A stretch of DNA of 56,665 nucleotides. Source: Prevotella sp. GTDB lineage: Bacteria; Bacteroidota; Bacteroidia; Bacteroidales; Bacteroidaceae. Both the position numbers and the translations under genes were made by a program. The notes beneath the pieces were generated by a model. It was not told the DNA's origin, searched no databases, and saw nothing but the letters and a program-made list of their open reading frames with translations. The DNA is taken from the NCBI GenBank assembly GCA_017428925.1, contig JAFRPY010000021.1, positions 1 through 56,665 of the forward strand, read 5' to 3'. Shown piece by piece: positions 1 through 56,665 of the stretch (the first letter of the stretch is position 1; every line of letters begins with the position of its first letter).

Positions 1-35
1 ACGTAGAACAAAATCTTGAATGTGCTTCTTGACAT
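1..35 (-). CDS. N-terminus of a probable tyrosine recombinase (integrase), cut by the window edge
   Basis: Reading leftward from an ATG at 33-35 gives MSRSTFKILFY before the window ends. From memory, this resembles the opening of many Bacteroidetes site-specific tyrosine recombinases carried by transposons and integrated elements, which begin M-K/S-R-S-T-F-K-V-L-F-Y. A minus-strand -7 element (TATATTTG, at 65-72) lies about 30 bp upstream and would drive it. Only 11 codons are visible, so the catalytic R-H-R-Y residues cannot be checked. If correct, the left edge of the window touches an integrated element or an orphan recombinase. A chance match of a short peptide remains possible. Confidence 0.5.
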   Translation of the reverse strand, partial: MSRSTFKILFY

Positions 36-64
36 ACTCTTCAATTCTTTTTCGTTTCAGGCTG

Positions 65-72
65 CAAATATA
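65..72 (-). promoter_or_regulatory. -7 promoter element for the left-edge recombinase
   Basis: CAAATATA on the plus strand is TATATTTG on the minus strand and matches the Bacteroidetes TAnnTTTG element. No good TTTG was seen at -33. Confidence 0.4.
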
Positions 73-342
73 ATACCATTTTTTGAGTTGCTTTTTCGGC
101 AATCCATTGCAGATTGTTGAATCGAAAACCAGTCAGTTTGAACTGCGTCATTCTTCCTTTTTCGTACCCTTGGAATTAGAAAAGTTTAACTCTCAGAAAC
201 GGGTTTCGTGGGTTACGATTTAGAGACCTAACTCTCGCACCAATCCGCATCAAGTTGCATTTTCACCTCGTTCCTAAATTCCCCGTTTTTCCTCGTATTG
301 CCTTTATTTTACGGTCATTCTGCGTTAATCTTCCCAAATCCG
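73..342. other. Intergenic stretch without recognised features
   Basis: This A/T-rich stretch between the left-edge recombinase start and the GH5 promoter holds no convincing ORF, tRNA or terminator. A short dyad CAGTT-TG-AACTG at 134-145 is the only symmetry noticed. It is too short to interpret. Confidence 0.4.
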
Positions 343-373
343 TTGTTTGTTACAACCTTTTTTCGTAACTTTG
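343..373 (+). promoter_or_regulatory. Promoter of the GH5 glucanase gene
   Basis: TAACTTTG at 366-373 fits TAnnTTTG. An upstream TTG/TTTG cluster at 343-349 sits at about the right distance for the -33 element. The start codon is 32 bp downstream. Confidence 0.6.
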
Positions 374-404
374 CGCCCAAAATGAATTACTTATAAACAA
401 CAAT

Positions 405-1760
405 ATGAGAAAGTTTTTTACTACTATTCTTTGCATGTTTGCACTGATGCAACTGCATGCACAGCAGAACATGGAACTGACGGCGCAGGAGGTGGCCCAG
501 CGCATGATGCCCGGATGGAACCTAGGTAACACGATGGAGGCTAACATGTCGTGGGGCAGCAACCCGGCTAAGCTCTTCGAGAACAATGGCGGACTGGCCG
601 GTGAGACAGCCTGGCAACCAACCAAGACCACGCAGGCTGTCATAGACTATGTCAAGTCGCAGGGCTTCCGCTCAGTACGTATCCCATGCGCCTGGGTGTG
701 GGGACATATCGCTGATGCAGACAATTATACCATCGATGCGGCATGGATGAGCAGAGTAAAAGAGATAGTGGACTATTGTATCAATAACGACCTCTATGTA
801 CTGCTGAACGACCATTGGGACGGCGGATGGCTCGACGACAACCTGACGGCCACTGGCGCCCAGAAGGAGAAAAACAAAGCTGTGCTTGCCGCCATCTGGA
901 CACAAATAGCCAACGAGTTCAGTGACTACGACGACCATCTTGTCTTTGCCGGGCAAAACGAGCCGCCCATTGAGAAGGAATCGGACGTCAGCAAGCTGGT
1001 GGAATATCAGCAGACCTTCATCGATGCCGTACGTGCCACGGGTGGGAAAAACGAGAAGCGGCTGCTGGTGGTGCAGGGACCAAGCACAGATGCAGAGAAG
1101 ACCTGCAACTGGCTGGCCAACAAGATACCGACAGATCCCAGCGGGAAACTGGCCGTTGAGATTCACTTCTACTACCCCTGGAACTTCTGGGGCATGACCG
1201 AAGATGCCAACTGGGGTAACATGTTCTATTATTGGGGAAAAGACAATCACGTAAGTGGCTCGAATCACAATGCCACATGGGGCGAGGAATCGCAAATGAC
1301 AGCAATAGCCAACCAATTGAAGGCGAAGTTTATAGACAAGGGCATCCCTGTAATCAATGGCGAATATGGTGTCATCTGGCGTACCGTCAGTGGTGCCAAC
1401 GAAAGTCAGGAGAAGCACAACGCCTCTATCAAGTACTACTATAAGTTCATGAACCAGATGTGCATGGAGCGAGGCATCGTGCCGATGGCCTGGGACACCA
1501 ACAGTACGGGAACCAATCAGATGACCATTATCAACCGTAAAGACCTGACCATCTACAACCAGTATATGATTGACGGCATCCACGAGGCCATGGAGGCGGT
1601 GGGAATACCTCTGACTGCCATTTCTTCAATTAAAAATGGCAGGACTGAAACAAGAAGCAGAATCTACGATTTGTCGGGCAGAGTAGTGCCTGACCAACAG
1701 ATGTCACGTCTGCCCAAAGGCGTATATATCCAGAATGGCAGAAAACACATTATTCCATAA
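405..1760 (+). CDS. Secreted glycoside hydrolase family 5 endoglucanase-type enzyme
   Basis: The 451-residue protein starts with a signal peptide (residues 1 to about 20, ending LHAQ). It then carries a complete GH5 barrel. Visible family landmarks are GWNLGNTMEA near 37-46, the acid/base glutamate in QNEP (E186), HFYYPW at 254-259 and the nucleophile in NGEYG (E320). The family hydrolyses beta-1,4-glucans or related beta-mannans or xyloglucans by a retaining mechanism; the substrate cannot be fixed from sequence alone. Residues about 407-451 form a short tail (IYDLSGRVV, LPKGVYIQNGRK) like the C-terminal sorting-type domains of secreted Bacteroidetes proteins. No second catalytic or binding module is seen. 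It appears monocistronic with its own promoter. Confidence 0.9.
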   Translation: MRKFFTTILCMFALMQLHAQQNMELTAQEVAQRMMPGWNLGNTMEANMSWGSNPAKLFENNGGLAGETAWQPTKTTQAVIDYVKSQGFRSVRIPCAWVWGHIADADNYTIDAAWMSRVKEIVDYCINNDLYVLLNDHWDGGWLDDNLTATGAQKEKNKAVLAAIWTQIANEFSDYDDHLVFAGQNEPPIEKESDVSKLVEYQQTFIDAVRATGGKNEKRLLVVQGPSTDAEKTCNWLANKIPTDPSGKLAVEIHFYYPWNFWGMTEDANWGNMFYYWGKDNHVSGSNHNATWGEESQMTAIANQLKAKFIDKGIPVINGEYGVIWRTVSGANESQEKHNASIKYYYKFMNQMCMERGIVPMAWDTNSTGTNQMTIINRKDLTIYNQYMIDGIHEAMEAVGIPLTAISSIKNGRTETRSRIYDLSGRVVPDQQMSRLPKGVYIQNGRKHIIP

Positions 1761-1801
1761 CCTGACCTGTACCTTATTAATATAAATACAATACGAACAT
1801 A

Positions 1802-2107
1802 ATGGAATTACACTACACTGGCGTTATCATTGCGGCGAGCACATTCCTGATTATCGGAATGTTCCATCCGCTGGTCATCAAGACGGAATATCACTCGGGA
1901 ACCCGCTATTGGTGGGTGTTCCTGATTTTGGGAATCATCACCATCGGATGGGCATTCATGATTGAAAACGTCATACTCTCGGCCATCATGGGCGTTGTAG
2001 GTGCGTCGCTGCTTTGGAGCATCGGCGAACTGTTTGCTCAGAAAAAGCGGGTGAAAAGGGGATGGTTCCCGATGAACCCGAAACGCAAACACGAATACGA
2101 GGACTGA
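1802..2107 (+). CDS. DUF4491 small membrane protein
   Basis: This 101-residue protein has three hydrophobic segments (about residues 6-25, 37-55 and 58-75) and a basic C-terminal tail (KKRVKRGWFPMNPKRKHEYED). Sequence and length fit DUF4491, a Bacteroidetes inner-membrane family of unknown function. Its TGA stop overlaps the ATG of rlmH (TGATG), so the two are almost certainly translationally coupled. This pairing is one I associate with Bacteroidales genomes. No function is claimed. Confidence 0.8.
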   Translation: MELHYTGVIIAASTFLIIGMFHPLVIKTEYHSGTRYWWVFLILGIITIGWAFMIENVILSAIMGVVGASLLWSIGELFAQKKRVKRGWFPMNPKRKHEYED

Positions 2108-2577
2108 TGAAAACGCTTTTGATTCTTGTAGGCAAGACGGTGAACAAGCATTTTGTGGCGGGCATCAACGACTATGTTGAACGCATCGGCCACTATATGC
2201 CTTTCAGCATCACAACCATTCCGGAACTGAAAAACGCGAAATCGCTCTCGGAAGAGCAGCAGAAGGAAAAGGAGGGGGAACTGATTCTGAAACAACTGCA
2301 GGCATCGGACACTGTGGTGCTTTTAGACGAGTACGGCACGGAGATGCGCAGCATTGAGTTTGCCAGTTGGCTGCAGAAAATACAGAACTCGTCGCGCCGC
2401 CTGGTATTCATCATCGGCGGCCCCTACGGTTTCTCCCCTGCCCTCTACCAGCGTGCGAACCACAAGATTTCGCTCTCGCGCATGACGTTCAGCCATCAGA
2501 TGGTGCGCCTGGTGTTCACGGAGCAGATTTATCGTGCCTGCACCATACTGAAAGGTGAGCCCTATCATCATGAGTGA
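2107..2577 (+). CDS. rlmH: 23S rRNA (pseudouridine1915-N3)-methyltransferase RlmH
   Basis: RlmH is a small SPOUT-fold enzyme that uses S-adenosylmethionine to methylate pseudouridine 1915 in helix 69 of 23S rRNA on assembled 70S ribosomes. The 156-residue length is typical. The opening KTLLILVGKT, the cofactor-knot motif FIIGGPYGF and the C-terminal SLSRMTFSHQMVRLVFTEQIYRA are characteristic. A longer reading frame begins at 2014. The ATG at 2107, overlapping the DUF4491 stop, was chosen because it gives the family's usual N-terminus and length. Confidence 0.95.
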   Translation: MKTLLILVGKTVNKHFVAGINDYVERIGHYMPFSITTIPELKNAKSLSEEQQKEKEGELILKQLQASDTVVLLDEYGTEMRSIEFASWLQKIQNSSRRLVFIIGGPYGFSPALYQRANHKISLSRMTFSHQMVRLVFTEQIYRACTILKGEPYHHE

Positions 2578-2669
2578 GGTTTATCTCTATATTCCAATTT
2601 TTTAATTTTATAATTTTATAATTTTTGAATTATTTTATAAGGGTTTGTCGAAAATAATCTATACCTTTG
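2578..2669 (+). promoter_or_regulatory. A/T-rich leader with the uxuA promoter
   Basis: The rlmH-uxuA gap is very A/T-rich. TACCTTTG at 2662-2669 matches the -7 consensus, 39 bp before the uxuA start. An upstream TTTG at 2644-2647 is only 14 bp away, so the -33 element is uncertain. Confidence 0.55.
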
Positions 2670-2708
2670 CAACACAAACTTTATAATTAATCAAAAAACA
2701 GAGAAACT

Positions 2709-3962
2709 TTGGAAAGAACCTGGAGATGGTTTGGCAAGAAGGACAAGATTACGCTTGCCATGCTGAAACAAATCGGAGTGGAGGGCATCGTGACGGCCCT
2801 GCACGATGTGCCGCTCGGCGAAGTGTGGACACGTGAGAAAATTCGCGACCTGCGAGAGTATATTGAATCCTACGGCATGCGATGGAGCGTGGTGGAGAGC
2901 CTGCCCGTGGTGGAGACCATCAAGTACGGCGGTCCCGACCGTGACCATCAGATAGAGGTCTATAAGGAAAGCCTCAGAAATCTCTCGGCAGAGGGCATCC
3001 ACTGCATTTGCTACAACTTCATGCCCGTGCTCGACTGGGCCCGCACCGACCTGTTCCACAACAATCCCAACGGTGCCACGAACCTCTACTTCAACTATGC
3101 CGAATTTGCCTATTTCGACATCTACATCCTGAAGCGTGAGGGTGCCCGCGAGGAATGGGCGCAGTTCCGCTTCCCCGAAGGCGTGGGCGAAGGCCGCAAC
3201 GTGCTGGCTGAGTGCGATGAACTGGCCAAGACGATGACGCCCGAGATGGATCACAAACTGGTGGAGAACATCGTCATCAAGACGCAGGGATTCGTATCGG
3301 GCAATTTCAGCGAGAACGACGAGGCTCCCGTGCAGAAGTTCCGCGAGTTCCTCGACCTCTACAAGGGCATCGACAAGGCTCAGTTGCGCGCGAACATGAA
3401 GTACTTCCTAGAGGCCATCATGCCCACTTGCGAGGAATACGGCATGAACATGTGCGTGCATCCCGACGATCCCCCCATCGAGATTCTCGGACTGCCGCGC
3501 ATCGTGCGCACCGAGGAGGATATCCAGTGGTTCCTTGATGCCGTTCCCAACAAGCACAACGGCCTTACCTTCTGTGCAGGAAGTCTTTCGGCCGGAGCAT
3601 ATAATAACGTAGTTGAACTGGCCAAGAAATTCGCCTCGCGCACCCATTTTGTTCACCTGCGCTCGTGCCACATCTTCCCTAATGGCGACTTCACCGAGGC
3701 CAGCCACCTAGGCGGACGTGCCGACCTGATTGAACTCTGCCGCATCTTCGAGAAGGAGAATCCTGAGTTGCCCATGCGTGTTGACCACGGCATGACCTTC
3801 ACCGACGAGCCTGGTGGCATCCTCGACGAGAGCAGCCACGGCCATAATGCCGGCTATACGCTCCTTGGCCGCATGTTCGCCCTCGGACAGGTGCAGGGCA
3901 TCCTTGCCACCGTTGACCGCGAGTTGGGAATAGATTACAAACAGCCAGGGTTCTACGATTAA
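2709..3962 (+). CDS. uxuA: Mannonate dehydratase
   Basis: UxuA dehydrates D-mannonate to 2-keto-3-deoxy-D-gluconate in glucuronate catabolism. The 417-residue protein opens TWRWFGKKDKITLAMLKQIG and contains GIVTALHDVP (about 26-35), MCVHPDDPP (248-256) and RVDHGMTF near the C-terminus, all typical of the metal-dependent xylose-isomerase-fold family. The best start is an unusual TTG at 2709: no in-frame ATG or GTG lies between the promoter and the conserved ERTWRWFG segment. It is followed by uxuB, and with uxaC at 30.5 kb it supplies the glucuronate-to-KDG steps. A palindromic repeat begins four bases after its stop. Confidence 0.93.
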   Translation: MERTWRWFGKKDKITLAMLKQIGVEGIVTALHDVPLGEVWTREKIRDLREYIESYGMRWSVVESLPVVETIKYGGPDRDHQIEVYKESLRNLSAEGIHCICYNFMPVLDWARTDLFHNNPNGATNLYFNYAEFAYFDIYILKREGAREEWAQFRFPEGVGEGRNVLAECDELAKTMTPEMDHKLVENIVIKTQGFVSGNFSENDEAPVQKFREFLDLYKGIDKAQLRANMKYFLEAIMPTCEEYGMNMCVHPDDPPIEILGLPRIVRTEEDIQWFLDAVPNKHNGLTFCAGSLSAGAYNNVVELAKKFASRTHFVHLRSCHIFPNGDFTEASHLGGRADLIELCRIFEKENPELPMRVDHGMTFTDEPGGILDESSHGHNAGYTLLGRMFALGQVQGILATVDRELGIDYKQPGFYD

Positions 3963-3964
3963 GA

Positions 3965-3996
3965 ACCCACCCCCAACCCCTCCCGAAGGGAGGGGA
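3965..3996 (-). repeat. G/C-rich palindromic repeat, copy A (uxuA 3' end)
   Basis: An 8-bp perfect inverted repeat (CCCCTCCC at 3977-3984, GGGAGGGG at 3988-3995, 3-nt loop) is preceded by a C-rich flank. Read on the minus strand it gives the family pattern: palindrome, three bases, then a G-rich tail. It lies in the uxuA-uxuB gap and could also form an RNA hairpin there. Confidence 0.75.
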
Positions 3997-4027
3997 GTTT
4001 TTACAACGACAATAAAAATAATATATT

Positions 4028-5659
4028 ATGAGACTAAACGATATTATACAGTTTAATTCAGAATACGTAGCACAACACCCCTCCCTTGGGGAGGGGACAG
4101 GGGGTAGGCTCCTTGAATGGGAGACCAAAGGCTATGAACTCCCTAAGTTTGACATCAAGGCCCTGCGCGAAAAGACCGCCAAGGAACCCACATGGGTGCA
4201 TTTCGGAGGCGGTAACATCTTCCGCGCCTTCCCTGCCGCCATCCTCAACGATGCGCTAAACACGGGCAAGTACGACCGGGGCGTCATCGTAGCAGAGACC
4301 TTCGACTTCGAGGTCATCGACAAGGCCTATGCCCCCTACAACAACCTTTCGCTTTGTGTGAACCTCTGCTCCGACGGCACCATCGAGAAGAAGGTCATCG
4401 CTAGCGTGACTGAAGCCCTGAAGGCTGACCCGCAGTTTGAGGACTGGAACCGGCTGGTGGAGATTTTCCGCAACCCATCGCTCCAGATGATTTCGTTCAC
4501 CATCACCGAAAAGGGCTATAGCTACAACGAAGCTGATTTGGCCCGCGGACTGAAGCCCGTGTTTGCATTGGGCAAGGTGACCGCATTGCTTTATGAGCGC
4601 TGGCAGGCAGGACAATTGCCCCTCACTGTCCAGTCGATGGACAACTGCTCGCACAACGGTGACAAGGTGAAGGCTGGTGTGTTCGCATACGCCGAACGCT
4701 GGGCTGCAGACGGACTTGTGCCACAGGCTTTCGTGGACTACCTGAAGGATGAGAGCAAGATTACGTTCCCGTGGTCGATGATTGATAAGATTACCCCGCG
4801 CCCACACCAGAAGGTGAAGGAAATGCTGGCTGCCGACGGATTCGAGGACAACGACTATATCGAGACCGAAAAGCACACGTTCACCGCACCCTTCGTGAAT
4901 GCTGAGGAAGTGCAGTATCTGGTCATCGAGGACAACTACACCAACGGCCGTCCCCCACTCCATCTCGGCGGGGCGCTCTACACCACTCGCGAAACCGTTG
5001 ACAAAGTGGAGACCATGAAGGTGACCACCTGTCTGAATCCGCTCCACACCGCCATGAGCATCTATGGTTGCATGCTCGACTACACGCTCATCTCGGCAGA
5101 GATGGCCGACGAAGACCTTCGTCCGTTCATCCAGAAAATCGGCTATATCGAAGCGATGCCTGTGGTGACAGACCCGGGAGTGCTCAATCCTTACGAGTTT
5201 ATCGGTGCCGTCATCGACCGTCGTCTGCCCAATCCATTCATGCCCGATGCTCCCCAACGTATCGCTATGGACACCTCGCAGAAGCTGCCCATCCGTTTTG
5301 GCGAAACCCTGAAGAAATACATCGCCCGTGGTCTGGACAAGAGTAACCTTGTGCTCATCCCGCTCACACTGGCCGGTTATGCCCGCTACCTGAAGGGCAT
5401 CAAGGACAATGGAGAACCGTTTGAGCCGTCGCCCGACCCCATGCTTGCCGAACTTCAGGCCATCGTTGCACCGCTCGAGATTGGCAAGCCTGACCAAGAC
5501 TGGAGTCCCCTGAAGAAACTTTATTCCCGCAAGGATGTCTTCGGTCTTGACCTCTACGAGGCAGGACTTGGCGAACAGATTGAAGGAATGGTGAAGGAAC
5601 TATATGCCGGACCGGGAGCCGTACGCGCCACGCTACATAAATATGTAGCCGCCCGCTAA
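4028..5659 (+). CDS. uxuB: Fructuronate reductase / mannitol dehydrogenase family oxidoreductase (UxuB role)
   Basis: The 543-residue protein belongs to the long-chain mannitol dehydrogenase family. THWVH-like FGGGNIFRAF (59-68) is the N-terminal dinucleotide-binding region, and the central and C-terminal conserved blocks (ITEKGYSYN, MDNCSHNGD, FPWSMIDKITPRP) are present. Next to uxuA, the expected reaction is NAD(P)H-linked interconversion of fructuronate and mannonate. Residues 17-27 (HPSLGEGTGGR) are encoded by a palindromic repeat and look like an in-frame insertion ahead of the conserved WETKGYELPKFD segment. An alternative without the insertion would need a start inside the conserved region, which is not available. 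Assignment to fructuronate rather than mannitol or altronate rests on the neighbour. Confidence 0.85.
   Translation: MRLNDIIQFNSEYVAQHPSLGEGTGGRLLEWETKGYELPKFDIKALREKTAKEPTWVHFGGGNIFRAFPAAILNDALNTGKYDRGVIVAETFDFEVIDKAYAPYNNLSLCVNLCSDGTIEKKVIASVTEALKADPQFEDWNRLVEIFRNPSLQMISFTITEKGYSYNEADLARGLKPVFALGKVTALLYERWQAGQLPLTVQSMDNCSHNGDKVKAGVFAYAERWAADGLVPQAFVDYLKDESKITFPWSMIDKITPRPHQKVKEMLAADGFEDNDYIETEKHTFTAPFVNAEEVQYLVIEDNYTNGRPPLHLGGALYTTRETVDKVETMKVTTCLNPLHTAMSIYGCMLDYTLISAEMADEDLRPFIQKIGYIEAMPVVTDPGVLNPYEFIGAVIDRRLPNPFMPDAPQRIAMDTSQKLPIRFGETLKKYIARGLDKSNLVLIPLTLAGYARYLKGIKDNGEPFEPSPDPMLAELQAIVAPLEIGKPDQDWSPLKKLYSRKDVFGLDLYEAGLGEQIEGMVKELYAGPGAVRATLHKYVAAR
4078..4108 (+). repeat. G/C-rich palindromic repeat, copy B (inside uxuB)
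   Basis: CCCCTCCC (4078-4085), TTG, GGGAGGGG (4089-4096), ACA, then a G-rich tail to 4108. It is read in frame as residues 17-27 of UxuB and is in the opposite orientation to copy A, with centres about 101 bp apart. Confidence 0.8.
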
Positions 5660-5670
5660 AATCATCACAT

Positions 5671-5705
5671 CCGCCTTGCAACACATGCAGGACGGGTGAC
5701 TTTTT
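5671..5705 (+). terminator. Intrinsic terminator after uxuB
   Basis: CCGCCTTGCA and TGCAGGACGG pair around the loop ACACA with one mismatch and one wobble, followed within five bases by TTTTT. It lies 11 bp after the uxuB stop and before the receptor start. Confidence 0.65.
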
Positions 5706-5725
5706 ATAACCAAACTATCACAATA

Positions 5726-7819
5726 ATGTACAAAACCATCTTTAACAAACGAGAGGTCTTGCGCTTTAAGCAGTTCACAAACAAAGGCTATGCGCTGTTC
5801 AGCTGTCTTGGACGAGAGGTCGTGATAAGCACACTGAGCGTGGCAACCCTTACGAACGCTAAAGCCGACGGCATCAGCACTCACCCCGAGTATGCCGACA
5901 ATGACCAGCCTCAAAGGGAGGTCTTGCTCGACGACGTGGAAGTCGCGGGCTCTCGAGCGCCGCTTGCATTAGGACAGGCGGCGAGAATGGTAACTGTACT
6001 GAGCCGCGAGGACATTCAGGCGGCGCCGGTACAAAGTGTTAACGATTTACTGAAGTATGCCGCAGGTGTGGATGTCCGCCAGCGAGGACCCATTGGAGCG
6101 CAGACAGACATCGGCATCCGAGGAGGAACACAAGAGCAAGTGGCCGTCTTGCTCAACGGGATCAACATTTGTGATCCGCAAACAGGGCACAACACCTTCG
6201 ATTTTCCTGTAGACATTTGCGAGATTGAGCGCATTGAAGTAATAGAAGGCCCGGCAGGAAGGACCTTTGGCACTTCAAGCATGATGGGTGCCATCAACAT
6301 CGTTACAAGAAATTCAGGAAAATCCGCTGATTCCGAAGCATCAGGAGCATCGCGCGAAGCCTGCCTCCATCTGGAAGGCGGTTCGTTTGGCTATCTTTCG
6401 ACAGGCGGCTACGGAAATATCACCAGTGGAAATTGGAGCAACCAGCTGAGCGCATCCTATACAAGAAGCGACGGCTACAGCCGAAACAAGGCTGGTGGAC
6501 TGAACATGGACTACAGTGGCGGCAAAGTATTTTACCAAGGTGGATTTCGGGATAATACCATTACCGCGAACTGGCACGCAGGACTTTCAACGAAAGAATT
6601 TGGAAGCAACACTTTTTATAGTAAGAATTTTGACAATCAATACGAGAAAACTACCAAGTGGTTTACGGCCCTTCAGGGAGAGACAAAGGGCAGTTGGCTT
6701 CATTTCAGACCAGCAATTTATTGGAACCGCTCGGAAGACCGTTTCGAACTATTCCGCAACGAACCAGACAAGTATCCGTTCAACTATCATCGGTCCGATG
6801 TATTCGGCGTGAACTTGAACAGTTGGTTCGACTGGAATTTAGGGTGCACGGCCTTTGGAGCAGAATTCCGAAACGAAGATGTCATCAGCGGTAATCTTGG
6901 CGAACCTCTCAACCACACAAAACACATCAACGGAACTGAACGAGACTATGAATATGGACTTAACCGCACGAATCTGAGTTTTTATCTGGAGCACAACATT
7001 CTATTGAACAATTTTACGCTAAGTGCTGGTTTCATTGCCTTTAAGAATACGTGGAATGAATCGGACTTTAAGCTCTATCCAGGCATTGATGCAAGCTATC
7101 GTTTCAACGAGAACTGGAAGCTTTATGCTTCTTGGAACACCTCACTCCGCATGCCATCGGTCACCGAACTATACTATAGTGTGGGCGACCGTAAAGCCGA
7201 CAAATACCTGAAACCCGAAGAACTCTCGGCCATTGAAACGGGCATTAAATACCGTTCACGTATCGTTCAATGCAGTTTGAGCGGATTCTACCATCATTGC
7301 AAGAACATGATAGACTGGGTGATGAACATCAGCGAGGCTGACCCCGTTTGGAAAAGCATGAACTACACAAGGGTGAATACACTTGGTTTAGAGACTGCCG
7401 TTTACGTTGATTTCAAGGAACGGATAGCGAATCAAAACGTACTGAAAAACCTTAACATTTCATATTGCTATATGAATCGTGAGAAAGATGAGCAGGAGAA
7501 GTATGTAAAGACGTTGTCCACACTTGAGCACCTGCGGCATAAACTGGTGGCCTCGGTGCAGTTGCAATTGCTGAAACGAATGGATTTAGGCATCAGTTAC
7601 CGCTTTCAAGACCGAGCCGGAAGTTATACCGACAAGCAGGATAATGTTCAGGACTATGCCCCCTATTCCATCGTAGACGCCCGGTTATCGTGGAACGACA
7701 CGAGATATGAGGCATACGTGGAAGCCAACAATATCCTAAACAATAAAGACTATGTGGATTATGGCAACGTGCCACAACCTAGCGTTTGGTTTATAAGTGG
7801 CCTGAAATTGAAGATTTAG
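5726..7819 (+). CDS. TonB-dependent outer-membrane receptor, BtuB-like
   Basis: The chosen ATG gives 697 residues; an in-frame GTG at 5696 lies inside the preceding terminator and was not used. The N-terminus is long and basic-hydrophobic (signal region about 1-48), as in Bacteroidales receptors annotated as BtuB-like. The plug follows at about 65-198: DDVEVAGSRAPL, QSVNDLLKYAAGVDVRQRG, IRGGT, VLLNGI, IEVIEGPAGRTFGTSSMMGAINI. The rest is a 22-strand-type barrel ending in the aromatic/hydrophobic WFISGLKLKI. The family imports cobalamin or related chelates using TonB energy. No cobalamin riboswitch was recognised upstream and no btuFCD genes are in the window, so the ligand is inferred only from similarity. 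It converges on queC with a 20-bp gap. Confidence 0.85.
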   Translation: MYKTIFNKREVLRFKQFTNKGYALFSCLGREVVISTLSVATLTNAKADGISTHPEYADNDQPQREVLLDDVEVAGSRAPLALGQAARMVTVLSREDIQAAPVQSVNDLLKYAAGVDVRQRGPIGAQTDIGIRGGTQEQVAVLLNGINICDPQTGHNTFDFPVDICEIERIEVIEGPAGRTFGTSSMMGAINIVTRNSGKSADSEASGASREACLHLEGGSFGYLSTGGYGNITSGNWSNQLSASYTRSDGYSRNKAGGLNMDYSGGKVFYQGGFRDNTITANWHAGLSTKEFGSNTFYSKNFDNQYEKTTKWFTALQGETKGSWLHFRPAIYWNRSEDRFELFRNEPDKYPFNYHRSDVFGVNLNSWFDWNLGCTAFGAEFRNEDVISGNLGEPLNHTKHINGTERDYEYGLNRTNLSFYLEHNILLNNFTLSAGFIAFKNTWNESDFKLYPGIDASYRFNENWKLYASWNTSLRMPSVTELYYSVGDRKADKYLKPEELSAIETGIKYRSRIVQCSLSGFYHHCKNMIDWVMNISEADPVWKSMNYTRVNTLGLETAVYVDFKERIANQNVLKNLNISYCYMNREKDEQEKYVKTLSTLEHLRHKLVASVQLQLLKRMDLGISYRFQDRAGSYTDKQDNVQDYAPYSIVDARLSWNDTRYEAYVEANNILNNKDYVDYGNVPQPSVWFISGLKLKI

Positions 7820-7839
7820 GCGGAACTTACGCGTGAAGA

Positions 7840-8493
7840 CTATTCCTCGTAAATGGTAGTATCCGGAATGCCGGCATCGGCCAGAGCCTCCTTTCGCTCC
7901 ACGCAGGTGCCGCATTTTCCGCAATGATGACTGCCGCCTTTATAGCAACTCCATGTCTTGGAATAGTCAATGCCGAGTTCTTTCCCTCGCATTGCAATCT
8001 TGCTCTTTGTGATATTCGTATAGGGCGCAAAGATTTCTATACCTGGGAAAGTGCCGGTACGTGTAGCCTCGCTCATGGCACGCACAAACTCCGGACGGCA
8101 ATCAGGATAGATGGTATGGTCGCCTCCGTGGTTGGCCATCATCACATACTTCAGATTACGGCTCTCGGCAATTCCTGCGGCAATAGCCAGCATGATGCCA
8201 TTACGGAACGGAACCACCGTTGACTTCATGTTTTCGTCGGCATAGTGGCCTTCGGGAATGGCATCATCTCCCGCCAAAAGCGAACTCTTGAAATAGTCAG
8301 GCATGAATGCCAATGGGATAACGATATGTTCAATGCCCAGTTTCTTGGTATGATATTTGGCGAAGGGCAGTTCTTTTCCATTATGGTTGCTCCCATAGTC
8401 GAATGATACGGCCAGGGCAATCCGCTCGCGGTAATCATATAGCAAGGTGGTGGAATCCATGCCACCACTCAGAATCAGCACACAGTCTTTCAT
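7840..8493 (-). CDS. queC: 7-cyano-7-deazaguanine synthase
   Basis: QueC converts 7-carboxy-7-deazaguanine to preQ0 with ATP and ammonia, a step in queuosine biosynthesis. The 217-residue protein has the PP-loop SGGMDS at 9-14, the FRNGIMLAIAAGIAE region (96-110) and HGGDHTIYPDCRPEF (122-136). Four zinc-binding cysteines lie near the C-terminus (C183, C191, C194, C197). All signature residues are intact. No queD or queE is adjacent. It is transcribed alone from a promoter shared back-to-back with the DUF4923 lipoprotein gene. Confidence 0.95.
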   Translation of the reverse strand: MKDCVLILSGGMDSTTLLYDYRERIALAVSFDYGSNHNGKELPFAKYHTKKLGIEHIVIPLAFMPDYFKSSLLAGDDAIPEGHYADENMKSTVVPFRNGIMLAIAAGIAESRNLKYVMMANHGGDHTIYPDCRPEFVRAMSEATRTGTFPGIEIFAPYTNITKSKIAMRGKELGIDYSKTWSCYKGGSHHCGKCGTCVERKEALADAGIPDTTIYEE

Positions 8494-8533
8494 GTTGACA
8501 GCCTTAAATTTGCATTTAAATTAAATATCCGTG

Positions 8534-8541
8534 CAAAGATA
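8534..8541 (-). promoter_or_regulatory. -7 element of queC
   Basis: CAAAGATA on the plus strand reads TATCTTTG on the minus strand, 41 bp ahead of the queC ATG. The -33 side is not clear. No preQ1 aptamer was recognised in the short leader. Confidence 0.55.
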
Positions 8542-8582
8542 TATCAAATTATTTGAAAACGGAGGAAAAATACGGGAATGAT

Positions 8583-8613
8583 TTTGAATTATCAGAAATA
8601 AAGTGTATTTTTG
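8583..8613 (+). promoter_or_regulatory. Consensus Bacteroidetes promoter for the DUF4923 gene
   Basis: TTTG at 8583-8586, exactly 19 bp, then TATTTTTG at 8606-8613. This is one of the best matches to the consensus in the window. Confidence 0.75.
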
Positions 8614-8651
8614 CATAAATTTATCAGTAAGAACAACTAAAAATCAAGACA

Positions 8652-9287
8652 ATGAAAAAGATTTCACTTTTAGCAGCAAGTGCTGTGTTTGTTCTCAGCG
8701 GCTGTATGGTTGGCAATACGGGAACGGGAAACAATGCCGGAAACATTTTGGGGTCGATTCTTGGTGCGGCTACCAACGCTAATACCATCGGAAACATCCT
8801 CTACGACGTGATTGGATATAACAAACTCAGTCAGGCTGACCTCATCGGCAACTGGCAATACTATCAGCCGGGATGCGCATTCACCTCAGAGAATCTTCTG
8901 GCCAAGGCCGGTGGTCATGTTGCAGCCACCAAGGCAAAAGAAGACCTGACTCCCACCTATCAGAAGTTGGGCATCACTTCGGCCAACACTTATTTCCAGT
9001 TTGCTGAAAACGGACAGTTTGCCGGAAAGATTGACGGACAGCCGCTTAGCGGAACATATACATTCAACACCAGCGACCAGAGCATCCAGTTGAAGACGCT
9101 CCTGCTTACTATTAAGGGCTATGTAAACCGAAATCCACAGGGCATTTCCCTGCTGTTCGAGTCAAAGAAACTGCTCTCCGTACTTCAAACTATTTCGGCA
9201 GTTAGCGGCAACAGCACATTGAGCAGCGTGGGCGAGCTGACAAAGAACTATGACGGAATCCGTCTGGGTCTCGACCTTACCCATTAA
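8652..9287 (+). CDS. DUF4923 family lipoprotein
   Basis: The 211-residue protein has a lipoprotein signal with lipobox LSGC and the acylated cysteine at residue 18. A Gly/Asn-rich linker follows (GNTGTGNNAGNILGSILGAATNANTIGNILYDVIG). The rest, from LIGNWQYYQPGCAFTSENLLAKAGG, matches DUF4923, a Bacteroidales lipocalin-like family of unknown role. It is probably anchored in the outer membrane facing the periplasm; that location is inferred from the signal only. It stands alone with its own promoter and no operon partner suggests a function. Confidence 0.8.
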   Translation: MKKISLLAASAVFVLSGCMVGNTGTGNNAGNILGSILGAATNANTIGNILYDVIGYNKLSQADLIGNWQYYQPGCAFTSENLLAKAGGHVAATKAKEDLTPTYQKLGITSANTYFQFAENGQFAGKIDGQPLSGTYTFNTSDQSIQLKTLLLTIKGYVNRNPQGISLLFESKKLLSVLQTISAVSGNSTLSSVGELTKNYDGIRLGLDLTH

Positions 9288-9417
9288 TCGCCAATCAGCA
9301 GCCAATATTTTTGCGAATTACAATGAAATTGTAAACCACAATTTGCATTTCTCCACGGGAACTGCAAAAAAGTTGAAATTTATGGACTTCACGCTTACGA
9401 ATTCCAACTATTTGTTG
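9288..9417. other. Gap between the DUF4923 gene and pgk
   Basis: Contains an A/T-rich dyad TTACAAT-GAA-ATTGTAA at 9318-9334. It may be a weak terminator or a binding site, but lacks a clear T-run. Nothing else was seen. Confidence 0.35.
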
Positions 9418-9425
9418 TAATTTTG
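9418..9425 (+). promoter_or_regulatory. -7 element of pgk
   Basis: TAATTTTG fits TAnnTTTG, 40 bp ahead of the pgk ATG. The -33 region does not show a clear TTTG. Confidence 0.5.
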
Positions 9426-9464
9426 CGCATGTAAATTTTGTATTCAATAAAATTATAAAGTATT

Positions 9465-10733
9465 ATGACAATTGATCAATTTAACTTTGCCGGTAAGAAG
9501 GCAATCGTTCGTGTGGACTTCAATGTGCCCCTCGATGAAAATGGTAATGTAACTGACGACACCCGTATCCGCGGTGCGCTTCCTACGCTGAAGAAGATTC
9601 TCGCCGACGGTGGTGCGGTCATCATGATGTCTCACATGGGCAAGCCCAAGGGCAAGGTTAATCCCAAACTGTCATTGAAGCAGATCGTTCCCGCCGTAAG
9701 CAAGGCGCTCGGCGTTGACGTGAAGTTTGCTCCCGATTGTGCCAATGCTTCCGAAGAGGCTGCTGCCCTGCAGATGGGCGAGGCCCTGCTGCTGGAGAAC
9801 CTGCGCTACTATCCCGAGGAGGAAGGCAAGCCCGTAGGCGTTGAGAAAGGTACTCCCGAATTCGACGAGGCCAAGAAGGCCATGAAGGCCAGCCAGAAGG
9901 AATTTGCCAAGAAACTCGCTTCCTATGCTGACGCATACGTGATGGATGCTTTCGGAACTGCTCACCGCAAGCATGCTTCTACAGCCGTAATCGACGAGTT
10001 CTTCGACAAGGACAGCCGCATGCTGGGCTATCTGATGGAGAAGGAAGTGAAGGCCGTTGATGCCGTTCTCGGCAACATCAAGCGCCCCTTCGTGGCCATC
10101 ATGGGCGGTTCGAAGGTTTCCACCAAGATCGGTATCATCGAGAACCTGCTCGGCAAGGTTGACAAACTGATTCTCTGCGGCGGTATGACCTACACCTTCG
10201 CCAAGGCTCACGACGGCAAGATTGGTAACTCAATCGTTGAGTTGGACAAACTGGACGTTGCCCTCGGTGTTGAGGAACTGGCCAAGAAGAACGGTGTTGA
10301 GCTGGTGCTCGGCAGCGATTGCACGGCTACCAACGGACTCGATTTCGGTACGATGACCGTGAAGGAAGGTGCTGAAATCATCACCTGCCCCGCTATCGAT
10401 GTTCCCGACGGATTCGAGGGCGTGGATGCCGGTCCCGAGAGCCAGAAGGCTTTTGCCGAGGCTATCGAAGGCGCAAAGACCATTCTGTGGAACGGTCCCG
10501 CAGGCGTATTCGAGTGCGATGAGTTCACTCCCGGAAGCCGCGCCATCGGTGAGGCTATTGCCAAGGCTACAAAGGAAGGTGCCTTCTCGCTCATCGGCGG
10601 TGGTGACTCCGTGGCTTGTGTGAACAAATTCGGTCTGGCCGATCAGGTGAGTTACATCTCTACCGGCGGCGGTGCCCTGCTTGAGGCCATCGAGGGCAAG
10701 GTGCTTCCCGGTGTGGCAGCCATCGACGCATAA
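9465..10733 (+). CDS. pgk: Phosphoglycerate kinase
   Basis: Pgk transfers phosphate between 1,3-bisphosphoglycerate and ADP in glycolysis. The 422-residue protein is full length. The N-terminal domain shows [40 protein letters not shown] and [13 protein letters not shown]. The nucleotide domain shows [12 protein letters not shown] and [10 protein letters not shown], then the glycine-rich [13 protein letters not shown] and [13 protein letters not shown]. Codon use is strongly biased towards C/G third positions, as expected for a highly expressed gene. It is monocistronic with its own promoter and terminator. Confidence 0.97.
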
Positions 10734-10763
10734 CACACTAACTTATTATTCACCTATTTATTG

Positions 10764-10794
10764 GGAGCAGCCTCAACAGGAGCTGCTCCTTTTT
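10764..10794 (+). terminator. Intrinsic terminator after pgk
   Basis: GGAGCAGC (10764-10771) pairs with GCTGCTCC (10782-10789) around a 10-nt loop and is followed by TTTTT. Confidence 0.85.
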
Positions 10795-10811
10795 GTTTAT
10801 TAACTGCAATC

Positions 10812-10877
10812 TTTCCACCGAACGGAAGCGATGTTTCCAATCAGTGGAAACAATCCTTCCAATCAGCGGAAACAAAG
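10812..10877. repeat. 22-bp tandem array, type ii, three units
   Basis: Three consecutive 22-bp units start at 10812, 10834 and 10856. Their core is TTTCCAATCAGTGGAAAC, itself a small dyad (TTTCC/GGAAA). Units two and three are close; the first is diverged. The array sits between the pgk terminator and the acid-sugar operon. The same unit family recurs at 49160-49247. Confidence 0.75.
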
Positions 10878-10957
10878 CATCAAACTACTTGGTTACATTT
10901 TAATAGGTAATACGTCATTTAAAATACATAAGACAATTCAAAAAATATTCGTACAAA

Positions 10958-11866
10958 ATGAAAAGATTGAAGAAATACCGTGGCGTTGTGGTGCCTATGG
11001 TAACTCCAATAACCGAGAACGGCAACATTGATACTGCCGCCGTAGAACGTATCGTTGACAACATGGCCCGCTATGGAGTGGCTCCCCTAATTATGGGAAC
11101 AACCGGTGAAGGCAATTCCGTAAGCACCGAGGGCGGTGTGCAGATGATTGCCTCGGCCAAGAAAGCTGCTAAAGAGCGTGTCACCATCTATTCGGGACTG
11201 GCAGGCAATTGTGTGAGTGAACAACTGGCTGCTGCCGAGCGTTTTATTGAGGCCGGAGCCGACGTGATTGCCGCCACCCTGCCCTCTTACTACGCACTCA
11301 CGCCCCAGCAGATGGAAAACTACTACCTGACGCTGGCCGATGCCTTGAGTGTGCCCCTGATGCTCTACAACATCACCATCACCACCCACATGAGCATTCC
11401 GCTCAACGTGATTGAGCGCCTGAGCCATCATCCCAACATCGTGGGACTGAAGGATTCGGAGAACAACGTGCCCCGGCTGGAAGAAGCCCTGAAACTCTTT
11501 GCCGACCGCGAAGACTTCTCTTACTTCTGCGGATGTGCCGCCAATTCTGCCGTTTCGCTGAAGAATGGTGCCGACGGCATTGTGCCGAGCGTGGGCAACT
11601 ATCTTCCGAAAAAATACCAGGATCTCTACGAGGCCGGCATCAATGGCAACATGACTGAATGCGAGCGGCTGCAGCAAGAGACCATCGAAATCGGCAAGAT
11701 CAATACGGCGGGCCTCACCTTGGGCGAAAGTCTGGCTGGCCTGAAAGTCATCATGAAGATGTGCGGCCTTTGCGAGGAATACATGCTGCCGCCACTGACC
11801 GAACTGCAGCCTGACATTACCGCACGCATCCGCGAGCAGGCTACCCCCGTCGTTAATAATCTCTAA
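10958..11866 (+). CDS. Dihydrodipicolinate synthase / N-acetylneuraminate lyase family protein
   Basis: The 302-residue protein is a class I aldolase-type TIM barrel. It has GTTGEG (47-52) for binding the pyruvate carboxylate, the catalytic Tyr in LMLYN (Y137) and the Schiff-base Lys in VGLKDSE (K165). The family condenses or cleaves pyruvate-containing compounds: DapA, NanA, KDG aldolase and others. Its position at the head of an operon with a sugar-acid symporter, a PdxA-like dehydrogenase and a DUF1537 kinase argues for catabolism of a 2-keto-3-deoxy sugar acid rather than lysine synthesis. The exact substrate cannot be read from sequence. Confidence 0.85.
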   Translation: MKRLKKYRGVVVPMVTPITENGNIDTAAVERIVDNMARYGVAPLIMGTTGEGNSVSTEGGVQMIASAKKAAKERVTIYSGLAGNCVSEQLAAAERFIEAGADVIAATLPSYYALTPQQMENYYLTLADALSVPLMLYNITITTHMSIPLNVIERLSHHPNIVGLKDSENNVPRLEEALKLFADREDFSYFCGCAANSAVSLKNGADGIVPSVGNYLPKKYQDLYEAGINGNMTECERLQQETIEIGKINTAGLTLGESLAGLKVIMKMCGLCEEYMLPPLTELQPDITARIREQATPVVNNL

Positions 11867-11929
11867 CCTATTTACTGTATCTTGCTGTGCCACAGCAACT
11901 CATAAATCAACCAAAACCCTAACCTTACA

Positions 11930-13507
11930 ATGAAACTCCACTGGATTGATATGGTCATCGTCATACTGTCGCTCCTGGCGGCAGTCGGCGTTGGCGTCTG
12001 GTTCTCGCGCAAGCAGAACTCCACCAAAGCCTACTTCGCGGCCAACGGCAGCGTGCCCGCCTGGGCGGTAGGCATGTCTATGTTTGCCACCATCATCTCA
12101 AGCGTCACCTTCCTCGCCTATCCGGGTGCAGCCTACGGCGGCAACTGGATTCTGCTCGTTCAGGGCCTGATGGTGCCTATCGTGCTTGTCGGAATGATTT
12201 GGTTTATCGTGCCGTTGTTCCGCCGCGTTATCCGGCTTTCCACCTACGAGTATTTTGAGCGCCGTTTCGGGGCTTTGGCACGCTATTACAGTTCATTGGC
12301 CTTCGTGCTGGAGCACTTCGCCAAGATGGGTACCATCCTCTATCTGATGGGTATGGCAATGGCCACCTTCACGGGCGTGGACATCACGTATATCATCGTG
12401 TTCATCGGCATCGTCATCATCCTGCTCACCTATCTGGGCGGCATGGAAGCCATCATCTGGATGGACGTGGTGCAGGGCTTCCTGCTCATTCTCGGCGGTG
12501 TGCTCACGATAGGCATCCTGTTCTATCTGACTGACGGCGGAGCGGCAACCATCTTCCAGGTGGCAGGCGAATACGATAAGATTGACCTCGGCCCTTACGA
12601 CTGGGATTTCCACGAGCGTACGTTCATCGTGCTTGTTGTCAACGGTATCTTCTATGCCGTACAGAAGTATGGCACCGACCAGAGCATCGTGCAGCGCTAT
12701 CTGGCTGCAAAGGATGAGAAGAGTGCCAAGAAGGCCAGTTACATGGGTGTGCTGATGAGCGTGCCTGCGTGGGCTTTGTTCATGTTCGTGGGCACCTGCC
12801 TGTTCGTGTATTATCACCTGAATCCCTCTCCCGAGGTGGCCGCCCTGAAGAGCGACCAGGTGTTCCCCTACTTCATTGCCAACGAATTGCCCATCGGTAT
12901 CTGCGGACTGATCATTGCGGCTCTGGTGGCCGGTGCCATTTCCAGTATCGACAGTGATGTGAACTGCATCTCGGCGGTCATCGTGGAAGACTACTACGGA
13001 CGGCTGAAGAAGAATGCAACCGACAAACAGAAACTGCTGGTGGGACGCGCCTCGGTGCTCGTCATCGGCATCCTGAGCATCTTCATTGCGCTGCTTTATG
13101 TGTCATGGGGCGGCGAAGGAGTGCTTGGAACGCTCTTCGGACTCTATGCCATCGTGTCGGCTGGCATCGTGGGCATCTTCCTGCTCGGACTGTTCTCGCG
13201 CAGGGCCAACTGGCAGGGCGTCTATATCGGCATTGCCTGTGCGGTCATTTTTACGGCCTACGCCATCCTGACCACCACCTCTTTCGAAACCGCTGACGGC
13301 ACCAAGAAACTGATGCTCGACCTCGGCGACTACAACTTCAGCCACCACACGCTGATGCTCGGTGTTTATAGCCATCTCATCGTGCTCATCGTGGGCTATC
13401 TGGCCAGCCTCTGTTTCAAGACTCCGTTGGCCGACAAGGAACTCACGGTCTATGGTTATCTGGAAGAGCGGAAACAACAAAAGACCCACCCCTCACCCTC
13501 CCTATAG
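11930..13507 (+). CDS. Sodium:solute symporter (SSS family)
   Basis: The 525-residue protein has about 13 hydrophobic transmembrane segments and SSS hallmarks: an N-terminal WIDMVIVILSLLAAVGVGVWF helix, FATIISSVTFLAYPG near residue 50, a tyrosine-rich loop with STYEYFERRFG (about 104-114), and GAISSIDSDVNCISAV in the C-terminal half. It couples inward Na+ flow to uptake of a small organic solute. Its operon partners suggest a sugar acid. The last seven residues (THPSPSL) and the stop are contributed by a palindromic repeat, so the original C-terminus was probably replaced or extended. Confidence 0.88.
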   Translation: MKLHWIDMVIVILSLLAAVGVGVWFSRKQNSTKAYFAANGSVPAWAVGMSMFATIISSVTFLAYPGAAYGGNWILLVQGLMVPIVLVGMIWFIVPLFRRVIRLSTYEYFERRFGALARYYSSLAFVLEHFAKMGTILYLMGMAMATFTGVDITYIIVFIGIVIILLTYLGGMEAIIWMDVVQGFLLILGGVLTIGILFYLTDGGAATIFQVAGEYDKIDLGPYDWDFHERTFIVLVVNGIFYAVQKYGTDQSIVQRYLAAKDEKSAKKASYMGVLMSVPAWALFMFVGTCLFVYYHLNPSPEVAALKSDQVFPYFIANELPIGICGLIIAALVAGAISSIDSDVNCISAVIVEDYYGRLKKNATDKQKLLVGRASVLVIGILSIFIALLYVSWGGEGVLGTLFGLYAIVSAGIVGIFLLGLFSRRANWQGVYIGIACAVIFTAYAILTTTSFETADGTKKLMLDLGDYNFSHHTLMLGVYSHLIVLIVGYLASLCFKTPLADKELTVYGYLEERKQQKTHPSPSL

Positions 13508-13514
13508 GGAGGGA
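13484..13514 (-). repeat. G/C-rich palindromic repeat, copy C (symporter 3' end)
   Basis: CCCTCCC (13496-13502), TATA, GGGAGGG (13507-13513), with a C-rich flank from 13484. It is in minus orientation like copy A. It encodes the last residues and the TAG stop of the symporter. Confidence 0.78.
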
Positions 13515-13562
13515 GTTATTACCTCTATAAGTGTAATATTCAACAAAACTAAATGATATAAT

Positions 13563-14666
13563 ATGGAATCAGCAAACAACCTGAATAATGTATCTACTCC
13601 CCGCCCTTTAGGGAGGGGCAAGGGGGAGGGTCTTCTCCCTATACTTGCCATCACAATGGGCGACCCTGCCGGCATCGGACCAGAGATTATCTTGAAGTCG
13701 CTCCTCATCGATGAAACCTACGAACAATGCCGCCCATTGGTGACGGGTGATGCCAAAGTGATGGAATGGACAGCCCAGAAACTGGGTTATCCCATCAATA
13801 TCCGCCCCATCAAGGAAGTATCAGAAGCTCGCTTCGAAAAGGGAACATTGGATGTGATTGACCTTGAATGTATCGACATGAGTACGTTTAAACCGGGCGT
13901 TGTTCAGGAGCAATGTGGACACGCGGCATTCATTTCAGTCACCAAAGCCATCGAACTGGCGATGAATGGAGACGTTGACGGAACCGTTACCGCCCCCTTG
14001 AACAAGGAAGCCCTTCACAAGGCAGGCCACAACTTCGACGGTCATACGGAGATTTATGCCCATTATACGGGTACGAAGAAATATGCAATGCTGCTGGCCG
14101 ATGACTATCTGCGCATCATTCATGTTTCCACCCACGTATCTTTGCGCGAAGCATGTGACCGCGTCAAGAAAAGCCGAATCATCGAAGTGACCGAACTTAT
14201 CGATGATGCCTGCCGACAATTCGGCATTGAGCATCCGCATATCGGTATTGCCGGACTTAACCCCCACTCCAGCGAAGGAGGTTTGTTTGGTTGGGAGGAG
14301 GCTCAGGAAATCATTCCTGCCGTAGAAGAATTGAAGGGAAGAGGCTTCAATGTGGAAGGCCCCGTACCACCTGACTCATTGTTTGCCAAGGCCCGTTGCG
14401 GCAAGTTCGATGGATGCGTGGCCATGTATCACGATCAGGGACACATTGCCTTCAAGGTATGCGGTTTCCAATGGAACAAGGAGACAGGAAAAATGGAGGC
14501 GGCAAAGGGCGTGAATATCACGTTAGGACTGCCCATCATCCGCGTAAGTGTGGACCATGGCACCGCCTTCGATGTTGCCTGTCAGGGCGTGGCTGCTCCC
14601 GATGCATTATTACTGAGCATCGATTATGCCACGAAAATGGCCATCAACCGCAAATCAAAGAAATAG
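13563..14666 (+). CDS. PdxA-family dehydrogenase (PdxA2-like, acid-sugar phosphate)
   Basis: The 367-residue protein is a complete PdxA-family NAD-dependent oxidative decarboxylase. It has MGDPAGIGPE (32-41), TAPLNKEAL, GHTEIYAHYTG, GLNPHSSEGG and the metal-site segments YHDQGHIAFK and VSVDHGTAFDVA. PdxA oxidises 4-phosphohydroxythreonine in vitamin B6 synthesis. Paralogues (PdxA2) next to DUF1537 kinases oxidise D-threonate 4-phosphate or erythronate 4-phosphate to dihydroxyacetone phosphate and CO2. The operon favours the second role. Residues 12-24 (TPRPLGRGKGEGL) come from a palindromic repeat, and the usual PdxA start would be just before PILAITMGDP. Confidence 0.88.
   Translation: MESANNLNNVSTPRPLGRGKGEGLLPILAITMGDPAGIGPEIILKSLLIDETYEQCRPLVTGDAKVMEWTAQKLGYPINIRPIKEVSEARFEKGTLDVIDLECIDMSTFKPGVVQEQCGHAAFISVTKAIELAMNGDVDGTVTAPLNKEALHKAGHNFDGHTEIYAHYTGTKKYAMLLADDYLRIIHVSTHVSLREACDRVKKSRIIEVTELIDDACRQFGIEHPHIGIAGLNPHSSEGGLFGWEEAQEIIPAVEELKGRGFNVEGPVPPDSLFAKARCGKFDGCVAMYHDQGHIAFKVCGFQWNKETGKMEAAKGVNITLGLPIIRVSVDHGTAFDVACQGVAAPDALLLSIDYATKMAINRKSKK
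13599..13630 (+). repeat. G/C-rich palindromic repeat, copy D (inside pdxA-like gene)
   Basis: CCCCGCCC (13599-13606), TTTA, GGGAGGGG (13611-13618), CAA, GGGGGAGGG. It is in plus orientation and read in a different frame from copy B. Its centre is about 104 bp from that of copy C. Confidence 0.8.
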
Positions 14667-14675
14667 AAAAACTAC

Positions 14676-15779
14676 ATGATTGCCGTAATTGCCGATGATT
14701 TAACCGGAGCTGCCGAAATAGCAGGAGTAGCCTGGAGAATGGGTTTAAGCGTGAGGATTGACATGACCTGTCCGCAAAAGATGGTGGCGTCAGATGTGCT
14801 TGTCATCGCCACGGACACCCGTCAAATGCAGGAAGAAGAGGCATCAAAGGCAACATCGGAAATCGTTTCGCAGCTGAAATCTATCTTTCCTACATTTAGC
14901 AATCTGCATCTGTTCAAGAAAACAGACAGCGCTCTACGGGGAAATATCGTCGCTGAACTCCAAACGCTTATGGCGGCATTAGGCATGAATAAGGCGCTGC
15001 TACTGGCACAAAATCCCTCAAAAGGACGCGTCATTCAAGATGGGAGATACGAGATTGACGGCACTCCGCTTGATGAAACGCCATTTAGAAATGACCCGGA
15101 ATTTCCTGCATGGACATCAGAAGCAAGCCAGTTGTTGACCAACACCCACCATCTTTCTCTCGGTTCACCAATCCGCGAGGGCATCAACGTGGCTGATGCG
15201 ACAAGCCAAGAAGATATTTTCCTGCAACTGAACAAAGCTGATAAAGACACGCTTTTGGCTGGAGCGGCAGATTTATTCACGGCATTTATTCAGCAATTTA
15301 CCAATAACACGGAAGCCATCCTGCCGCAAAATAACCGAGCAAACATCGGGAAAACGGTGTTGTTGCAGGGAAGCACACAGAGCGCTCCTTTCGGAAAGGG
15401 GATGAAAGAGATGCTGATGCCTGATTATGTTTTTCATGGCGATTCACCACAAAAATGGATTGCAGAACTGAAAGAATGCTTTAAAAACGAACCGTCGATG
15501 GCTATCCGGATTCCTCAAAGTTCAGAAGGTGGAAAGGCATACGCCACACGATTGCGAAGGACAATGGCTGAAGCGGCTAAGCAAATACTTGCCAACAGGC
15601 AAACACCCACACATGTGCTCATTGAAGGCGGTGCAACAGCCTTTGCCGTACTCGAAAAGTTGGGATGGAATTCGCTTCATGTTGAAAAGGAAATTGCCCC
15701 TGGAATCGTCACGCTTTCCCACAAAAACTTCCTGATAACATTAAAGCCAGGAAGTTACTCCTGGCCTTCTGGATTATAA
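14676..15779 (+). CDS. DUF1537 four-carbon acid sugar kinase family protein
   Basis: The 367-residue protein opens with IAVIADDLTGAAEIAG, the N-terminal sugar-binding DDxTG motif of DUF1537 kinases. The C-terminal nucleotide-binding part shows LIEGGATAFAVLEKLGW and PGIVTLSHKNFLITLKPGSYS. These kinases phosphorylate four-carbon acid sugars such as D-threonate, L-threonate or D-erythronate. At 367 residues it is somewhat shorter than the roughly 420 I expect, but both ends are conserved and no frameshift is evident. It lies ten bases after the PdxA-like gene. Its stop overlaps the stop of the convergent J-domain gene in the shared TTATAA at 15774-15779. Confidence 0.85.
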   Translation: MIAVIADDLTGAAEIAGVAWRMGLSVRIDMTCPQKMVASDVLVIATDTRQMQEEEASKATSEIVSQLKSIFPTFSNLHLFKKTDSALRGNIVAELQTLMAALGMNKALLLAQNPSKGRVIQDGRYEIDGTPLDETPFRNDPEFPAWTSEASQLLTNTHHLSLGSPIREGINVADATSQEDIFLQLNKADKDTLLAGAADLFTAFIQQFTNNTEAILPQNNRANIGKTVLLQGSTQSAPFGKGMKEMLMPDYVFHGDSPQKWIAELKECFKNEPSMAIRIPQSSEGGKAYATRLRRTMAEAAKQILANRQTPTHVLIEGGATAFAVLEKLGWNSLHVEKEIAPGIVTLSHKNFLITLKPGSYSWPSGL

Positions 15780-16628
15780 ACCGCGCGATTTGTAAATCAA
15801 ATCCTTAGCGGCATTTATCTCCTGCAACTTCTTCTCAGCAGCCTTCCTAACATCCTCGCCCAAGGTTGCCACCTTGTCAGGATGATGCTTCAACGCCAGT
15901 TTCCGGTAGGCTTTACGCACTTCATCATCAGTAGCATCGGGCGAAATCTCAAGAACTTTATAAGCTGCCTCAAGGTTATTGGAACCCGAATCCAGGTTCA
16001 GCATGGAATCAGCCTCCTTCGAACTCAGTCCCAAAGATGATGCAATCCAGCGCAACGCCTCAATCTCGGACTTAGGCACATTGCCGTCGGCACGCGCAAT
16101 CTCGCAAAGGAAAGCCAGCAACTGAAGGCGTTGCTCATAGCTCATGTTCGAATAAATCTGACGGCAACTTTCATAAACCGTCTGCTTATAGGAACCTGCC
16201 CGCTGGGCATCCATCTGCTTCTGGCGCTCAAAGAGTTTCTTCAAGATTTCATCGCCCTCAACAACAGCCTGATTACCGAAATTTATGCGCAACATATTAC
16301 GCACGTATTCCATTTCAGAATGCATGACTTTTCCATCAGCTTTAATCACGTATGAAGCAAGCACGAGCAGCGAGAACATGAAACTGTTGCGCTGACCTTC
16401 ATAATGCTGCTGACGGGTATATTCCGTGCGAGTATTGCGGCTATAGGTTGAACTGCTGCCGCTTCGTCTCTGAGCATCTTCGAAAGTGTGGGGACCGTCG
16501 TTGCCATCAGCAAAACTCAGCAATGCGGCATCAAACCACGAGCCGAGCACATATCCAGCCAATGCACCCAACGGACTTCCTGTTGTGATGAAGCCCAGAA
16601 TACCTCCTATCCATTTTCCTATTGCCAT
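15774..16628 (-). CDS. TerB / J-domain (DjlA-like) co-chaperone
   Basis: The 284-residue protein starts with a Gly-rich hydrophobic segment (about 5-38) that may associate with the membrane. A TerB-like helical domain follows at about 80-210 (VIKADGKVMHSEMEYVR, EIARADGNVPKSEIEALR). A C-terminal J domain at about 220-284 carries the HPD tripeptide at 249-251. J domains stimulate the ATPase of DnaK, so this is likely a dedicated membrane-proximal DnaK partner; clients are unknown. It starts three bases after the upstream purF-like gene and is probably cotranscribed with it. It converges with the DUF1537 kinase. Confidence 0.85.
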   Translation of the reverse strand: MAIGKWIGGILGFITTGSPLGALAGYVLGSWFDAALLSFADGNDGPHTFEDAQRRSGSSSTYSRNTRTEYTRQQHYEGQRNSFMFSLLVLASYVIKADGKVMHSEMEYVRNMLRINFGNQAVVEGDEILKKLFERQKQMDAQRAGSYKQTVYESCRQIYSNMSYEQRLQLLAFLCEIARADGNVPKSEIEALRWIASSLGLSSKEADSMLNLDSGSNNLEAAYKVLEISPDATDDEVRKAYRKLALKHHPDKVATLGEDVRKAAEKKLQEINAAKDLIYKSRGL

Positions 16629-16631
16629 CGA

Positions 16632-18050
16632 TTATTCGTCTTGGAAATTATAACTTGTACCGTCAAAACAATGCGTGCAAACTTTTTCCTTGGGGAGACC
16701 GATAGCCTCGATAAGCGTTTCAATCTTATTGAATTTCACACTGGTCAGACCTAAACGGCGACCAATTTCTTCAACCATACGAGTGTATTCAGGCGAATCG
16801 GTTGAGGCATACTTGTCAAGGTTCTTGCTATCATCACCTTCAAAATCCCTAATCACCTGACGGGTAATCAGTTCCATGTCGCTCTTGGAAACCGTGAAGC
16901 CGATAAACGGACATCCGTAAACCAGTGGTGGACACGAAATGCGGGCATGAACTTCCTTTGCGCCATAGTCAAAGAACATCTTCACATTGTCGCGCAACTG
17001 GGTGCCGCGCACAATAGAATCGTCACAAAACACAACTCGCTGGTCTTTCAAGATGGCACGGTTAGGAATCAGTTTCATCTTGGCCACAAGCGTACGACGG
17101 CTCTGTTTCGAAGGAGTGAAAGAACGCGGCCATGTGGGCGTATATTTCAGTACCGCACGCTTATAGGCGATATTGTGACCCTCGGCATATCCAAGTGCCG
17201 TACCGACACCACTATCAGGTATTCCACAGACACAATCGGCCTCGGTCGTGTCTTCCTGACCCATCGCCTTTCCTACGGTTTCACGCACATATTCGGTGTT
17301 GATTCCCTCATAATCGCTGGCTGGAAAACCATAATAAACCCAAAGGAAGGAACATATTTGGCAACGCGAGAAAGGCTTTTGAAGAACCTCCATTTTATCG
17401 GCCCACAGCCTGACGATCTCGCCTGGACCAACGTCACGAATTGGATGATAGTCAAGATTCGGCAGCGATGTACTTTCACTTGTTACAGCGTAGGCCCCGT
17501 CCTTTTTACCAATGACGATGGGGGTACGGCCCAACGCATCACGGGCGGCAATAATGCCGTCTTCGGTCAGGATAAGAATAGAACATGAACCTTTTATCTT
17601 CTTATAAACCAGGTTGATTCCATCGACAAATGTATTTCCCATATTGATGAGCAGGGCAATCAGTTCGGTCTGATTAATCGTGTTCTGGCTCATCTCTGAT
17701 AGATGCATCCGCTTTTCTAGCAGTTCGTCTGCAATCTCACGCAGGTTGTTTATTTTGGCCACCGTAACAACGGCATAGCGACCTAAATGCGAATTAATTA
17801 GTATCGGCTGCGGATCGGTATCGCTGATGATGCCTAATCCCGAATTGCCTTTGAAGCCTTCAAGTTCTCCCTCAAAACGGCTACGGAAATAATCGCGTTC
17901 CAGCGAGTGAATACTACGTGTGAATCCTTTTTCCTTGTCAAAAGTGACAATACCTGCACGCTTTGTGCCCAGATGACTATTGTAGTCGGTTCCGTAAAAC
18001 AAATCGTTTACGCAATCTCTAACAGCAATAGTTCCAAAAAAACCGCCCAT
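16632..18050 (-). CDS. PurF-like amidophosphoribosyltransferase lacking the N-terminal nucleophile
   Basis: The 472-residue protein has the PurF layout: an N-terminal Ntn-type domain and a C-terminal phosphoribosyltransferase domain with the PRPP motif VVFCDDSIVRGTQ (339-351). PurF starts de novo purine synthesis. The expected catalytic Cys after the initiator Met or propeptide (CGIxG/CGVFG) is replaced by Gly: the chain begins MGGFFGTIAV. Glutamine-dependent activity is therefore doubtful, though ammonia-dependent or partner-fed activity is possible. Cysteines at about 230/233 and in CTHC near the C-terminus could hold an iron-sulfur cluster as in some PurF proteins. From memory, Bacteroides homologues share the MGGFFG start. 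A second, cysteine-bearing homologue is at 25590-27485. Confidence 0.85.
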   Translation of the reverse strand: MGGFFGTIAVRDCVNDLFYGTDYNSHLGTKRAGIVTFDKEKGFTRSIHSLERDYFRSRFEGELEGFKGNSGLGIISDTDPQPILINSHLGRYAVVTVAKINNLREIADELLEKRMHLSEMSQNTINQTELIALLINMGNTFVDGINLVYKKIKGSCSILILTEDGIIAARDALGRTPIVIGKKDGAYAVTSESTSLPNLDYHPIRDVGPGEIVRLWADKMEVLQKPFSRCQICSFLWVYYGFPASDYEGINTEYVRETVGKAMGQEDTTEADCVCGIPDSGVGTALGYAEGHNIAYKRAVLKYTPTWPRSFTPSKQSRRTLVAKMKLIPNRAILKDQRVVFCDDSIVRGTQLRDNVKMFFDYGAKEVHARISCPPLVYGCPFIGFTVSKSDMELITRQVIRDFEGDDSKNLDKYASTDSPEYTRMVEEIGRRLGLTSVKFNKIETLIEAIGLPKEKVCTHCFDGTSYNFQDE

Positions 18051-18079
18051 GTATTTTGTATAATAATCGTTTGTGGATG

Positions 18080-18087
18080 CAAAATTA
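18080..18087 (-). promoter_or_regulatory. -7 element of the purF-like gene
   Basis: CAAAATTA on plus is TAATTTTG on minus, 29 bp before the ATG. A possible -33 TTTG (CAAA at 18110-18113) is 22 bp away, slightly long. Confidence 0.55.
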
Positions 18088-18157
18088 CTTCATTTTCATC
18101 AAAATCTTGCAAAGTCATGTCTTTTTTTGCAGATATTTTTTCCTAATTTGATTCAAA

Positions 18158-19177
18158 TTAAGGGAGTTCACCAAAACGCTTCCGCCGCCTGGCGTAATAC
18201 TGCCAGAGGATGCTGTAGCCTTTTTTCTCTGGAATCTCCGTCACTTTCCTATTTTCTATTATACGCGCGCGTACAGTTTTATACTGTGGCAGCCATCGCC
18301 TAAAAGCCCTTCGTGCACGATAGATAGCCTTGAAATCACCCCAGTTGCGATTAAATACCAGCGTCTGCCATGCGGCCACATAATCGAGGAACCAACGCCA
18401 GAGCATCACACGTCGAAGTTCTTCGTCAGGCAGGTTCTTGTAGAGCATCGTCAGATTGTTGCGGAAATTCAGGAAAGTTTTCATGGGATTACCTTTCGGC
18501 AACGTACCTCCGCCCACATGATAAACATGGCTCTCGGGCAGGCATACAATCTTGCAACCATGCTGATGAAGGCGCCAACAAAGGTCAATCTCCTCGTTAT
18601 GGGCAAAGAAATCAGCATCGAATCCGCCCACATTCCAATAGTCTTTCGAGCGAATCATCATGCAGGCACCCGTGGCCCAGAAAATCTCCATCGGCGAATC
18701 GTATTGTCCGTTGTCAGCTTCCACCACGTCGAAAATGCGCCCGCGGCAGAACGGGTACCCGAACTTGTCAATAAACCCTCCACAGGCTCCCGCATATTCA
18801 AACGAATCGCGGTTGTGGATGGACAACAGCTTGGGCTGGCAGGCACATACTTCATCGTGTGCATCCATGTATTGAACGAGCGGAGAAAGCCATCCGTCAG
18901 TTACTTCCACATCGCTGTTGAGTATCACGTAGTAATCGGTTTCCACCTGTCTAAGCGCCTGATTATAACCTTCGGCAAATCCCCAGTTCTTATCCAGGCA
19001 GATAACTTTCACCTCAGGAAAATGAGCCTTCAGATATTCAACACTCCCATCCGTTGAGGCATTGTCGGCAACAACAATTTCGGCCAACTCGCGCGAATGC
19101 TGAATGACGGTTGGCAGGTATTCTGTCAACATCTTCAACCCATTCCAGTTCAGTATGACGATAGCTATTTTACTCAC
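18158..19177 (-). CDS. Glycosyltransferase family 2
   Basis: The 339-residue GT-A fold protein has the typical opening KIAIVILNWNG, VVADNASTDGS, NWGFAEGYNQAL and ILNSDVEVT (the metal/nucleotide motif region), and later FFAHNEEIDLCWRLHQHG. It transfers a sugar, often rhamnose or a hexose, onto a cell-surface glycan. The GTG at 19175-19177 was chosen because it puts VSKIAIVILNWNG at the N-terminus and starts eleven bases after the mtaB stop. An ATG at 19217-19219 would overlap mtaB by 31 bases and add an atypical leader. It is probably cotranscribed with mtaB. The acceptor is unknown. Confidence 0.85.
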   Translation of the reverse strand: MSKIAIVILNWNGLKMLTEYLPTVIQHSRELAEIVVADNASTDGSVEYLKAHFPEVKVICLDKNWGFAEGYNQALRQVETDYYVILNSDVEVTDGWLSPLVQYMDAHDEVCACQPKLLSIHNRDSFEYAGACGGFIDKFGYPFCRGRIFDVVEADNGQYDSPMEIFWATGACMMIRSKDYWNVGGFDADFFAHNEEIDLCWRLHQHGCKIVCLPESHVYHVGGGTLPKGNPMKTFLNFRNNLTMLYKNLPDEELRRVMLWRWFLDYVAAWQTLVFNRNWGDFKAIYRARRAFRRWLPQYKTVRARIIENRKVTEIPEKKGYSILWQYYARRRKRFGELP

Positions 19178-19188
19178 TTCACAATGGT

Positions 19189-20553
19189 TTATATATTCTG
19201 ACGATTCAATTCCACACACAGTGCCGTCTTATCGTGATTGAAATCGAGAAGACGAACGTTCATCAGCTGATTATCGTATTCCTGCCTGGCTTCCAGAGCA
19301 GGAAGTTCCACGCGAATATAGTTCTTCGTAAACCCATGCATCACCTTTCCACGCGGTGCCTTCTCAAACAGTACCTCGGCTTCCTTCCCGATAAATTGCT
19401 CATAGAAGCCATGCGTCTTCTGGTCGGAAAGCTCCAGCAACCTTTTCGAGCGCACCTTCTTGTCATGGTCACTCACAATATACGGAATCTTAAGTGCCGC
19501 CGTTCCCGGACGTTCCGAATACGGGAACACATGCAGCTGGGTGATGTCCAATCCGTTGAGGAAATCATAGCATTCCTCAAAACACTCCGGCGTCTCTCCC
19601 CTCATGCCCACCATCACGTCGACACCGATGAAAGCATGCGGCATTTTTTCTTTAATCAGGCGTATCTTATGCGCAAACAACGCCTTATCGTACCGCCGGT
19701 GCATCAATTTCAACACATGGTCTGAACCACTCTGAAGCGGAATATGGAAATGCGGCATAAATGCGCGGCTTCGCGCACAATACTCTATCAGTTCATCGTC
19801 AAGCAAATCGGGTTCAAGCGATGAAATGCGGTAGCGGCTAATACCCTCAACCTGATCAAGAGCTTTGACAAGGTCAAAAAAGCGTTCACCCGTGCTCTCA
19901 CCAAAGTCGCCTATGTTCACACCCGTCAGCACAATCTCCTTGCCACCCTCACGCGCAACCTGCTCGGCCTGTTCAACAAGCGAATGAACGGAAGGGTTCC
20001 TAGAAAAGCCGCGGGCATAGGGAATCGTGCAATATGTGCAGAAATAGCTACAACCGTCCTGAACCTTCAGGAAGTAACGCGTACGATTTCCCCTGGAACA
20101 ACTTGGAGCAAAGCTATTGATGTCCTTTGTCTTCTGAACCTTGAATCTCATACGATTGGCTTCGGGCTCAGCCGAAGAAGCCTTTTTGCAGAATTCCTCG
20201 GAAAGATACTGGATAAGGCGAGCCTTCTCGTTACTGCCAAGCACCAGGTCAACACCCTCAATGTCGGCAACAGTCTCCGCCTCAAGCTGGGCGTAGCAAC
20301 CAGTAACCACAACAAATGCACCCGGATTCTGCCTCACCATCCGATGAATGGCCTGCCGGCATTTATGATCAGCCACCTCGGTCACCGAACACGTGTTAAT
20401 CAGACAGATGTCGGCAGACTCACCTTTCGGCACCGTACGCACACCCATCTGCTGCAACATCTGACCAAAGGTTGACGTTTCAGAGAAATTCAACTTGCAA
20501 CCCAATGTATAGTAAGCCGCCGTTTTACCCTGTAATGCACTGGTATCAATCAT
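19189..20553 (-). CDS. mtaB: tRNA t6A37 C2-methylthiotransferase MtaB
   Basis: MtaB is a radical-SAM methylthiotransferase that converts t6A to ms2t6A at position 37 of ANN-decoding tRNAs. The 454-residue protein has all three parts. The UPF0004 domain carries cluster cysteines C19, C55 (NTCSVT) and C86 (TGCYAQ). The radical-SAM core has the CxxxCxxC motif in DGCSYFCTYC. The C-terminal TRAM-like region is about 385-450. Length and the GCKLNFSE start fit MtaB rather than MiaB or RimO. No defect is visible. Confidence 0.93.
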   Translation of the reverse strand: MIDTSALQGKTAAYYTLGCKLNFSETSTFGQMLQQMGVRTVPKGESADICLINTCSVTEVADHKCRQAIHRMVRQNPGAFVVVTGCYAQLEAETVADIEGVDLVLGSNEKARLIQYLSEEFCKKASSAEPEANRMRFKVQKTKDINSFAPSCSRGNRTRYFLKVQDGCSYFCTYCTIPYARGFSRNPSVHSLVEQAEQVAREGGKEIVLTGVNIGDFGESTGERFFDLVKALDQVEGISRYRISSLEPDLLDDELIEYCARSRAFMPHFHIPLQSGSDHVLKLMHRRYDKALFAHKIRLIKEKMPHAFIGVDVMVGMRGETPECFEECYDFLNGLDITQLHVFPYSERPGTAALKIPYIVSDHDKKVRSKRLLELSDQKTHGFYEQFIGKEAEVLFEKAPRGKVMHGFTKNYIRVELPALEARQEYDNQLMNVRLLDFNHDKTALCVELNRQNI

Positions 20554-20573
20554 ACACCTTATTATATTGTGTG

Positions 20574-20581
20574 CAAAGGTA
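20574..20581 (-). promoter_or_regulatory. -7 element of mtaB
   Basis: CAAAGGTA on plus reads TACCTTTG on minus, 20 bp before the ATG. A partial -33 (CTTG) sits near 20602-20605. Confidence 0.55.
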
Positions 20582-20771
20582 GTATTTTTCTTTCATTTTA
20601 ACAAGAGTGTACGCACACAAAAATACGAAAAACGGGGCAAAATTGCTGACATCGAAATATTTAACTTTTATTTAATATTCGTAAATATCTGACTATTAAT
20701 AACTTGCAAAAAAGTTACAAAACAGGCTAAAAAAAAATCTAAAAAAATGTACGGCGTATCAAAAAAATGTT

Positions 20772-20779
20772 TACCTTTG
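20772..20779 (+). promoter_or_regulatory. -7 element of the small lipoprotein gene
   Basis: TACCTTTG, in an extremely A-rich stretch, lies 52 bp before the chosen ATG. The leader to the start is also A/T-rich. Confidence 0.55.
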
Positions 20780-20831
20780 CAGCGTTTTAATAAACAAATG
20801 ATTGTTTTACAGATTTAAAAAAGCAAAGAAA

Positions 20832-21002
20832 ATGAAGAAATTAGTTTTTATGTTCGTAGCTATCGCAGCTATCTCTTTCGCATCTTGTGGTAACAAAGCT
20901 GCTGCTCCTGCTCCCGTAGAGGACACCGCTGCTGTTGAGACAGTTGACACTGCTGCTGCTGATACCGCCGCTGCTGCTGCCGATACCACTGTTGCTGAGT
21001 AA
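20832..21002 (+). CDS. Tiny Ala/Asp/Thr-rich lipoprotein, 56 residues
   Basis: The chosen ATG gives MKKLVFMFVAIAAISFASCG, a compact lipoprotein signal with the acylated cysteine at residue 19. The mature part is only about 37 residues and is a low-complexity acidic tail of A, D, T, V and E (DTAAVETVDTAAADTA). The longer frame starting at 20802 would add a basic leader before the signal and was rejected. No named family is recognised. A strong promoter element and an immediate strong terminator suggest an abundant single-gene transcript. It may be a small outer-membrane lipoprotein, but function is unknown. Confidence 0.75.
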   Translation: MKKLVFMFVAIAAISFASCGNKAAAPAPVEDTAAVETVDTAAADTAAAAADTTVAE

Positions 21003-21034
21003 TACAAAGCACGAATTGAAAAAAGAGAGAAACG

Positions 21035-21064
21035 ACCGCTGGGCCTCAGGCCTGGCGGTTTTTT
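21035..21064 (+). terminator. Strong intrinsic terminator after the small lipoprotein
   Basis: ACCGCTGGGCC pairs with GGCCTGGCGGT around TCA, followed by TTTTTT. Confidence 0.88.
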
Positions 21065-21130
21065 CGTTATTTGGTGAAGAGAGTTGATAAGTGGAATATT
21101 CACTCCCACTCTCTCAAAAGCCATAGCCGT

Positions 21131-21172
21131 AAAAAGACTCCTCCTTACCACCCACTCGGGGGAGGCTTTTTT
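21131..21172. terminator. Bidirectional terminator between lipoprotein gene and carB
   Basis: AAAAAG-A-CTCCTCC (21131-21144) pairs with GGGGGAG-G-CTTTTT (21058 side of the loop ends at 21158-21171). T-runs lie on both strands. It serves the carB operon on the minus strand and backs up the plus-strand terminator. Confidence 0.7.
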
Positions 21173-21204
21173 AGTCCCCTCCCTCACAGGAAGGGGACTG
21201 GGTG
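21173..21204 (+). repeat. G/C-rich palindromic repeat, copy E (carB 3' end, diverged)
   Basis: CCCCTCCC (21176-21183), TCACA, GGAAGGGG (21189-21196), ACT, GGGTG. It is a diverged member of the family. It ends just before the carB stop and is antisense to carB, as copies A and C are to their upstream genes. Confidence 0.6.
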
Positions 21205-21207
21205 TAT

Positions 21208-24200
21208 CTAATACTCCTGCCAAGAGCGGATATTGATGTCGTCTAGCGTCATGGTGCAGAAGGCGTTGATGAAGGCACTGGCCAAACGGCTGTTGGTGAT
21301 GAGCGGCACATTCAGGTCGATGGCGGCACGGCGAATCTTGTAGCCGTTGGTGAGTTCATGGGTGGTGAGGTTCTTGGGGATGTTGACCACCATGTCTATC
21401 TCGTGACCGTGAAGCATGTCGAGAGCACTGGCATGGGCCTCCCCTGCTCCCTCCTGGACCTCGCTGGGCCAGAGCACGCGGGTGTTCTCTATTCCGTTTT
21501 CGGTCAGGTATTTTGATGTGCCGCCCGTAGCGAACAACTTAAAGCCGTGAGCGGCAAGCATGCGGGCTGCATCGAGCATCTCGGCCTTTTGCTTGGCGGA
21601 GCCGGTGCTAAGCAGGATGTTGCCGGGCACTTGCGCTGAGCCGACGGTACGCATAGGAATGCGGTGGCCTACGGAGAGCATGGCCTTGAGCAGCGCGCAG
21701 TTGGTGTCTTCACCAATACAACCTACCTCGCCGGTGCTGGCCATATCAACGCCCAAGACGGGGTCTGCCTTCTGCAGGCGGTTGAAGGAGAACTGCGATG
21801 CCTTGATGCCAACGTAGTCAAGGTCGAACAGGTTCTTGGACGGTTTCTCAACAGGTACGTCGAGCATCACTTTGGTGGCCAAGTCGATGAGATTGAGCTT
21901 TAGGACTTTGCTGACAAAAGGAAACGAGCGGCTGGCACGCAAGTTACACTCGATGACCAGAATATCGTTGTCGCGAGCCATAAACTGGATGTTGAAGGGA
22001 CCCGAAATGTGAAGTTCCTTGGCTATCTGCCGGCTGATGCGCTTGATGCGGCGCACGGTCTCAACGTAGAGTTTCTGCGGTGGGAACTGAATGGTGGCAT
22101 CACCAGAATGGACTCCGGCAAATTCTATGTGCTCGCTGATGGCATAAGCAAGTATCTCGCCATCGCGGGCCACTGCATCCATCTCGATTTCCTTGGCATG
22201 CTCGATGAAACGGCTCACTACCACGGGGTGGTCTTCGGAAACGTTGGCCGCAAGCTGGAGGAAGCGCTCGAGTTCTTCCTGGTTGGAACAGACGTTCATG
22301 GCAGCTCCCGAAAGCACGTAGCTGGGACGCACAAGCACGGGGAAGCCCACGCCGGCGATGAATGCGTTGATGTCATCCATCGTGGTAAGCGCGCTCCATT
22401 CGGGCTGGTTAATGCCGTTGCGCTGAAGCATGGCTGAGAACTTGGCACGGTCTTCCGCCCCATCGATGTCTGAGGCCGATGTGCCCAAAATGGGAACATG
22501 CTGTTCATCGAGGCGCATGGCCAGATTGTTAGGTATCTGTCCGCCGGTTGAAACGATGACGCCGTGGGGATTCTCAAGTTCGATGATGTCCATGACGCGT
22601 TCGAAGGTGAGTTCGTCGAAATAGAGGCGATCACACATGTCATAATCGGTTGAGATGGTCTCAGGATTGTAGTTGATCATCACTGAGCGATAACCGAGTT
22701 TCCTAATGGTGTTCAGCGCTTGCACTCCGCACCAGTCAAATTCAACGGAACTGCCAATGCGATAGGCTCCCGAGCCGAGCACCACCACCGAGCGCTTGTC
22801 GTTCTCGTAGCGGATATCATGAGCAACGGCGGAACCGTTGCCTACAGAGCTGTAGGTGAGATAGAGGTAGTTGGTGTGGGCTGGATATTCGGCGGCAAGG
22901 GTGTCAATCTGCTTTACCGAGGGGAGTATGCCGTAGCGCTTGCGGATGGCTCGGATGGCAAGTCCGGCCTTGGCCATGCTGCCCATTTCCTGTTCAAGTC
23001 CAACGGCACGTGCAATTTGGAAATCGGTAAATCCATACACCTTGGCCTCAAGAAGTAGGCTGCGGTCGAGTGTGTTCACATTCTGCTTCTTCAGCGCCTC
23101 ATCGATGTCGATAATGTGCTTCAGTTTATGTAAGAACCAGCGGTCAATCTTCGTCAGCTCGTGGATGCGGTCAATGTCGTATTGAGGCAGATGCATCGCC
23201 TTCGAGATGATGAAGATGCGCTTGTCGGTAGGCTTGCGCAAAGCTTTGTCGACATCGGGTATCTGCAGTTCTTTGTTCTCCACGAATCCGTGCATGCCCT
23301 GGCCAATCATGCGGAGACCTTTTTGGATAGCCTCCTCGAAGTTGCGGCCGATGGCCATCACCTCGCCAACGGACTTCATCGACGAGCCCAGCTCCTTGTC
23401 AACGCCGTGGAACTTGGAGAGGTCCCAGCGGGGAATCTTGCAAACCACATAGTCCAAAGCGGGTTCAAAGAAGGCGGAAGTCGTCTTGGTTACAGAATTC
23501 TTCAGTTCGAAAAGCCCGTAGCCCATACCCAGCTTGGCAGCCACGAAAGCCAGGGGATAGCCCGTGGCCTTGCTGGCCAATGCCGACGAACGGCTCAGTC
23601 GGGCGTTCACCTCAATAACGCGATAGTCCTCGCTCTGGGGGTCGAAGGCATATTGCACGTTGCATTCGCCCACGATACCGATGTGGCGGATAATCTTGAT
23701 GGAGAGTGCGCGAAGCTTGTGATACTCCGAGTTGGTGAGGGTCTGCGACGGAGCTATCACGATGCTCTCGCCGGTGTGGATGCCAAGCGGGTCAAAATTC
23801 TCCATGTTACAGACGGTGATGCAGTTGTCGTAACGGTCGCGCACCACTTCGTATTCAATCTCTTTCCATCCCTTCAACGACTTTTCCACCAACACCTGCG
23901 ACGAAAACGAGAAAGCTTTCTCGGCAAGGCGATTCAATTCTTCTTCGTTATCGCAAAAGCCTGAACCCAGTCCGCCGAGGGCATAGGCCGCACGAATGAT
24001 AACAGGATAGCCGAGCGCGTCAGCGGCTTGACGGGCCTGCTCAATAGATTCGCAAGCCTCGCTCTTGATGGTCTTCACACCGATTTCGTTCAGTCGCTCA
24101 ACAAAGAGTTCGCGGTCTTCGGTGTCGATGATGGCCTGAACGGGTGTTCCCAACACCTTTACGTTGTATTTTTCGAGCACGCCACTTTTGTAGAGTTCCA

Positions 24201-24495
24201 CGCCACAGTTCAGAGCCGTCTGGCCTCCGAATGAGAGCAGGATGCCGTCGGGGCGCTCTTTTTCGATAACCCGCTCAACGAAATAGGGCTGTACGGGAAG
24301 GAAATAAATCTGATCGGCTACGCCCTCGGAAGTCTGGACAGTGGCAATGTTGGGGTTGATAAGCACGGTCTTAACACCTTCTTCGCGAAGGGCCTTCAAG
24401 GCCTGCGAACCACTATAGTCAAACTCTCCGGCCTCGCCTATCTTCAACGCTCCCGAACCCAGGAGCAATACTTTCTTTATACTCTCGTCTTTCAT
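21208..24495 (-). CDS. carB: Carbamoyl-phosphate synthase large subunit
   Basis: CarB makes carbamoyl phosphate from bicarbonate, ammonia and two ATP for pyrimidines and arginine. The 1095-residue protein is full length. It has two tandem carboxyphosphate/carbamate ATP-grasp halves (first from LLLGSGALKIGEAGEFDYSG, second from VVLGSGAYRIGSSVEFDWCG, about residue 565). The oligomerisation domain lies between them, and a C-terminal MGS-like allosteric domain (FKLFATGGTSKYL) occupies about the last 140 residues. It follows carA by eight bases. The operon order on this strand is purF-like, carA, carB. Confidence 0.97.
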   Translation of the reverse strand: MKDESIKKVLLLGSGALKIGEAGEFDYSGSQALKALREEGVKTVLINPNIATVQTSEGVADQIYFLPVQPYFVERVIEKERPDGILLSFGGQTALNCGVELYKSGVLEKYNVKVLGTPVQAIIDTEDRELFVERLNEIGVKTIKSEACESIEQARQAADALGYPVIIRAAYALGGLGSGFCDNEEELNRLAEKAFSFSSQVLVEKSLKGWKEIEYEVVRDRYDNCITVCNMENFDPLGIHTGESIVIAPSQTLTNSEYHKLRALSIKIIRHIGIVGECNVQYAFDPQSEDYRVIEVNARLSRSSALASKATGYPLAFVAAKLGMGYGLFELKNSVTKTTSAFFEPALDYVVCKIPRWDLSKFHGVDKELGSSMKSVGEVMAIGRNFEEAIQKGLRMIGQGMHGFVENKELQIPDVDKALRKPTDKRIFIISKAMHLPQYDIDRIHELTKIDRWFLHKLKHIIDIDEALKKQNVNTLDRSLLLEAKVYGFTDFQIARAVGLEQEMGSMAKAGLAIRAIRKRYGILPSVKQIDTLAAEYPAHTNYLYLTYSSVGNGSAVAHDIRYENDKRSVVVLGSGAYRIGSSVEFDWCGVQALNTIRKLGYRSVMINYNPETISTDYDMCDRLYFDELTFERVMDIIELENPHGVIVSTGGQIPNNLAMRLDEQHVPILGTSASDIDGAEDRAKFSAMLQRNGINQPEWSALTTMDDINAFIAGVGFPVLVRPSYVLSGAAMNVCSNQEELERFLQLAANVSEDHPVVVSRFIEHAKEIEMDAVARDGEILAYAISEHIEFAGVHSGDATIQFPPQKLYVETVRRIKRISRQIAKELHISGPFNIQFMARDNDILVIECNLRASRSFPFVSKVLKLNLIDLATKVMLDVPVEKPSKNLFDLDYVGIKASQFSFNRLQKADPVLGVDMASTGEVGCIGEDTNCALLKAMLSVGHRIPMRTVGSAQVPGNILLSTGSAKQKAEMLDAARMLAAHGFKLFATGGTSKYLTENGIENTRVLWPSEVQEGAGEAHASALDMLHGHEIDMVVNIPKNLTTHELTNGYKIRRAAIDLNVPLITNSRLASAFINAFCTMTLDDINIRSWQEY

Positions 24496-24503
24496 TATCG
24501 TCT

Positions 24504-25580
24504 TTACTTCAGGGTTTCAACAAATTTATCGAACATGAACTCGGTATCCACGGGGCCGCTACAGGCTTCGGGATGGAACTGGCTGGAGAACCACGGATTG
24601 ACTTTGTGGCGTATGCCCTCGTTTGAACCGTCATTCATGTTCACAAAGAGTTCCTGCCAATCGCTGCCGAGCGTTTTGGCATCAACGGCATAGCCGTGAT
24701 TCTGTGACGTAACATAGCAGCGGTTGGTTCCCACCTCGCGAACAGGCTGGTTGTGCGAACGGTGGCCGTATTTCAGTTTGTAGATTTCAGCACCACCAGC
24801 CTTGGCGAGCAACTGATTGCCCATGCAGATACCACAGATGGGCTTACGGCTCAACGACATCTGCCGGCGGATAATCTGAACGGCTTCCTCGCACATATCA
24901 GGATCGCCAGGACCATTCGCAAGGAAAAGCCCATCGAAATCCATATCCGTATAATCATAGTTCCAAGGAACGCGAATCACCTCAACGCCGCGATTGATGA
25001 GCGAACGAATGATGTTGTTCTTCACGCCGCAATCAACAAGCACGACCTTGCGGCCCGCTCCCTCGTTGTAGCGGATAACCTCCTTGCACGACACCTTGTC
25101 CACCCAGTTCACGCCTTCATAGTCGGCCTCGGGTATGTTGTCAGGCTCGTCGTCAAAGATAATCTTGCCCATCATCACGCCGTGCTCACGGAGCACCTTG
25201 GTCAGTTCGCGCGTATCGATACCCGTAATGCCCGGCACATGCTCACGCTTCAACCAGTCGCCCAGGCTCTCCACGGCATTCCAATGGGAATACTGCTCAC
25301 TGTAATCGCTGACGATGATGGCCGAGGCGTAGATTTTATCGCTCTCCATAAACGTGGCAATACCGTTCTCTTCGATTGAAAAGGGAGGCACACCATAGTT
25401 GCCCACCAGCGGATACGTGAACGTGATCATCTGACCCGCATAGGAAGGGTCGGTCAAACTCTCAGGGTAGCCCATCATTGCCGTGTTGAACACTACCTCG
25501 CCAGCCACAGGGCGATCGTAACCGAACGAACGGCCATGGAAGGTTGTCCCGTCGCTTAAAACTAATGTTACTTTCTTCAT
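24504..25580 (-). CDS. carA: Carbamoyl-phosphate synthase small (glutaminase) subunit
   Basis: CarA supplies ammonia to CarB by hydrolysing glutamine. The 358-residue protein has the CarA N-terminal domain (LVLSDGTTFHGRSFGYDRPVAGEVVFNT, GYPESLTDPSYAGQ) and a class I amidotransferase domain. That domain carries the nucleophile Cys in CGICMGNQ, the GHRSHNQPV segment and the His-Glu pair in QFHPE near the C-terminus. All catalytic positions are intact. It sits nine bases after the upstream PurF-like gene and eight before carB, so cotranscription is very likely. Confidence 0.96.
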   Translation of the reverse strand: MKKVTLVLSDGTTFHGRSFGYDRPVAGEVVFNTAMMGYPESLTDPSYAGQMITFTYPLVGNYGVPPFSIEENGIATFMESDKIYASAIIVSDYSEQYSHWNAVESLGDWLKREHVPGITGIDTRELTKVLREHGVMMGKIIFDDEPDNIPEADYEGVNWVDKVSCKEVIRYNEGAGRKVVLVDCGVKNNIIRSLINRGVEVIRVPWNYDYTDMDFDGLFLANGPGDPDMCEEAVQIIRRQMSLSRKPICGICMGNQLLAKAGGAEIYKLKYGHRSHNQPVREVGTNRCYVTSQNHGYAVDAKTLGSDWQELFVNMNDGSNEGIRHKVNPWFSSQFHPEACSGPVDTEFMFDKFVETLK

Positions 25581-25589
25581 TATCCTTAT

Positions 25590-27485
25590 TTAAAACTTTT
25601 GTTCATATTGATAGACATTCTCCACATAGTTGACAAAGGCCTGGTTAACAAGCCGGTTGCCGCCAGGTGTGGGATAGTGGCCCGTAAAATACCAGTCGCC
25701 ACGATGGTTTGGGCAAGCCTTGTGAAGTCCCTCGATGCTTTGATAGACAATCTCAACGGGAGTCTGCATGCCTTTGGGGCGCAGCATTTCCACAATCTTC
25801 TGGTTGATTTCCTTTACCGAGAATGGTTCGTAAACGGTTCGCATCCGGTTGCGCATCTCGCTTTTGGGCTTCTTCAGTTCTTCCTTACATGCCACGTAGG
25901 TGTCCTCGATAATCTTGTGGAGGCCGCGCTCCTTAAGCAGTTCGATGACTGCACGGAAAGCACAGAACTCTTCCAGACGGGGCATGTCGATGCCGTAATA
26001 ATCGGGATACCGAATCTGTGGCGAACTGGAAACCATCACAATCTTCTTGGGGTGCAGACGGTCGAGAATCTTGAAGATACTCTCTTTCAACGTGGTTCCG
26101 CGCACGATAGAATCATCGATGATAACCAGGTTGTCCTTATAGGGTCGCAGGCTTTCGTAAGTGATGTCGTAGACGTGCGAGGCAAGGTCGTTTCTGGAGC
26201 TGCCTTCGGTGATGAAGGTACGCAGCTTGATGTCCTTCCACGCCACTTTTTCGGAACGCACTTTGGTGTCGAGAATCTGCTTCAGTTCTGCTTCGTTGGG
26301 CACATGGTCCATGCGTGCTATCTGCTCCGCCTTCTTTTCGTTCAGATGGTTTTTAAATCCATCGAGCATTCCGTAGAAGGCCACTTCAGCCGTATTGGGG
26401 ATGAAAGAGAACACCGTGTCGCGCGTTTCACCATTGATGGCATCGTGAATGGGTTGCATCAGCTGCTCGCCCAGTTTCTTGCGCTCCTGGTAAATGTCGC
26501 GGTCGGAACCACGACTGAAATAGATACGCTCGAAGGAACACTTGGCATCAGCTTTCTGCGGAATAATCTCTTCGATGAAACTGTTCCCGTTCTTGTTGAC
26601 AATCAGCGCACAGCCGGCAGGCAACTCGCTGATGTCTTCACACTCCAAGTCGAAAGTGGTCTGCAATACGGGACGTTCGCTGGCCAAAACAATAATCTCA
26701 TCATTCTTGTAATAGAAAGCGGGACGAATACCCCACGGATCGCGAACGGCAAACATCTCACCGCTGCCCGTCAGGCCGCACATCACATAGCCGCCGTCAA
26801 AGTCGGGCATGGTGGTTTTCAAGACATTCTGCATCTTGACGTGGTCATCAATGTAGCGGGTAATGTCCTTGTTTTCGAGTCCTCTCTGCTTGGCTTCCAC
26901 GAAATTCCGCTCCACCTCGCGATCGAGCCTATGCCCCATCAGTTCAAGCATAATATAGGAATCGCTATAGATTCGGGGGCATTGTCCCTGTTCGGTAATC
27001 TTATCGAAAAGCTCTTCGATGTTGGTCATGTTGAAATTACCGCAAAGGCAAAGATTCTTGGCACGCCAGTTGTTACGGCGCAAAAATGGATGAACATAAG
27101 AAAGGCCACTCTTGCCGGTGGTTGAGTACCGGAGGTGGCCCATATAAAGTTCTCCACAGAAGGGTAAGTTCATCTTAGCATAGCTGACGTCAGATAGCTG
27201 TTCATGCGTCAAACCATTGAAATGACTTTGAGCATTGGCAAAGATTTGGGTGATGGCGTCTTTCCCTTCAGCCCGTTCGCGGAACATGTATTCAGTCCCT
27301 GGAACGGCTTCGAGGTTGACACATGCCATACCCGCGCCCTCTTGTCCGCGATTGTGCTGTTTCTCCATCATCAGATAGAGTTTGTTCAGCCCATACATCC
27401 ACGTGCCGTATTTCTGTTGATAGTATTCGAGTGGTTTCAGCAGGCGAATCATCGCCACACCGCATTCATGTTTGAGTTGTTCCAT
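25590..27485 (-). CDS. PurF-like class II amidotransferase / phosphoribosyltransferase, long form
   Basis: The 631-residue protein combines an Ntn glutaminase domain (HECGVAMIRLL with the candidate nucleophile C8 after a short propeptide; QHNRGQEGAG at 43-52; GHLRYSTTG at 116-124; LCLCGNFN) with a phosphoribosyltransferase domain holding LVIIDDSIVRGTT (about 453-465). It is longer than classical PurF (about 470-500), with an insertion-rich middle and an extra C-terminal region of about 130 residues. It forms an operon with carA and carB. With the cysteine-less homologue at 16632-18050, either protein could be the main PurF. This one alone has an obvious glutaminase cysteine. Confidence 0.85.
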   Translation of the reverse strand: MEQLKHECGVAMIRLLKPLEYYQQKYGTWMYGLNKLYLMMEKQHNRGQEGAGMACVNLEAVPGTEYMFRERAEGKDAITQIFANAQSHFNGLTHEQLSDVSYAKMNLPFCGELYMGHLRYSTTGKSGLSYVHPFLRRNNWRAKNLCLCGNFNMTNIEELFDKITEQGQCPRIYSDSYIMLELMGHRLDREVERNFVEAKQRGLENKDITRYIDDHVKMQNVLKTTMPDFDGGYVMCGLTGSGEMFAVRDPWGIRPAFYYKNDEIIVLASERPVLQTTFDLECEDISELPAGCALIVNKNGNSFIEEIIPQKADAKCSFERIYFSRGSDRDIYQERKKLGEQLMQPIHDAINGETRDTVFSFIPNTAEVAFYGMLDGFKNHLNEKKAEQIARMDHVPNEAELKQILDTKVRSEKVAWKDIKLRTFITEGSSRNDLASHVYDITYESLRPYKDNLVIIDDSIVRGTTLKESIFKILDRLHPKKIVMVSSSPQIRYPDYYGIDMPRLEEFCAFRAVIELLKERGLHKIIEDTYVACKEELKKPKSEMRNRMRTVYEPFSVKEINQKIVEMLRPKGMQTPVEIVYQSIEGLHKACPNHRGDWYFTGHYPTPGGNRLVNQAFVNYVENVYQYEQKF

Positions 27486-27498
27486 CTATCGATTATCC

Positions 27499-27506
27499 CA
27501 AAATTA
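27499..27506 (-). promoter_or_regulatory. Candidate -7 element just upstream of the long PurF-like gene
   Basis: CAAAATTA on plus is TAATTTTG on minus, only 13 bp before the ATG. If used, the mRNA would have a leader of roughly eight bases. The 22-bp array begins about where -33 should be. Confidence 0.4.
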
Positions 27507-27521
27507 TCTAATATATCATTT

Positions 27522-27631
27522 GCAATCAGACTTTATTTAATCAGCAATTAGACTTTATTTAACCAGCAATTAGACTTTATTTAACCAGCAATTAAAGTCT
27601 ATTTGAAGTGCAATTAGACTGCGTTTGCAAT
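27522..27631. repeat. 22-bp tandem array, type i, five units
   Basis: Five units of exactly 22 bp start at 27522, 27544, 27566, 27588 and 27610. Their core is GCAATTAGACTTTATTT. Units two and three are identical; the outer ones diverge. The array fills the gap between glmS (3' end) and the long PurF-like gene (5' end). The same unit recurs at 48988-49119. Confidence 0.88.
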
Positions 27632-27653
27632 CCAATCGCTATAGGCTGCTATT

Positions 27654-29498
27654 TTACTCTACTGTCACGCTTTTGGCGAGATTGCGAGGCTGGTCAACAT
27701 TCTTTCCCTTGCAAACAGCCACATGGTATGCCATCAACTGAAGCGGAATGGTTGCGATGAGCGGTTCCAGACACTCCAAAGTGTCAGGAAGCTCAATCAC
27801 TTCGTCGGCAATCTTGGCAATCGTATCGTCACCCTTGCTGACCAAGGCTATTACCCTGCCCTTGCGGGCCTTGATTTCCTGAATGTTAGAAAGCACCTTC
27901 TCATACATATTATTATGAGTGGCTATGACAACCACAGGCATATCAGAATCAATCAGGGCAATGGGGCCATGCTTCATTTCAGCAGCTGGATAACCCTCAG
28001 CATGGATATAGGAGATTTCCTTCAGTTTCAGCGCACCCTCCAAGGCAACAGGATAACTGAATCCACGGCCGAGATAGAGGAAATTACGGGCATAGGTGAA
28101 TGTGCGGCTCAAGTCGGCAATGCGATCGTTGAGTTTCAACACCTCTTGCATCTTGTCTGGAATCTGACTCAGTTCCTTCACGATTTCCTGATATTCAGTT
28201 TCGGGCACCGTACCCTTTTCCTTGCCCAATGCGAGAGCAAGCATCGTCAGAACGGTCACCTGTCCCGTGAAGGCTTTCGTTGAAGCCACACCAATCTCAG
28301 GACCCACATGAATATATGAACCTGTATTGGTGGAACGGGGAATGCTGGAGCCAATGGCATTGCAGATACCATAGATGAAAGCTCCGTTTTGCTTGGCCAA
28401 CTCAACAGCAGCCAAGGTGTCGGCCGTCTCACCGCTTTGCGAAATGGCTATCACCAAATCGCCCTTTCCCACTACCGGATTACGATAGCGGAACTCTGAG
28501 GCGTATTCAACTTCAACGGGGATGCGGCAAAGGTTCTCTATCATCTGCTTGCCGATCAGGCCAGCGTGCCATGATGTGCCGCAAGCCACGATGATAATGC
28601 GCTTGGCATTCAGCAGCTGTTTCTTGTAATCGATTACGGCAGAAAGCGTCACGTGGTTGGCTTCAACATTCACACGGCCACGCATGCAATTGGTGATACA
28701 CTCTGGTTGCTCGAAGATTTCCTTGAGCATGAAATGCGGATAGCCACCCTTTTCAATCTGTCCAAGTGAAATGTCTACGGTCTTGATTTCCGGTGAAAGT
28801 TCATTATTGTAAATGTTGACAACCTTCAAATCCTCTCCACGCTTCAGCACGGCAATGTTTCCGTCTTCAAGGTATACCACCTGATCGGTATACTCGATGA
28901 TAGGACTGGCATCGGACCCCAGGAAGAATTCATCTTCGCCAATACCTACCACAAGGGGGCTCTGCTTTCGGGCCGCAATAATCGTATCGGGCTGACGCTT
29001 GTCGATGATGGCTATTGCATAAGCTCCAATCACTTCATGAAGCACCAATTGAACTGCTGTGAGCAAATCAAGGTTCTTGCGTACCATAACATACTCCACG
29101 AACTGAACCAGCACTTCAGTATCAGTATCCGAAACGAAACTCACGCCTTTGTCCTTCAGTTTAGACTTCAAGTCGGCATAATTCTCGATGATTCCATTAT
29201 GGATTAATGCAAGATTCTTGGATTCTGAAAAATGAGGATGGGCATTTCGTGAAGAAGGCTCGCCGTGGGTTGCCCAACGAGTGTGGGCAATTCCCAGGCT
29301 ACCTGTGATGTCTTTATCGGCACAATAAGCCTCCAAGTCGCTTACTTTGCCTTTCGTCTTATAAACGCTCAAATCTCCTTTTTCGTTAATCAATGCCACG
29401 CCGGCACTATCATAACCGCGGTATTCGAGTCGTTTTAGTCCTTTTATCAGAATAGGATAAGCCTCACGCTTACCGATGTATCCTACTATTCCGCACAT
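27654..29498 (-). CDS. glmS: Glutamine-fructose-6-phosphate aminotransferase
   Basis: GlmS makes glucosamine 6-phosphate from fructose 6-phosphate and glutamine, the first step to UDP-GlcNAc. The 614-residue protein has the N-terminal glutaminase domain with catalytic C2 (MCGIVGYIG), RLEYRGYDSAG, RWATHG and the NG(I) loop. Two SIS domains follow (CGTSWHAGL, AISQSGETADTLAA, then GRGFSYPVALEGALKLKEISY), ending in the conserved PRNLAKSVTVE tail. All landmarks are present. It starts 41 bases after the Wza-like gene and may be cotranscribed with it. No glmS ribozyme-like sequence was recognised in this short gap. Confidence 0.97.
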   Translation of the reverse strand: MCGIVGYIGKREAYPILIKGLKRLEYRGYDSAGVALINEKGDLSVYKTKGKVSDLEAYCADKDITGSLGIAHTRWATHGEPSSRNAHPHFSESKNLALIHNGIIENYADLKSKLKDKGVSFVSDTDTEVLVQFVEYVMVRKNLDLLTAVQLVLHEVIGAYAIAIIDKRQPDTIIAARKQSPLVVGIGEDEFFLGSDASPIIEYTDQVVYLEDGNIAVLKRGEDLKVVNIYNNELSPEIKTVDISLGQIEKGGYPHFMLKEIFEQPECITNCMRGRVNVEANHVTLSAVIDYKKQLLNAKRIIIVACGTSWHAGLIGKQMIENLCRIPVEVEYASEFRYRNPVVGKGDLVIAISQSGETADTLAAVELAKQNGAFIYGICNAIGSSIPRSTNTGSYIHVGPEIGVASTKAFTGQVTVLTMLALALGKEKGTVPETEYQEIVKELSQIPDKMQEVLKLNDRIADLSRTFTYARNFLYLGRGFSYPVALEGALKLKEISYIHAEGYPAAEMKHGPIALIDSDMPVVVIATHNNMYEKVLSNIQEIKARKGRVIALVSKGDDTIAKIADEVIELPDTLECLEPLIATIPLQLMAYHVAVCKGKNVDQPRNLAKSVTVE

Positions 29499-29539
29499 AA
29501 AATGTTAACTCTGTTGTGTTTGTGTGTTTGTAATGCTAT

Positions 29540-30337
29540 TTATTTGGTCTTGTTTATCACATTCACTACGAGAGTGGCTGAAGAGACCAAAACGCTGGCC
29601 AATGAGAACCAGAGGTGTGTTGACGTGCCTATTGAAGCATTGGTCTTCTTGATACTATTGGGCTCTACGTAAATCACATCATTCTGCTGGAGATAGAAAT
29701 ATGGTGACTTCATGATGTTGGGATCGAGAATATTCAGACGATGCACAGACTTACCACCGTCAGCCGCCTCACGAATAAGCATAATATTTTCACGCTTACC
29801 CTGAATGCCAATGTCACCTGCCATTGCTATTGCATCAAGAAGACTACACTTCTCACGTCCGGAAGTCTTAACACCAGGTGATCCCACCTCACCCAACATT
29901 GTAAAATGAAAACTGTTAATACGAACCGTAACAACAGGATTCTCGCTTTCTGCCAAATATGGCCTAAGTTTATCACCGATCAACTGTTCACACTGTAAAC
30001 GTGTGAGACCTTCCACTTTTATTCTTCCAATTATGGGGAAATTAATAGTACCATCATCATCAACAGCATAAGAATACAACGAACCACCAATACCACCTTC
30101 ATATACATTACGATTATTACCATAATGCTTATTAAAAATTGAAACAGCCTCCTGATCGGTTGCGGTGACATAAATGGTCAGATTGTCCTTCGGCATCACC
30201 TTAATGTTATGCTGATAACGGGTTTCATCATAAGTGTAGTCTTCTGCATGCTGTAAGTATGCAATTTTCTTTGGAGAAGCACAACCTGTTAATAGTAATG
30301 CTGCAATCGCCACAAACGGGATAATGATTTTTTTCAT
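29540..30337 (-). CDS. Wza-type polysaccharide export lipoprotein
   Basis: The 265-residue protein has a lipoprotein signal (lipobox LTGC, C19). A Poly_export domain (MPKDNLTIYVTATDQEAV to INFPIIGRIKVEGLTRLQCEQLIGDKL) is followed by a SLBB domain (FTMLGEVGSPGVKTSGREKCSLLDAIAMAGDIG). Near the C-terminus is a hydrophobic helix (LWFSLASVLVSSATLVVNVI) that could span the outer membrane, as in Wza. Such proteins form the export channel for capsule or exopolysaccharide. The usual partner tyrosine kinase Wzc and a glycan gene cluster are not adjacent, so it is an orphan here. Confidence 0.88.
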   Translation of the reverse strand: MKKIIIPFVAIAALLLTGCASPKKIAYLQHAEDYTYDETRYQHNIKVMPKDNLTIYVTATDQEAVSIFNKHYGNNRNVYEGGIGGSLYSYAVDDDGTINFPIIGRIKVEGLTRLQCEQLIGDKLRPYLAESENPVVTVRINSFHFTMLGEVGSPGVKTSGREKCSLLDAIAMAGDIGIQGKRENIMLIREAADGGKSVHRLNILDPNIMKSPYFYLQQNDVIYVEPNSIKKTNASIGTSTHLWFSLASVLVSSATLVVNVINKTK

Positions 30338-30366
30338 AATGGAACTATTTTATGTTAATTTGGGTG

Positions 30367-30374
30367 CAAAAGTA
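30367..30374 (-). promoter_or_regulatory. -7 element of the Wza-like gene
   Basis: CAAAAGTA on plus is TACTTTTG on minus, 30 bp before the start. Confidence 0.5.
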
Positions 30375-30415
30375 CATCTATTTTTTGAGAAATGCAAGTT
30401 TTTGAAAAATAATAT

Positions 30416-30441
30416 AAAAAAACCCGATGATTTTCACCGGG
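30416..30441 (-). terminator. Intrinsic terminator after uxaC
   Basis: On the minus strand CCCGGTGA, AAA, TCATCGGG is followed by a run of seven T. It starts ten bases after the uxaC stop. Confidence 0.85.
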
Positions 30442-30451
30442 ATTCAATTTA

Positions 30452-31861
30452 TCAGAACTTGAAATAGTTTTTTGCATTGTTATACGAAATGTCTTCAACC
30501 ATGCGGTATAGACTATCCATATCGGCTGGTATCAAGCCTTTTTCGACATCATTACCCAATAAGTTGCAAAGCAGTCGACGGAAGTATTCATGACGTGGAT
30601 AAGAGAGGAACGAACGGCTGTCTGTAAGCATACCCACGAAACGACTCAGCAAACCTAGAACAGAAAGGGCATTCATCTGCCGCTCCATTCCATCAAGCTG
30701 ATCATTGAACCACCAGCCAGAACCAAACTGAATCTTACCGGGGCATGAACCGTCCTGGAAATTACCCAACATCGTGGCAATTACTTCATTGGCACAGGGA
30801 TTCAATGTATATAATATGGTGCGAGTTAGCTTCTTCTCCATATTAAGTTCATTGAGGAAATGGCTCATGGCCTTAGCGGTAGTGAATTCACCGATAGAAT
30901 CGAAACCAGTATCTGGGCCCAATTGATTGTACATCAAGGTATTGTTATCTCGGATAGCACCATAGTGATACTGCTGTGTCCAGTTGCTGGCATAGTCCAT
31001 TTCAGCACATAGTTTCAGGAAGCAATGCTTATACTGGCGTGTTTCCAGTTCGGTGAGCGTCCCTTTCTTCATTGCCTTGGCAAAGATGTTCTCAATCTCT
31101 GCATCAGTATAAGGCTCATCATAGAACTCTTCGATTCCGTGGTCACTCAGGCGGCTGCCCATCTCATGGAAGAAATCGTGACGCTTCTGCAAAGCATCCA
31201 TCATATCTTTAAAAGTGGTAATGGTGACACCTGCAACCTCTCCAAGCTGATTCACATAGTCAGCAAAGTCAGGCTTCTCGATGTTCATTGCCTTGTCGGG
31301 ACGCCATGCAGGAATCATCCTGGGGTCATTTTTACCTTTATTTTTAGCATACTCAATATGGTTGTGAAGATCATCAACAGGATCGTCTGTCGTGCAGACC
31401 GTTTCTACATTATAATGACGCATGAAACCACGAGCGGTAAATTCAGGATCATTTGCGAGTTTGTCGTTACACTCGTCAAATATCTCGCGTGCAGTTTTCG
31501 GAGAGAGCAACTTGGTAATTCCAAAAGCTGTCTTTAGTTCCAAGTGAGTCCAATGATAAAGCGGGTTACGGAAAGTATAGGGAACTGTCTCTGCCCATTT
31601 TTCAAACTTTTCCCAATCGGAGGTGTCCTTGCCAGTACAATAGCGCTCATCGACGCCATTAGTGCGCATGGCACGCCACTTATAATGGTCTCCACCTAAC
31701 CAAAGCTCGGTGATACTCTTGAACTTGTGGTCTTTAGCCACCATTTCAGGAATCAGATGACAGTGATAGTCAATGATAGGCATTTTAGCCGCATGATTGT
31801 GGAAAAGATCCTGCGCCGTCGAGGTCTCAAGCAGGAAGTTTTCATCCATAAATTGCTTCAT
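30452..31861 (-). CDS. uxaC: Glucuronate isomerase
   Basis: UxaC isomerises D-glucuronate to D-fructuronate (and galacturonate to tagaturonate). The 469-residue length is typical. Diagnostic segments are KMPIIDYHCHL near the N-terminus (metal-site HxH), ITELWLGGDHYKWRAMR, TTDDPVDDL, DNNTLMYNQLGPDTGFDSIG, and the C-terminal GMLTDSRSFLSYPRHEYFRR. It completes the route with UxuB and UxuA at 2.7-5.7 kb, though it is 25 kb away and has its own promoter. No 2-keto-3-deoxygluconate kinase or aldolase is adjacent. Confidence 0.96.
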   Translation of the reverse strand: MKQFMDENFLLETSTAQDLFHNHAAKMPIIDYHCHLIPEMVAKDHKFKSITELWLGGDHYKWRAMRTNGVDERYCTGKDTSDWEKFEKWAETVPYTFRNPLYHWTHLELKTAFGITKLLSPKTAREIFDECNDKLANDPEFTARGFMRHYNVETVCTTDDPVDDLHNHIEYAKNKGKNDPRMIPAWRPDKAMNIEKPDFADYVNQLGEVAGVTITTFKDMMDALQKRHDFFHEMGSRLSDHGIEEFYDEPYTDAEIENIFAKAMKKGTLTELETRQYKHCFLKLCAEMDYASNWTQQYHYGAIRDNNTLMYNQLGPDTGFDSIGEFTTAKAMSHFLNELNMEKKLTRTILYTLNPCANEVIATMLGNFQDGSCPGKIQFGSGWWFNDQLDGMERQMNALSVLGLLSRFVGMLTDSRSFLSYPRHEYFRRLLCNLLGNDVEKGLIPADMDSLYRMVEDISYNNAKNYFKF

Positions 31862-31901
31862 AGCTTGTATTTGTTTTTAAGTATTTATTGAATTCGTTTT
31901 G

Positions 31902-31909
31902 CAAATATA
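31902..31909 (-). promoter_or_regulatory. -7 element of uxaC
   Basis: CAAATATA on plus is TATATTTG on minus, 41 bp before the uxaC ATG, back-to-back with the asparaginase promoter. Confidence 0.5.
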
Positions 31910-31942
31910 CGTCAAATTTTTGGATAAGCGAAAAAATTAAAT

Positions 31943-31950
31943 TATATTTG
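31943..31950 (+). promoter_or_regulatory. -7 element of the asparaginase gene
   Basis: TATATTTG lies 21 bp before the ATG at 31972. Confidence 0.5.
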
Positions 31951-31971
31951 CACAAATAAATTACGTAAACG

Positions 31972-33018
31972 ATGACGTACAATAATTGCAGCCGTGTGTT
32001 GCTCATATATACGGGCGGCACTATCGGGATGGGCAGAAATCTGAATACAGGGGCTTTCGAGCCTTTGGATTTCAATCATCTCATTCAGAATCTGCCTGAA
32101 TTCAAGTATATTAGTATCATGGTTGACGTATATTCATTCACGTCACCCATAGATTCCAGTGACATGAATCCGAGGATATGGGGACAGATTGTGCGCGTCA
32201 TTTCTTCTAAATACGAAGAATACGATGGTTTTGTTATCCTACATGGAACAGATACTATGGCATTTACTGCTTCTGCCCTATCCTTCATGCTGGAAAACCT
32301 TACTAAACCCGTAATCCTAACAGGTTCGCAATTGCCTATTGGACAACTACGGACTGACGGTAAAGAGAACTTGATTACCTCCATTGAGATTGCTGCAGCC
32401 CGTCATGCTGATGGTACACCAATCGTTCCCGAAGTCTGCATATACTTTAGCGGGAAACTTCTCCGTGGCAACCGCTCCACCAAAATGAATGCTGACGGAT
32501 TCGATGCCTTCGACTCTTTCAACTATCCTCATCTGGCGGATGCTGGAGTAAACATTGTTTATCATGAAGAATTCATTCTGAAGCCTGATTTCACGAAGCC
32601 AATGACACCCCATTTTGCAATGGAACCTAATATAGTAGTTTTCACCATCTTCCCAGGTATTCAGGAAGCTACAGTACGGCATATGCTTGACATTCCAGAG
32701 TTACGTTCCATTGTCATTCGTACTTATGGTAGCGGGAATGCCCCTCATCAACCATGGCTCATTCACCTGCTAAAACAAACGGTTGACCGAGGTGTCACCG
32801 TAGTTAATATATCCCAATGCGCAGCTGGAACAGTTGAAATGGCTCGTTACGACAACGGTTACCAACTGAAAAATGCCGGAGTCATTTCGGGGCATGATGC
32901 AACCATTGAAAGTACTGTTACGAAACTGATGTATCTGCAAGCTCATTTTAGTGAAAACAAAATCATCAGGAATCACATGAGCTATCCAATGAGAGGTGAA
33001 TTTACTAAATCTTCGTAA
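31972..33018 (+). CDS. ansA: Type I (cytoplasmic) L-asparaginase
   Basis: The 348-residue protein hydrolyses asparagine to aspartate and ammonia. Catalytic motifs are IYTGGTIGM (nucleophile Thr at about 14) and VILHGTDTMAFTASALSFML, with TGSQLPI and the C-terminal SQCAAGTVEMARY. There is no signal peptide, and the length and sequence resemble the AnsA-type intracellular enzyme. It is monocistronic, divergent from uxaC, with its own promoter, and is followed by the separately promoted rubrerythrin gene. Confidence 0.93.
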   Translation: MTYNNCSRVLLIYTGGTIGMGRNLNTGAFEPLDFNHLIQNLPEFKYISIMVDVYSFTSPIDSSDMNPRIWGQIVRVISSKYEEYDGFVILHGTDTMAFTASALSFMLENLTKPVILTGSQLPIGQLRTDGKENLITSIEIAAARHADGTPIVPEVCIYFSGKLLRGNRSTKMNADGFDAFDSFNYPHLADAGVNIVYHEEFILKPDFTKPMTPHFAMEPNIVVFTIFPGIQEATVRHMLDIPELRSIVIRTYGSGNAPHQPWLIHLLKQTVDRGVTVVNISQCAAGTVEMARYDNGYQLKNAGVISGHDATIESTVTKLMYLQAHFSENKIIRNHMSYPMRGEFTKSS

Positions 33019-33033
33019 TTTTCGAAAATCTCC

Positions 33034-33064
33034 TTTGATAATTTGGAAAAATACATTAGATTTG
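33034..33064 (+). promoter_or_regulatory. Consensus promoter of the rubrerythrin gene
   Basis: TTTG at 33034-33037, exactly 19 bp, then TAGATTTG at 33057-33064. Confidence 0.75.
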
Positions 33065-33107
33065 CACTCACAACAAAAGAATTATTTATTACTAAAACAT
33101 TACAATT

Positions 33108-33650
33108 ATGAAAGAATTAAAAGGAACAAAAACCGAAAAGAATTTGATGGACGCTTTTGCTGGTGAAAGCCAGGCGCACACCAAGTATCTTTACTATGCA
33201 TCGAAAGCCAAGAAGGATGGCTATGTACAAATCTCGAATCTGTTCATCGAGACAGCCCTGAATGAAAAGGAGCACGCCAAACTATGGTTCAAGTATCTGC
33301 ATGGAGGAGAAATACCAGCAACGACACAGAACCTGTCTGACGCAGCCGATGGTGAGAACTTCGAGTGGACCGACATGTATGAGCGCATGGCCAAGGAAGC
33401 AGAAGAGGAAGGATTCATAGAAATCGCCGCGAAGATGCGAATGGTGGGTGCAATTGAAAAACACCACGAAGAGCGCTATCGGAAATTGCTCCAAAACATC
33501 AATGACGAAATCGTATTCTCACGAGATGGTGACGTCATCTGGCAATGTGCGAATTGCGGCCATATTGTGATTGGCAAGAAAGCTCCTCAGATTTGTCCTG
33601 TATGCAATCATCCCCTAAGCTTCTTTCAGATTGAGGCGCGCAATTATTGA
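33108..33650 (+). CDS. rbr: Rubrerythrin
   Basis: The 180-residue protein has an N-terminal four-helix ferritin-like di-iron domain. Its iron ligands lie in [50 protein letters not shown]-terminal rubredoxin domain has paired CxxC knuckles (CANCG and CPVCN). Rubrerythrin reduces hydrogen peroxide in the cytoplasm of anaerobes. Both metal sites look intact. It is preceded by a consensus promoter and ends at a strong terminator that also faces nrdG. Confidence 0.96.
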
Positions 33651-33672
33651 TGAACTTAATTGAATAAAAATA

Positions 33673-33716
33673 AATGTAGCGGAGGAATTTCAAAATACCT
33701 CCGCTACATTTTTCTA
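33673..33716. terminator. Bidirectional terminator between rubrerythrin and nrdG
   Basis: AATGTAGCGGAGG (33673-33685) pairs perfectly with CCTCCGCTACATT (33698-33710) and is flanked by T-rich sequence on both sides. Confidence 0.9.
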
Positions 33717-33717
33717 T

Positions 33718-34182
33718 TTATCGCCAGAATCGTTCGGTTATGTCACTGAAAGACTCACCGCTAACGCGTTTATAAAGGCGCTGATTTGTGGTGCGCTCTG
33801 TCAGGCAGCCAAGATGTTTAATGAACGGCCCCAGCTTAATGTAGTCGAAATCAACCTTATTAATCGACCGGGGAATCCTGCTTCGCCCACTATACCATCC
33901 GACTTTCAGTTCCGGATGTTCCTGGTGAATATACAGTGCCAATTCATTTACATAGGAAGGCTCGGCATCACCACCCATAAAACAAACACATGTGATATCG
34001 GAACCATACTCTGCAATGAAACGCTCCAACACAAAAGGAGTAAGCGGTTCACCGATGTCCTTCCACAGATACTGGCTATGGCAGCTCGGACAATGGCAGG
34101 GACAGTTGCTGATATTTATGGAGAGCGTCACCTCGTCAGGTATTTCCTGAAAGACGACGCCTCCATTCACATATTTAAGCAT
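33718..34182 (-). CDS. nrdG: Anaerobic ribonucleotide reductase activating protein
   Basis: NrdG is a radical-SAM enzyme that installs the glycyl radical on NrdD. The 154-residue protein carries the CxxxCxxC iron-sulfur motif within NCPCHCPSC (about 27-34) and the CVCFMGGDAEP segment that follows in this family. It begins 14 bases after the nrdD stop and is surely cotranscribed. It ends at the terminator shared with rubrerythrin. Length and motif are normal. Confidence 0.95.
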   Translation of the reverse strand: MLKYVNGGVVFQEIPDEVTLSINISNCPCHCPSCHSQYLWKDIGEPLTPFVLERFIAEYGSDITCVCFMGGDAEPSYVNELALYIHQEHPELKVGWYSGRSRIPRSINKVDFDYIKLGPFIKHLGCLTERTTNQRLYKRVSGESFSDITERFWR

Positions 34183-34196
34183 TCTACTGGTTATTG

Positions 34197-36305
34197 TTAA
34201 TGTTGTGCCATCTGTTTGGTGCCAGCATAATAACGACGGGAAGCTTCTTCCTGACGAGCTGCAGAGAAGTTGCTCACTCGCTTCAGATAGCCGATGATAC
34301 GTGTCATGTAGTCCACATTCTTAGAATGACAATGTGGACATTCTTTCAGGTATCGCTTGTCTATGTAACCGCAATCATTACAGATGGTATTGGGAACGTT
34401 AAACGTAAAGTAGTTGCATCCCTCCTTGGCAGCCACTTTTAGCAACTGGCGATACTGGGCCTTTGACAGGTGCTCTTCAAGGTTCATGTGGAGAGCAGAA
34501 CCACCCGTGAGATGCTGGATATAAGGAGCGCCGTGGAGCTTGAACTTGTCGATGATGTTCAGCGAATCGTCCTCTACAACATAGAAATAGCTGTTGTAGC
34601 AGTCACGTGGTACGAAGTAACCATCCTCACGATCCCATTTGGCGTGTTTCACGCCTACATTCTCTGCAGGAATCATCTCGCAGTTGAACAGCACATCCTT
34701 CGTCCTATATTCTTTGTTCTTCTTTTCAATAAGACCAAGTACCGTCTGAACAAACGTCAGATAGTCAGGATTATCTGTAATCTGTATGCCCATAAACTCG
34801 GCAGCTTCCACAAGTCCGTTGATTCCTATGGTGAGATACTGACGGCCGATATTGATATACCCTGCATCGAAAAGAGGCAGCATTCCACTCTTCTGGAGTT
34901 CCTTCAAATTCTCGTTATAGGCAAGTTGTACTTTATGGCACAGGTCAATGATATCGGTAAGGAACTCCTTGTAGTCCATGTTATTGTTCACGGCATACTG
35001 GATACAACGGTTCAGGTTGATGGTGAGCACGCTCTTCGAACCTGTCGAAACGCCTCCAGCTCCCAGAGTATAACTGAATCCGTTGTCCTGTATTTCATTA
35101 CGCAAACGGCAGCAAGAACTCAGAGAATCGGCATTATCACTCATATAAGTAAAGAACGAATGGCCCTCAGCATACATTTCCGCTGTGAAATCACCCCACT
35201 CCTTATCAATGCAGTCACCATCTTTGGTCAACAGGGACATTGTTTCTACAGGGAAAGTGAGAACTGTCTTGGTACGCTCTTTGTTGAACCACTTCATGAA
35301 ACGCTTCTGCAGCCAGCTCAATCCGAACCAGTCTGGCTTGCTTCCATCTGGGAAATAGAACTCGCCAAACATTGCATCAAAGTAAGGCTTGTCGTAGTAT
35401 GCAATATTCCAGAACACAGCCTGATAGTTGCGGGCACCCGTTGGCTGGTTCAGCGTATATACAATCTGCTCAAAACAGTCTGTAATAACCTTGTCGATTG
35501 TACGTTGTTTCAGCGAAAGGTCAACAATCTTGTCGGATTCCTTCCAATAGTCCTTGCCGTATTCAAGGCCCAGAAAATAATTCATATACATCAGGAACTC
35601 AGGGGTAGCACAAGCTCCGCTGAGCATGCTCGACACCATAAATACCATGTTGGCAAATCCGCCACAGAACGACTTGAGGTTAGTGGGAGCTGTTGAGTTG
35701 CCGCCAATGCTCATCGTTCCACCGATAAGCCATGGGTACATGGTGATGGAAGCACAATAGTTGGCCAGCGAAGTTTCGTCGTTCTTATAAATATAGTGGT
35801 GGGTAAGCAGATAGATATAACGGTCTGCTAAGTCTTTGCCATACATTTTCTTGATGCGGTCAGTGAGCAGACGGCGGTTCAAGCGTATGAAATTCGACTT
35901 GGGGAGTTCACCGATGAGCGTGGCAATATTCTTGTGTTCAACATTGGCATTGGCATCATACTTTGAACCGGTTGCAGCATTGGCAGCTTCACAATAGTCG
36001 GAAAGAAACTGCATCTTCTCCAGCACTTCGCGATCTTCAGTGTGGCGCTGTCGATAAAGCATGAAACTCTTGGCGACCTTATAATAACCCTCGCGCATCA
36101 GAGCTTCTTCAACCTGATTCTGGATGTCTTCAACCTTTATCCCTTCATGCATGTCCAAATGGCTGATAATCTTGGAAATGCAACCCAAGTCTATAGGTTC
36201 GTCAACACTATTGAATGCCTTAATGATGGCATTCATGATTTTGTCTAGGCTAAAACGGTCGGTTGTACCGTCTCTTTTGGTAATTGAGAAGTTTGTTATT
36301 TCCAT
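34197..36305 (-). CDS. nrdD: Anaerobic ribonucleoside-triphosphate reductase
   Basis: Class III reductase that makes deoxynucleotides without oxygen. The chosen ATG (MEITNFSITKRDGTTDRF) gives 702 residues; a start at 36371 would add a Lys-rich leader encoded inside the 5' hairpin and was rejected. The protein has an N-terminal ATP-cone (RDGTTDRFSLDKIMNAI, VEEALMREGYYKVAKSFMLYR), the central barrel, a C-terminal zinc site (CNDCG and CPHC) and the glycyl-radical region in TRIIGYL near the C-terminus. It heads the nrdD-nrdG operon and has an unusual structured leader. Confidence 0.95.
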   Translation of the reverse strand: MEITNFSITKRDGTTDRFSLDKIMNAIIKAFNSVDEPIDLGCISKIISHLDMHEGIKVEDIQNQVEEALMREGYYKVAKSFMLYRQRHTEDREVLEKMQFLSDYCEAANAATGSKYDANANVEHKNIATLIGELPKSNFIRLNRRLLTDRIKKMYGKDLADRYIYLLTHHYIYKNDETSLANYCASITMYPWLIGGTMSIGGNSTAPTNLKSFCGGFANMVFMVSSMLSGACATPEFLMYMNYFLGLEYGKDYWKESDKIVDLSLKQRTIDKVITDCFEQIVYTLNQPTGARNYQAVFWNIAYYDKPYFDAMFGEFYFPDGSKPDWFGLSWLQKRFMKWFNKERTKTVLTFPVETMSLLTKDGDCIDKEWGDFTAEMYAEGHSFFTYMSDNADSLSSCCRLRNEIQDNGFSYTLGAGGVSTGSKSVLTINLNRCIQYAVNNNMDYKEFLTDIIDLCHKVQLAYNENLKELQKSGMLPLFDAGYINIGRQYLTIGINGLVEAAEFMGIQITDNPDYLTFVQTVLGLIEKKNKEYRTKDVLFNCEMIPAENVGVKHAKWDREDGYFVPRDCYNSYFYVVEDDSLNIIDKFKLHGAPYIQHLTGGSALHMNLEEHLSKAQYRQLLKVAAKEGCNYFTFNVPNTICNDCGYIDKRYLKECPHCHSKNVDYMTRIIGYLKRVSNFSAARQEEASRRYYAGTKQMAQH

Positions 36306-36322
36306 TAGTACTTTTACTTTTT

Positions 36323-36360
36323 GGGAAACTTTTTTCTTTTTCGTCGGCCAAAAGTTTCCC
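36323..36360 (-). promoter_or_regulatory. Hairpin in the nrdD 5' leader
   Basis: GGGAAACTTTT (36323-36333) and AAAAGTTTCCC (36350-36360) form an 11-bp perfect inverted repeat, 18 bp upstream of the nrdD ATG, inside a leader of about 120 nt. It may be a translational or transcriptional control element or a protein site. No known riboswitch was recognised. Confidence 0.6.
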
Positions 36361-36429
36361 GTTTTGGACAACTTATTCGATTGTTTGGGGTTAAAGAGTT
36401 TTCCGAATTGATAATTTCGAAATCGGTCA

Positions 36430-36437
36430 CAAAGGTA
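36430..36437 (-). promoter_or_regulatory. -7 element of nrdD
   Basis: CAAAGGTA on plus is TACCTTTG on minus, about 125 bp before the nrdD ATG. Confidence 0.5.
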
Positions 36438-36669
36438 ACAAAAAAGTAATTAAGTCGTATAGAAAAACAGGAAAAACTTTTGTTAATTTTTCCTTAGAAC
36501 AACAGCATCAGAAGCTTATCCAACTGAATAATAAGCACATAAAAATATCGATTAAACAAAAGAAAAATAAAGCAACATATAGCATTTGCAGCCTATCTAT
36601 TGGGCAACAAAACAGAGTTTGACCTCAGCATCAGATACATCGGTTTAGCAAGTCCACCTCAAGCTTGCG
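36438..36669. other. A/T-rich intergenic stretch between nrdD promoter and tandem array
   Basis: No ORF, tRNA, terminator or clear promoter was seen. A small RNA cannot be excluded. Confidence 0.35.
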
Positions 36670-36779
36670 TTATTTTAATCAGTACAAAAGGCTAAAACTG
36701 GTTGTTCTAAAGCCTAAAACTGATAGTTCTAAAGGTTAAAACTGGTAGTACTAAAGCCTAAAACTGGTAGTACTGAACT
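36670..36779. repeat. 22-bp tandem array, type iii, four full units plus a partial one
   Basis: Units start at 36692, 36714, 36736 and 36758, exactly 22 bp apart, with the core TAAAACTGGTAGTACTAAAG. A degenerate unit precedes them at 36670-36691. The sequence is unrelated to types i and ii but has the same period. It lies downstream of rny and upstream of nrdD. Confidence 0.85.
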
Positions 36780-36912
36780 TTTGTACTACTTTGAAACAAG
36801 TTGTTTACCTTAATCAGCTCTTGTCAAAAACAGGTGTTACACATAGCGGAAATACACTTGTAAAAGGCCCAATAGTATAAAAATCCTTTCTTACTACACC
36901 TATTTATATAAT

Positions 36913-36938
36913 AAGGGCAGGTGTTCCCACCTGCCCTT
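36913..36938 (-). terminator. Intrinsic terminator after rny
   Basis: AAGGGCAGGTG pairs perfectly with CACCTGCCCTT around a 4-nt loop, six bases after the rny stop. The downstream side on the minus strand is T/A-rich. Confidence 0.8.
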
Positions 36939-36944
36939 AATCAA

Positions 36945-38480
36945 TTATTTTGCATAAGCAACTGAACGGGTTTCACGTATCACGGTGATTTTCACCTGTC
37001 CAGGATAAGTCATTTCATTTTGTATTTTTGTTGCAATCTCGCCCGATAGCTTTATGCTCTCGGCATCGTCCATCTTGTCGGCACCCACGATTACGCGAAG
37101 TTCACGGCCTGCCTGGATGGCATAAGTCTTTGTAACACCCGGATAGCTCATTGCTATAGCTTCCAGATCGTTCAGGCGCTTGATATATGCCTCAACTATT
37201 TCGCGGCGTGCACCTGGGCGTGCACCTGAGATGGCATCACATACCTGTACAATGGGAGCAAGCAGAGTCTGCATTTCCATCTCGTCATGGTGAGCACCGA
37301 TTGCATTGCAAATATCTGGTTTTTCCTTATATTTCTCAGCAAGTTTCGCGCCATAGAGTGCGTGTGGTAGCTCTGTTTCTTCATCTGGCACTTTACCAAT
37401 ATCATGAAGCAATCCTGCACGCTTTGCTTTTTTTGGATTCAACCCGAGTTCACTGGCCATAACCGCACAAAGATTTGCTGTTTCACGGGCGTGCTGCAAC
37501 AAGTTCTGTCCGTAAGAAGAACGATACTTCATCTTGCCCACTACCCTTATCAGTTCTGGATGCAAACCGTGTACACCAAGGTCAATAGCAGTGCGCTTAC
37601 CTGTCTCGACAATTTCGTTGTCAAGTTGTTTCTTCACTTTGGCCACCACTTCCTCGATGCGTGCCGGATGGATGCGTCCATCGGCAACGAGCTGATGAAG
37701 AGCCAGTCGGCAGACCTCTCTGCGAATAGGGTCAAAAGCCGAAATAACAATTGCCTCGGGAGTGTCGTCTACAACAATTTCAACTCCACAGGCAGCCTCC
37801 AAAGCGCGGATATTACGGCCTTCACGTCCAATGATGCGGCCTTTCACCTCATCATTATCAATATGGAACACGCTGACCGAGTTTTCTATGGCTGTTTCCG
37901 TAGCAACACGCTGGATGGTCTGAATCACAATCTTTTTAGCTTGCTGGTTAGCATTAAGCTTAGCCTCATCCATAATCTCGTTGATATAGCTGGCGGCATC
38001 GGTCCTGGCTTCATCCTTCAGGCTTTCCACCAGCCGGTTCTTTGCTTCCTCAGCGCTCAATCCAGACAGTTCTTCAAGTTTCACACGCTCCTGCTGCTGC
38101 ATCTTTTCCAGCTCATCCTGCTTCACTACGAGCAATTTCTTCTCGTTGTCAATGCGTTGTTGCTGTTGTTCCACTTCCTGCTTGCGGCGGCCGATTTCTT
38201 CCTGACGCTGATTCAGGCTTATCTCGCGTTGCTTCAATTTATTCTCACTCTGCTGGATTTTCTGGTTGCGCTGCTGAACCTCCTTGTCCAGTTCGGCCTT
38301 CTTGTTCAGGAATTTCTCCTTAACCTCAAAGAGCTTTTCCTTTTTCAAATCTTCGGCTTCCCTGGCGGCAACCTCCATCATTTTTTTATATTTACCTGTT
38401 AATCCATATCGGAATACCAAGTATCCACATAGCCCACCTACAATAAGAGCAGCTACGGCAACAATCAAATTTACTATCAT
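36945..38480 (-). CDS. rny: Ribonuclease Y
   Basis: RNase Y is a membrane-tethered endoribonuclease that starts mRNA decay. The 511-residue protein has an N-terminal transmembrane helix (about 3-25), then a long coiled coil (about 30-170, rich in K/E/Q heptads). A KH domain follows ([30 protein letters not shown], about 212-245), then an HD domain ([34 protein letters not shown]), and a conserved C-terminal domain ending in [10 protein letters not shown]. All domains are intact. It is probably the last gene of a transcript with the coiled-coil protein and zapA. Confidence 0.96.
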
Positions 38481-38494
38481 ACTTTATCTGTTAT

Positions 38495-38788
38495 TTATAA
38501 TACTCTTTCTATCTCTTTTGTTAATGACGAAAGAATATTATCATACTCAGATGTATCGTTATTTCCTTTCTCTTTCTCGTATCGAAGGGAAATATCAATC
38601 ATAGCCATGTACAGTATTTCCTTCTCGCTTTTCTTGGTCTTGTACCTTTCAGCATATCGGTTTACTGTACTTGATATAAGCTTTGCAGCCTCACGATAGA
38701 AGAACTCCTCCTCGCGATTTACTTTCACGGGGATGTCCGTATCATATACGTGCAATCTTATATTAAGTTTTTCGTTTTCTTCCGCCAT
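38495..38788 (-). CDS. zapA: Cell division protein ZapA
   Basis: The 97-residue protein fits ZapA: an N-terminal beta region (LNIRLHVYDTDIPVKVNREEEFFYREAAKLI) and a C-terminal coiled coil. ZapA promotes FtsZ bundling at the division ring. It lies 14 bases before rny and one base after the preceding coiled-coil gene, so all three form one transcript. Sequence similarity to characterised ZapA is modest, so the call relies on length, fold pattern and my recollection that Bacteroidales place zapA here. Confidence 0.8.
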   Translation of the reverse strand: MAEENEKLNIRLHVYDTDIPVKVNREEEFFYREAAKLISSTVNRYAERYKTKKSEKEILYMAMIDISLRYEKEKGNNDTSEYDNILSSLTKEIERVL

Positions 38789-38789
38789 A

Positions 38790-39089
38790 TTACTTTTCGC
38801 TCATCATGGTTATACACCGGTTCACCTCACGAATGAGGCCAGCAATCCGTTTCTTTGCACCTTCAACATCTCCGTCAGTGACTTCAAGCATCCGGGCTGT
38901 TTTCAGACTGTTATAATCACGCTGCGCTTGTTGCAACTGATCTTTCAGAAGCACGATTTCCTTATCACGCTCATCAACCATGGCATAAAGATCCTCGTTC
39001 TCCTTCTTCACTTCGGAAAAACGGAGAATCATCTGCCTCATGCGGGTGGTAAAAGTGTTCAGAATTTCAGTTGAACTTGTCGTATTCAT
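38790..39089 (-). CDS. Coiled-coil protein upstream of zapA
   Basis: The 99-residue protein is almost entirely predicted helix. A heptad-rich stretch (VKKENEDLYAMVDERDKEIVLLKDQLQQAQRDYNSLK, about 28-64) precedes a basic C-terminal helix. No signal peptide or membrane segment is seen. It resembles ZapB-like or other division-associated coiled coils in general form only. Its position directly before zapA suggests a divisome-linked partner. That is inference from context; no family is certain. Confidence 0.65.
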   Translation of the reverse strand: MNTTSSTEILNTFTTRMRQMILRFSEVKKENEDLYAMVDERDKEIVLLKDQLQQAQRDYNSLKTARMLEVTDGDVEGAKKRIAGLIREVNRCITMMSEK

Positions 39090-39166
39090 GGATTTTACTT
39101 ATATATGACCACCATCAACGCCAGGTGTATGCAACCTTTGGTTTCAAACAGCCATAAAGTTCGTTG

Positions 39167-39174
39167 CAAAGATA
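39167..39174 (-). promoter_or_regulatory. -7 element of the coiled-coil/zapA/rny transcript
   Basis: CAAAGATA on plus is TATCTTTG on minus, giving a leader of about 70 nt. Confidence 0.5.
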
Positions 39175-39278
39175 AGTTTTTTTTTTGAATCCACAAAATT
39201 TATCCAATGAAAATTCATAATTTAATGAAATTTAGTTAGTTAAATAGGTAAATGCTTGCATTTAATCGAATATTTTTC

Positions 39279-39286
39279 TATCTTTG
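39279..39286 (+). promoter_or_regulatory. -7 element of rmlA
   Basis: TATCTTTG lies 26 bp before the ATG at 39312, with TTG near 39256-39258 as a possible -33. This promoter lies downstream of the alternative start at 39252, which is thereby excluded. Confidence 0.6.
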
Positions 39287-39311
39287 CACCATAAATTTTA
39301 AAAAGACGACT

Positions 39312-40220
39312 ATGAAAGGTATTGTATTAGCTGGTGGTAGTGGAACACGCCTCTACCCTATCACGAAAGGAATAAGTAAACAACTGATTCCCATTTTCGA
39401 CAAGCCCATGATTTATTATCCTATCTCGGTGCTTATGCTTGCCGGAGTAAGAGAAATCCTTATCATCTCGACACCACATGATCTGCCAGGTTTCCAGCGC
39501 CTGCTTGGTGACGGGAGTGACTATGGCGTGAAATTTGAGTATGCCGAGCAGCCTTCTCCCGACGGATTGGCACAGGCATTCATCATAGGCGAGAAATTCA
39601 TTGGCAACGATGCTGCCTGTCTGGTACTTGGTGACAACATCTTTCACGGAGCTGGACTTTCTTCACTTCTCCGCCAGGCTGTTGTTGATGCTGAACAGAA
39701 TAATAAGGCCACTGTTTTCGGCTACTGGGTGAGCGATCCCGAACGCTATGGAGTTGCTGAATTCGACTCTAATGGCAATTGCCTCTCCATTGAAGAGAAG
39801 CCCAAAGAGCCAAAGAGCAACTATGCTGTCGTGGGCCTCTATTTCTATCCCAACAAGGTTGTCGAAGTGGCTAAGCACATCAAGCCGTCAGCCCGCGGTG
39901 AATTGGAAATAACCACCGTCAACCAAGAGTTCCTGCAAGACAAGCTGTTGAAGGTACAGACTTTCGGTCGAGGTTTTGCATGGCTCGACACCGGAACCCA
40001 CGACTCTCTTTCCGAAGCATCCACTTTTGTTGAAGTCATCGAGAAGCGCCAAGGCCTTAAAGTTGCATGTCTGGAAGGTATTGCTTATCGCAAGGGTTGG
40101 ATAACGGCTGAGAAACTTCGCGAGGTTGCCCAGCCAATGCTGAAAAACCAATACGGCCAATATTTACTTAAAGTCATCGACGAAGTGGAAAAAACGGGCA
40201 AGGAGAATTTGGAATACTAA
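39312..40220 (+). CDS. rmlA: Glucose-1-phosphate thymidylyltransferase
   Basis: RmlA makes dTDP-glucose from glucose 1-phosphate and dTTP, the first step to dTDP-L-rhamnose. The 302-residue protein starts [18 protein letters not shown] (nucleotide-binding signature) and shows [61 protein letters not shown] and [12 protein letters not shown], all characteristic. It is followed by a GtrA-like gene. The last pathway gene, rmlD, is in this window at 46.5 kb, but rmlB and rmlC are not. Confidence 0.96.
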
Positions 40221-40242
40221 GCAAGTTGGAATTATATAGCCA

Positions 40243-40659
40243 ATGAGTTTATTCAGTAAGGAAACATTCTGGGAACTGTTCCGGTTCTGTGTGGTTGGCA
40301 TTACGGCCGTTGCCATCACCTATGCCATCTATCTGCTCCTATTGCCTTACATCGACAAAAGCATTTCCTATACCATTGGCTATGTGGTCAGTTTTTGCTT
40401 CAACTACTGGGCTACTTCCCGGTTCACATTTCACAAAGACGCCAACAAGAAGAATGGCATCGGTTTTGCCGGTGCCCATCTCTTCAATTATTTTCTTCAG
40501 ATTGGATTGCTCAACTTTTTCATCTGGTTGGGCGTTCCTAAGGAATGGGCACCGCTGCCGATGTTCTGCATCGCTGTGCCGAGTAATTTCCTGATTGTCC
40601 GTTTCGTTTTCAACAAGTTCAGCAAACAAAACAATCCGTCAGGTCACGAAAGCCGTTGA
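40243..40659 (+). CDS. GtrA-family membrane protein
   Basis: The 138-residue protein has four transmembrane segments and the GtrA pattern (FRFCVVGITAVAITYAIYLLLL, VSFCFNYWATSRFTFH, FVFNKF at the end). GtrA proteins are thought to move lipid-linked sugars across the inner membrane for surface glycans. It follows rmlA by 22 bases and is probably cotranscribed. Its 3' end overlaps the 3' end of the convergent fmt gene by 41 bp, and its last codons form the left arm of a terminator hairpin. Confidence 0.88.
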   Translation: MSLFSKETFWELFRFCVVGITAVAITYAIYLLLLPYIDKSISYTIGYVVSFCFNYWATSRFTFHKDANKKNGIGFAGAHLFNYFLQIGLLNFFIWLGVPKEWAPLPMFCIAVPSNFLIVRFVFNKFSKQNNPSGHESR

Positions 40660-41596
40660 GAAAATCAGCGGCTTTCATTCTTTTCTTGCCCGCCAGTTGG
40701 ATTTCCTTTAGTTCTAGCAAACCATCGCCTGTACTGACAAACAAGCGGTTTTTATTCTGAACCAGCACTCCTGGTTTATGTTCCGCTACTTTCCCCGTCT
40801 TAGCGGTTTCAAAAACCTTCAACACCGTCTGTTTGCCACCCGAGACAGTAAGTGTTGTCCATGCTCCAGGATAAGGACTCAACCCACGCACAAAGTCATA
40901 TACGCTCTTCGCACTCTGGTTCCAGTTAATCTCACATGTTTCCTTGAATATCTTTGGCGCCAAATGCAGAACATCTGTCTCGGCAATCATTTCTTCCTGT
41001 GGCAGACTATCCACGTGCCCATCGCCTTCCAGAATTTTATCAATAGTTTCCAAGGCAATCTCTGCGCCCAATGCCATCAGCCCGTCGTAGACATTCTCAA
41101 CGTTATAGTCATCCTTGATGTCAAAAGGCTTCTGCATAATGATTCGCCCCGTGTCGATATCATGGTCGAGGAAGAAGGTCGTAACACCCGTGCGTTTTTC
41201 GCCATTAATAACCGCCCAATTGATTGGAGCGGCTCCACGATACTGTGGTAATAATGCAGCATGAACATTGAAAGTACCGAAACGAGGCATAGCCCACACC
41301 ACCTCTGGCAGCATACGAAATGCCACAACAACCTGAAGGTCGGCCTTGTAAGAACGAAGTTCTTCCACAAACTCCTCGTCCTTCATCTTCACGGGCTGAA
41401 GCACGGGAATCCCCATAGAAAGTGCATATTGCTTAACCAGCGAAGGCTGAAGCGTATCTTGATGGCGACCCACAGGCTTATCGGGTTGAGTTACCACGGC
41501 TACAACATTGTAGCCTCCCTCAACGAGCGACTTCAGCGTTCCTACAGCAAATTCGGGTGTTCCCATGAACACGATGCGTAAATCCTCTTTCTGCAT
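40619..41596 (-). CDS. fmt: Methionyl-tRNA formyltransferase
   Basis: Fmt formylates the initiator Met-tRNA using 10-formyl-tetrahydrofolate. The 325-residue protein has the formyltransferase fold with IVFMGTPEFAV, VVTQPDKPVGR, FNVHAALLPQYRGAAPINWAVINGE (catalytic Asn-His) and DTGRIIMQ. The C-terminal domain starts at about 205 (INWNQSAKSVYDFVRGLSPYPGAW). It is the last gene of a tsaC-ClC-fmt run on this strand, and its 3' end overlaps gtrA. Confidence 0.96.
   Translation of the reverse strand: MQKEDLRIVFMGTPEFAVGTLKSLVEGGYNVVAVVTQPDKPVGRHQDTLQPSLVKQYALSMGIPVLQPVKMKDEEFVEELRSYKADLQVVVAFRMLPEVVWAMPRFGTFNVHAALLPQYRGAAPINWAVINGEKRTGVTTFFLDHDIDTGRIIMQKPFDIKDDYNVENVYDGLMALGAEIALETIDKILEGDGHVDSLPQEEMIAETDVLHLAPKIFKETCEINWNQSAKSVYDFVRGLSPYPGAWTTLTVSGGKQTVLKVFETAKTGKVAEHKPGVLVQNKNRLFVSTGDGLLELKEIQLAGKKRMKAADFLNGFRDLTDCFVC
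40648..40686 (+). terminator. Terminator hairpin made from the gtrA 3' codons, inside fmt
   Basis: GAAAGCCGTTGA (40648-40659, including the gtrA stop) pairs with TCAGCGGCTTTC (40665-40676) around GAAAA with one wobble, then a T-rich stretch. The whole hairpin is also fmt coding sequence on the other strand. Confidence 0.6.
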
Positions 41597-41634
41597 TTTC
41601 CCAAAATATCAGTTCAATCATTCATGCGGCAACA

Positions 41635-43407
41635 TCATTCAGCACTCATGTCGGCCACCATCTGACGGTATTGCGTATAAAGATGCGAACGTGTGATGTA
41701 GCCTATCAATTTACCTTCAACATCCACTACAGGCAGCATCTGAGCATCAGTTTTGTCGAAAGTCATCATCACATCTTCCATCGGGTCGTTCACGCCAAGA
41801 AGCGCGGCGGGCTGACTCATCAGTTGAACTACTGTGAAATGATGGTACAACTCGGTGCGGAACACGATGTTGCGTATTTTCTGCAGATCTATCTCGCCCA
41901 GCAGATTGCCAGCTTCATCGAGTACAGGTAGCAGACTCTGCTTCGAACGGCTCAATGCATGCACGAGCTGACTGAGTTTCATGTCTGGCTTAACCCATGT
42001 ATAATGTCGGTCAATGACCGAGTCAAGACTCATCAGCGTTAGGACAGCATGGTCGGTATGATGGGTTATCAGTTTGCCTTCACGAGCCAATCGCATGCCA
42101 TAGATGCTGTGTTCCTCAAAGATATTGATGGTGAGGTAAGCACAGATGCTGACTATCATCAACGGAATAAACATCTCATAGCCTCCCGTCAGTTCGGCAA
42201 TCAGGAATATTCCCGTCAGCGGAGCGTGCATCACTCCCGCCATCACAGCTGCCATTCCGAGCATGGTAAAGTTTTGCTCTGGAATGTAGACACCTATTTG
42301 TTCTACGTTCCAAACTCTGGCAAAAAAGAACCCTCCAAAAGCCCCGATGAATAGTGAGGGAGCAAACGTTCCGCCGCAACCTCCTCCACCGTTAGTGGCC
42401 GATGTGGCAAACACCTTCGTAAGCAGGACCAGTCCCAGATAGACAATTAGCAATTTGCCCTCTCCATAGAATAAAGAGTTGTTAAGTATCTGATTCCAAT
42501 CTGCTTCCGTCTTTCCGTTCAATAGGATATTGATACTATTGTATCCTTCGCCATAGAGAGCCGGGAAAAGGAAAATAAGCAAACTCAGAATCGCTCCACC
42601 AAGTAGAAGCTTGGCATAATGATTATCTCTCATCTTTCTGAATACGCCCTCGCAGGCATTCATCATACGGATGAAATAGAGGCTGAGCAGACCTCCGAAC
42701 ACCCCTAATAGTATATAGGCCGGCACTCTGTCCATCTGCCATGTTCCGGCCATCGTGAAATGAAAGAGCGACTGGCTCCCTGTAAAAATGTAGCTGAAGC
42801 AAACAGCCGTAACCGAGGCTATCAGTATGGGCATCAGCGAAGCCATCGTCAAGTCAATCATCAGCACCTCGAGCGTGAATACAAGACCAGCTATTGGAGC
42901 CTTGAAGATGCCTGCGATTGCAGCCGAAGCACCACATCCAATAAGTAGCATGAGCGTTTTTGAGTCGAGTTTGAACACTTGGCCCAAATTACTTCCAATG
43001 GCAGAGCCTGTGAGCACAATCGGTGCCTCAGCTCCAACCGATCCACCAAAGCCGATGGTGATAGCCGAAGCAATCACGCTGCTCCACGTGTTATGTCCTT
43101 TCAGCCTACTTTTCTTTGTACTAATGGCATATAGGATGCGAGTAATTCCGTGAGAGATATTGTCTTTGACAATATAGCGCACAAAGAGCGAAGTAAGGTA
43201 AATACCGATGACGGGATAGACCAGATATAGCCAGTTAAATGAATAGGCCGTGAAACCCTCGGTGAGTAACAGCTGAATCTGGTTGATAAACCAATGAAGC
43301 GAGAAAGCAGCAACAGCGACGAGAAAACCCACAATGAAACTCAGGATAAGTGTAAATTGCCTATCCGTAATATGTTGCTCTCGCCATGTTAAGATTTTTT
43401 CCCTCAC
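41635..43407 (-). CDS. ClC-family chloride channel/antiporter with two CBS domains
   Basis: The 590-residue protein has about 10-12 membrane helices in residues 20-420 and the ClC signatures. The gating-glutamate motif appears as GGSVGAEAP where GREGP is common, so the glutamate is kept. GIFKAPIAGLVFTLEVL, GGGGCGGTFAPSLFIGA and GVMHAPLTGIFLIAELT also fit. Two CBS domains (about 455-505 and 525-585) may sense nucleotides. The family moves chloride, other halides or fluoride; selectivity is not readable here. It lies between tsaC (nine-base gap) and fmt. Confidence 0.92.
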   Translation of the reverse strand: MREKILTWREQHITDRQFTLILSFIVGFLVAVAAFSLHWFINQIQLLLTEGFTAYSFNWLYLVYPVIGIYLTSLFVRYIVKDNISHGITRILYAISTKKSRLKGHNTWSSVIASAITIGFGGSVGAEAPIVLTGSAIGSNLGQVFKLDSKTLMLLIGCGASAAIAGIFKAPIAGLVFTLEVLMIDLTMASLMPILIASVTAVCFSYIFTGSQSLFHFTMAGTWQMDRVPAYILLGVFGGLLSLYFIRMMNACEGVFRKMRDNHYAKLLLGGAILSLLIFLFPALYGEGYNSINILLNGKTEADWNQILNNSLFYGEGKLLIVYLGLVLLTKVFATSATNGGGGCGGTFAPSLFIGAFGGFFFARVWNVEQIGVYIPEQNFTMLGMAAVMAGVMHAPLTGIFLIAELTGGYEMFIPLMIVSICAYLTINIFEEHSIYGMRLAREGKLITHHTDHAVLTLMSLDSVIDRHYTWVKPDMKLSQLVHALSRSKQSLLPVLDEAGNLLGEIDLQKIRNIVFRTELYHHFTVVQLMSQPAALLGVNDPMEDVMMTFDKTDAQMLPVVDVEGKLIGYITRSHLYTQYRQMVADMSAE

Positions 43408-43416
43408 TTCTTCTTG

Positions 43417-43989
43417 TTATTTCCTCAAGATAGTAACCACGCCGTTAACCGATAGCTTTATGATGCTCGATGGCACATGCGGTTTCTTTTCCTGCCGGCG
43501 CGAGAAGCACACATAGTCAACAGCCTCAAGCAGTTCAGGTGTAATGTCCGCATAATTCTGCGCTGGTGGTTGTCCGCTGATATTGGCACTCGTCGAGACG
43601 ATGGCTTTCTGGAATCTGTAGCACAATTCTTTCGAGAACTCTTCCTTGGTAATGCGCATCGCAATACTTCCATCCTCGGCTATCAGGTTGGGAGCCAGGT
43701 TAACTGCACCGTCCAGAATAATAGTTGTCGGCTTGATGGCCAGGTCGAAAATGTCCCAAGCCACATTGGGCACATCCCTGACGTAGCGTTGCAGACGGGC
43801 ATCGCTATCAACGAGGCATATCATGGCCTTCGAGTCGTCGCGCTGCTTGATTCGATAGACCTTTGCCACAGCTTCCTCGTTGGTTGCATCGCAACCTATA
43901 CCCCATACGGTATCGGTGGGATATAGTATCACCCCACCCTTCCGCATCACTTCCACAGCATTCTGGATATCTTCTTTCTTGTTCATCAT
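43417..43989 (-). CDS. tsaC: Threonylcarbamoyl-AMP synthase
   Basis: TsaC/Sua5/YrdC makes threonylcarbamoyl-AMP from Thr, bicarbonate and ATP for the t6A37 tRNA modification, the substrate later thiolated by MtaB. The 190-residue protein has GGVILYPTDTVWGIGCDA, KVYRIKQRDDSKAM, a long central barrel and STSANISGQP. The first of two adjacent ATGs (43989) was taken. A TTG-start frame from 44007 overlaps the promoter -7 element and is excluded. It is a YrdC-only (TsaC-like) form without the Sua5 domain. Confidence 0.93.
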   Translation of the reverse strand: MMNKKEDIQNAVEVMRKGGVILYPTDTVWGIGCDATNEEAVAKVYRIKQRDDSKAMICLVDSDARLQRYVRDVPNVAWDIFDLAIKPTTIILDGAVNLAPNLIAEDGSIAMRITKEEFSKELCYRFQKAIVSTSANISGQPPAQNYADITPELLEAVDYVCFSRRQEKKPHVPSSIIKLSVNGVVTILRK

Positions 43990-44004
43990 AACATTATGTT
44001 GGGG

Positions 44005-44012
44005 CAAAGGTA
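44005..44012 (-). promoter_or_regulatory. -7 element of tsaC
   Basis: CAAAGGTA on plus is TACCTTTG on minus. It ends 15 bp before the ATG, so the leader is probably only about 10 nt. Confidence 0.55.
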
Positions 44013-44076
44013 CAACAAAAATCCGATTAAACGAAACTAATGATGATTTAATTTAGACAGTATCTCTAATAAATAA

Positions 44077-44106
44077 ATTATGTACGCGCATACGCACGTA
44101 CATAAT
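44077..44106. terminator. Palindromic hairpin between glk and tsaC
   Basis: ATTATGTACG and CGTACATAAT form a 10-bp perfect inverted repeat with a 10-nt loop (CGCATACGCA). It lies 36 bp after the glk stop. T-runs are weak, so it could also be a regulator site. Confidence 0.5.
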
Positions 44107-44141
44107 ATTAGTATAAAAGATTGTCTGCTATTTGTTAATGG

Positions 44142-45122
44142 TTATAGTTCCCAACCAATAGCTGATGCACCAAGAACTGCAGCCGACGAACCGTCGAGAC
44201 CGCTGACCAAGAACTTTGCCTTGCCCTTGAACACCTTCAGCACGTTCTTGTTGTAGCTTTCCTCGATGGGTTTCATGATAAGGTCGCCAGCTTTTGTCAT
44301 GCCGCCGAAGAAAATGAATGCCTCGGGAGATGCGAAAGCAGCGAAATCGGCACAAGCCTTACCGAGCATGTCACCCGTGAACTCATAAATGCGCTTAGCC
44401 AGGGCATCACCCTTTCCAGCAGCAATCGAGACGTCAAGGGATGTAATCTGCTCTGCGTCCATCTCACGGAGCAATGATGGTTCGTCACTCTTTTGCAGGA
44501 ACTCGCGTGCCGAACGGGCAACGCCAGTGGCAGAGCAATAGCACTCTAAACATCCCTGACGACCGCATCCGCAAACTCTTCCACCCTCGCGAACCATAGT
44601 GACGTGGCCAAGTTCCCCTGCAAAACCGTCGCAGCCATATACCAGCTGACCATTGATGACGATGCCCGAGCCTACGCCCGTTCCCAGAGTGAGAACGATG
44701 AAGTTCTTCATGCCGCGTGCTACGCCATAGGTCATCTCACCCACAGCTGCTGCATTGGCGTCGTTAGTCAGTCCTACGGGGATTCCGCTCAATCTGTCGC
44801 TGAACATCTGTGCCAGGGGCACGATGCCGTTATGTGCCCAAGTCAGGTTTGGAGCAAACTCGATGGTTCCTGTATAGTAGTTGCCATTAGGAGCTCCGAT
44901 ACCCATTGCCTTGATCGTTTGAATGCCGCCCACCTGCTCGATAATCACCTGTAGAGCATCTATGCATGCGTCGACATAATCCTCAACCTTGTCATAGCCT
45001 TGCGTCTTGATAGCCGTCGTAGCCTTAATCTCGCCACGTGCATCCACGATTCCAAACACCGAGTTGGTACCTCCTAAATCCAAGCCAATCACATATGGCT
45101 TAATTGATGGTCGTTCTGTCAT
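44142..45122 (-). CDS. glk: ROK-family glucokinase
   Basis: The 326-residue protein has the ROK fold: phosphate-binding IGLDLGGTNSVFGIVD (12-27), GIGAPNG, catalytic TNDANAAAVGE, GTGVGSGIV, and the zinc motif CGCGRQGCLECYCS. Such kinases phosphorylate glucose, less often mannose, fructose or N-acetylsugars. Absence of a DNA-binding N-terminal domain argues for an enzyme rather than a repressor. It is monocistronic, with a promoter back-to-back with the LysE gene. Glucose is the likeliest substrate. Confidence 0.9.
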   Translation of the reverse strand: MTERPSIKPYVIGLDLGGTNSVFGIVDARGEIKATTAIKTQGYDKVEDYVDACIDALQVIIEQVGGIQTIKAMGIGAPNGNYYTGTIEFAPNLTWAHNGIVPLAQMFSDRLSGIPVGLTNDANAAAVGEMTYGVARGMKNFIVLTLGTGVGSGIVINGQLVYGCDGFAGELGHVTMVREGGRVCGCGRQGCLECYCSATGVARSAREFLQKSDEPSLLREMDAEQITSLDVSIAAGKGDALAKRIYEFTGDMLGKACADFAAFASPEAFIFFGGMTKAGDLIMKPIEESYNKNVLKVFKGKAKFLVSGLDGSSAAVLGASAIGWEL

Positions 45123-45166
45123 AATTAAATTACTATTTAGTTATTAGAAAAAGTCGTGTATCACGG

Positions 45167-45174
45167 CAAAGGTA
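45167..45174 (-). promoter_or_regulatory. -7 element of glk
   Basis: CAAAGGTA on plus is TACCTTTG on minus, 44 bp before the ATG. Confidence 0.5.
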
Positions 45175-45237
45175 TGAAAAAACTCTCACCGACACAAATT
45201 TTAATGTCATAAAATTACATAAATCAAGAAAATTTAC

Positions 45238-45245
45238 TACCTTTG
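45238..45245 (+). promoter_or_regulatory. -7 element of the LysE-DUF4924-rmlD-prfC transcript
   Basis: TACCTTTG ends nine bases before the first ATG (45255), implying a leader of only a few bases. It rules out the TTG start at 45243. Confidence 0.6.
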
Positions 45246-45254
45246 CACTCAAAT

Positions 45255-45929
45255 ATGATGCCATTTTCTTTTCAAATAGACTTTGTCAATCTGATATTCA
45301 AGGGTATCTTGATTGGCATCATCGCCTCAGCTCCGATGGGGCCAGTTGGTGTACTATGTGTTCAGCGTACGCTCAACAAGGGAAGATGGTACGGATTTAT
45401 CACGGGCGTCGGTGCTTCTGTCTCCGACATCATCTACGCCATGATTACCGGCTTCGGTATGTCGTTCGTAATGAACCTGGTCAACAATGCCGAAACAAAG
45501 TTCCTGCTTCAGATTCTTGGTAGCATCATTCTCCTTATCTTCGGCATCATCTCCTTCCGCGCCAACCCCACGAAGAACATGCACGTAAGCAGCAAACAGA
45601 AGGGAACACTCTGGCACAATGGCATCACGGCCTTTCTGGTTACCTTCTCCAACCCGCTCATCATCTTTCTCTTCATGGGTTGTTTTGCCCAGTTCGCCTT
45701 TGTCGTACCCAACCATCCACTCGAGATGTTCTTCGGTTACCTCAGCATCGTCTTCGGTGCCCTGCTCTGGTGGTATGGCCTCACATGGGTCATCGACAAG
45801 GTGCGCACCATCTTCGACACCTCAGGCATCATTATCATCAACAAGGTGATCGGCAGCGTCGTCATCCTATTCTCCCTCATTGTGCTCTTTGGGACAATGT
45901 TTAACCTTTACACATTACCCGAGTTCTGA
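45255..45929 (+). CDS. LysE-family amino-acid exporter-like membrane protein
   Basis: The 224-residue protein has about six transmembrane segments and the LysE/RhtB signature GIIASAPMGPVGVLCVQRTLNKGRW near the N-terminus. A conserved NPLIIFLFMG lies around residue 135. The family exports amino acids or related small molecules from the cytoplasm; the substrate is unknown. It is the first gene of a probable operon with DUF4924, rmlD and prfC. Two adjacent ATGs (45255 and 45258) are possible starts, both directly downstream of the -7 element. Confidence 0.88.
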   Translation: MMPFSFQIDFVNLIFKGILIGIIASAPMGPVGVLCVQRTLNKGRWYGFITGVGASVSDIIYAMITGFGMSFVMNLVNNAETKFLLQILGSIILLIFGIISFRANPTKNMHVSSKQKGTLWHNGITAFLVTFSNPLIIFLFMGCFAQFAFVVPNHPLEMFFGYLSIVFGALLWWYGLTWVIDKVRTIFDTSGIIIINKVIGSVVILFSLIVLFGTMFNLYTLPEF

Positions 45930-45961
45930 GTCTCCGAATAGATATTTACTTCTATTTCATC

Positions 45962-46510
45962 ATGTACATAGCCCAACAACTTCGCAAGGAAAACATTGCA
46001 GAATACCTGCTCTATATGTGGCAAGTCGAAGACCTTCTTCGTGCCTACGGATGCTCGCTGAGCAACATCAGGCGCGAATATATCGACCGCTTCAACTATA
46101 CCGACGAACAGAAGGCCGAGATGACCGACTGGTATGGCGACCTCATCCGCATGATGAACCAGGAAGGATGTCGCCAAAAAGGCCATCTGCAAATCAACCG
46201 CGTGGTGATGCAACAGCTCATGGAACTCAATGCCCAGCTGCTCAGCAGCACCAAGTTCCCGTTCTACACCAGCGAATACTACAAGGTGCTGCCCTATATT
46301 GTCGAGTTGCGCCGTCGCGGCAATGCCGATGAACCCGAGATTGAAACCTGCTTCAACGCCCTCTATGGCACGATGCTCCTCCGTCTGCAAAAAAAAGAAA
46401 TCAGTCCCGACACCAATCATGCCATCAAGGAAATCACCACCTTCATCGGCATGCTCTCCGACTACTACAAAGCGGACAAGGCCGGTGACCTTGTCCTAAA
46501 TGACAACTGA
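45962..46510 (+). CDS. DUF4924 family protein
   Basis: The 182-residue protein starts MYIAQQLRKENIAEYLLYMWQVED, the hallmark of DUF4924, an all-helical Bacteroidetes family of unknown function. It has no signal peptide, membrane segment or recognised catalytic motif. The start at 45962 matches the family N-terminus. It lies 32 bases after the LysE gene and 20 before rmlD, apparently in one transcript. From memory this gene commonly precedes rmlD and prfC in Bacteroidales, which hints at a housekeeping role but gives no mechanism. Confidence 0.82.
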   Translation: MYIAQQLRKENIAEYLLYMWQVEDLLRAYGCSLSNIRREYIDRFNYTDEQKAEMTDWYGDLIRMMNQEGCRQKGHLQINRVVMQQLMELNAQLLSSTKFPFYTSEYYKVLPYIVELRRRGNADEPEIETCFNALYGTMLLRLQKKEISPDTNHAIKEITTFIGMLSDYYKADKAGDLVLNDN

Positions 46511-46530
46511 TTAAAACGCGTAGCGAACAT

Positions 46531-47379
46531 ATGAAGATTTTAATTACTGGCTGTAACGGCCAACTTGGCAACGAGATTCAGTTGCTCGAAAAGGAACATA
46601 GCGAACACCAGTGGTTCAATACCGACGTCGGCGAACTCGACATTACCGACCAGTTGGCCATCGAGCAGTTCATTCAGGAAAAACAGATTGATGGCATCGT
46701 CAACTGCGCGGCCTATACCGCCGTCGACAAGGCCGAGTCCGACAAGGAACTCTGCACCACGCTCAACACCGTGGCACCTGCCTATCTGGCTGCCGCCATC
46801 GAGAAGCGCGGAGGATGGATGATACAAATCAGCACCGACTATGTGTTCGACGGCTCCAAGCACACACCCTATGTGGAGACCGACACCCCATGCCCCGACA
46901 GCGTCTATGGTAGCACCAAGCTGGCCGGTGAATTCGGCGTACAGAAATTCTGCCGCAACACTATGATCATCCGCACGGCTTGGCTCTACTCCACCTTCGG
47001 CAACAACTTCGTGAAGACAATGATCCGATTGGGCAACGAGCGTCCCGAGCTGGGCGTCATCTTCGACCAGATAGGAACGCCCACCTATGCGCGCGACCTT
47101 GCACAGGTCATTTTGACTGCCATCGAGAAAGGCATCCGTCCCGGTGTCTACCACTTCTCGAACGAGGGAGTCATCTCGTGGTACGATTTCACAAAGGCCA
47201 TCCACCGCATCGCCGGCAACTCGTCGTGCCATGTGCGTCCGCTTCACACCTCCGAATATCCCACACCAGCCAAGCGTCCCGCCTACAGCGTGCTCGACAA
47301 GACAAAAATCAAAGAAACATACGATATCGAAATCCCCTACTGGGAAGAAAGCCTCAAAGACTGTATTGAGAAACTATGA
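46531..47379 (+). CDS. rmlD: dTDP-4-dehydrorhamnose reductase
   Basis: RmlD reduces dTDP-4-dehydro-L-rhamnose to dTDP-L-rhamnose. The 282-residue short-chain dehydrogenase-type protein has [12 protein letters not shown] (cofactor loop), [20 protein letters not shown] and the catalytic YxxxK in [24 protein letters not shown] and [12 protein letters not shown] follow. Its stop overlaps the prfC start (ATGA at 47376-47379). The matching rmlA lies 7 kb upstream, separated by the tsaC and glk groups, so the rhamnose genes are split. Confidence 0.95.
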
Positions 47380-48971
47380 ATCAAGAAATAGAAAGAAGAC
47401 GCACCTTTGCCATCATCAGCCACCCCGATGCCGGTAAGACCACGCTGACCGAGAAGTTCCTGCTTTTCGGCGGACAGATTCAGGTGGCCGGAGCCGTCAA
47501 GAGCAACAAAATCAAGAAGACGGCTACTTCCGACTGGATGGACATCGAGAAACAACGCGGAATCTCCGTCTCCACATCCGTTATGGAGTTCGATTACACC
47601 CCTCCTTCTGAGGGGCAGGAGGAGGCCTATAAGGTGAACATCCTCGACACCCCGGGACACCAGGACTTTGCCGAGGACACCTACCGCACCCTGACGGCCG
47701 TCGATTCCGCCATCATCGTCGTCGACGGAGCCAAGGGCGTGGAGGCACAGACGCGCAAACTGATGAACGTCTGCCGCATGCGCAACACACCCGTCATCAT
47801 CTTCATCAACAAGATGGACCGCGAAGGCCGCGACCCCTTCGACCTGCTCGACGAGTTGGAGAACGAACTCGAAATCAAGGTGCGCCCGCTCTCATGGCCC
47901 ATCAACCAGGGCGCCAAGTTCAAGGGCGTCTATAATATCTACGAGCAGAAACTCGACCTCTTCACCCCCGACAAACAGCGCGTCACCGAAAAGGTAGAGG
48001 TGGACATCAACGATGCCGCTGTCCTCGCCGACTTTGTGGGTGAGCAGAATGCCGAGAAACTGCTCGAAGACCTCGAACTCATCGACGGTGTCTATCCTCC
48101 GTTCGACGTCGAAACCTATCGCTCTGCCGAGGTGGCACCCGTTTTCTTCGGCTCGGCGCTCAACAACTTCGGCGTTCAGGAACTGCTCAACTGCTTCGTC
48201 GAGATAGCCCCCAGTCCCCGTCCCACAAAGGCCGAGGAGCGCATGGTGGAACCCGAGGAACCCAAGTTCACGGGATTCATCTTCAAGATAACGGCCAACA
48301 TCGACCCCAACCACCGTTCGTGTATCGCCTTCTGCAAAGTATGCTCTGGAAAGTTCGTGCGCAACCAGCCCTATCTCCATGTGCGCCAGGGCAAGACGCT
48401 GCGCTTCTCCTCCCCCACCCAGTTCATGGCCCAGCGCAAGAGCACCATCGAGGAAGCATGGCCAGGCGACATCGTGGGACTGCCCGACAATGGCATCTTC
48501 AAGATTGGCGACACCCTCACCGAGGGCGAACAGCTTCATTTCCGCGGCCTCCCCTCCTTCTCGCCCGAGATGTTCAAATACATCGAGAACGACGACCCCA
48601 TGAAGTCGAAGCAGTTGCAGAAAGGCATCGACCAGTTGATGGACGAAGGCGTGGCACAGTTGTTCATCAACCAGTTCAACGGCCGCAAGATTATCGGCAC
48701 CGTCGGACAACTGCAGTTCGAAGTCATCCAGTACCGTCTGGAGAACGAGTACAATGCCCGTTGCCGTTGGGAGCCCGTCCACCTCTACAAAGCATGCTGG
48801 ATAGAGGCCGACGACGAGAAGGAACTCGAGGCTTTCAAGAAGCGCAAATACCAGTATATGGCCAAGGACAAAGAAGGCCGCGACGTCTTCCTTGCCGATT
48901 CAGGCTATGTGCTCCAAATGGCCCAGCAAGATTTTGAAAATATCCGCTTCCACTTCACATCGGAATTCTGA
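47376..48971 (+). CDS. prfC: Peptide chain release factor 3
   Basis: RF3 is the GTPase that recycles RF1/RF2 after termination. The 531-residue protein has the P-loop SHPDAGKTT (15-23), [12 protein letters not shown] (switch I), DTPGHQD (91-97), [21 protein letters not shown] (G4), and domains II-III ending in the C-terminal [18 protein letters not shown]. Residues 75-84 ([10 protein letters not shown]) look like a small insertion between MEFDY and [11 protein letters not shown], where E. coli RF3 has only a few residues. The corresponding DNA resembles the G/C palindromic repeat family. Confidence 0.95.
47599..47625 (+). repeat. G/C-rich palindromic repeat, copy F (inside prfC, diverged)
   Basis: CCCCTC, C/TTCT, GAGGGG (6-bp stem), CA, GGAGGAGG follows the family layout in plus orientation. 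It encodes the PPSEGQEEA insertion, in a third reading frame compared with copies B and D. The copy is diverged, so membership is less certain. Confidence 0.5.
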
Positions 48972-48987
48972 TGCTATTTCTTAGTCC

Positions 48988-49119
48988 CCAATTAGACTTT
49001 AATTGCGTTGCATTTAGACTTTGATTGCATTGCATTTAGACTTTATTTGCATTGCATTTAGACTTTAATTGCGTTGCATTTAGACTTTATTTGGGATGGA
49101 ATTAGACTTTGATTTGAAA
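48988..49119. repeat. 22-bp tandem array, type i, six units
   Basis: Six 22-bp units start at 48988, 49010, 49032, 49054, 49076 and 49098, with the core GCATTTAGACTTTATTTGC. It is the same unit family as at 27522-27631, and lies between the convergent 3' ends of prfC and trpG. Confidence 0.9.
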
Positions 49120-49159
49120 GAAAACCATTTCCGTTTTAAGGAGTGGAGATTGAATAAAC

Positions 49160-49247
49160 TTTCCACTGAGCAAATACCTCCTTTCCGCTGAGCAGAAGCC
49201 TCCTTTCCGCTGAGCGAAAACGGGGTTTCCAATCAGTAGAAACCCCG
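49160..49247. repeat. 22-bp tandem array, type ii, four units
   Basis: Units start at 49160, 49182, 49204 and 49226, each beginning TTTCC. They mix CGCTGAGC and AATCAGT variants of the unit at 10812-10877. It lies 40 bp from the type i array in the same gap. Confidence 0.8.
49217..49247 (-). terminator. Probable terminator of the trp operon
   Basis: CGGGGTTTC (49221-49229) and GAAACCCCG (49239-49247) form a 9-bp perfect stem, followed on the minus strand by TTTT. It is built from the last type ii unit and lies 26 bp after the trpG stop. Confidence 0.65.
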
Positions 49248-49273
49248 CATCCGATAAATGATTATTTCAGAAT

Positions 49274-49834
49274 TCAGCCTATCCAGTTCTGAAGAATCTG
49301 ACGGCCATCTGGCGTGAGTACACTCTCGGGATGGAACTGGATGCCATGGATGTCGAATTCCCTGTGGCGCAGGGCCATGATCTGCCCCTCGTCGCTCTCG
49401 GCGGTGATTTCCAGACAATCGGGGAAACCTTCCTTCGACACTACCCACGAATGATAGCGACCCATGGTGATGCGGCGGGGAAGGCCGGCGAAAACTGGGT
49501 CGATACCGAACTGGGTGCCCTCGGTGGCTACGCCATGGAACACGTCGGAGAGATTGGTGAGATGGGCTCCAAAGACTTCGCCGATGGCCTGATGACCAAG
49601 ACATACACCGAAGATGGGCTTCCGCCCGGCATAGGTGCGGATGACGTCGAGCAGCAGCCCGGCCTCGGAAGGAATGCCGGGACCTGGCGAGAGCACAATC
49701 TTGTGGAATTCCTCTAACTGCTGCAACTGGAACTGGTCGTTGCGGAAGACGGTGACCTCGGCGCCGAGTTCCTTGATGAGATGACTCAGGTTGTAGGTGA
49801 ACGAGTCGTAATTGTCAATGATAACTATCTTCAT
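49274..49834 (-). CDS. trpG: Anthranilate synthase glutaminase component
   Basis: TrpG hydrolyses glutamine to feed ammonia to TrpE. The 186-residue class I amidotransferase has VIIDNYDSFTYNL at the start, LSPGPGIPSEAG, the nucleophile C78 in GVCLGHQ, and the His-Glu pair in GIQFHPES (H168, E170). It is not fused to TrpD or TrpE. It is the last gene of the trp operon, one base after the trpE stop. It could also serve aminodeoxychorismate synthase (PabA role) as in some bacteria. Confidence 0.95.
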   Translation of the reverse strand: MKIVIIDNYDSFTYNLSHLIKELGAEVTVFRNDQFQLQQLEEFHKIVLSPGPGIPSEAGLLLDVIRTYAGRKPIFGVCLGHQAIGEVFGAHLTNLSDVFHGVATEGTQFGIDPVFAGLPRRITMGRYHSWVVSKEGFPDCLEITAESDEGQIMALRHREFDIHGIQFHPESVLTPDGRQILQNWIG

Positions 49835-49835
49835 G

Positions 49836-51257
49836 TTACATGTCCTCCGCTAAAATTATGGCACGGCGCAATGCACCGAGCTTGTTGTTGACTTCTTGTA
49901 ATTCGTATTCCTCGTTGCTCTTGGCCACGATGCCGCCGCCCGCCTGGAACCACAGTTCGTTGTTGCGCGAGACGAATGTGCGGATGGTGATGGCCTGGTT
50001 CAACGAGCCGTTCAGGCCGATGTAGCCAATGCAGCCGCCATAGGCACCACGGTTGTGAGGCTCGTACTCGGAAATGAGTTGCATGGCCCTCACCTTGGGC
50101 GCACCCGAGAGTGTACCAGCCGGGAAGGTGTCGATGAAGGCCTTGATGGGGTCGGCGCCCTCGTCGAGGGTTCCGCTGACGCGGCTGACGAGGTGGATGA
50201 CGTGACTATAGTACTGAAGGTCTTTGTAGAAATCTACCTTCACGTCGTGGCAGTTGCGCGAGAGGTCGTTGCGTGCCAAATCGACAAGCATGACGTGCTC
50301 GGCATTCTCCTTGGGGTCGTTGCGCAGGTACTCAGCATTCTTGCGGTCGGCCTCGGCATCGCCTGTTCGCTTAGTGGTGCCGGCAATGGGGTCGATGTAG
50401 GCCTTGCGGCCCTCGATGCGGCAATGGGTCTCGGGACTGGAGCCGAAGATGCGGAAACCGCCGAAATCGAAATAGAACAGGTAGGGACTGGGATTGATGC
50501 TGCGAAGGGCGCGGTAGAGCTTGAAGTCGTCGCCCTCGTACTTCTGGATGAAGCGGCGCGAGATGACAATCTGGAACACGTCGCCGCGCAGACAATGCTG
50601 GATGCCACGGCGGATGTTGGCCTTGTGCTCATCGTCGGTGAGCGGCGAAGTGACCTCGCCAACGGGATGGAACCCGTAGGGCTTCACATTGGCTCGGTTC
50701 ATCTGACGGAGAATATCCTCGACGACACGCTCGCCCTGTGCCTCATCGTGCTCATGGATGGTCACGATGGTCATCTTGTTGTTGAAATGGTCGAAGATGA
50801 TGATGTCGCGATAGAGCAGATAGTACATGTCGGGGGCATCGTTTTTCTCCTGTGTCTCATCCTTCACGGGGATGTCCTCGAAGTAGCGGACGGCATTAAA
50901 CGAAGTGTATCCATAGAGTCCGCAATTATCTGAAAAGTCGCCAGTTACCTGGAATCTGTTCAAGAAGTCATTGATGGCGTTGTCGGAACGGTATTCCTTG
51001 TTCACCACATGGCGCTGCTCTGAGCCATCGGGGAACGTGAGTATGCTCTCGCCATGAGAGATGGCCACCGATGCGATGGGGTTGATGCCGATGAACGACC
51101 GCGAGTTGTTGGCGTCGTGATAGTCGCTACTCTCCATCAATGCCGACTGGGGATAGATGTCGCGCAGGTGCATATAGACGCCCACGGGGGTGTAAAGGTC
51201 GGCCAGGATGGTTCGCGACGAGGTCGCGTAAGCCCACTTCTTTGTATTCTTGTCCAT
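49836..51257 (-). CDS. trpE: Anthranilate synthase component I
   Basis: TrpE makes anthranilate from chorismate. The 473-residue protein has the tryptophan feedback-site motif as ALMESSDYHD (LLES-like, about 39-48). The chorismate-binding core contains FQIVISRRF, GSSPETHCRIEGRKAYIDPIAGTTKRT, ENAEHVMLVDLARNDLSR, GTLSGAPKVRAM and QAGGGIVAKSNEEYE. The intact inhibition motif suggests end-product control in addition to the upstream attenuator. It follows trpB by 18 bases and precedes trpG by one. Confidence 0.96.
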   Translation of the reverse strand: MDKNTKKWAYATSSRTILADLYTPVGVYMHLRDIYPQSALMESSDYHDANNSRSFIGINPIASVAISHGESILTFPDGSEQRHVVNKEYRSDNAINDFLNRFQVTGDFSDNCGLYGYTSFNAVRYFEDIPVKDETQEKNDAPDMYYLLYRDIIIFDHFNNKMTIVTIHEHDEAQGERVVEDILRQMNRANVKPYGFHPVGEVTSPLTDDEHKANIRRGIQHCLRGDVFQIVISRRFIQKYEGDDFKLYRALRSINPSPYLFYFDFGGFRIFGSSPETHCRIEGRKAYIDPIAGTTKRTGDAEADRKNAEYLRNDPKENAEHVMLVDLARNDLSRNCHDVKVDFYKDLQYYSHVIHLVSRVSGTLDEGADPIKAFIDTFPAGTLSGAPKVRAMQLISEYEPHNRGAYGGCIGYIGLNGSLNQAITIRTFVSRNNELWFQAGGGIVAKSNEEYELQEVNNKLGALRRAIILAEDM

Positions 51258-51275
51258 AATCGTTGTGTTTTTAGT

Positions 51276-52469
51276 TTACGCCCATTCCTTGTGTTTCAGA
51301 TAGGTCTCGATATCCTTGTCGCCGCGTCCGCTGACGGTCAGCACCACCACGTCGTCGGCCTTGAAAGTCAACTTCGACAGTGCAGCCACGGCATGGGCAC
51401 TCTCGATGGCAGGGATGATACCTTCGAGGCGGGTGAGTTCGTAGCCTCCACGGATGGCCTCGTCGTCGTTGATGGCCAGCACCTTTGAGCGTCCTTTCTG
51501 GAACATGTTACAATGCATGGGACCGACACCGGGATAGTCGAGTCCGGCAGAAATGGTGAAGGCCTCCTCAATCTGTCCGTCGGGCGTCTGCATGACGAGC
51601 ATCTTCGCACCATGAAGGATTCCGGTGGTGCCGCAGTGCATGGTGGCAGCGGTATGGCCCGAGTCAACGCCATGACCGCCAGCCTCGGCGAGGACAATCT
51701 TTACGCGCTCGTCGTCGAGATAGTGGTAGACCGTTCCGGCAGCATTCGAACCGCCTCCCACGCAGGCCACGAGATAGTCGGGATAGTCGCGCCCCTCCTT
51801 CTCCATGAGTTGCTCCTTGAGTTCCTTGGAGATGATGCTCTGCATGCGGGCGACGATGTCGGGATAAGGATGCGGTCCCATGGTGGAGCCCACGATATAG
51901 AACGTGTCCTTGGGATGGCAACACCAGTCGCGGATGGCCTCGGAACAGGCATCGGAGAGCGTCATGTTGCCCGTGGTGACAGGATGAACCTCGGCACCGA
52001 GCATCTTCATGCGCTCCACGTTGGTGTGCTGGCGCTCAACGTCGGTGGCGCCCATGAACACCTCGCACTTCATGTTCATCAGCGCGCAGACGGTGGCCGT
52101 GGCCACACCATGCTGACCGGCTCCGGTCTCGGCAATGATGCGCGTCTTGCCCATCTTCTTGGCCATGAGAATCTGACCGACGGTATTGTTGATCTTGTGG
52201 GCACCGGTATGGTTGAGGTCCTCGCGCTTCAGATAGAGGCGGCAACCGTACTTTTCGCTCATGCGGGCTGCATAATAGAGCGGCGACGGACGGCCTACAT
52301 AGTCGCGAAGCAACTGGCAGTATTCCTTCTGGAACTCCTCGCTCTCGATAATGGGAAGATAGGCCTCCTTGAGGTCCTTGACAACCTTGTAAAGTATCTC
52401 TGGTATGTAAGCACCGCCAAATTCGCCGTAATAGCCGCGCTCGTCAACATAAAAACTTTCTTTTTTCAT
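51276..52469 (-). CDS. trpB: Tryptophan synthase beta subunit
   Basis: TrpB condenses indole with serine to tryptophan. The 397-residue protein has YGEFGGAYIPE, KREDLNHTGAHKINN with the PLP lysine K92, ETGAGQHGVATA, GGGSNAAG (phosphate-binding) and the C-terminal SGRGDKDI. These features and the length are of the standard TrpB1 type that works with TrpA. It is separated from trpA by the inserted thioesterase gene, whereas trpA and trpB are usually adjacent in other phyla. In Bacteroidales they are often at opposite ends of the operon. Confidence 0.96.
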   Translation of the reverse strand: MKKESFYVDERGYYGEFGGAYIPEILYKVVKDLKEAYLPIIESEEFQKEYCQLLRDYVGRPSPLYYAARMSEKYGCRLYLKREDLNHTGAHKINNTVGQILMAKKMGKTRIIAETGAGQHGVATATVCALMNMKCEVFMGATDVERQHTNVERMKMLGAEVHPVTTGNMTLSDACSEAIRDWCCHPKDTFYIVGSTMGPHPYPDIVARMQSIISKELKEQLMEKEGRDYPDYLVACVGGGSNAAGTVYHYLDDERVKIVLAEAGGHGVDSGHTAATMHCGTTGILHGAKMLVMQTPDGQIEEAFTISAGLDYPGVGPMHCNMFQKGRSKVLAINDDEAIRGGYELTRLEGIIPAIESAHAVAALSKLTFKADDVVVLTVSGRGDKDIETYLKHKEWA

Positions 52470-52499
52470 TTTGTATCTTGTTTTTTTTATTCTGGGTAT

Positions 52500-52907
52500 T
52501 TAGTCTACGCTGGGCATTGGCTTGTCTTTTCGGAAAGCCAGGCCGGTCATGCTGCAAATGAGCTCACCACGCTGGTTGCGCACCTTCATCTCGCAGAAGG
52601 GAATCTTGTGGTGGTTGAGGGTTTCGACGGCCTCAGCAACGAGATGGTCGCCCTCGACGGCACTCTTCAGGAAGGCAATGCTATTCTCAAGGCCAAAGGT
52701 CAGCAGGCCATGACTGTTGGAGACAGCAGCAAAGGCCAAGTCGGCCAGCGTGAAGATGGCACCACCCTGACAAACGCCGCCGCCGTTGAGATGCATCTCG
52801 GCAACGGTCATCTCGGCACGCGCATAGCCCTCGCGCACCTCGGTGAGCTGAGCACCAATCATGCGGGCAAAGCGGTCGTTATCGTTGAGGAAATCAATCA
52901 GTTTCAT
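52500..52907 (-). CDS. PaaI-like hotdog-fold thioesterase inside the trp operon
   Basis: The 135-residue protein has the hotdog motif HLNGGGVCQGGAIFTLADLAFAAVSNSHG, typical of PaaI/YdiI-type acyl-CoA thioesterases, with the active-site Asn/Gly loop and helix. Its ATG overlaps the trpA stop (ATGA), so it is translated with trpA. No role in tryptophan synthesis is known for this family. It may relate to aromatic acyl-CoA or menaquinone chemistry, or be a passenger at the junction between the D-C-F-A and B-E-G blocks. Confidence 0.88.
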   Translation of the reverse strand: MKLIDFLNDNDRFARMIGAQLTEVREGYARAEMTVAEMHLNGGGVCQGGAIFTLADLAFAAVSNSHGLLTFGLENSIAFLKSAVEGDHLVAEAVETLNHHKIPFCEMKVRNQRGELICSMTGLAFRKDKPMPSVD

Positions 52908-53689
52908 TGTCTTAGTGCAGCATAAAGGTTATCAATGGCCTGATTGGCATCGCCGTTGGCTTCGTTGAGCAGGGTGACAAACTTGGAACCAATGATGGCA
53001 CCGGCGGCATTCTGCTGAGCCGACTCGAGCGTCTGCTTGTTGGAAATGCCGAAGCCAATCATGCGCGGATTACGAAGGTTCATCGAGTTGATGTGGCGGA
53101 AATATTCCTGCTTGGCCTCATCGAAACTTTGCTGGGCACCGGTGATACTTGCCGAACTGACCATATAGATGAAACCGTCGGTATAGTCGTCGATAAAACG
53201 GATGCGCTCCTCGCTGGTCTCGGGGGTAATCATCATGATGATGCGCAGGTCGTACTTGTCGGCAATGGGCTTCACCTCGTCGAGATAGTCCTTGAAGGGA
53301 AGGTCGGGGATGATGGCTCCCGAGACGCCGCACTCGACACACGACTGGCAGAAGCGCTCGATGCCATAGTGCATGATGACATTCAGATAACCCATCATAA
53401 CGAGCGGAATCTGAACTTCGTCCTTGATGCTGCGGAGCTGCTCGAAAAGGTGTGTCAGCGTCTGGCCGTTCTTCAGCGCAAAGGTTCCGGCACTCTGAAT
53501 GACGGGACCGTCGGCCAACGGGTCGCTGAAGGGAATGCCTACCTCGATCATGTCGATGCCGCGGCTTTCAAGTGTTTTGATCACATCGGCAGTACTCTCC
53601 AGCGTCGGACAGCCTGCACAGAAATATATGGAGAGCAGCTTTCGGCCTGTTGCGCGCTGCTCGGCAAATAGTTTATTGATTTTGTTCAT
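52904..53689 (-). CDS. trpA: Tryptophan synthase alpha subunit
   Basis: TrpA cleaves indole-3-glycerol phosphate to indole and glyceraldehyde 3-phosphate. The 261-residue TIM barrel has the catalytic residues at the canonical numbers, E49 and D60 in MIEVGIPFSDPLADGPVIQ. It also has MGYLNVIMHYG, GAIIPDLPF and GFGISN. The ATG at 53689 was chosen to give MNKINKLF; it lies inside the 3' end of trpF (17-base overlap). A longer frame from 53731 adds an atypical leader. Confidence 0.95.
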   Translation of the reverse strand: MNKINKLFAEQRATGRKLLSIYFCAGCPTLESTADVIKTLESRGIDMIEVGIPFSDPLADGPVIQSAGTFALKNGQTLTHLFEQLRSIKDEVQIPLVMMGYLNVIMHYGIERFCQSCVECGVSGAIIPDLPFKDYLDEVKPIADKYDLRIIMMITPETSEERIRFIDDYTDGFIYMVSSASITGAQQSFDEAKQEYFRHINSMNLRNPRMIGFGISNKQTLESAQQNAAGAIIGSKFVTLLNEANGDANQAIDNLYAALRQ

Positions 53690-54389
53690 AATGTCTGATT
53701 GTTTGTATGAATAACTTGAGTTTGTCCACATCCTTCAATGCGGGAGATATCTCGAAACGACTGTTCAGGTCGATGCCCGCGAACTGCGGATGACGGAACG
53801 ACAATACGCGCTCTGCATCGTCGGGGCCTATGCCTCCGCTGAGCAGGAAGGGAATGTTGCCGTCGTAAGCGTCGAGAAACGACCAGTCGAACTGATGGCC
53901 GCTGCCACCCACGGTTTCGCACCTGGTATCGAAAAGCAGCATGTCGGCCACGCCCTCGTACTCACGCCATCGCTTCACGTCGTCTTTCTCGCGAATGGTC
54001 AGGGCCTTGATGACCTTGATGTCTGGGGCAATGTCGGGAATAAGCGTGCGCTTCAGGTTCTCGATCATCACCGCCGACTCGTTACCATGCAACTGTACGA
54101 AGTCGAGCTCGTAGTTATAGACTCGGGTGATGATGCTTTGGGGCATTTCGTCGACGAAGACACCCACCCGCTTCGGACGGTTAACTTCTGGCGACAAGGG
54201 CTCGGTGCCTTTACGCATCTTGCGCAGCCGCTCTTCTGAATAATCGGGAATAATGCCGGCACGGGCAGAAATCATCTGCACAAAACGGGGGCTGTCCGAC
54301 CAAAAGATGAACCCCATCATGTCAATTCCTAATGCTGCCACTTCACGGATGTTCTCCGTCTCGCGCATTCCGCAAACCTTGATGATCAT
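53673..54389 (-). CDS. trpF: Phosphoribosylanthranilate isomerase
   Basis: TrpF performs the Amadori rearrangement of phosphoribosylanthranilate. The 238-residue protein starts MIIKVCGMRETENI (active-site Cys in KVCGM) and has the PRxV-like PRFVQMISA segment. DFVQLHGNES, LLFDTR and GGSGHQFDWSFL follow, then LSGGIGPDDAERV and GIDLNSRFE. A longer frame from 54476 overlaps trpC and was not used. It is a separate polypeptide, unlike the TrpC-TrpF fusion of enterobacteria. Confidence 0.94.
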   Translation of the reverse strand: MIIKVCGMRETENIREVAALGIDMMGFIFWSDSPRFVQMISARAGIIPDYSEERLRKMRKGTEPLSPEVNRPKRVGVFVDEMPQSIITRVYNYELDFVQLHGNESAVMIENLKRTLIPDIAPDIKVIKALTIREKDDVKRWREYEGVADMLLFDTRCETVGGSGHQFDWSFLDAYDGNIPFLLSGGIGPDDAERVLSFRHPQFAGIDLNSRFEISPALKDVDKLKLFIQTIRHYEQNQ

Positions 54390-54406
54390 ATTTTGAGTTA
54401 TTGAGT

Positions 54407-55204
54407 TTATAAGTTGTTGAGTGTGTCTATAAATTCGCGCAGGGCAATGCCGGGGTCGGCAGTCTTCATGAAGCATTCGCCGATGAGGAATCCGCGGAAA
54501 CCAGCCAAGCGCAGTTCGCTGACGGTCTTGGGATTTGAGATGCCGCTCTCGCTGACCTTACAAACTTCTTTGGGCAGTAGTTCTGCCAACCGATAGGAGT
54601 TATGAACGTCGGTGACGAAAGAGCCCAGATTGCGATTGTTTATACCGTACATATCCGGCTCTAAATCCGCATAATCGAGTTCTGAATCAGCATGCATCTC
54701 CAACAGCACTTCCAATCTCAGTTCGTGAGCCATCTTTAAAAGTGAATGGCATTCCTGCATAGAGAGGTCGGCAGCAATGAGCAGCACGGCTGACGCACCA
54801 CAAAGACGCGCCTGAAAGAGCTGGTACTCGTCGACGACGAAGTTCTTGTAGAGGATGGGCAACGTCACACCACTCTCACGCGCCATCTTGATGAAGGCGT
54901 CGCGGCCGCCGAAATACATCTCGTCGGTAAGAATGCTCAGTGCCGAGGCACCGTTCTGCTGATAACTGAGTGGAATTTCCTCTGCCTTGCCCTGCTCCTT
55001 AATCCATCCCTTCGAGGGCGACTTGCGCTTGAATTCGGCAATGATGCCTGTCTCTGATTCCATCAGCGCTTGGCGCATGGAGGCCACGGGACGATCCATC
55101 ACCTTCTCGACGGCGGCATGAATCATTGATGGGGGAACGGCCTGTTTCAGATGTTCCAACTCCACGCGCTTATGGGCGACTATTTCTTGAAGGATGTCTC
55201 TCAT
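54407..55204 (-). CDS. trpC: Indole-3-glycerol-phosphate synthase
   Basis: TrpC closes the indole ring. The 265-residue TIM barrel starts MRDILQEIVAHKRVELEHLK and carries GIIAEFKRKSPSKGWI (catalytic Lys and Ser-Pro-Ser motif). It also has LSILTDEMYFGG, LPILYKNFVVDEYQ (catalytic Lys region), GINNRNLGSF and SESGI. The ATG at 55204 lies one base after the trpD stop and gives the family N-terminus; the longer frame from 55276 overlaps trpD. Confidence 0.95.
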   Translation of the reverse strand: MRDILQEIVAHKRVELEHLKQAVPPSMIHAAVEKVMDRPVASMRQALMESETGIIAEFKRKSPSKGWIKEQGKAEEIPLSYQQNGASALSILTDEMYFGGRDAFIKMARESGVTLPILYKNFVVDEYQLFQARLCGASAVLLIAADLSMQECHSLLKMAHELRLEVLLEMHADSELDYADLEPDMYGINNRNLGSFVTDVHNSYRLAELLPKEVCKVSESGISNPKTVSELRLAGFRGFLIGECFMKTADPGIALREFIDTLNNL

Positions 55205-55205
55205 A

Positions 55206-56210
55206 TCAGCTGTTGAATTCAACGAATTTCTTGAACGTTGCAAGAGCCTTTCCGCTGTCGATGGACTCGCGGGCAATCTCCACGCATTCGCTGATTTCCT
55301 TCTGTCCCTTTTCCAGCACCTGGATGGCGAAGGCGGCGTTGGCCAGCACGATTTCCTTCTGGGCCTTCAGGGCGCGGTTCTCCAGCACGGCATCGAAGAT
55401 TTCCTTAGCCTCCAGCTCAGTGGCACCGCCTTTCAATTCCTCGGCCGTGGCGATGCCAAAGCCCAAGTCGCGGGGCGAGAAGATGCGCTCGTAGTTGTTG
55501 GTGGTCACCTTGAAATCGCCCGTCAGCGAAATCTCGTCGTAGCCGTCCATGGAGTTCACGATGCCATAGTCGATTCCAATTTTCTGGTATACATTATTAT
55601 ATAGACGCATCTGGTCGAGATTGGCCACGCCAAGCAACTGACACTGAGGCTGTGAGGGATTGACAATGGGACCAAGCAAATTGAAACAGGTGGGGAACTG
55701 CAAGGCACGACGGATGGGGCCTACATATTTCATGGCACGGGCAAAGAGCTGTGCATGCAGATAAACGATGCCCACTTCGTTGATGCAACGGTTCAGCTTG
55801 TCGATGTCGTCGGTGAACTTTACGCCGTGGTTGGCAATCACATTCGAAGCGCCGCTCACGCTAGTAGCCGCGTAGTTGCCGTGCTTGGCCACCTTGTAGC
55901 CTGCTCCGGCAATGACGAAACAAGCAGTCGTTGAGATGTTGAATGTGTTCTTCTGGTCGCCACCGGTTCCCACCACGTCGATGTAGCGGCCGCAATCCAG
56001 TGGGACGGGAACACCCGTCTCGAGAATGCCGTCGCGGAATCCCAGCAGTTCATCAACGGTGATGCCGCGCATCTGAAGTCCAGTGAGCAATGCCGTGATC
56101 TGCTCGTTGGGGAACTCACTCTTAGTGATACCAATCAAAATCTCTTTCGTCTCCTCACGGGAAAGTTCCTCGTGATTCAACATTCTGTTTAAAATTTTCT
56201 TCAGTTCCAT
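55206..56210 (-). CDS. trpD: Anthranilate phosphoribosyltransferase
   Basis: TrpD joins anthranilate to PRPP. The 334-residue protein has the helical N-terminus, the PRPP loop GTGGDQKNTFNIST, KHGNYAATSVSGASNV, and the RRALQFPTCFNLLGPIVNP region. It is not fused to TrpG. It is the first structural gene of the operon, about 190 bases downstream of the predicted transcription start and directly after the leader-peptide/terminator module that probably regulates all eight genes. Confidence 0.96.
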   Translation of the reverse strand: MELKKILNRMLNHEELSREETKEILIGITKSEFPNEQITALLTGLQMRGITVDELLGFRDGILETGVPVPLDCGRYIDVVGTGGDQKNTFNISTTACFVIAGAGYKVAKHGNYAATSVSGASNVIANHGVKFTDDIDKLNRCINEVGIVYLHAQLFARAMKYVGPIRRALQFPTCFNLLGPIVNPSQPQCQLLGVANLDQMRLYNNVYQKIGIDYGIVNSMDGYDEISLTGDFKVTTNNYERIFSPRDLGFGIATAEELKGGATELEAKEIFDAVLENRALKAQKEIVLANAAFAIQVLEKGQKEISECVEIARESIDSGKALATFKKFVEFNS

Positions 56211-56255
56211 TGTAATGGTATTTTATGTTTTGTTGTTATTATTTTCTTGGTATTT

Positions 56256-56287
56256 AAAAAGGCCTGTCGTAAGAACGGCAGGCCTTT
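56256..56287 (-). terminator. trp attenuator terminator
   Basis: On the minus strand AAAGGCCTGCCGT, TCTT, ACGACAGGCCTTT (one C-A mismatch) is followed by TTTTT. It starts 37 nt after the leader-peptide stop and ends before trpD. Confidence 0.88.
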
Positions 56288-56324
56288 ATGGTATCTTTGG
56301 GAAGTATACACATGGCTGTGTTGC

Positions 56325-56381
56325 TCACGACTTTTTCAATCTTGAGTAACGCCACCACCATGCATTGAACAACTTCTTCAT
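56325..56381 (-). CDS. trpL: trp operon leader peptide with Trp-Trp-Trp
   Basis: An 18-codon ORF reads MKKLFNAWWWRYSRLKKS and stops with TGA. Three consecutive TGG codons lie at positions 8-10. It starts about 23 nt after the predicted transcription start. It is followed by an intrinsic terminator and then the complete trp operon. This is the arrangement of ribosome-mediated attenuation: with charged tRNA-Trp the ribosome finishes and the terminator forms; when Trp is scarce, stalling at WWW should allow an alternative fold. The antiterminator pairing was not resolved by eye; a small hairpin ACACA-GCCA-TGTGT lies between the stop and the terminator. Confidence 0.85.
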   Translation of the reverse strand: MKKLFNAWWWRYSRLKKS

Positions 56382-56409
56382 TTTTCTCGTTGATTTAAAT
56401 TTTCGGTTG

Positions 56410-56440
56410 CAAAATTACATCTTTTTTTCTAATCCACAAA
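56410..56440 (-). promoter_or_regulatory. Consensus promoter of the trp operon
   Basis: On the minus strand TTTG (56437-56440), exactly 19 bp, then TAATTTTG (56410-56417). Transcription should begin near 56404. Confidence 0.82.
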
Positions 56441-56577
56441 CTTTTTGCAAACTTTTTTCGTAAAAAGTACACTTTTACCTAATGACATGTAAAAAATGGA
56501 CTGCGATGACTTATCAAAAACATGGTAAACTTTCAAGATAGAAGTGCAATTTCTTGTGAGCATAAATAGACCTCCTT
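56441..56577. other. A/T-rich region upstream of the trp promoter
   Basis: No ORF or RNA gene recognised. Confidence 0.35.
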
Positions 56578-56636
56578 CTCCGCAGGACTCAGACGTTCTC
56601 GGAGCGTAGCGACGAGGTTGTCTGAGTCCTGCGGAG
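56578..56636. repeat. Large inverted repeat at the right edge
   Basis: CTCCGCAGGACTCAGAC (56578-56594) and GTCTGAGTCCTGCGGAG (56620-56636) form a 17-bp perfect stem. The 25-nt loop contains an inner CTCG/CGAG dyad around GAGCGTAGCGA. A short TCC/GGA flank extends the symmetry with one extra base. No gene partner is visible. Confidence 0.75.
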
Positions 56637-56665
56637 AGGAAAAATCAATCAGCAATGCAAATAAC

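Follow-up and report, generated by a model that had tools for sequence, protein, structure and literature searches.

The window, as we call the whole stretch of 56,665 nucleotides analysed here, carries a mannonate dehydratase gene, uxuA (2709-3962, plus strand), which matches NCBIfam TIGR00695 with 378 bits against a cut-off of 199.55 and ends with a TAA stop codon at 3960-3962. On the same strand follows a gene (4028-5659) whose product is placed by Pfam in the mannitol-dehydrogenase superfamily of oxidoreductases. Its name, UxuB, rests on this family and on the operon context, because its matches to the fructuronate- and tagaturonate-reductase families fall under the NCBIfam cut-offs. A structure prediction of the protein had a mean pLDDT of 54 and was set aside.

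The junction of the two genes holds two copies of a repeat of the intrastrand-triplex type. Copy A (3966-3998, minus strand) begins 3 bp past the uxuA stop and reads, in the direct orientation, CCCACCCCC-AA-CCCCTCCC-GAA-GGGAGGGG-AGT; its minus-strand tail, GGGGGTGGG, is the mirror of GGGAGGGG with zero mismatches. Copy B (4078-4108, plus strand) lies in frame within uxuB and reads CCCCTCCC-TTG-GGGAGGGG-ACA-GGGGGTAGG, where the tail GGGGGTAGG has one mismatched triplet under the mirror rule described below. The opposed palindromes that the initial annotation reported at this junction are thus present, with loop centres at 3986 and 4087 (101 bp apart), and UxuB residues 17-27, HPSLGEGTGGR, are the translation of copy B, as it had also proposed. 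The stretch between the copies (3999-4077, plus strand) comprises the uxuB leader, the ATG at 4028, and the first codons. When compared with relatives, its ATG region is homologous to theirs, and the residues NSEYVAQ are confined to the three loci that bear the insert. A pattern search located one more copy within the window, the third, from a subfamily with a TATA loop (13485-13513, minus strand), and an Rfam scan of window positions 3000-5000 returned no score near the gathering threshold.

Dispersal and three-segment layout of the repeat

In the window the hairpin pattern is matched 3 times, compared with 0 times in 100 dinucleotide shuffles. The assembly to which the window belongs (G000; 3.56 Mb in 122 contigs, 85% complete, 5.4% contamination) contains 149 such hairpins against 1 for a reversed-pattern control, and the half consisting of purine arm plus tail occurs 144 times against a control of 0. 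The repeat is thus dispersed over the genome, as the initial annotation had supposed. Among 36 genomes of the same genus, the number of hairpins ranges from 0 to 215 per genome, with at least one in 27 of them, and this uneven copy number suggests bursts of amplification.

Each unit consists of a pyrimidine arm, a loop, a purine arm, a short spacer, and a G-rich segment that mirrors the purine arm, this mirror relation being an addition to the initial annotation. The alignment of 66 copies, oriented alike and drawn from the window plus 20 stretches of G000 (356,409 bases including the window), gives the consensus ACTCCCTCCC-loop-GGGAGGG-NN-GGGGTGGG[T/C]C, with stems of CCCTCCC or CCCCTCCC and the tail GGGGTGGG. 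The tail mirrors the purine arm with a T or A facing the A-T pair, which is the rule for an antiparallel purine-motif triplex.

How closely tails follow this rule was measured on stems of any asymmetry and any G-W-G tail, with a duplicate of the window (L098) left out. With strict tails, which have at least 2 Gs on each side of the interruption (135 distinct strings from 189 matches), a full-length antiparallel third strand fits 127 of the 135 strings, and among the 90 strings with unequal stem halves 87 fit an antiparallel third strand and 10 a parallel one; neither tails ending in a single G nor two-base (TA) interruptions, such as that of window copy B, enter this strict version. When tails with one terminal G were admitted (c+d of at least 5), 108/129 asymmetric strings were antiparallel and 21/129 parallel, and 18/129 were strings with one terminal G that break the rule, many of them from one subfamily of the genome G016. 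In the four strings with 4,4 stems the tail is short by one G. Because strings within a subfamily share descent, the independent cases number far fewer than the strings, and the reversal of asymmetry between subfamilies is the stronger point for the mirror rule: in the stem classes (4,2) and (5,2), where the longer half lies at the loop, the asymmetry of the tail is reversed in 7 of 8 strings, as in GGGGAGG-TTT-GGAGGGGG, and the tail is symmetric in the remaining one. Adherence to the rule across subfamilies is evolutionary evidence that the three-strand layout has been kept, beyond what a hairpin alone requires.

By sequence criteria the repeat falls within the intrastrand triplex motif (PIT/TM class II), the folding itself being a prediction. 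This class of potential intrastrand triplex (PIT) elements goes back to Hoyne and Maher, as described in PMC4666352, and includes TM_ECO (Holder et al. 2015), which has the pattern CCCTCNCCC-N3-6-GGGNGAGGG-N3-GGGNGAGGG and occurs in E. coli K-12 in 23 copies, always intergenic, with five inverted pairs (PMC4666352). According to the same source, TM_ECO varies strongly between close relatives and forms a triplex as single-stranded DNA, no stable triplex was seen in vivo, and the E. coli repeats have no assigned function. The Prevotella repeat resembles PIT elements and TM_ECO as they are described there in its order of pyrimidine arm, loop, purine arm, second loop of about 3 nt, and antiparallel G-rich third strand, and likewise in its dispersal, its strong unevenness between close relatives, and the presence of some inverted pairs. 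It differs from TM_ECO in its Prevotella-like host and in its stems, which are 7-8 nt and of CCCTCCC type rather than CCCTCNCCC, so that the subfamily pattern of CCCTCNCCC followed by two GGGNGAGGG segments does not describe it; a large minority of its copies, moreover, lies in coding sequence, whereas TM_ECO is described in PMC4666352 as always intergenic. The main text of that paper contains zero words starting with bacteroid or prevotella and names one Flexibacter as rich in A/T triplexes. In anatomy, then, the repeat belongs to the intrastrand-triplex class, and what seems to be new is the sequence family, the host group, and the many copies in coding sequence.

Copies read in frame within genes

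For uxuB we compared 98 loci, namely the window, the best 80 of 340 contig matches, and 17 further relatives; they give 93 distinct upstream sequences and have uxuA directly upstream in 71 cases. The uxuB relatives of G000 are mostly labelled Prevotella or Prevotellaceae. The N-terminus is of the insert-less type MKLNDIFSGNYNAAEWEAKGYELPKFD in 95 of the 98, which bears out the view that residues 17-27 are extra in UxuB. The three insert-bearing loci (the window, L035, and L048) all read M[KR]LNDII.[YF]NSEYVAQ and keep the reading frame intact, with element sequences that differ among them. Exactly these three also have the copy A hairpin before the uxuB start, and a single copy occurs at 0 of the 98 loci. 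Since the insert stands before the Pfam Rossmann match, which begins at residue 57, it is plausibly harmless to the protein.

The three insert-bearing loci do not group in trees. Their common ancestor spans 90 of 98 tips in the uxuB protein tree, 95 in the DNA tree, and 61 of 71 in the uxuA tree, which a single inherited insertion does not predict; as short genes resolve poorly in trees, inheritance with losses, transfer, and repeated insertion are each possible. At first look, uxuB sequence starting at the conserved PTWVHFG block was unusually similar among these loci over 150 nt. Recombination of the uxu junction between lineages was considered and rejected, as the 60 nt immediately downstream of the insert take middle places (47%, 29%, and 25%) in a similarity ranking from which the L035 rows past 480 nt were excluded because the ungapped comparison was out of register there.

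Beyond uxuB, 82 copies were found by regular expression, after merging of strands and exclusion of TAGG-tailed copies, in the 356-kb sample chosen around listed copies. Of these, 34 lie within mechanically called open reading frames (ORFs) of at least 120 amino acids, 46 lie between ORFs, and 2 at ends; the ORF calls are greedy and uncurated, so that misplaced starts may account for some N-terminal cases and some of the ORFs may be spurious. One such ORF (8017-9405 of locus L146) opposes another long frame, and the element is read through in both. The DNA between called ORFs makes up 9% of the sample and holds 46 of the 80 placeable copies, a strong intergenic excess.

Several of the interrupted proteins are conserved ones. 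In GuaA, a GMP synthase-like protein, the in-frame extra segment is absent from 22 of 24 usable relatives in an alignment from which 4 loci were dropped and in which L240 was misread. The other two, L220 (genome G006) and L235 (G019), also carry inserts at the loop where the G000 protein has the repeat, but ones unrelated to it, which suggests that this loop is a tolerant site. In a RecD-like helicase the extra in-frame segment is an entire inverted pair, lodged in a length-variable loop (alignment showing 28 relatives, with 1 dropped); long variable inserts occupy the same loop in its relatives L249, L250, and L255. A HAD phosphatase has an extra in-frame segment against its relatives (11 shown, 5 dropped), and a UbiA-like protein shows a net gain of about +7 residues against 16 relatives, so a clean insertion does not describe every case. 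Copies also lie in ArgC-, gyrase B-, galactokinase-, pullulanase-, and sulfatase-like ORFs of G000; for ArgC, where solved structures are the sole comparison, the structural match begins C-terminal to the element. In the genome G034 a CCA-adding enzyme contains a 109-bp inverted pair in frame that is absent from the 27 homologous loci shown, with 2 loci unmatched by the search pattern; some of these homologues have other inserts in the same loop. The peptide encoded by the G034 composite matches further places in that genome, several of them in frames of 603-2497 amino acids. All six reading frames of the TTGG-loop consensus are free of stops, as are three of six for the TATA-loop consensus. 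With many stop-free frames and tolerant places such as N-termini and length-variable loops, insertions that keep the frame would survive as extra residues, and the interrupted proteins would presumably remain active.

This behaviour recalls the Rickettsia palindromic elements (RPEs), to which the initial annotation had likened the uxuB insert. As in the RPEs described in PMC3733652, a palindromic repeat is translated in frame within unrelated proteins, and here too these proteins have uninterrupted homologues. The likeness holds for the behaviour, given the extra in-frame segments, and fails for the family: the triplex layout is a feature of the Prevotella repeat, and the CGTC end tag reported in PMC3733652 is absent, by inspection, from the 66 aligned copies. 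Triplex-type repeats occur here within conserved proteins, the GMP synthase-like protein and the CCA-adding enzyme among them. Classic RPE-1 is longer than single units of the Prevotella repeat. In-frame insertion of this kind becomes testable in Bacteroidota, where filled and empty sites are on offer for mapping the chemistry of insertion. For annotators the finding is a caution, because a peptide of PSLGEG or PLPHREG type in a Prevotella protein can be a translated copy of the repeat.

Inverted pairs, candidate functions, and candidate movers

Close neighbours (starts within 150 bp of each other) in G000 are oriented minus-then-plus with tails outward in 11 of 11 cases among the 100 listed of 144 copies, where about 0.6 close neighbours of any orientation would be expected. 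A looser pattern adds 3 same-direction and 2 tails-inward neighbours in G000, and tails-inward pairs also occur in G034. Partners resemble each other, with a core identity of 0.75 against 0.59 for random elements (23 pairs, Wilcoxon p=0.002), and in the uxu pairs the best match is not always an element's own partner. Whether pairs are copies of one fixed cassette was examined by comparing the middles longer than 20 bp of 24 pairs, and homology was found among the uxu orthologues only, apart from three G034 pairs that by eye have part of a middle in common. Most pairs are therefore not one fixed cassette, as their middles are mostly non-homologous.

Rival readings of the elements were weighed, beginning with a plain hairpin or G-quadruplex repeat whose triplex-like mirror has no meaning of its own or was passed down in a few subfamilies. 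Four G-runs separated by short loops, as in GGGAGGGGTTGGGGGTGGG, are found in the main subfamilies and make a G-quadruplex motif by the usual rule, and the shared descent of the mirror cases and the 18 short-tailed elements that break the rule point the same way. A G-quadruplex, however, needs no A/T interruption in the tail that mirrors that of the arm, yet the asymmetric elements are overwhelmingly antiparallel in both versions of the count and the tails of the (4,2) and (5,2) classes are nearly all reversed; window copy B has only three runs of at least 3 Gs. We consider this reading unlikely. Far more improbable is that uxuA has its intrinsic terminator in copy A, which copy B would duplicate by coincidence. 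On the uxuA strand of the window AGTTTTT follows copy A, and in gaps between tandem genes copies opposed to the gene direction outnumber those along it by 20 to 4 (p=0.0015), but the T-run is missing in L035 and L048, contrary to what a conserved terminator would show, termination at copy A would cut off uxuB, and the third segment is left unexplained. The C-rich copy A might instead pair with the G-rich copy B on the uxuAB mRNA and loop out the uxuB start region, a clamp that would tune uxuB translation or mRNA stability, with pairs that bracket starts elsewhere acting likewise. Predicted folds do pair A with B over a span of at least 90 nt (19.9 expected pairs in the window, 42.2 in L035, and 35.3 in L048), and in all three the uxuB start lies inside the fold. 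Eight genomes were sampled and 7 of them yielded 35 tails-outward pairs, of which 11 have an ORF start between their copies and 1 has a stop there, compared with 7.5% and 4.7% under random placement; the remaining pairs have both copies near a start (5; random 10.7%), both in an ORF (11; random 65%), or neither (7; random 12.1%). The bracketing of start codons as a rule is suggestive only, since 3 of the 11 are the uxu locus itself, the class with both copies near a start muddies the count, and several stretches were sampled because pairs were in them. Folding of this type is, moreover, common to any inverted GC-rich pair, and 95 of 98 uxuB loci dispense with the pair altogether; we regard such a clamp as an unlikely but still viable rival.

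As to how the repeat spreads, a RAYT transposase from the resident Y1 family could mobilise it, which would make it a classical REP/REPIN. The likeness to REPs and REPINs is considerable, comprising a short hairpin with an asymmetric flank, a mostly extragenic position, and inverted pairs; G000 has two Y1_Tnp genes, and RAYT genes of the Bacteroidetes subclass 2.6 are described in PMC6006769 as having atypical flanking structures with copies elsewhere in the genome. Yet of the 16 genus genomes that have 10 or more hairpins 8 lack a Y1 match, against 7 of the 20 that have fewer (Fisher p=0.50), and G019, with 215 hairpins, gave zero Y1 matches; as the presence of Y1 does not track hairpin number, a RAYT is not the evident mover, allowing for a possibly missed gene. 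The CCCTCCC family, furthermore, flanks 0 of 31 Y1 loci, these being the best locus of 29 genomes, some of them incomplete assemblies, plus the two of G000 (14 in the genus, 5 of them from genomes that have 10 or more hairpins); one related CCTCCCC-type unit lies near the G000 locus L017. The GTAG foot is likewise not a family feature, as GTAG appears only in copies with the TAGG variant of the tail (8 of the 100 listed from G000), and the mostly non-homologous pair middles are a further difference from REPINs. A classical REPIN is, in our view, improbable. The two Y1 genes of G000, L016 (G000:C68:30684-31043) and L017 (G000:C22:31745-32104), are RAYT-like, with NHVH and YIHQNP motifs, and have by eye nearby repeats of their own, of GAACCGTCCCC type and GGGTCATGGGG type, respectively.

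The reading we favour as probable takes the palindromes for copies of a dispersed, non-autonomous repeat with a class II intrastrand-triplex layout that has also inserted in frame within genes. The repeat would be a unit of roughly 35-48 bp, CCCTCCC-loop-GGGAGGG-NN-GGGGTGGG, with the predicted class II (purine-motif) fold, mobile, standing singly or in inverted pairs with tails outward, as REPs and REPINs do, and landing mostly between genes. At uxuA-uxuB one copy would have landed just past uxuA, and the other in the part of uxuB that encodes the N-terminus, ahead of the catalytic domain. A bolder version, to which we give little credence, makes it a triplex-forming mobile family ('triplex REPIN') whose units and inverted pairs of about 110 bp are copied into genes by a non-RAYT enzyme that recognises the triple helix, start-flanking pairs being kept as translation clamps. 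The statement of the initial annotation that no named equivalent is known in Bacteroidetes holds for the element itself, as none was found in the open-licence PMC literature, and needs qualifying for short repeats at large, since CGTC palindromic repeats are reported from Bacteroidetes among other phyla in PMC3733652, in addition to the RAYT-flanking structures of PMC6006769. The CGTC- and GTAG-tagged repeats described in PMC3733652 are likewise short dispersed palindromes, some of them within ORFs, but neither tag is in the consensus of the Prevotella repeat.

Larger arrangements of the unit were seen in two genomes. G016, a single-contig genome, contains tandem arrays of the unit, with a 44-bp spacing at L178 and L181 and a 66-bp spacing at L185. 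In G034 a homologous repeat of about 190 bp, possibly a larger mobile element, encloses a tails-inward unit pair at L304, L305, L306, and L307; a plasmid search with the G034 composite gave 10 records, all alphaproteobacterial and covering at most 32% of the query, and thus no lead. The window itself also contains tandem repeats with a 22-bp period at 27476-27642 and 48964-49130, which form one direct-repeat family and also have an inverted match, and tandem 22-bp units with TAAAACTG at 36681-36790.
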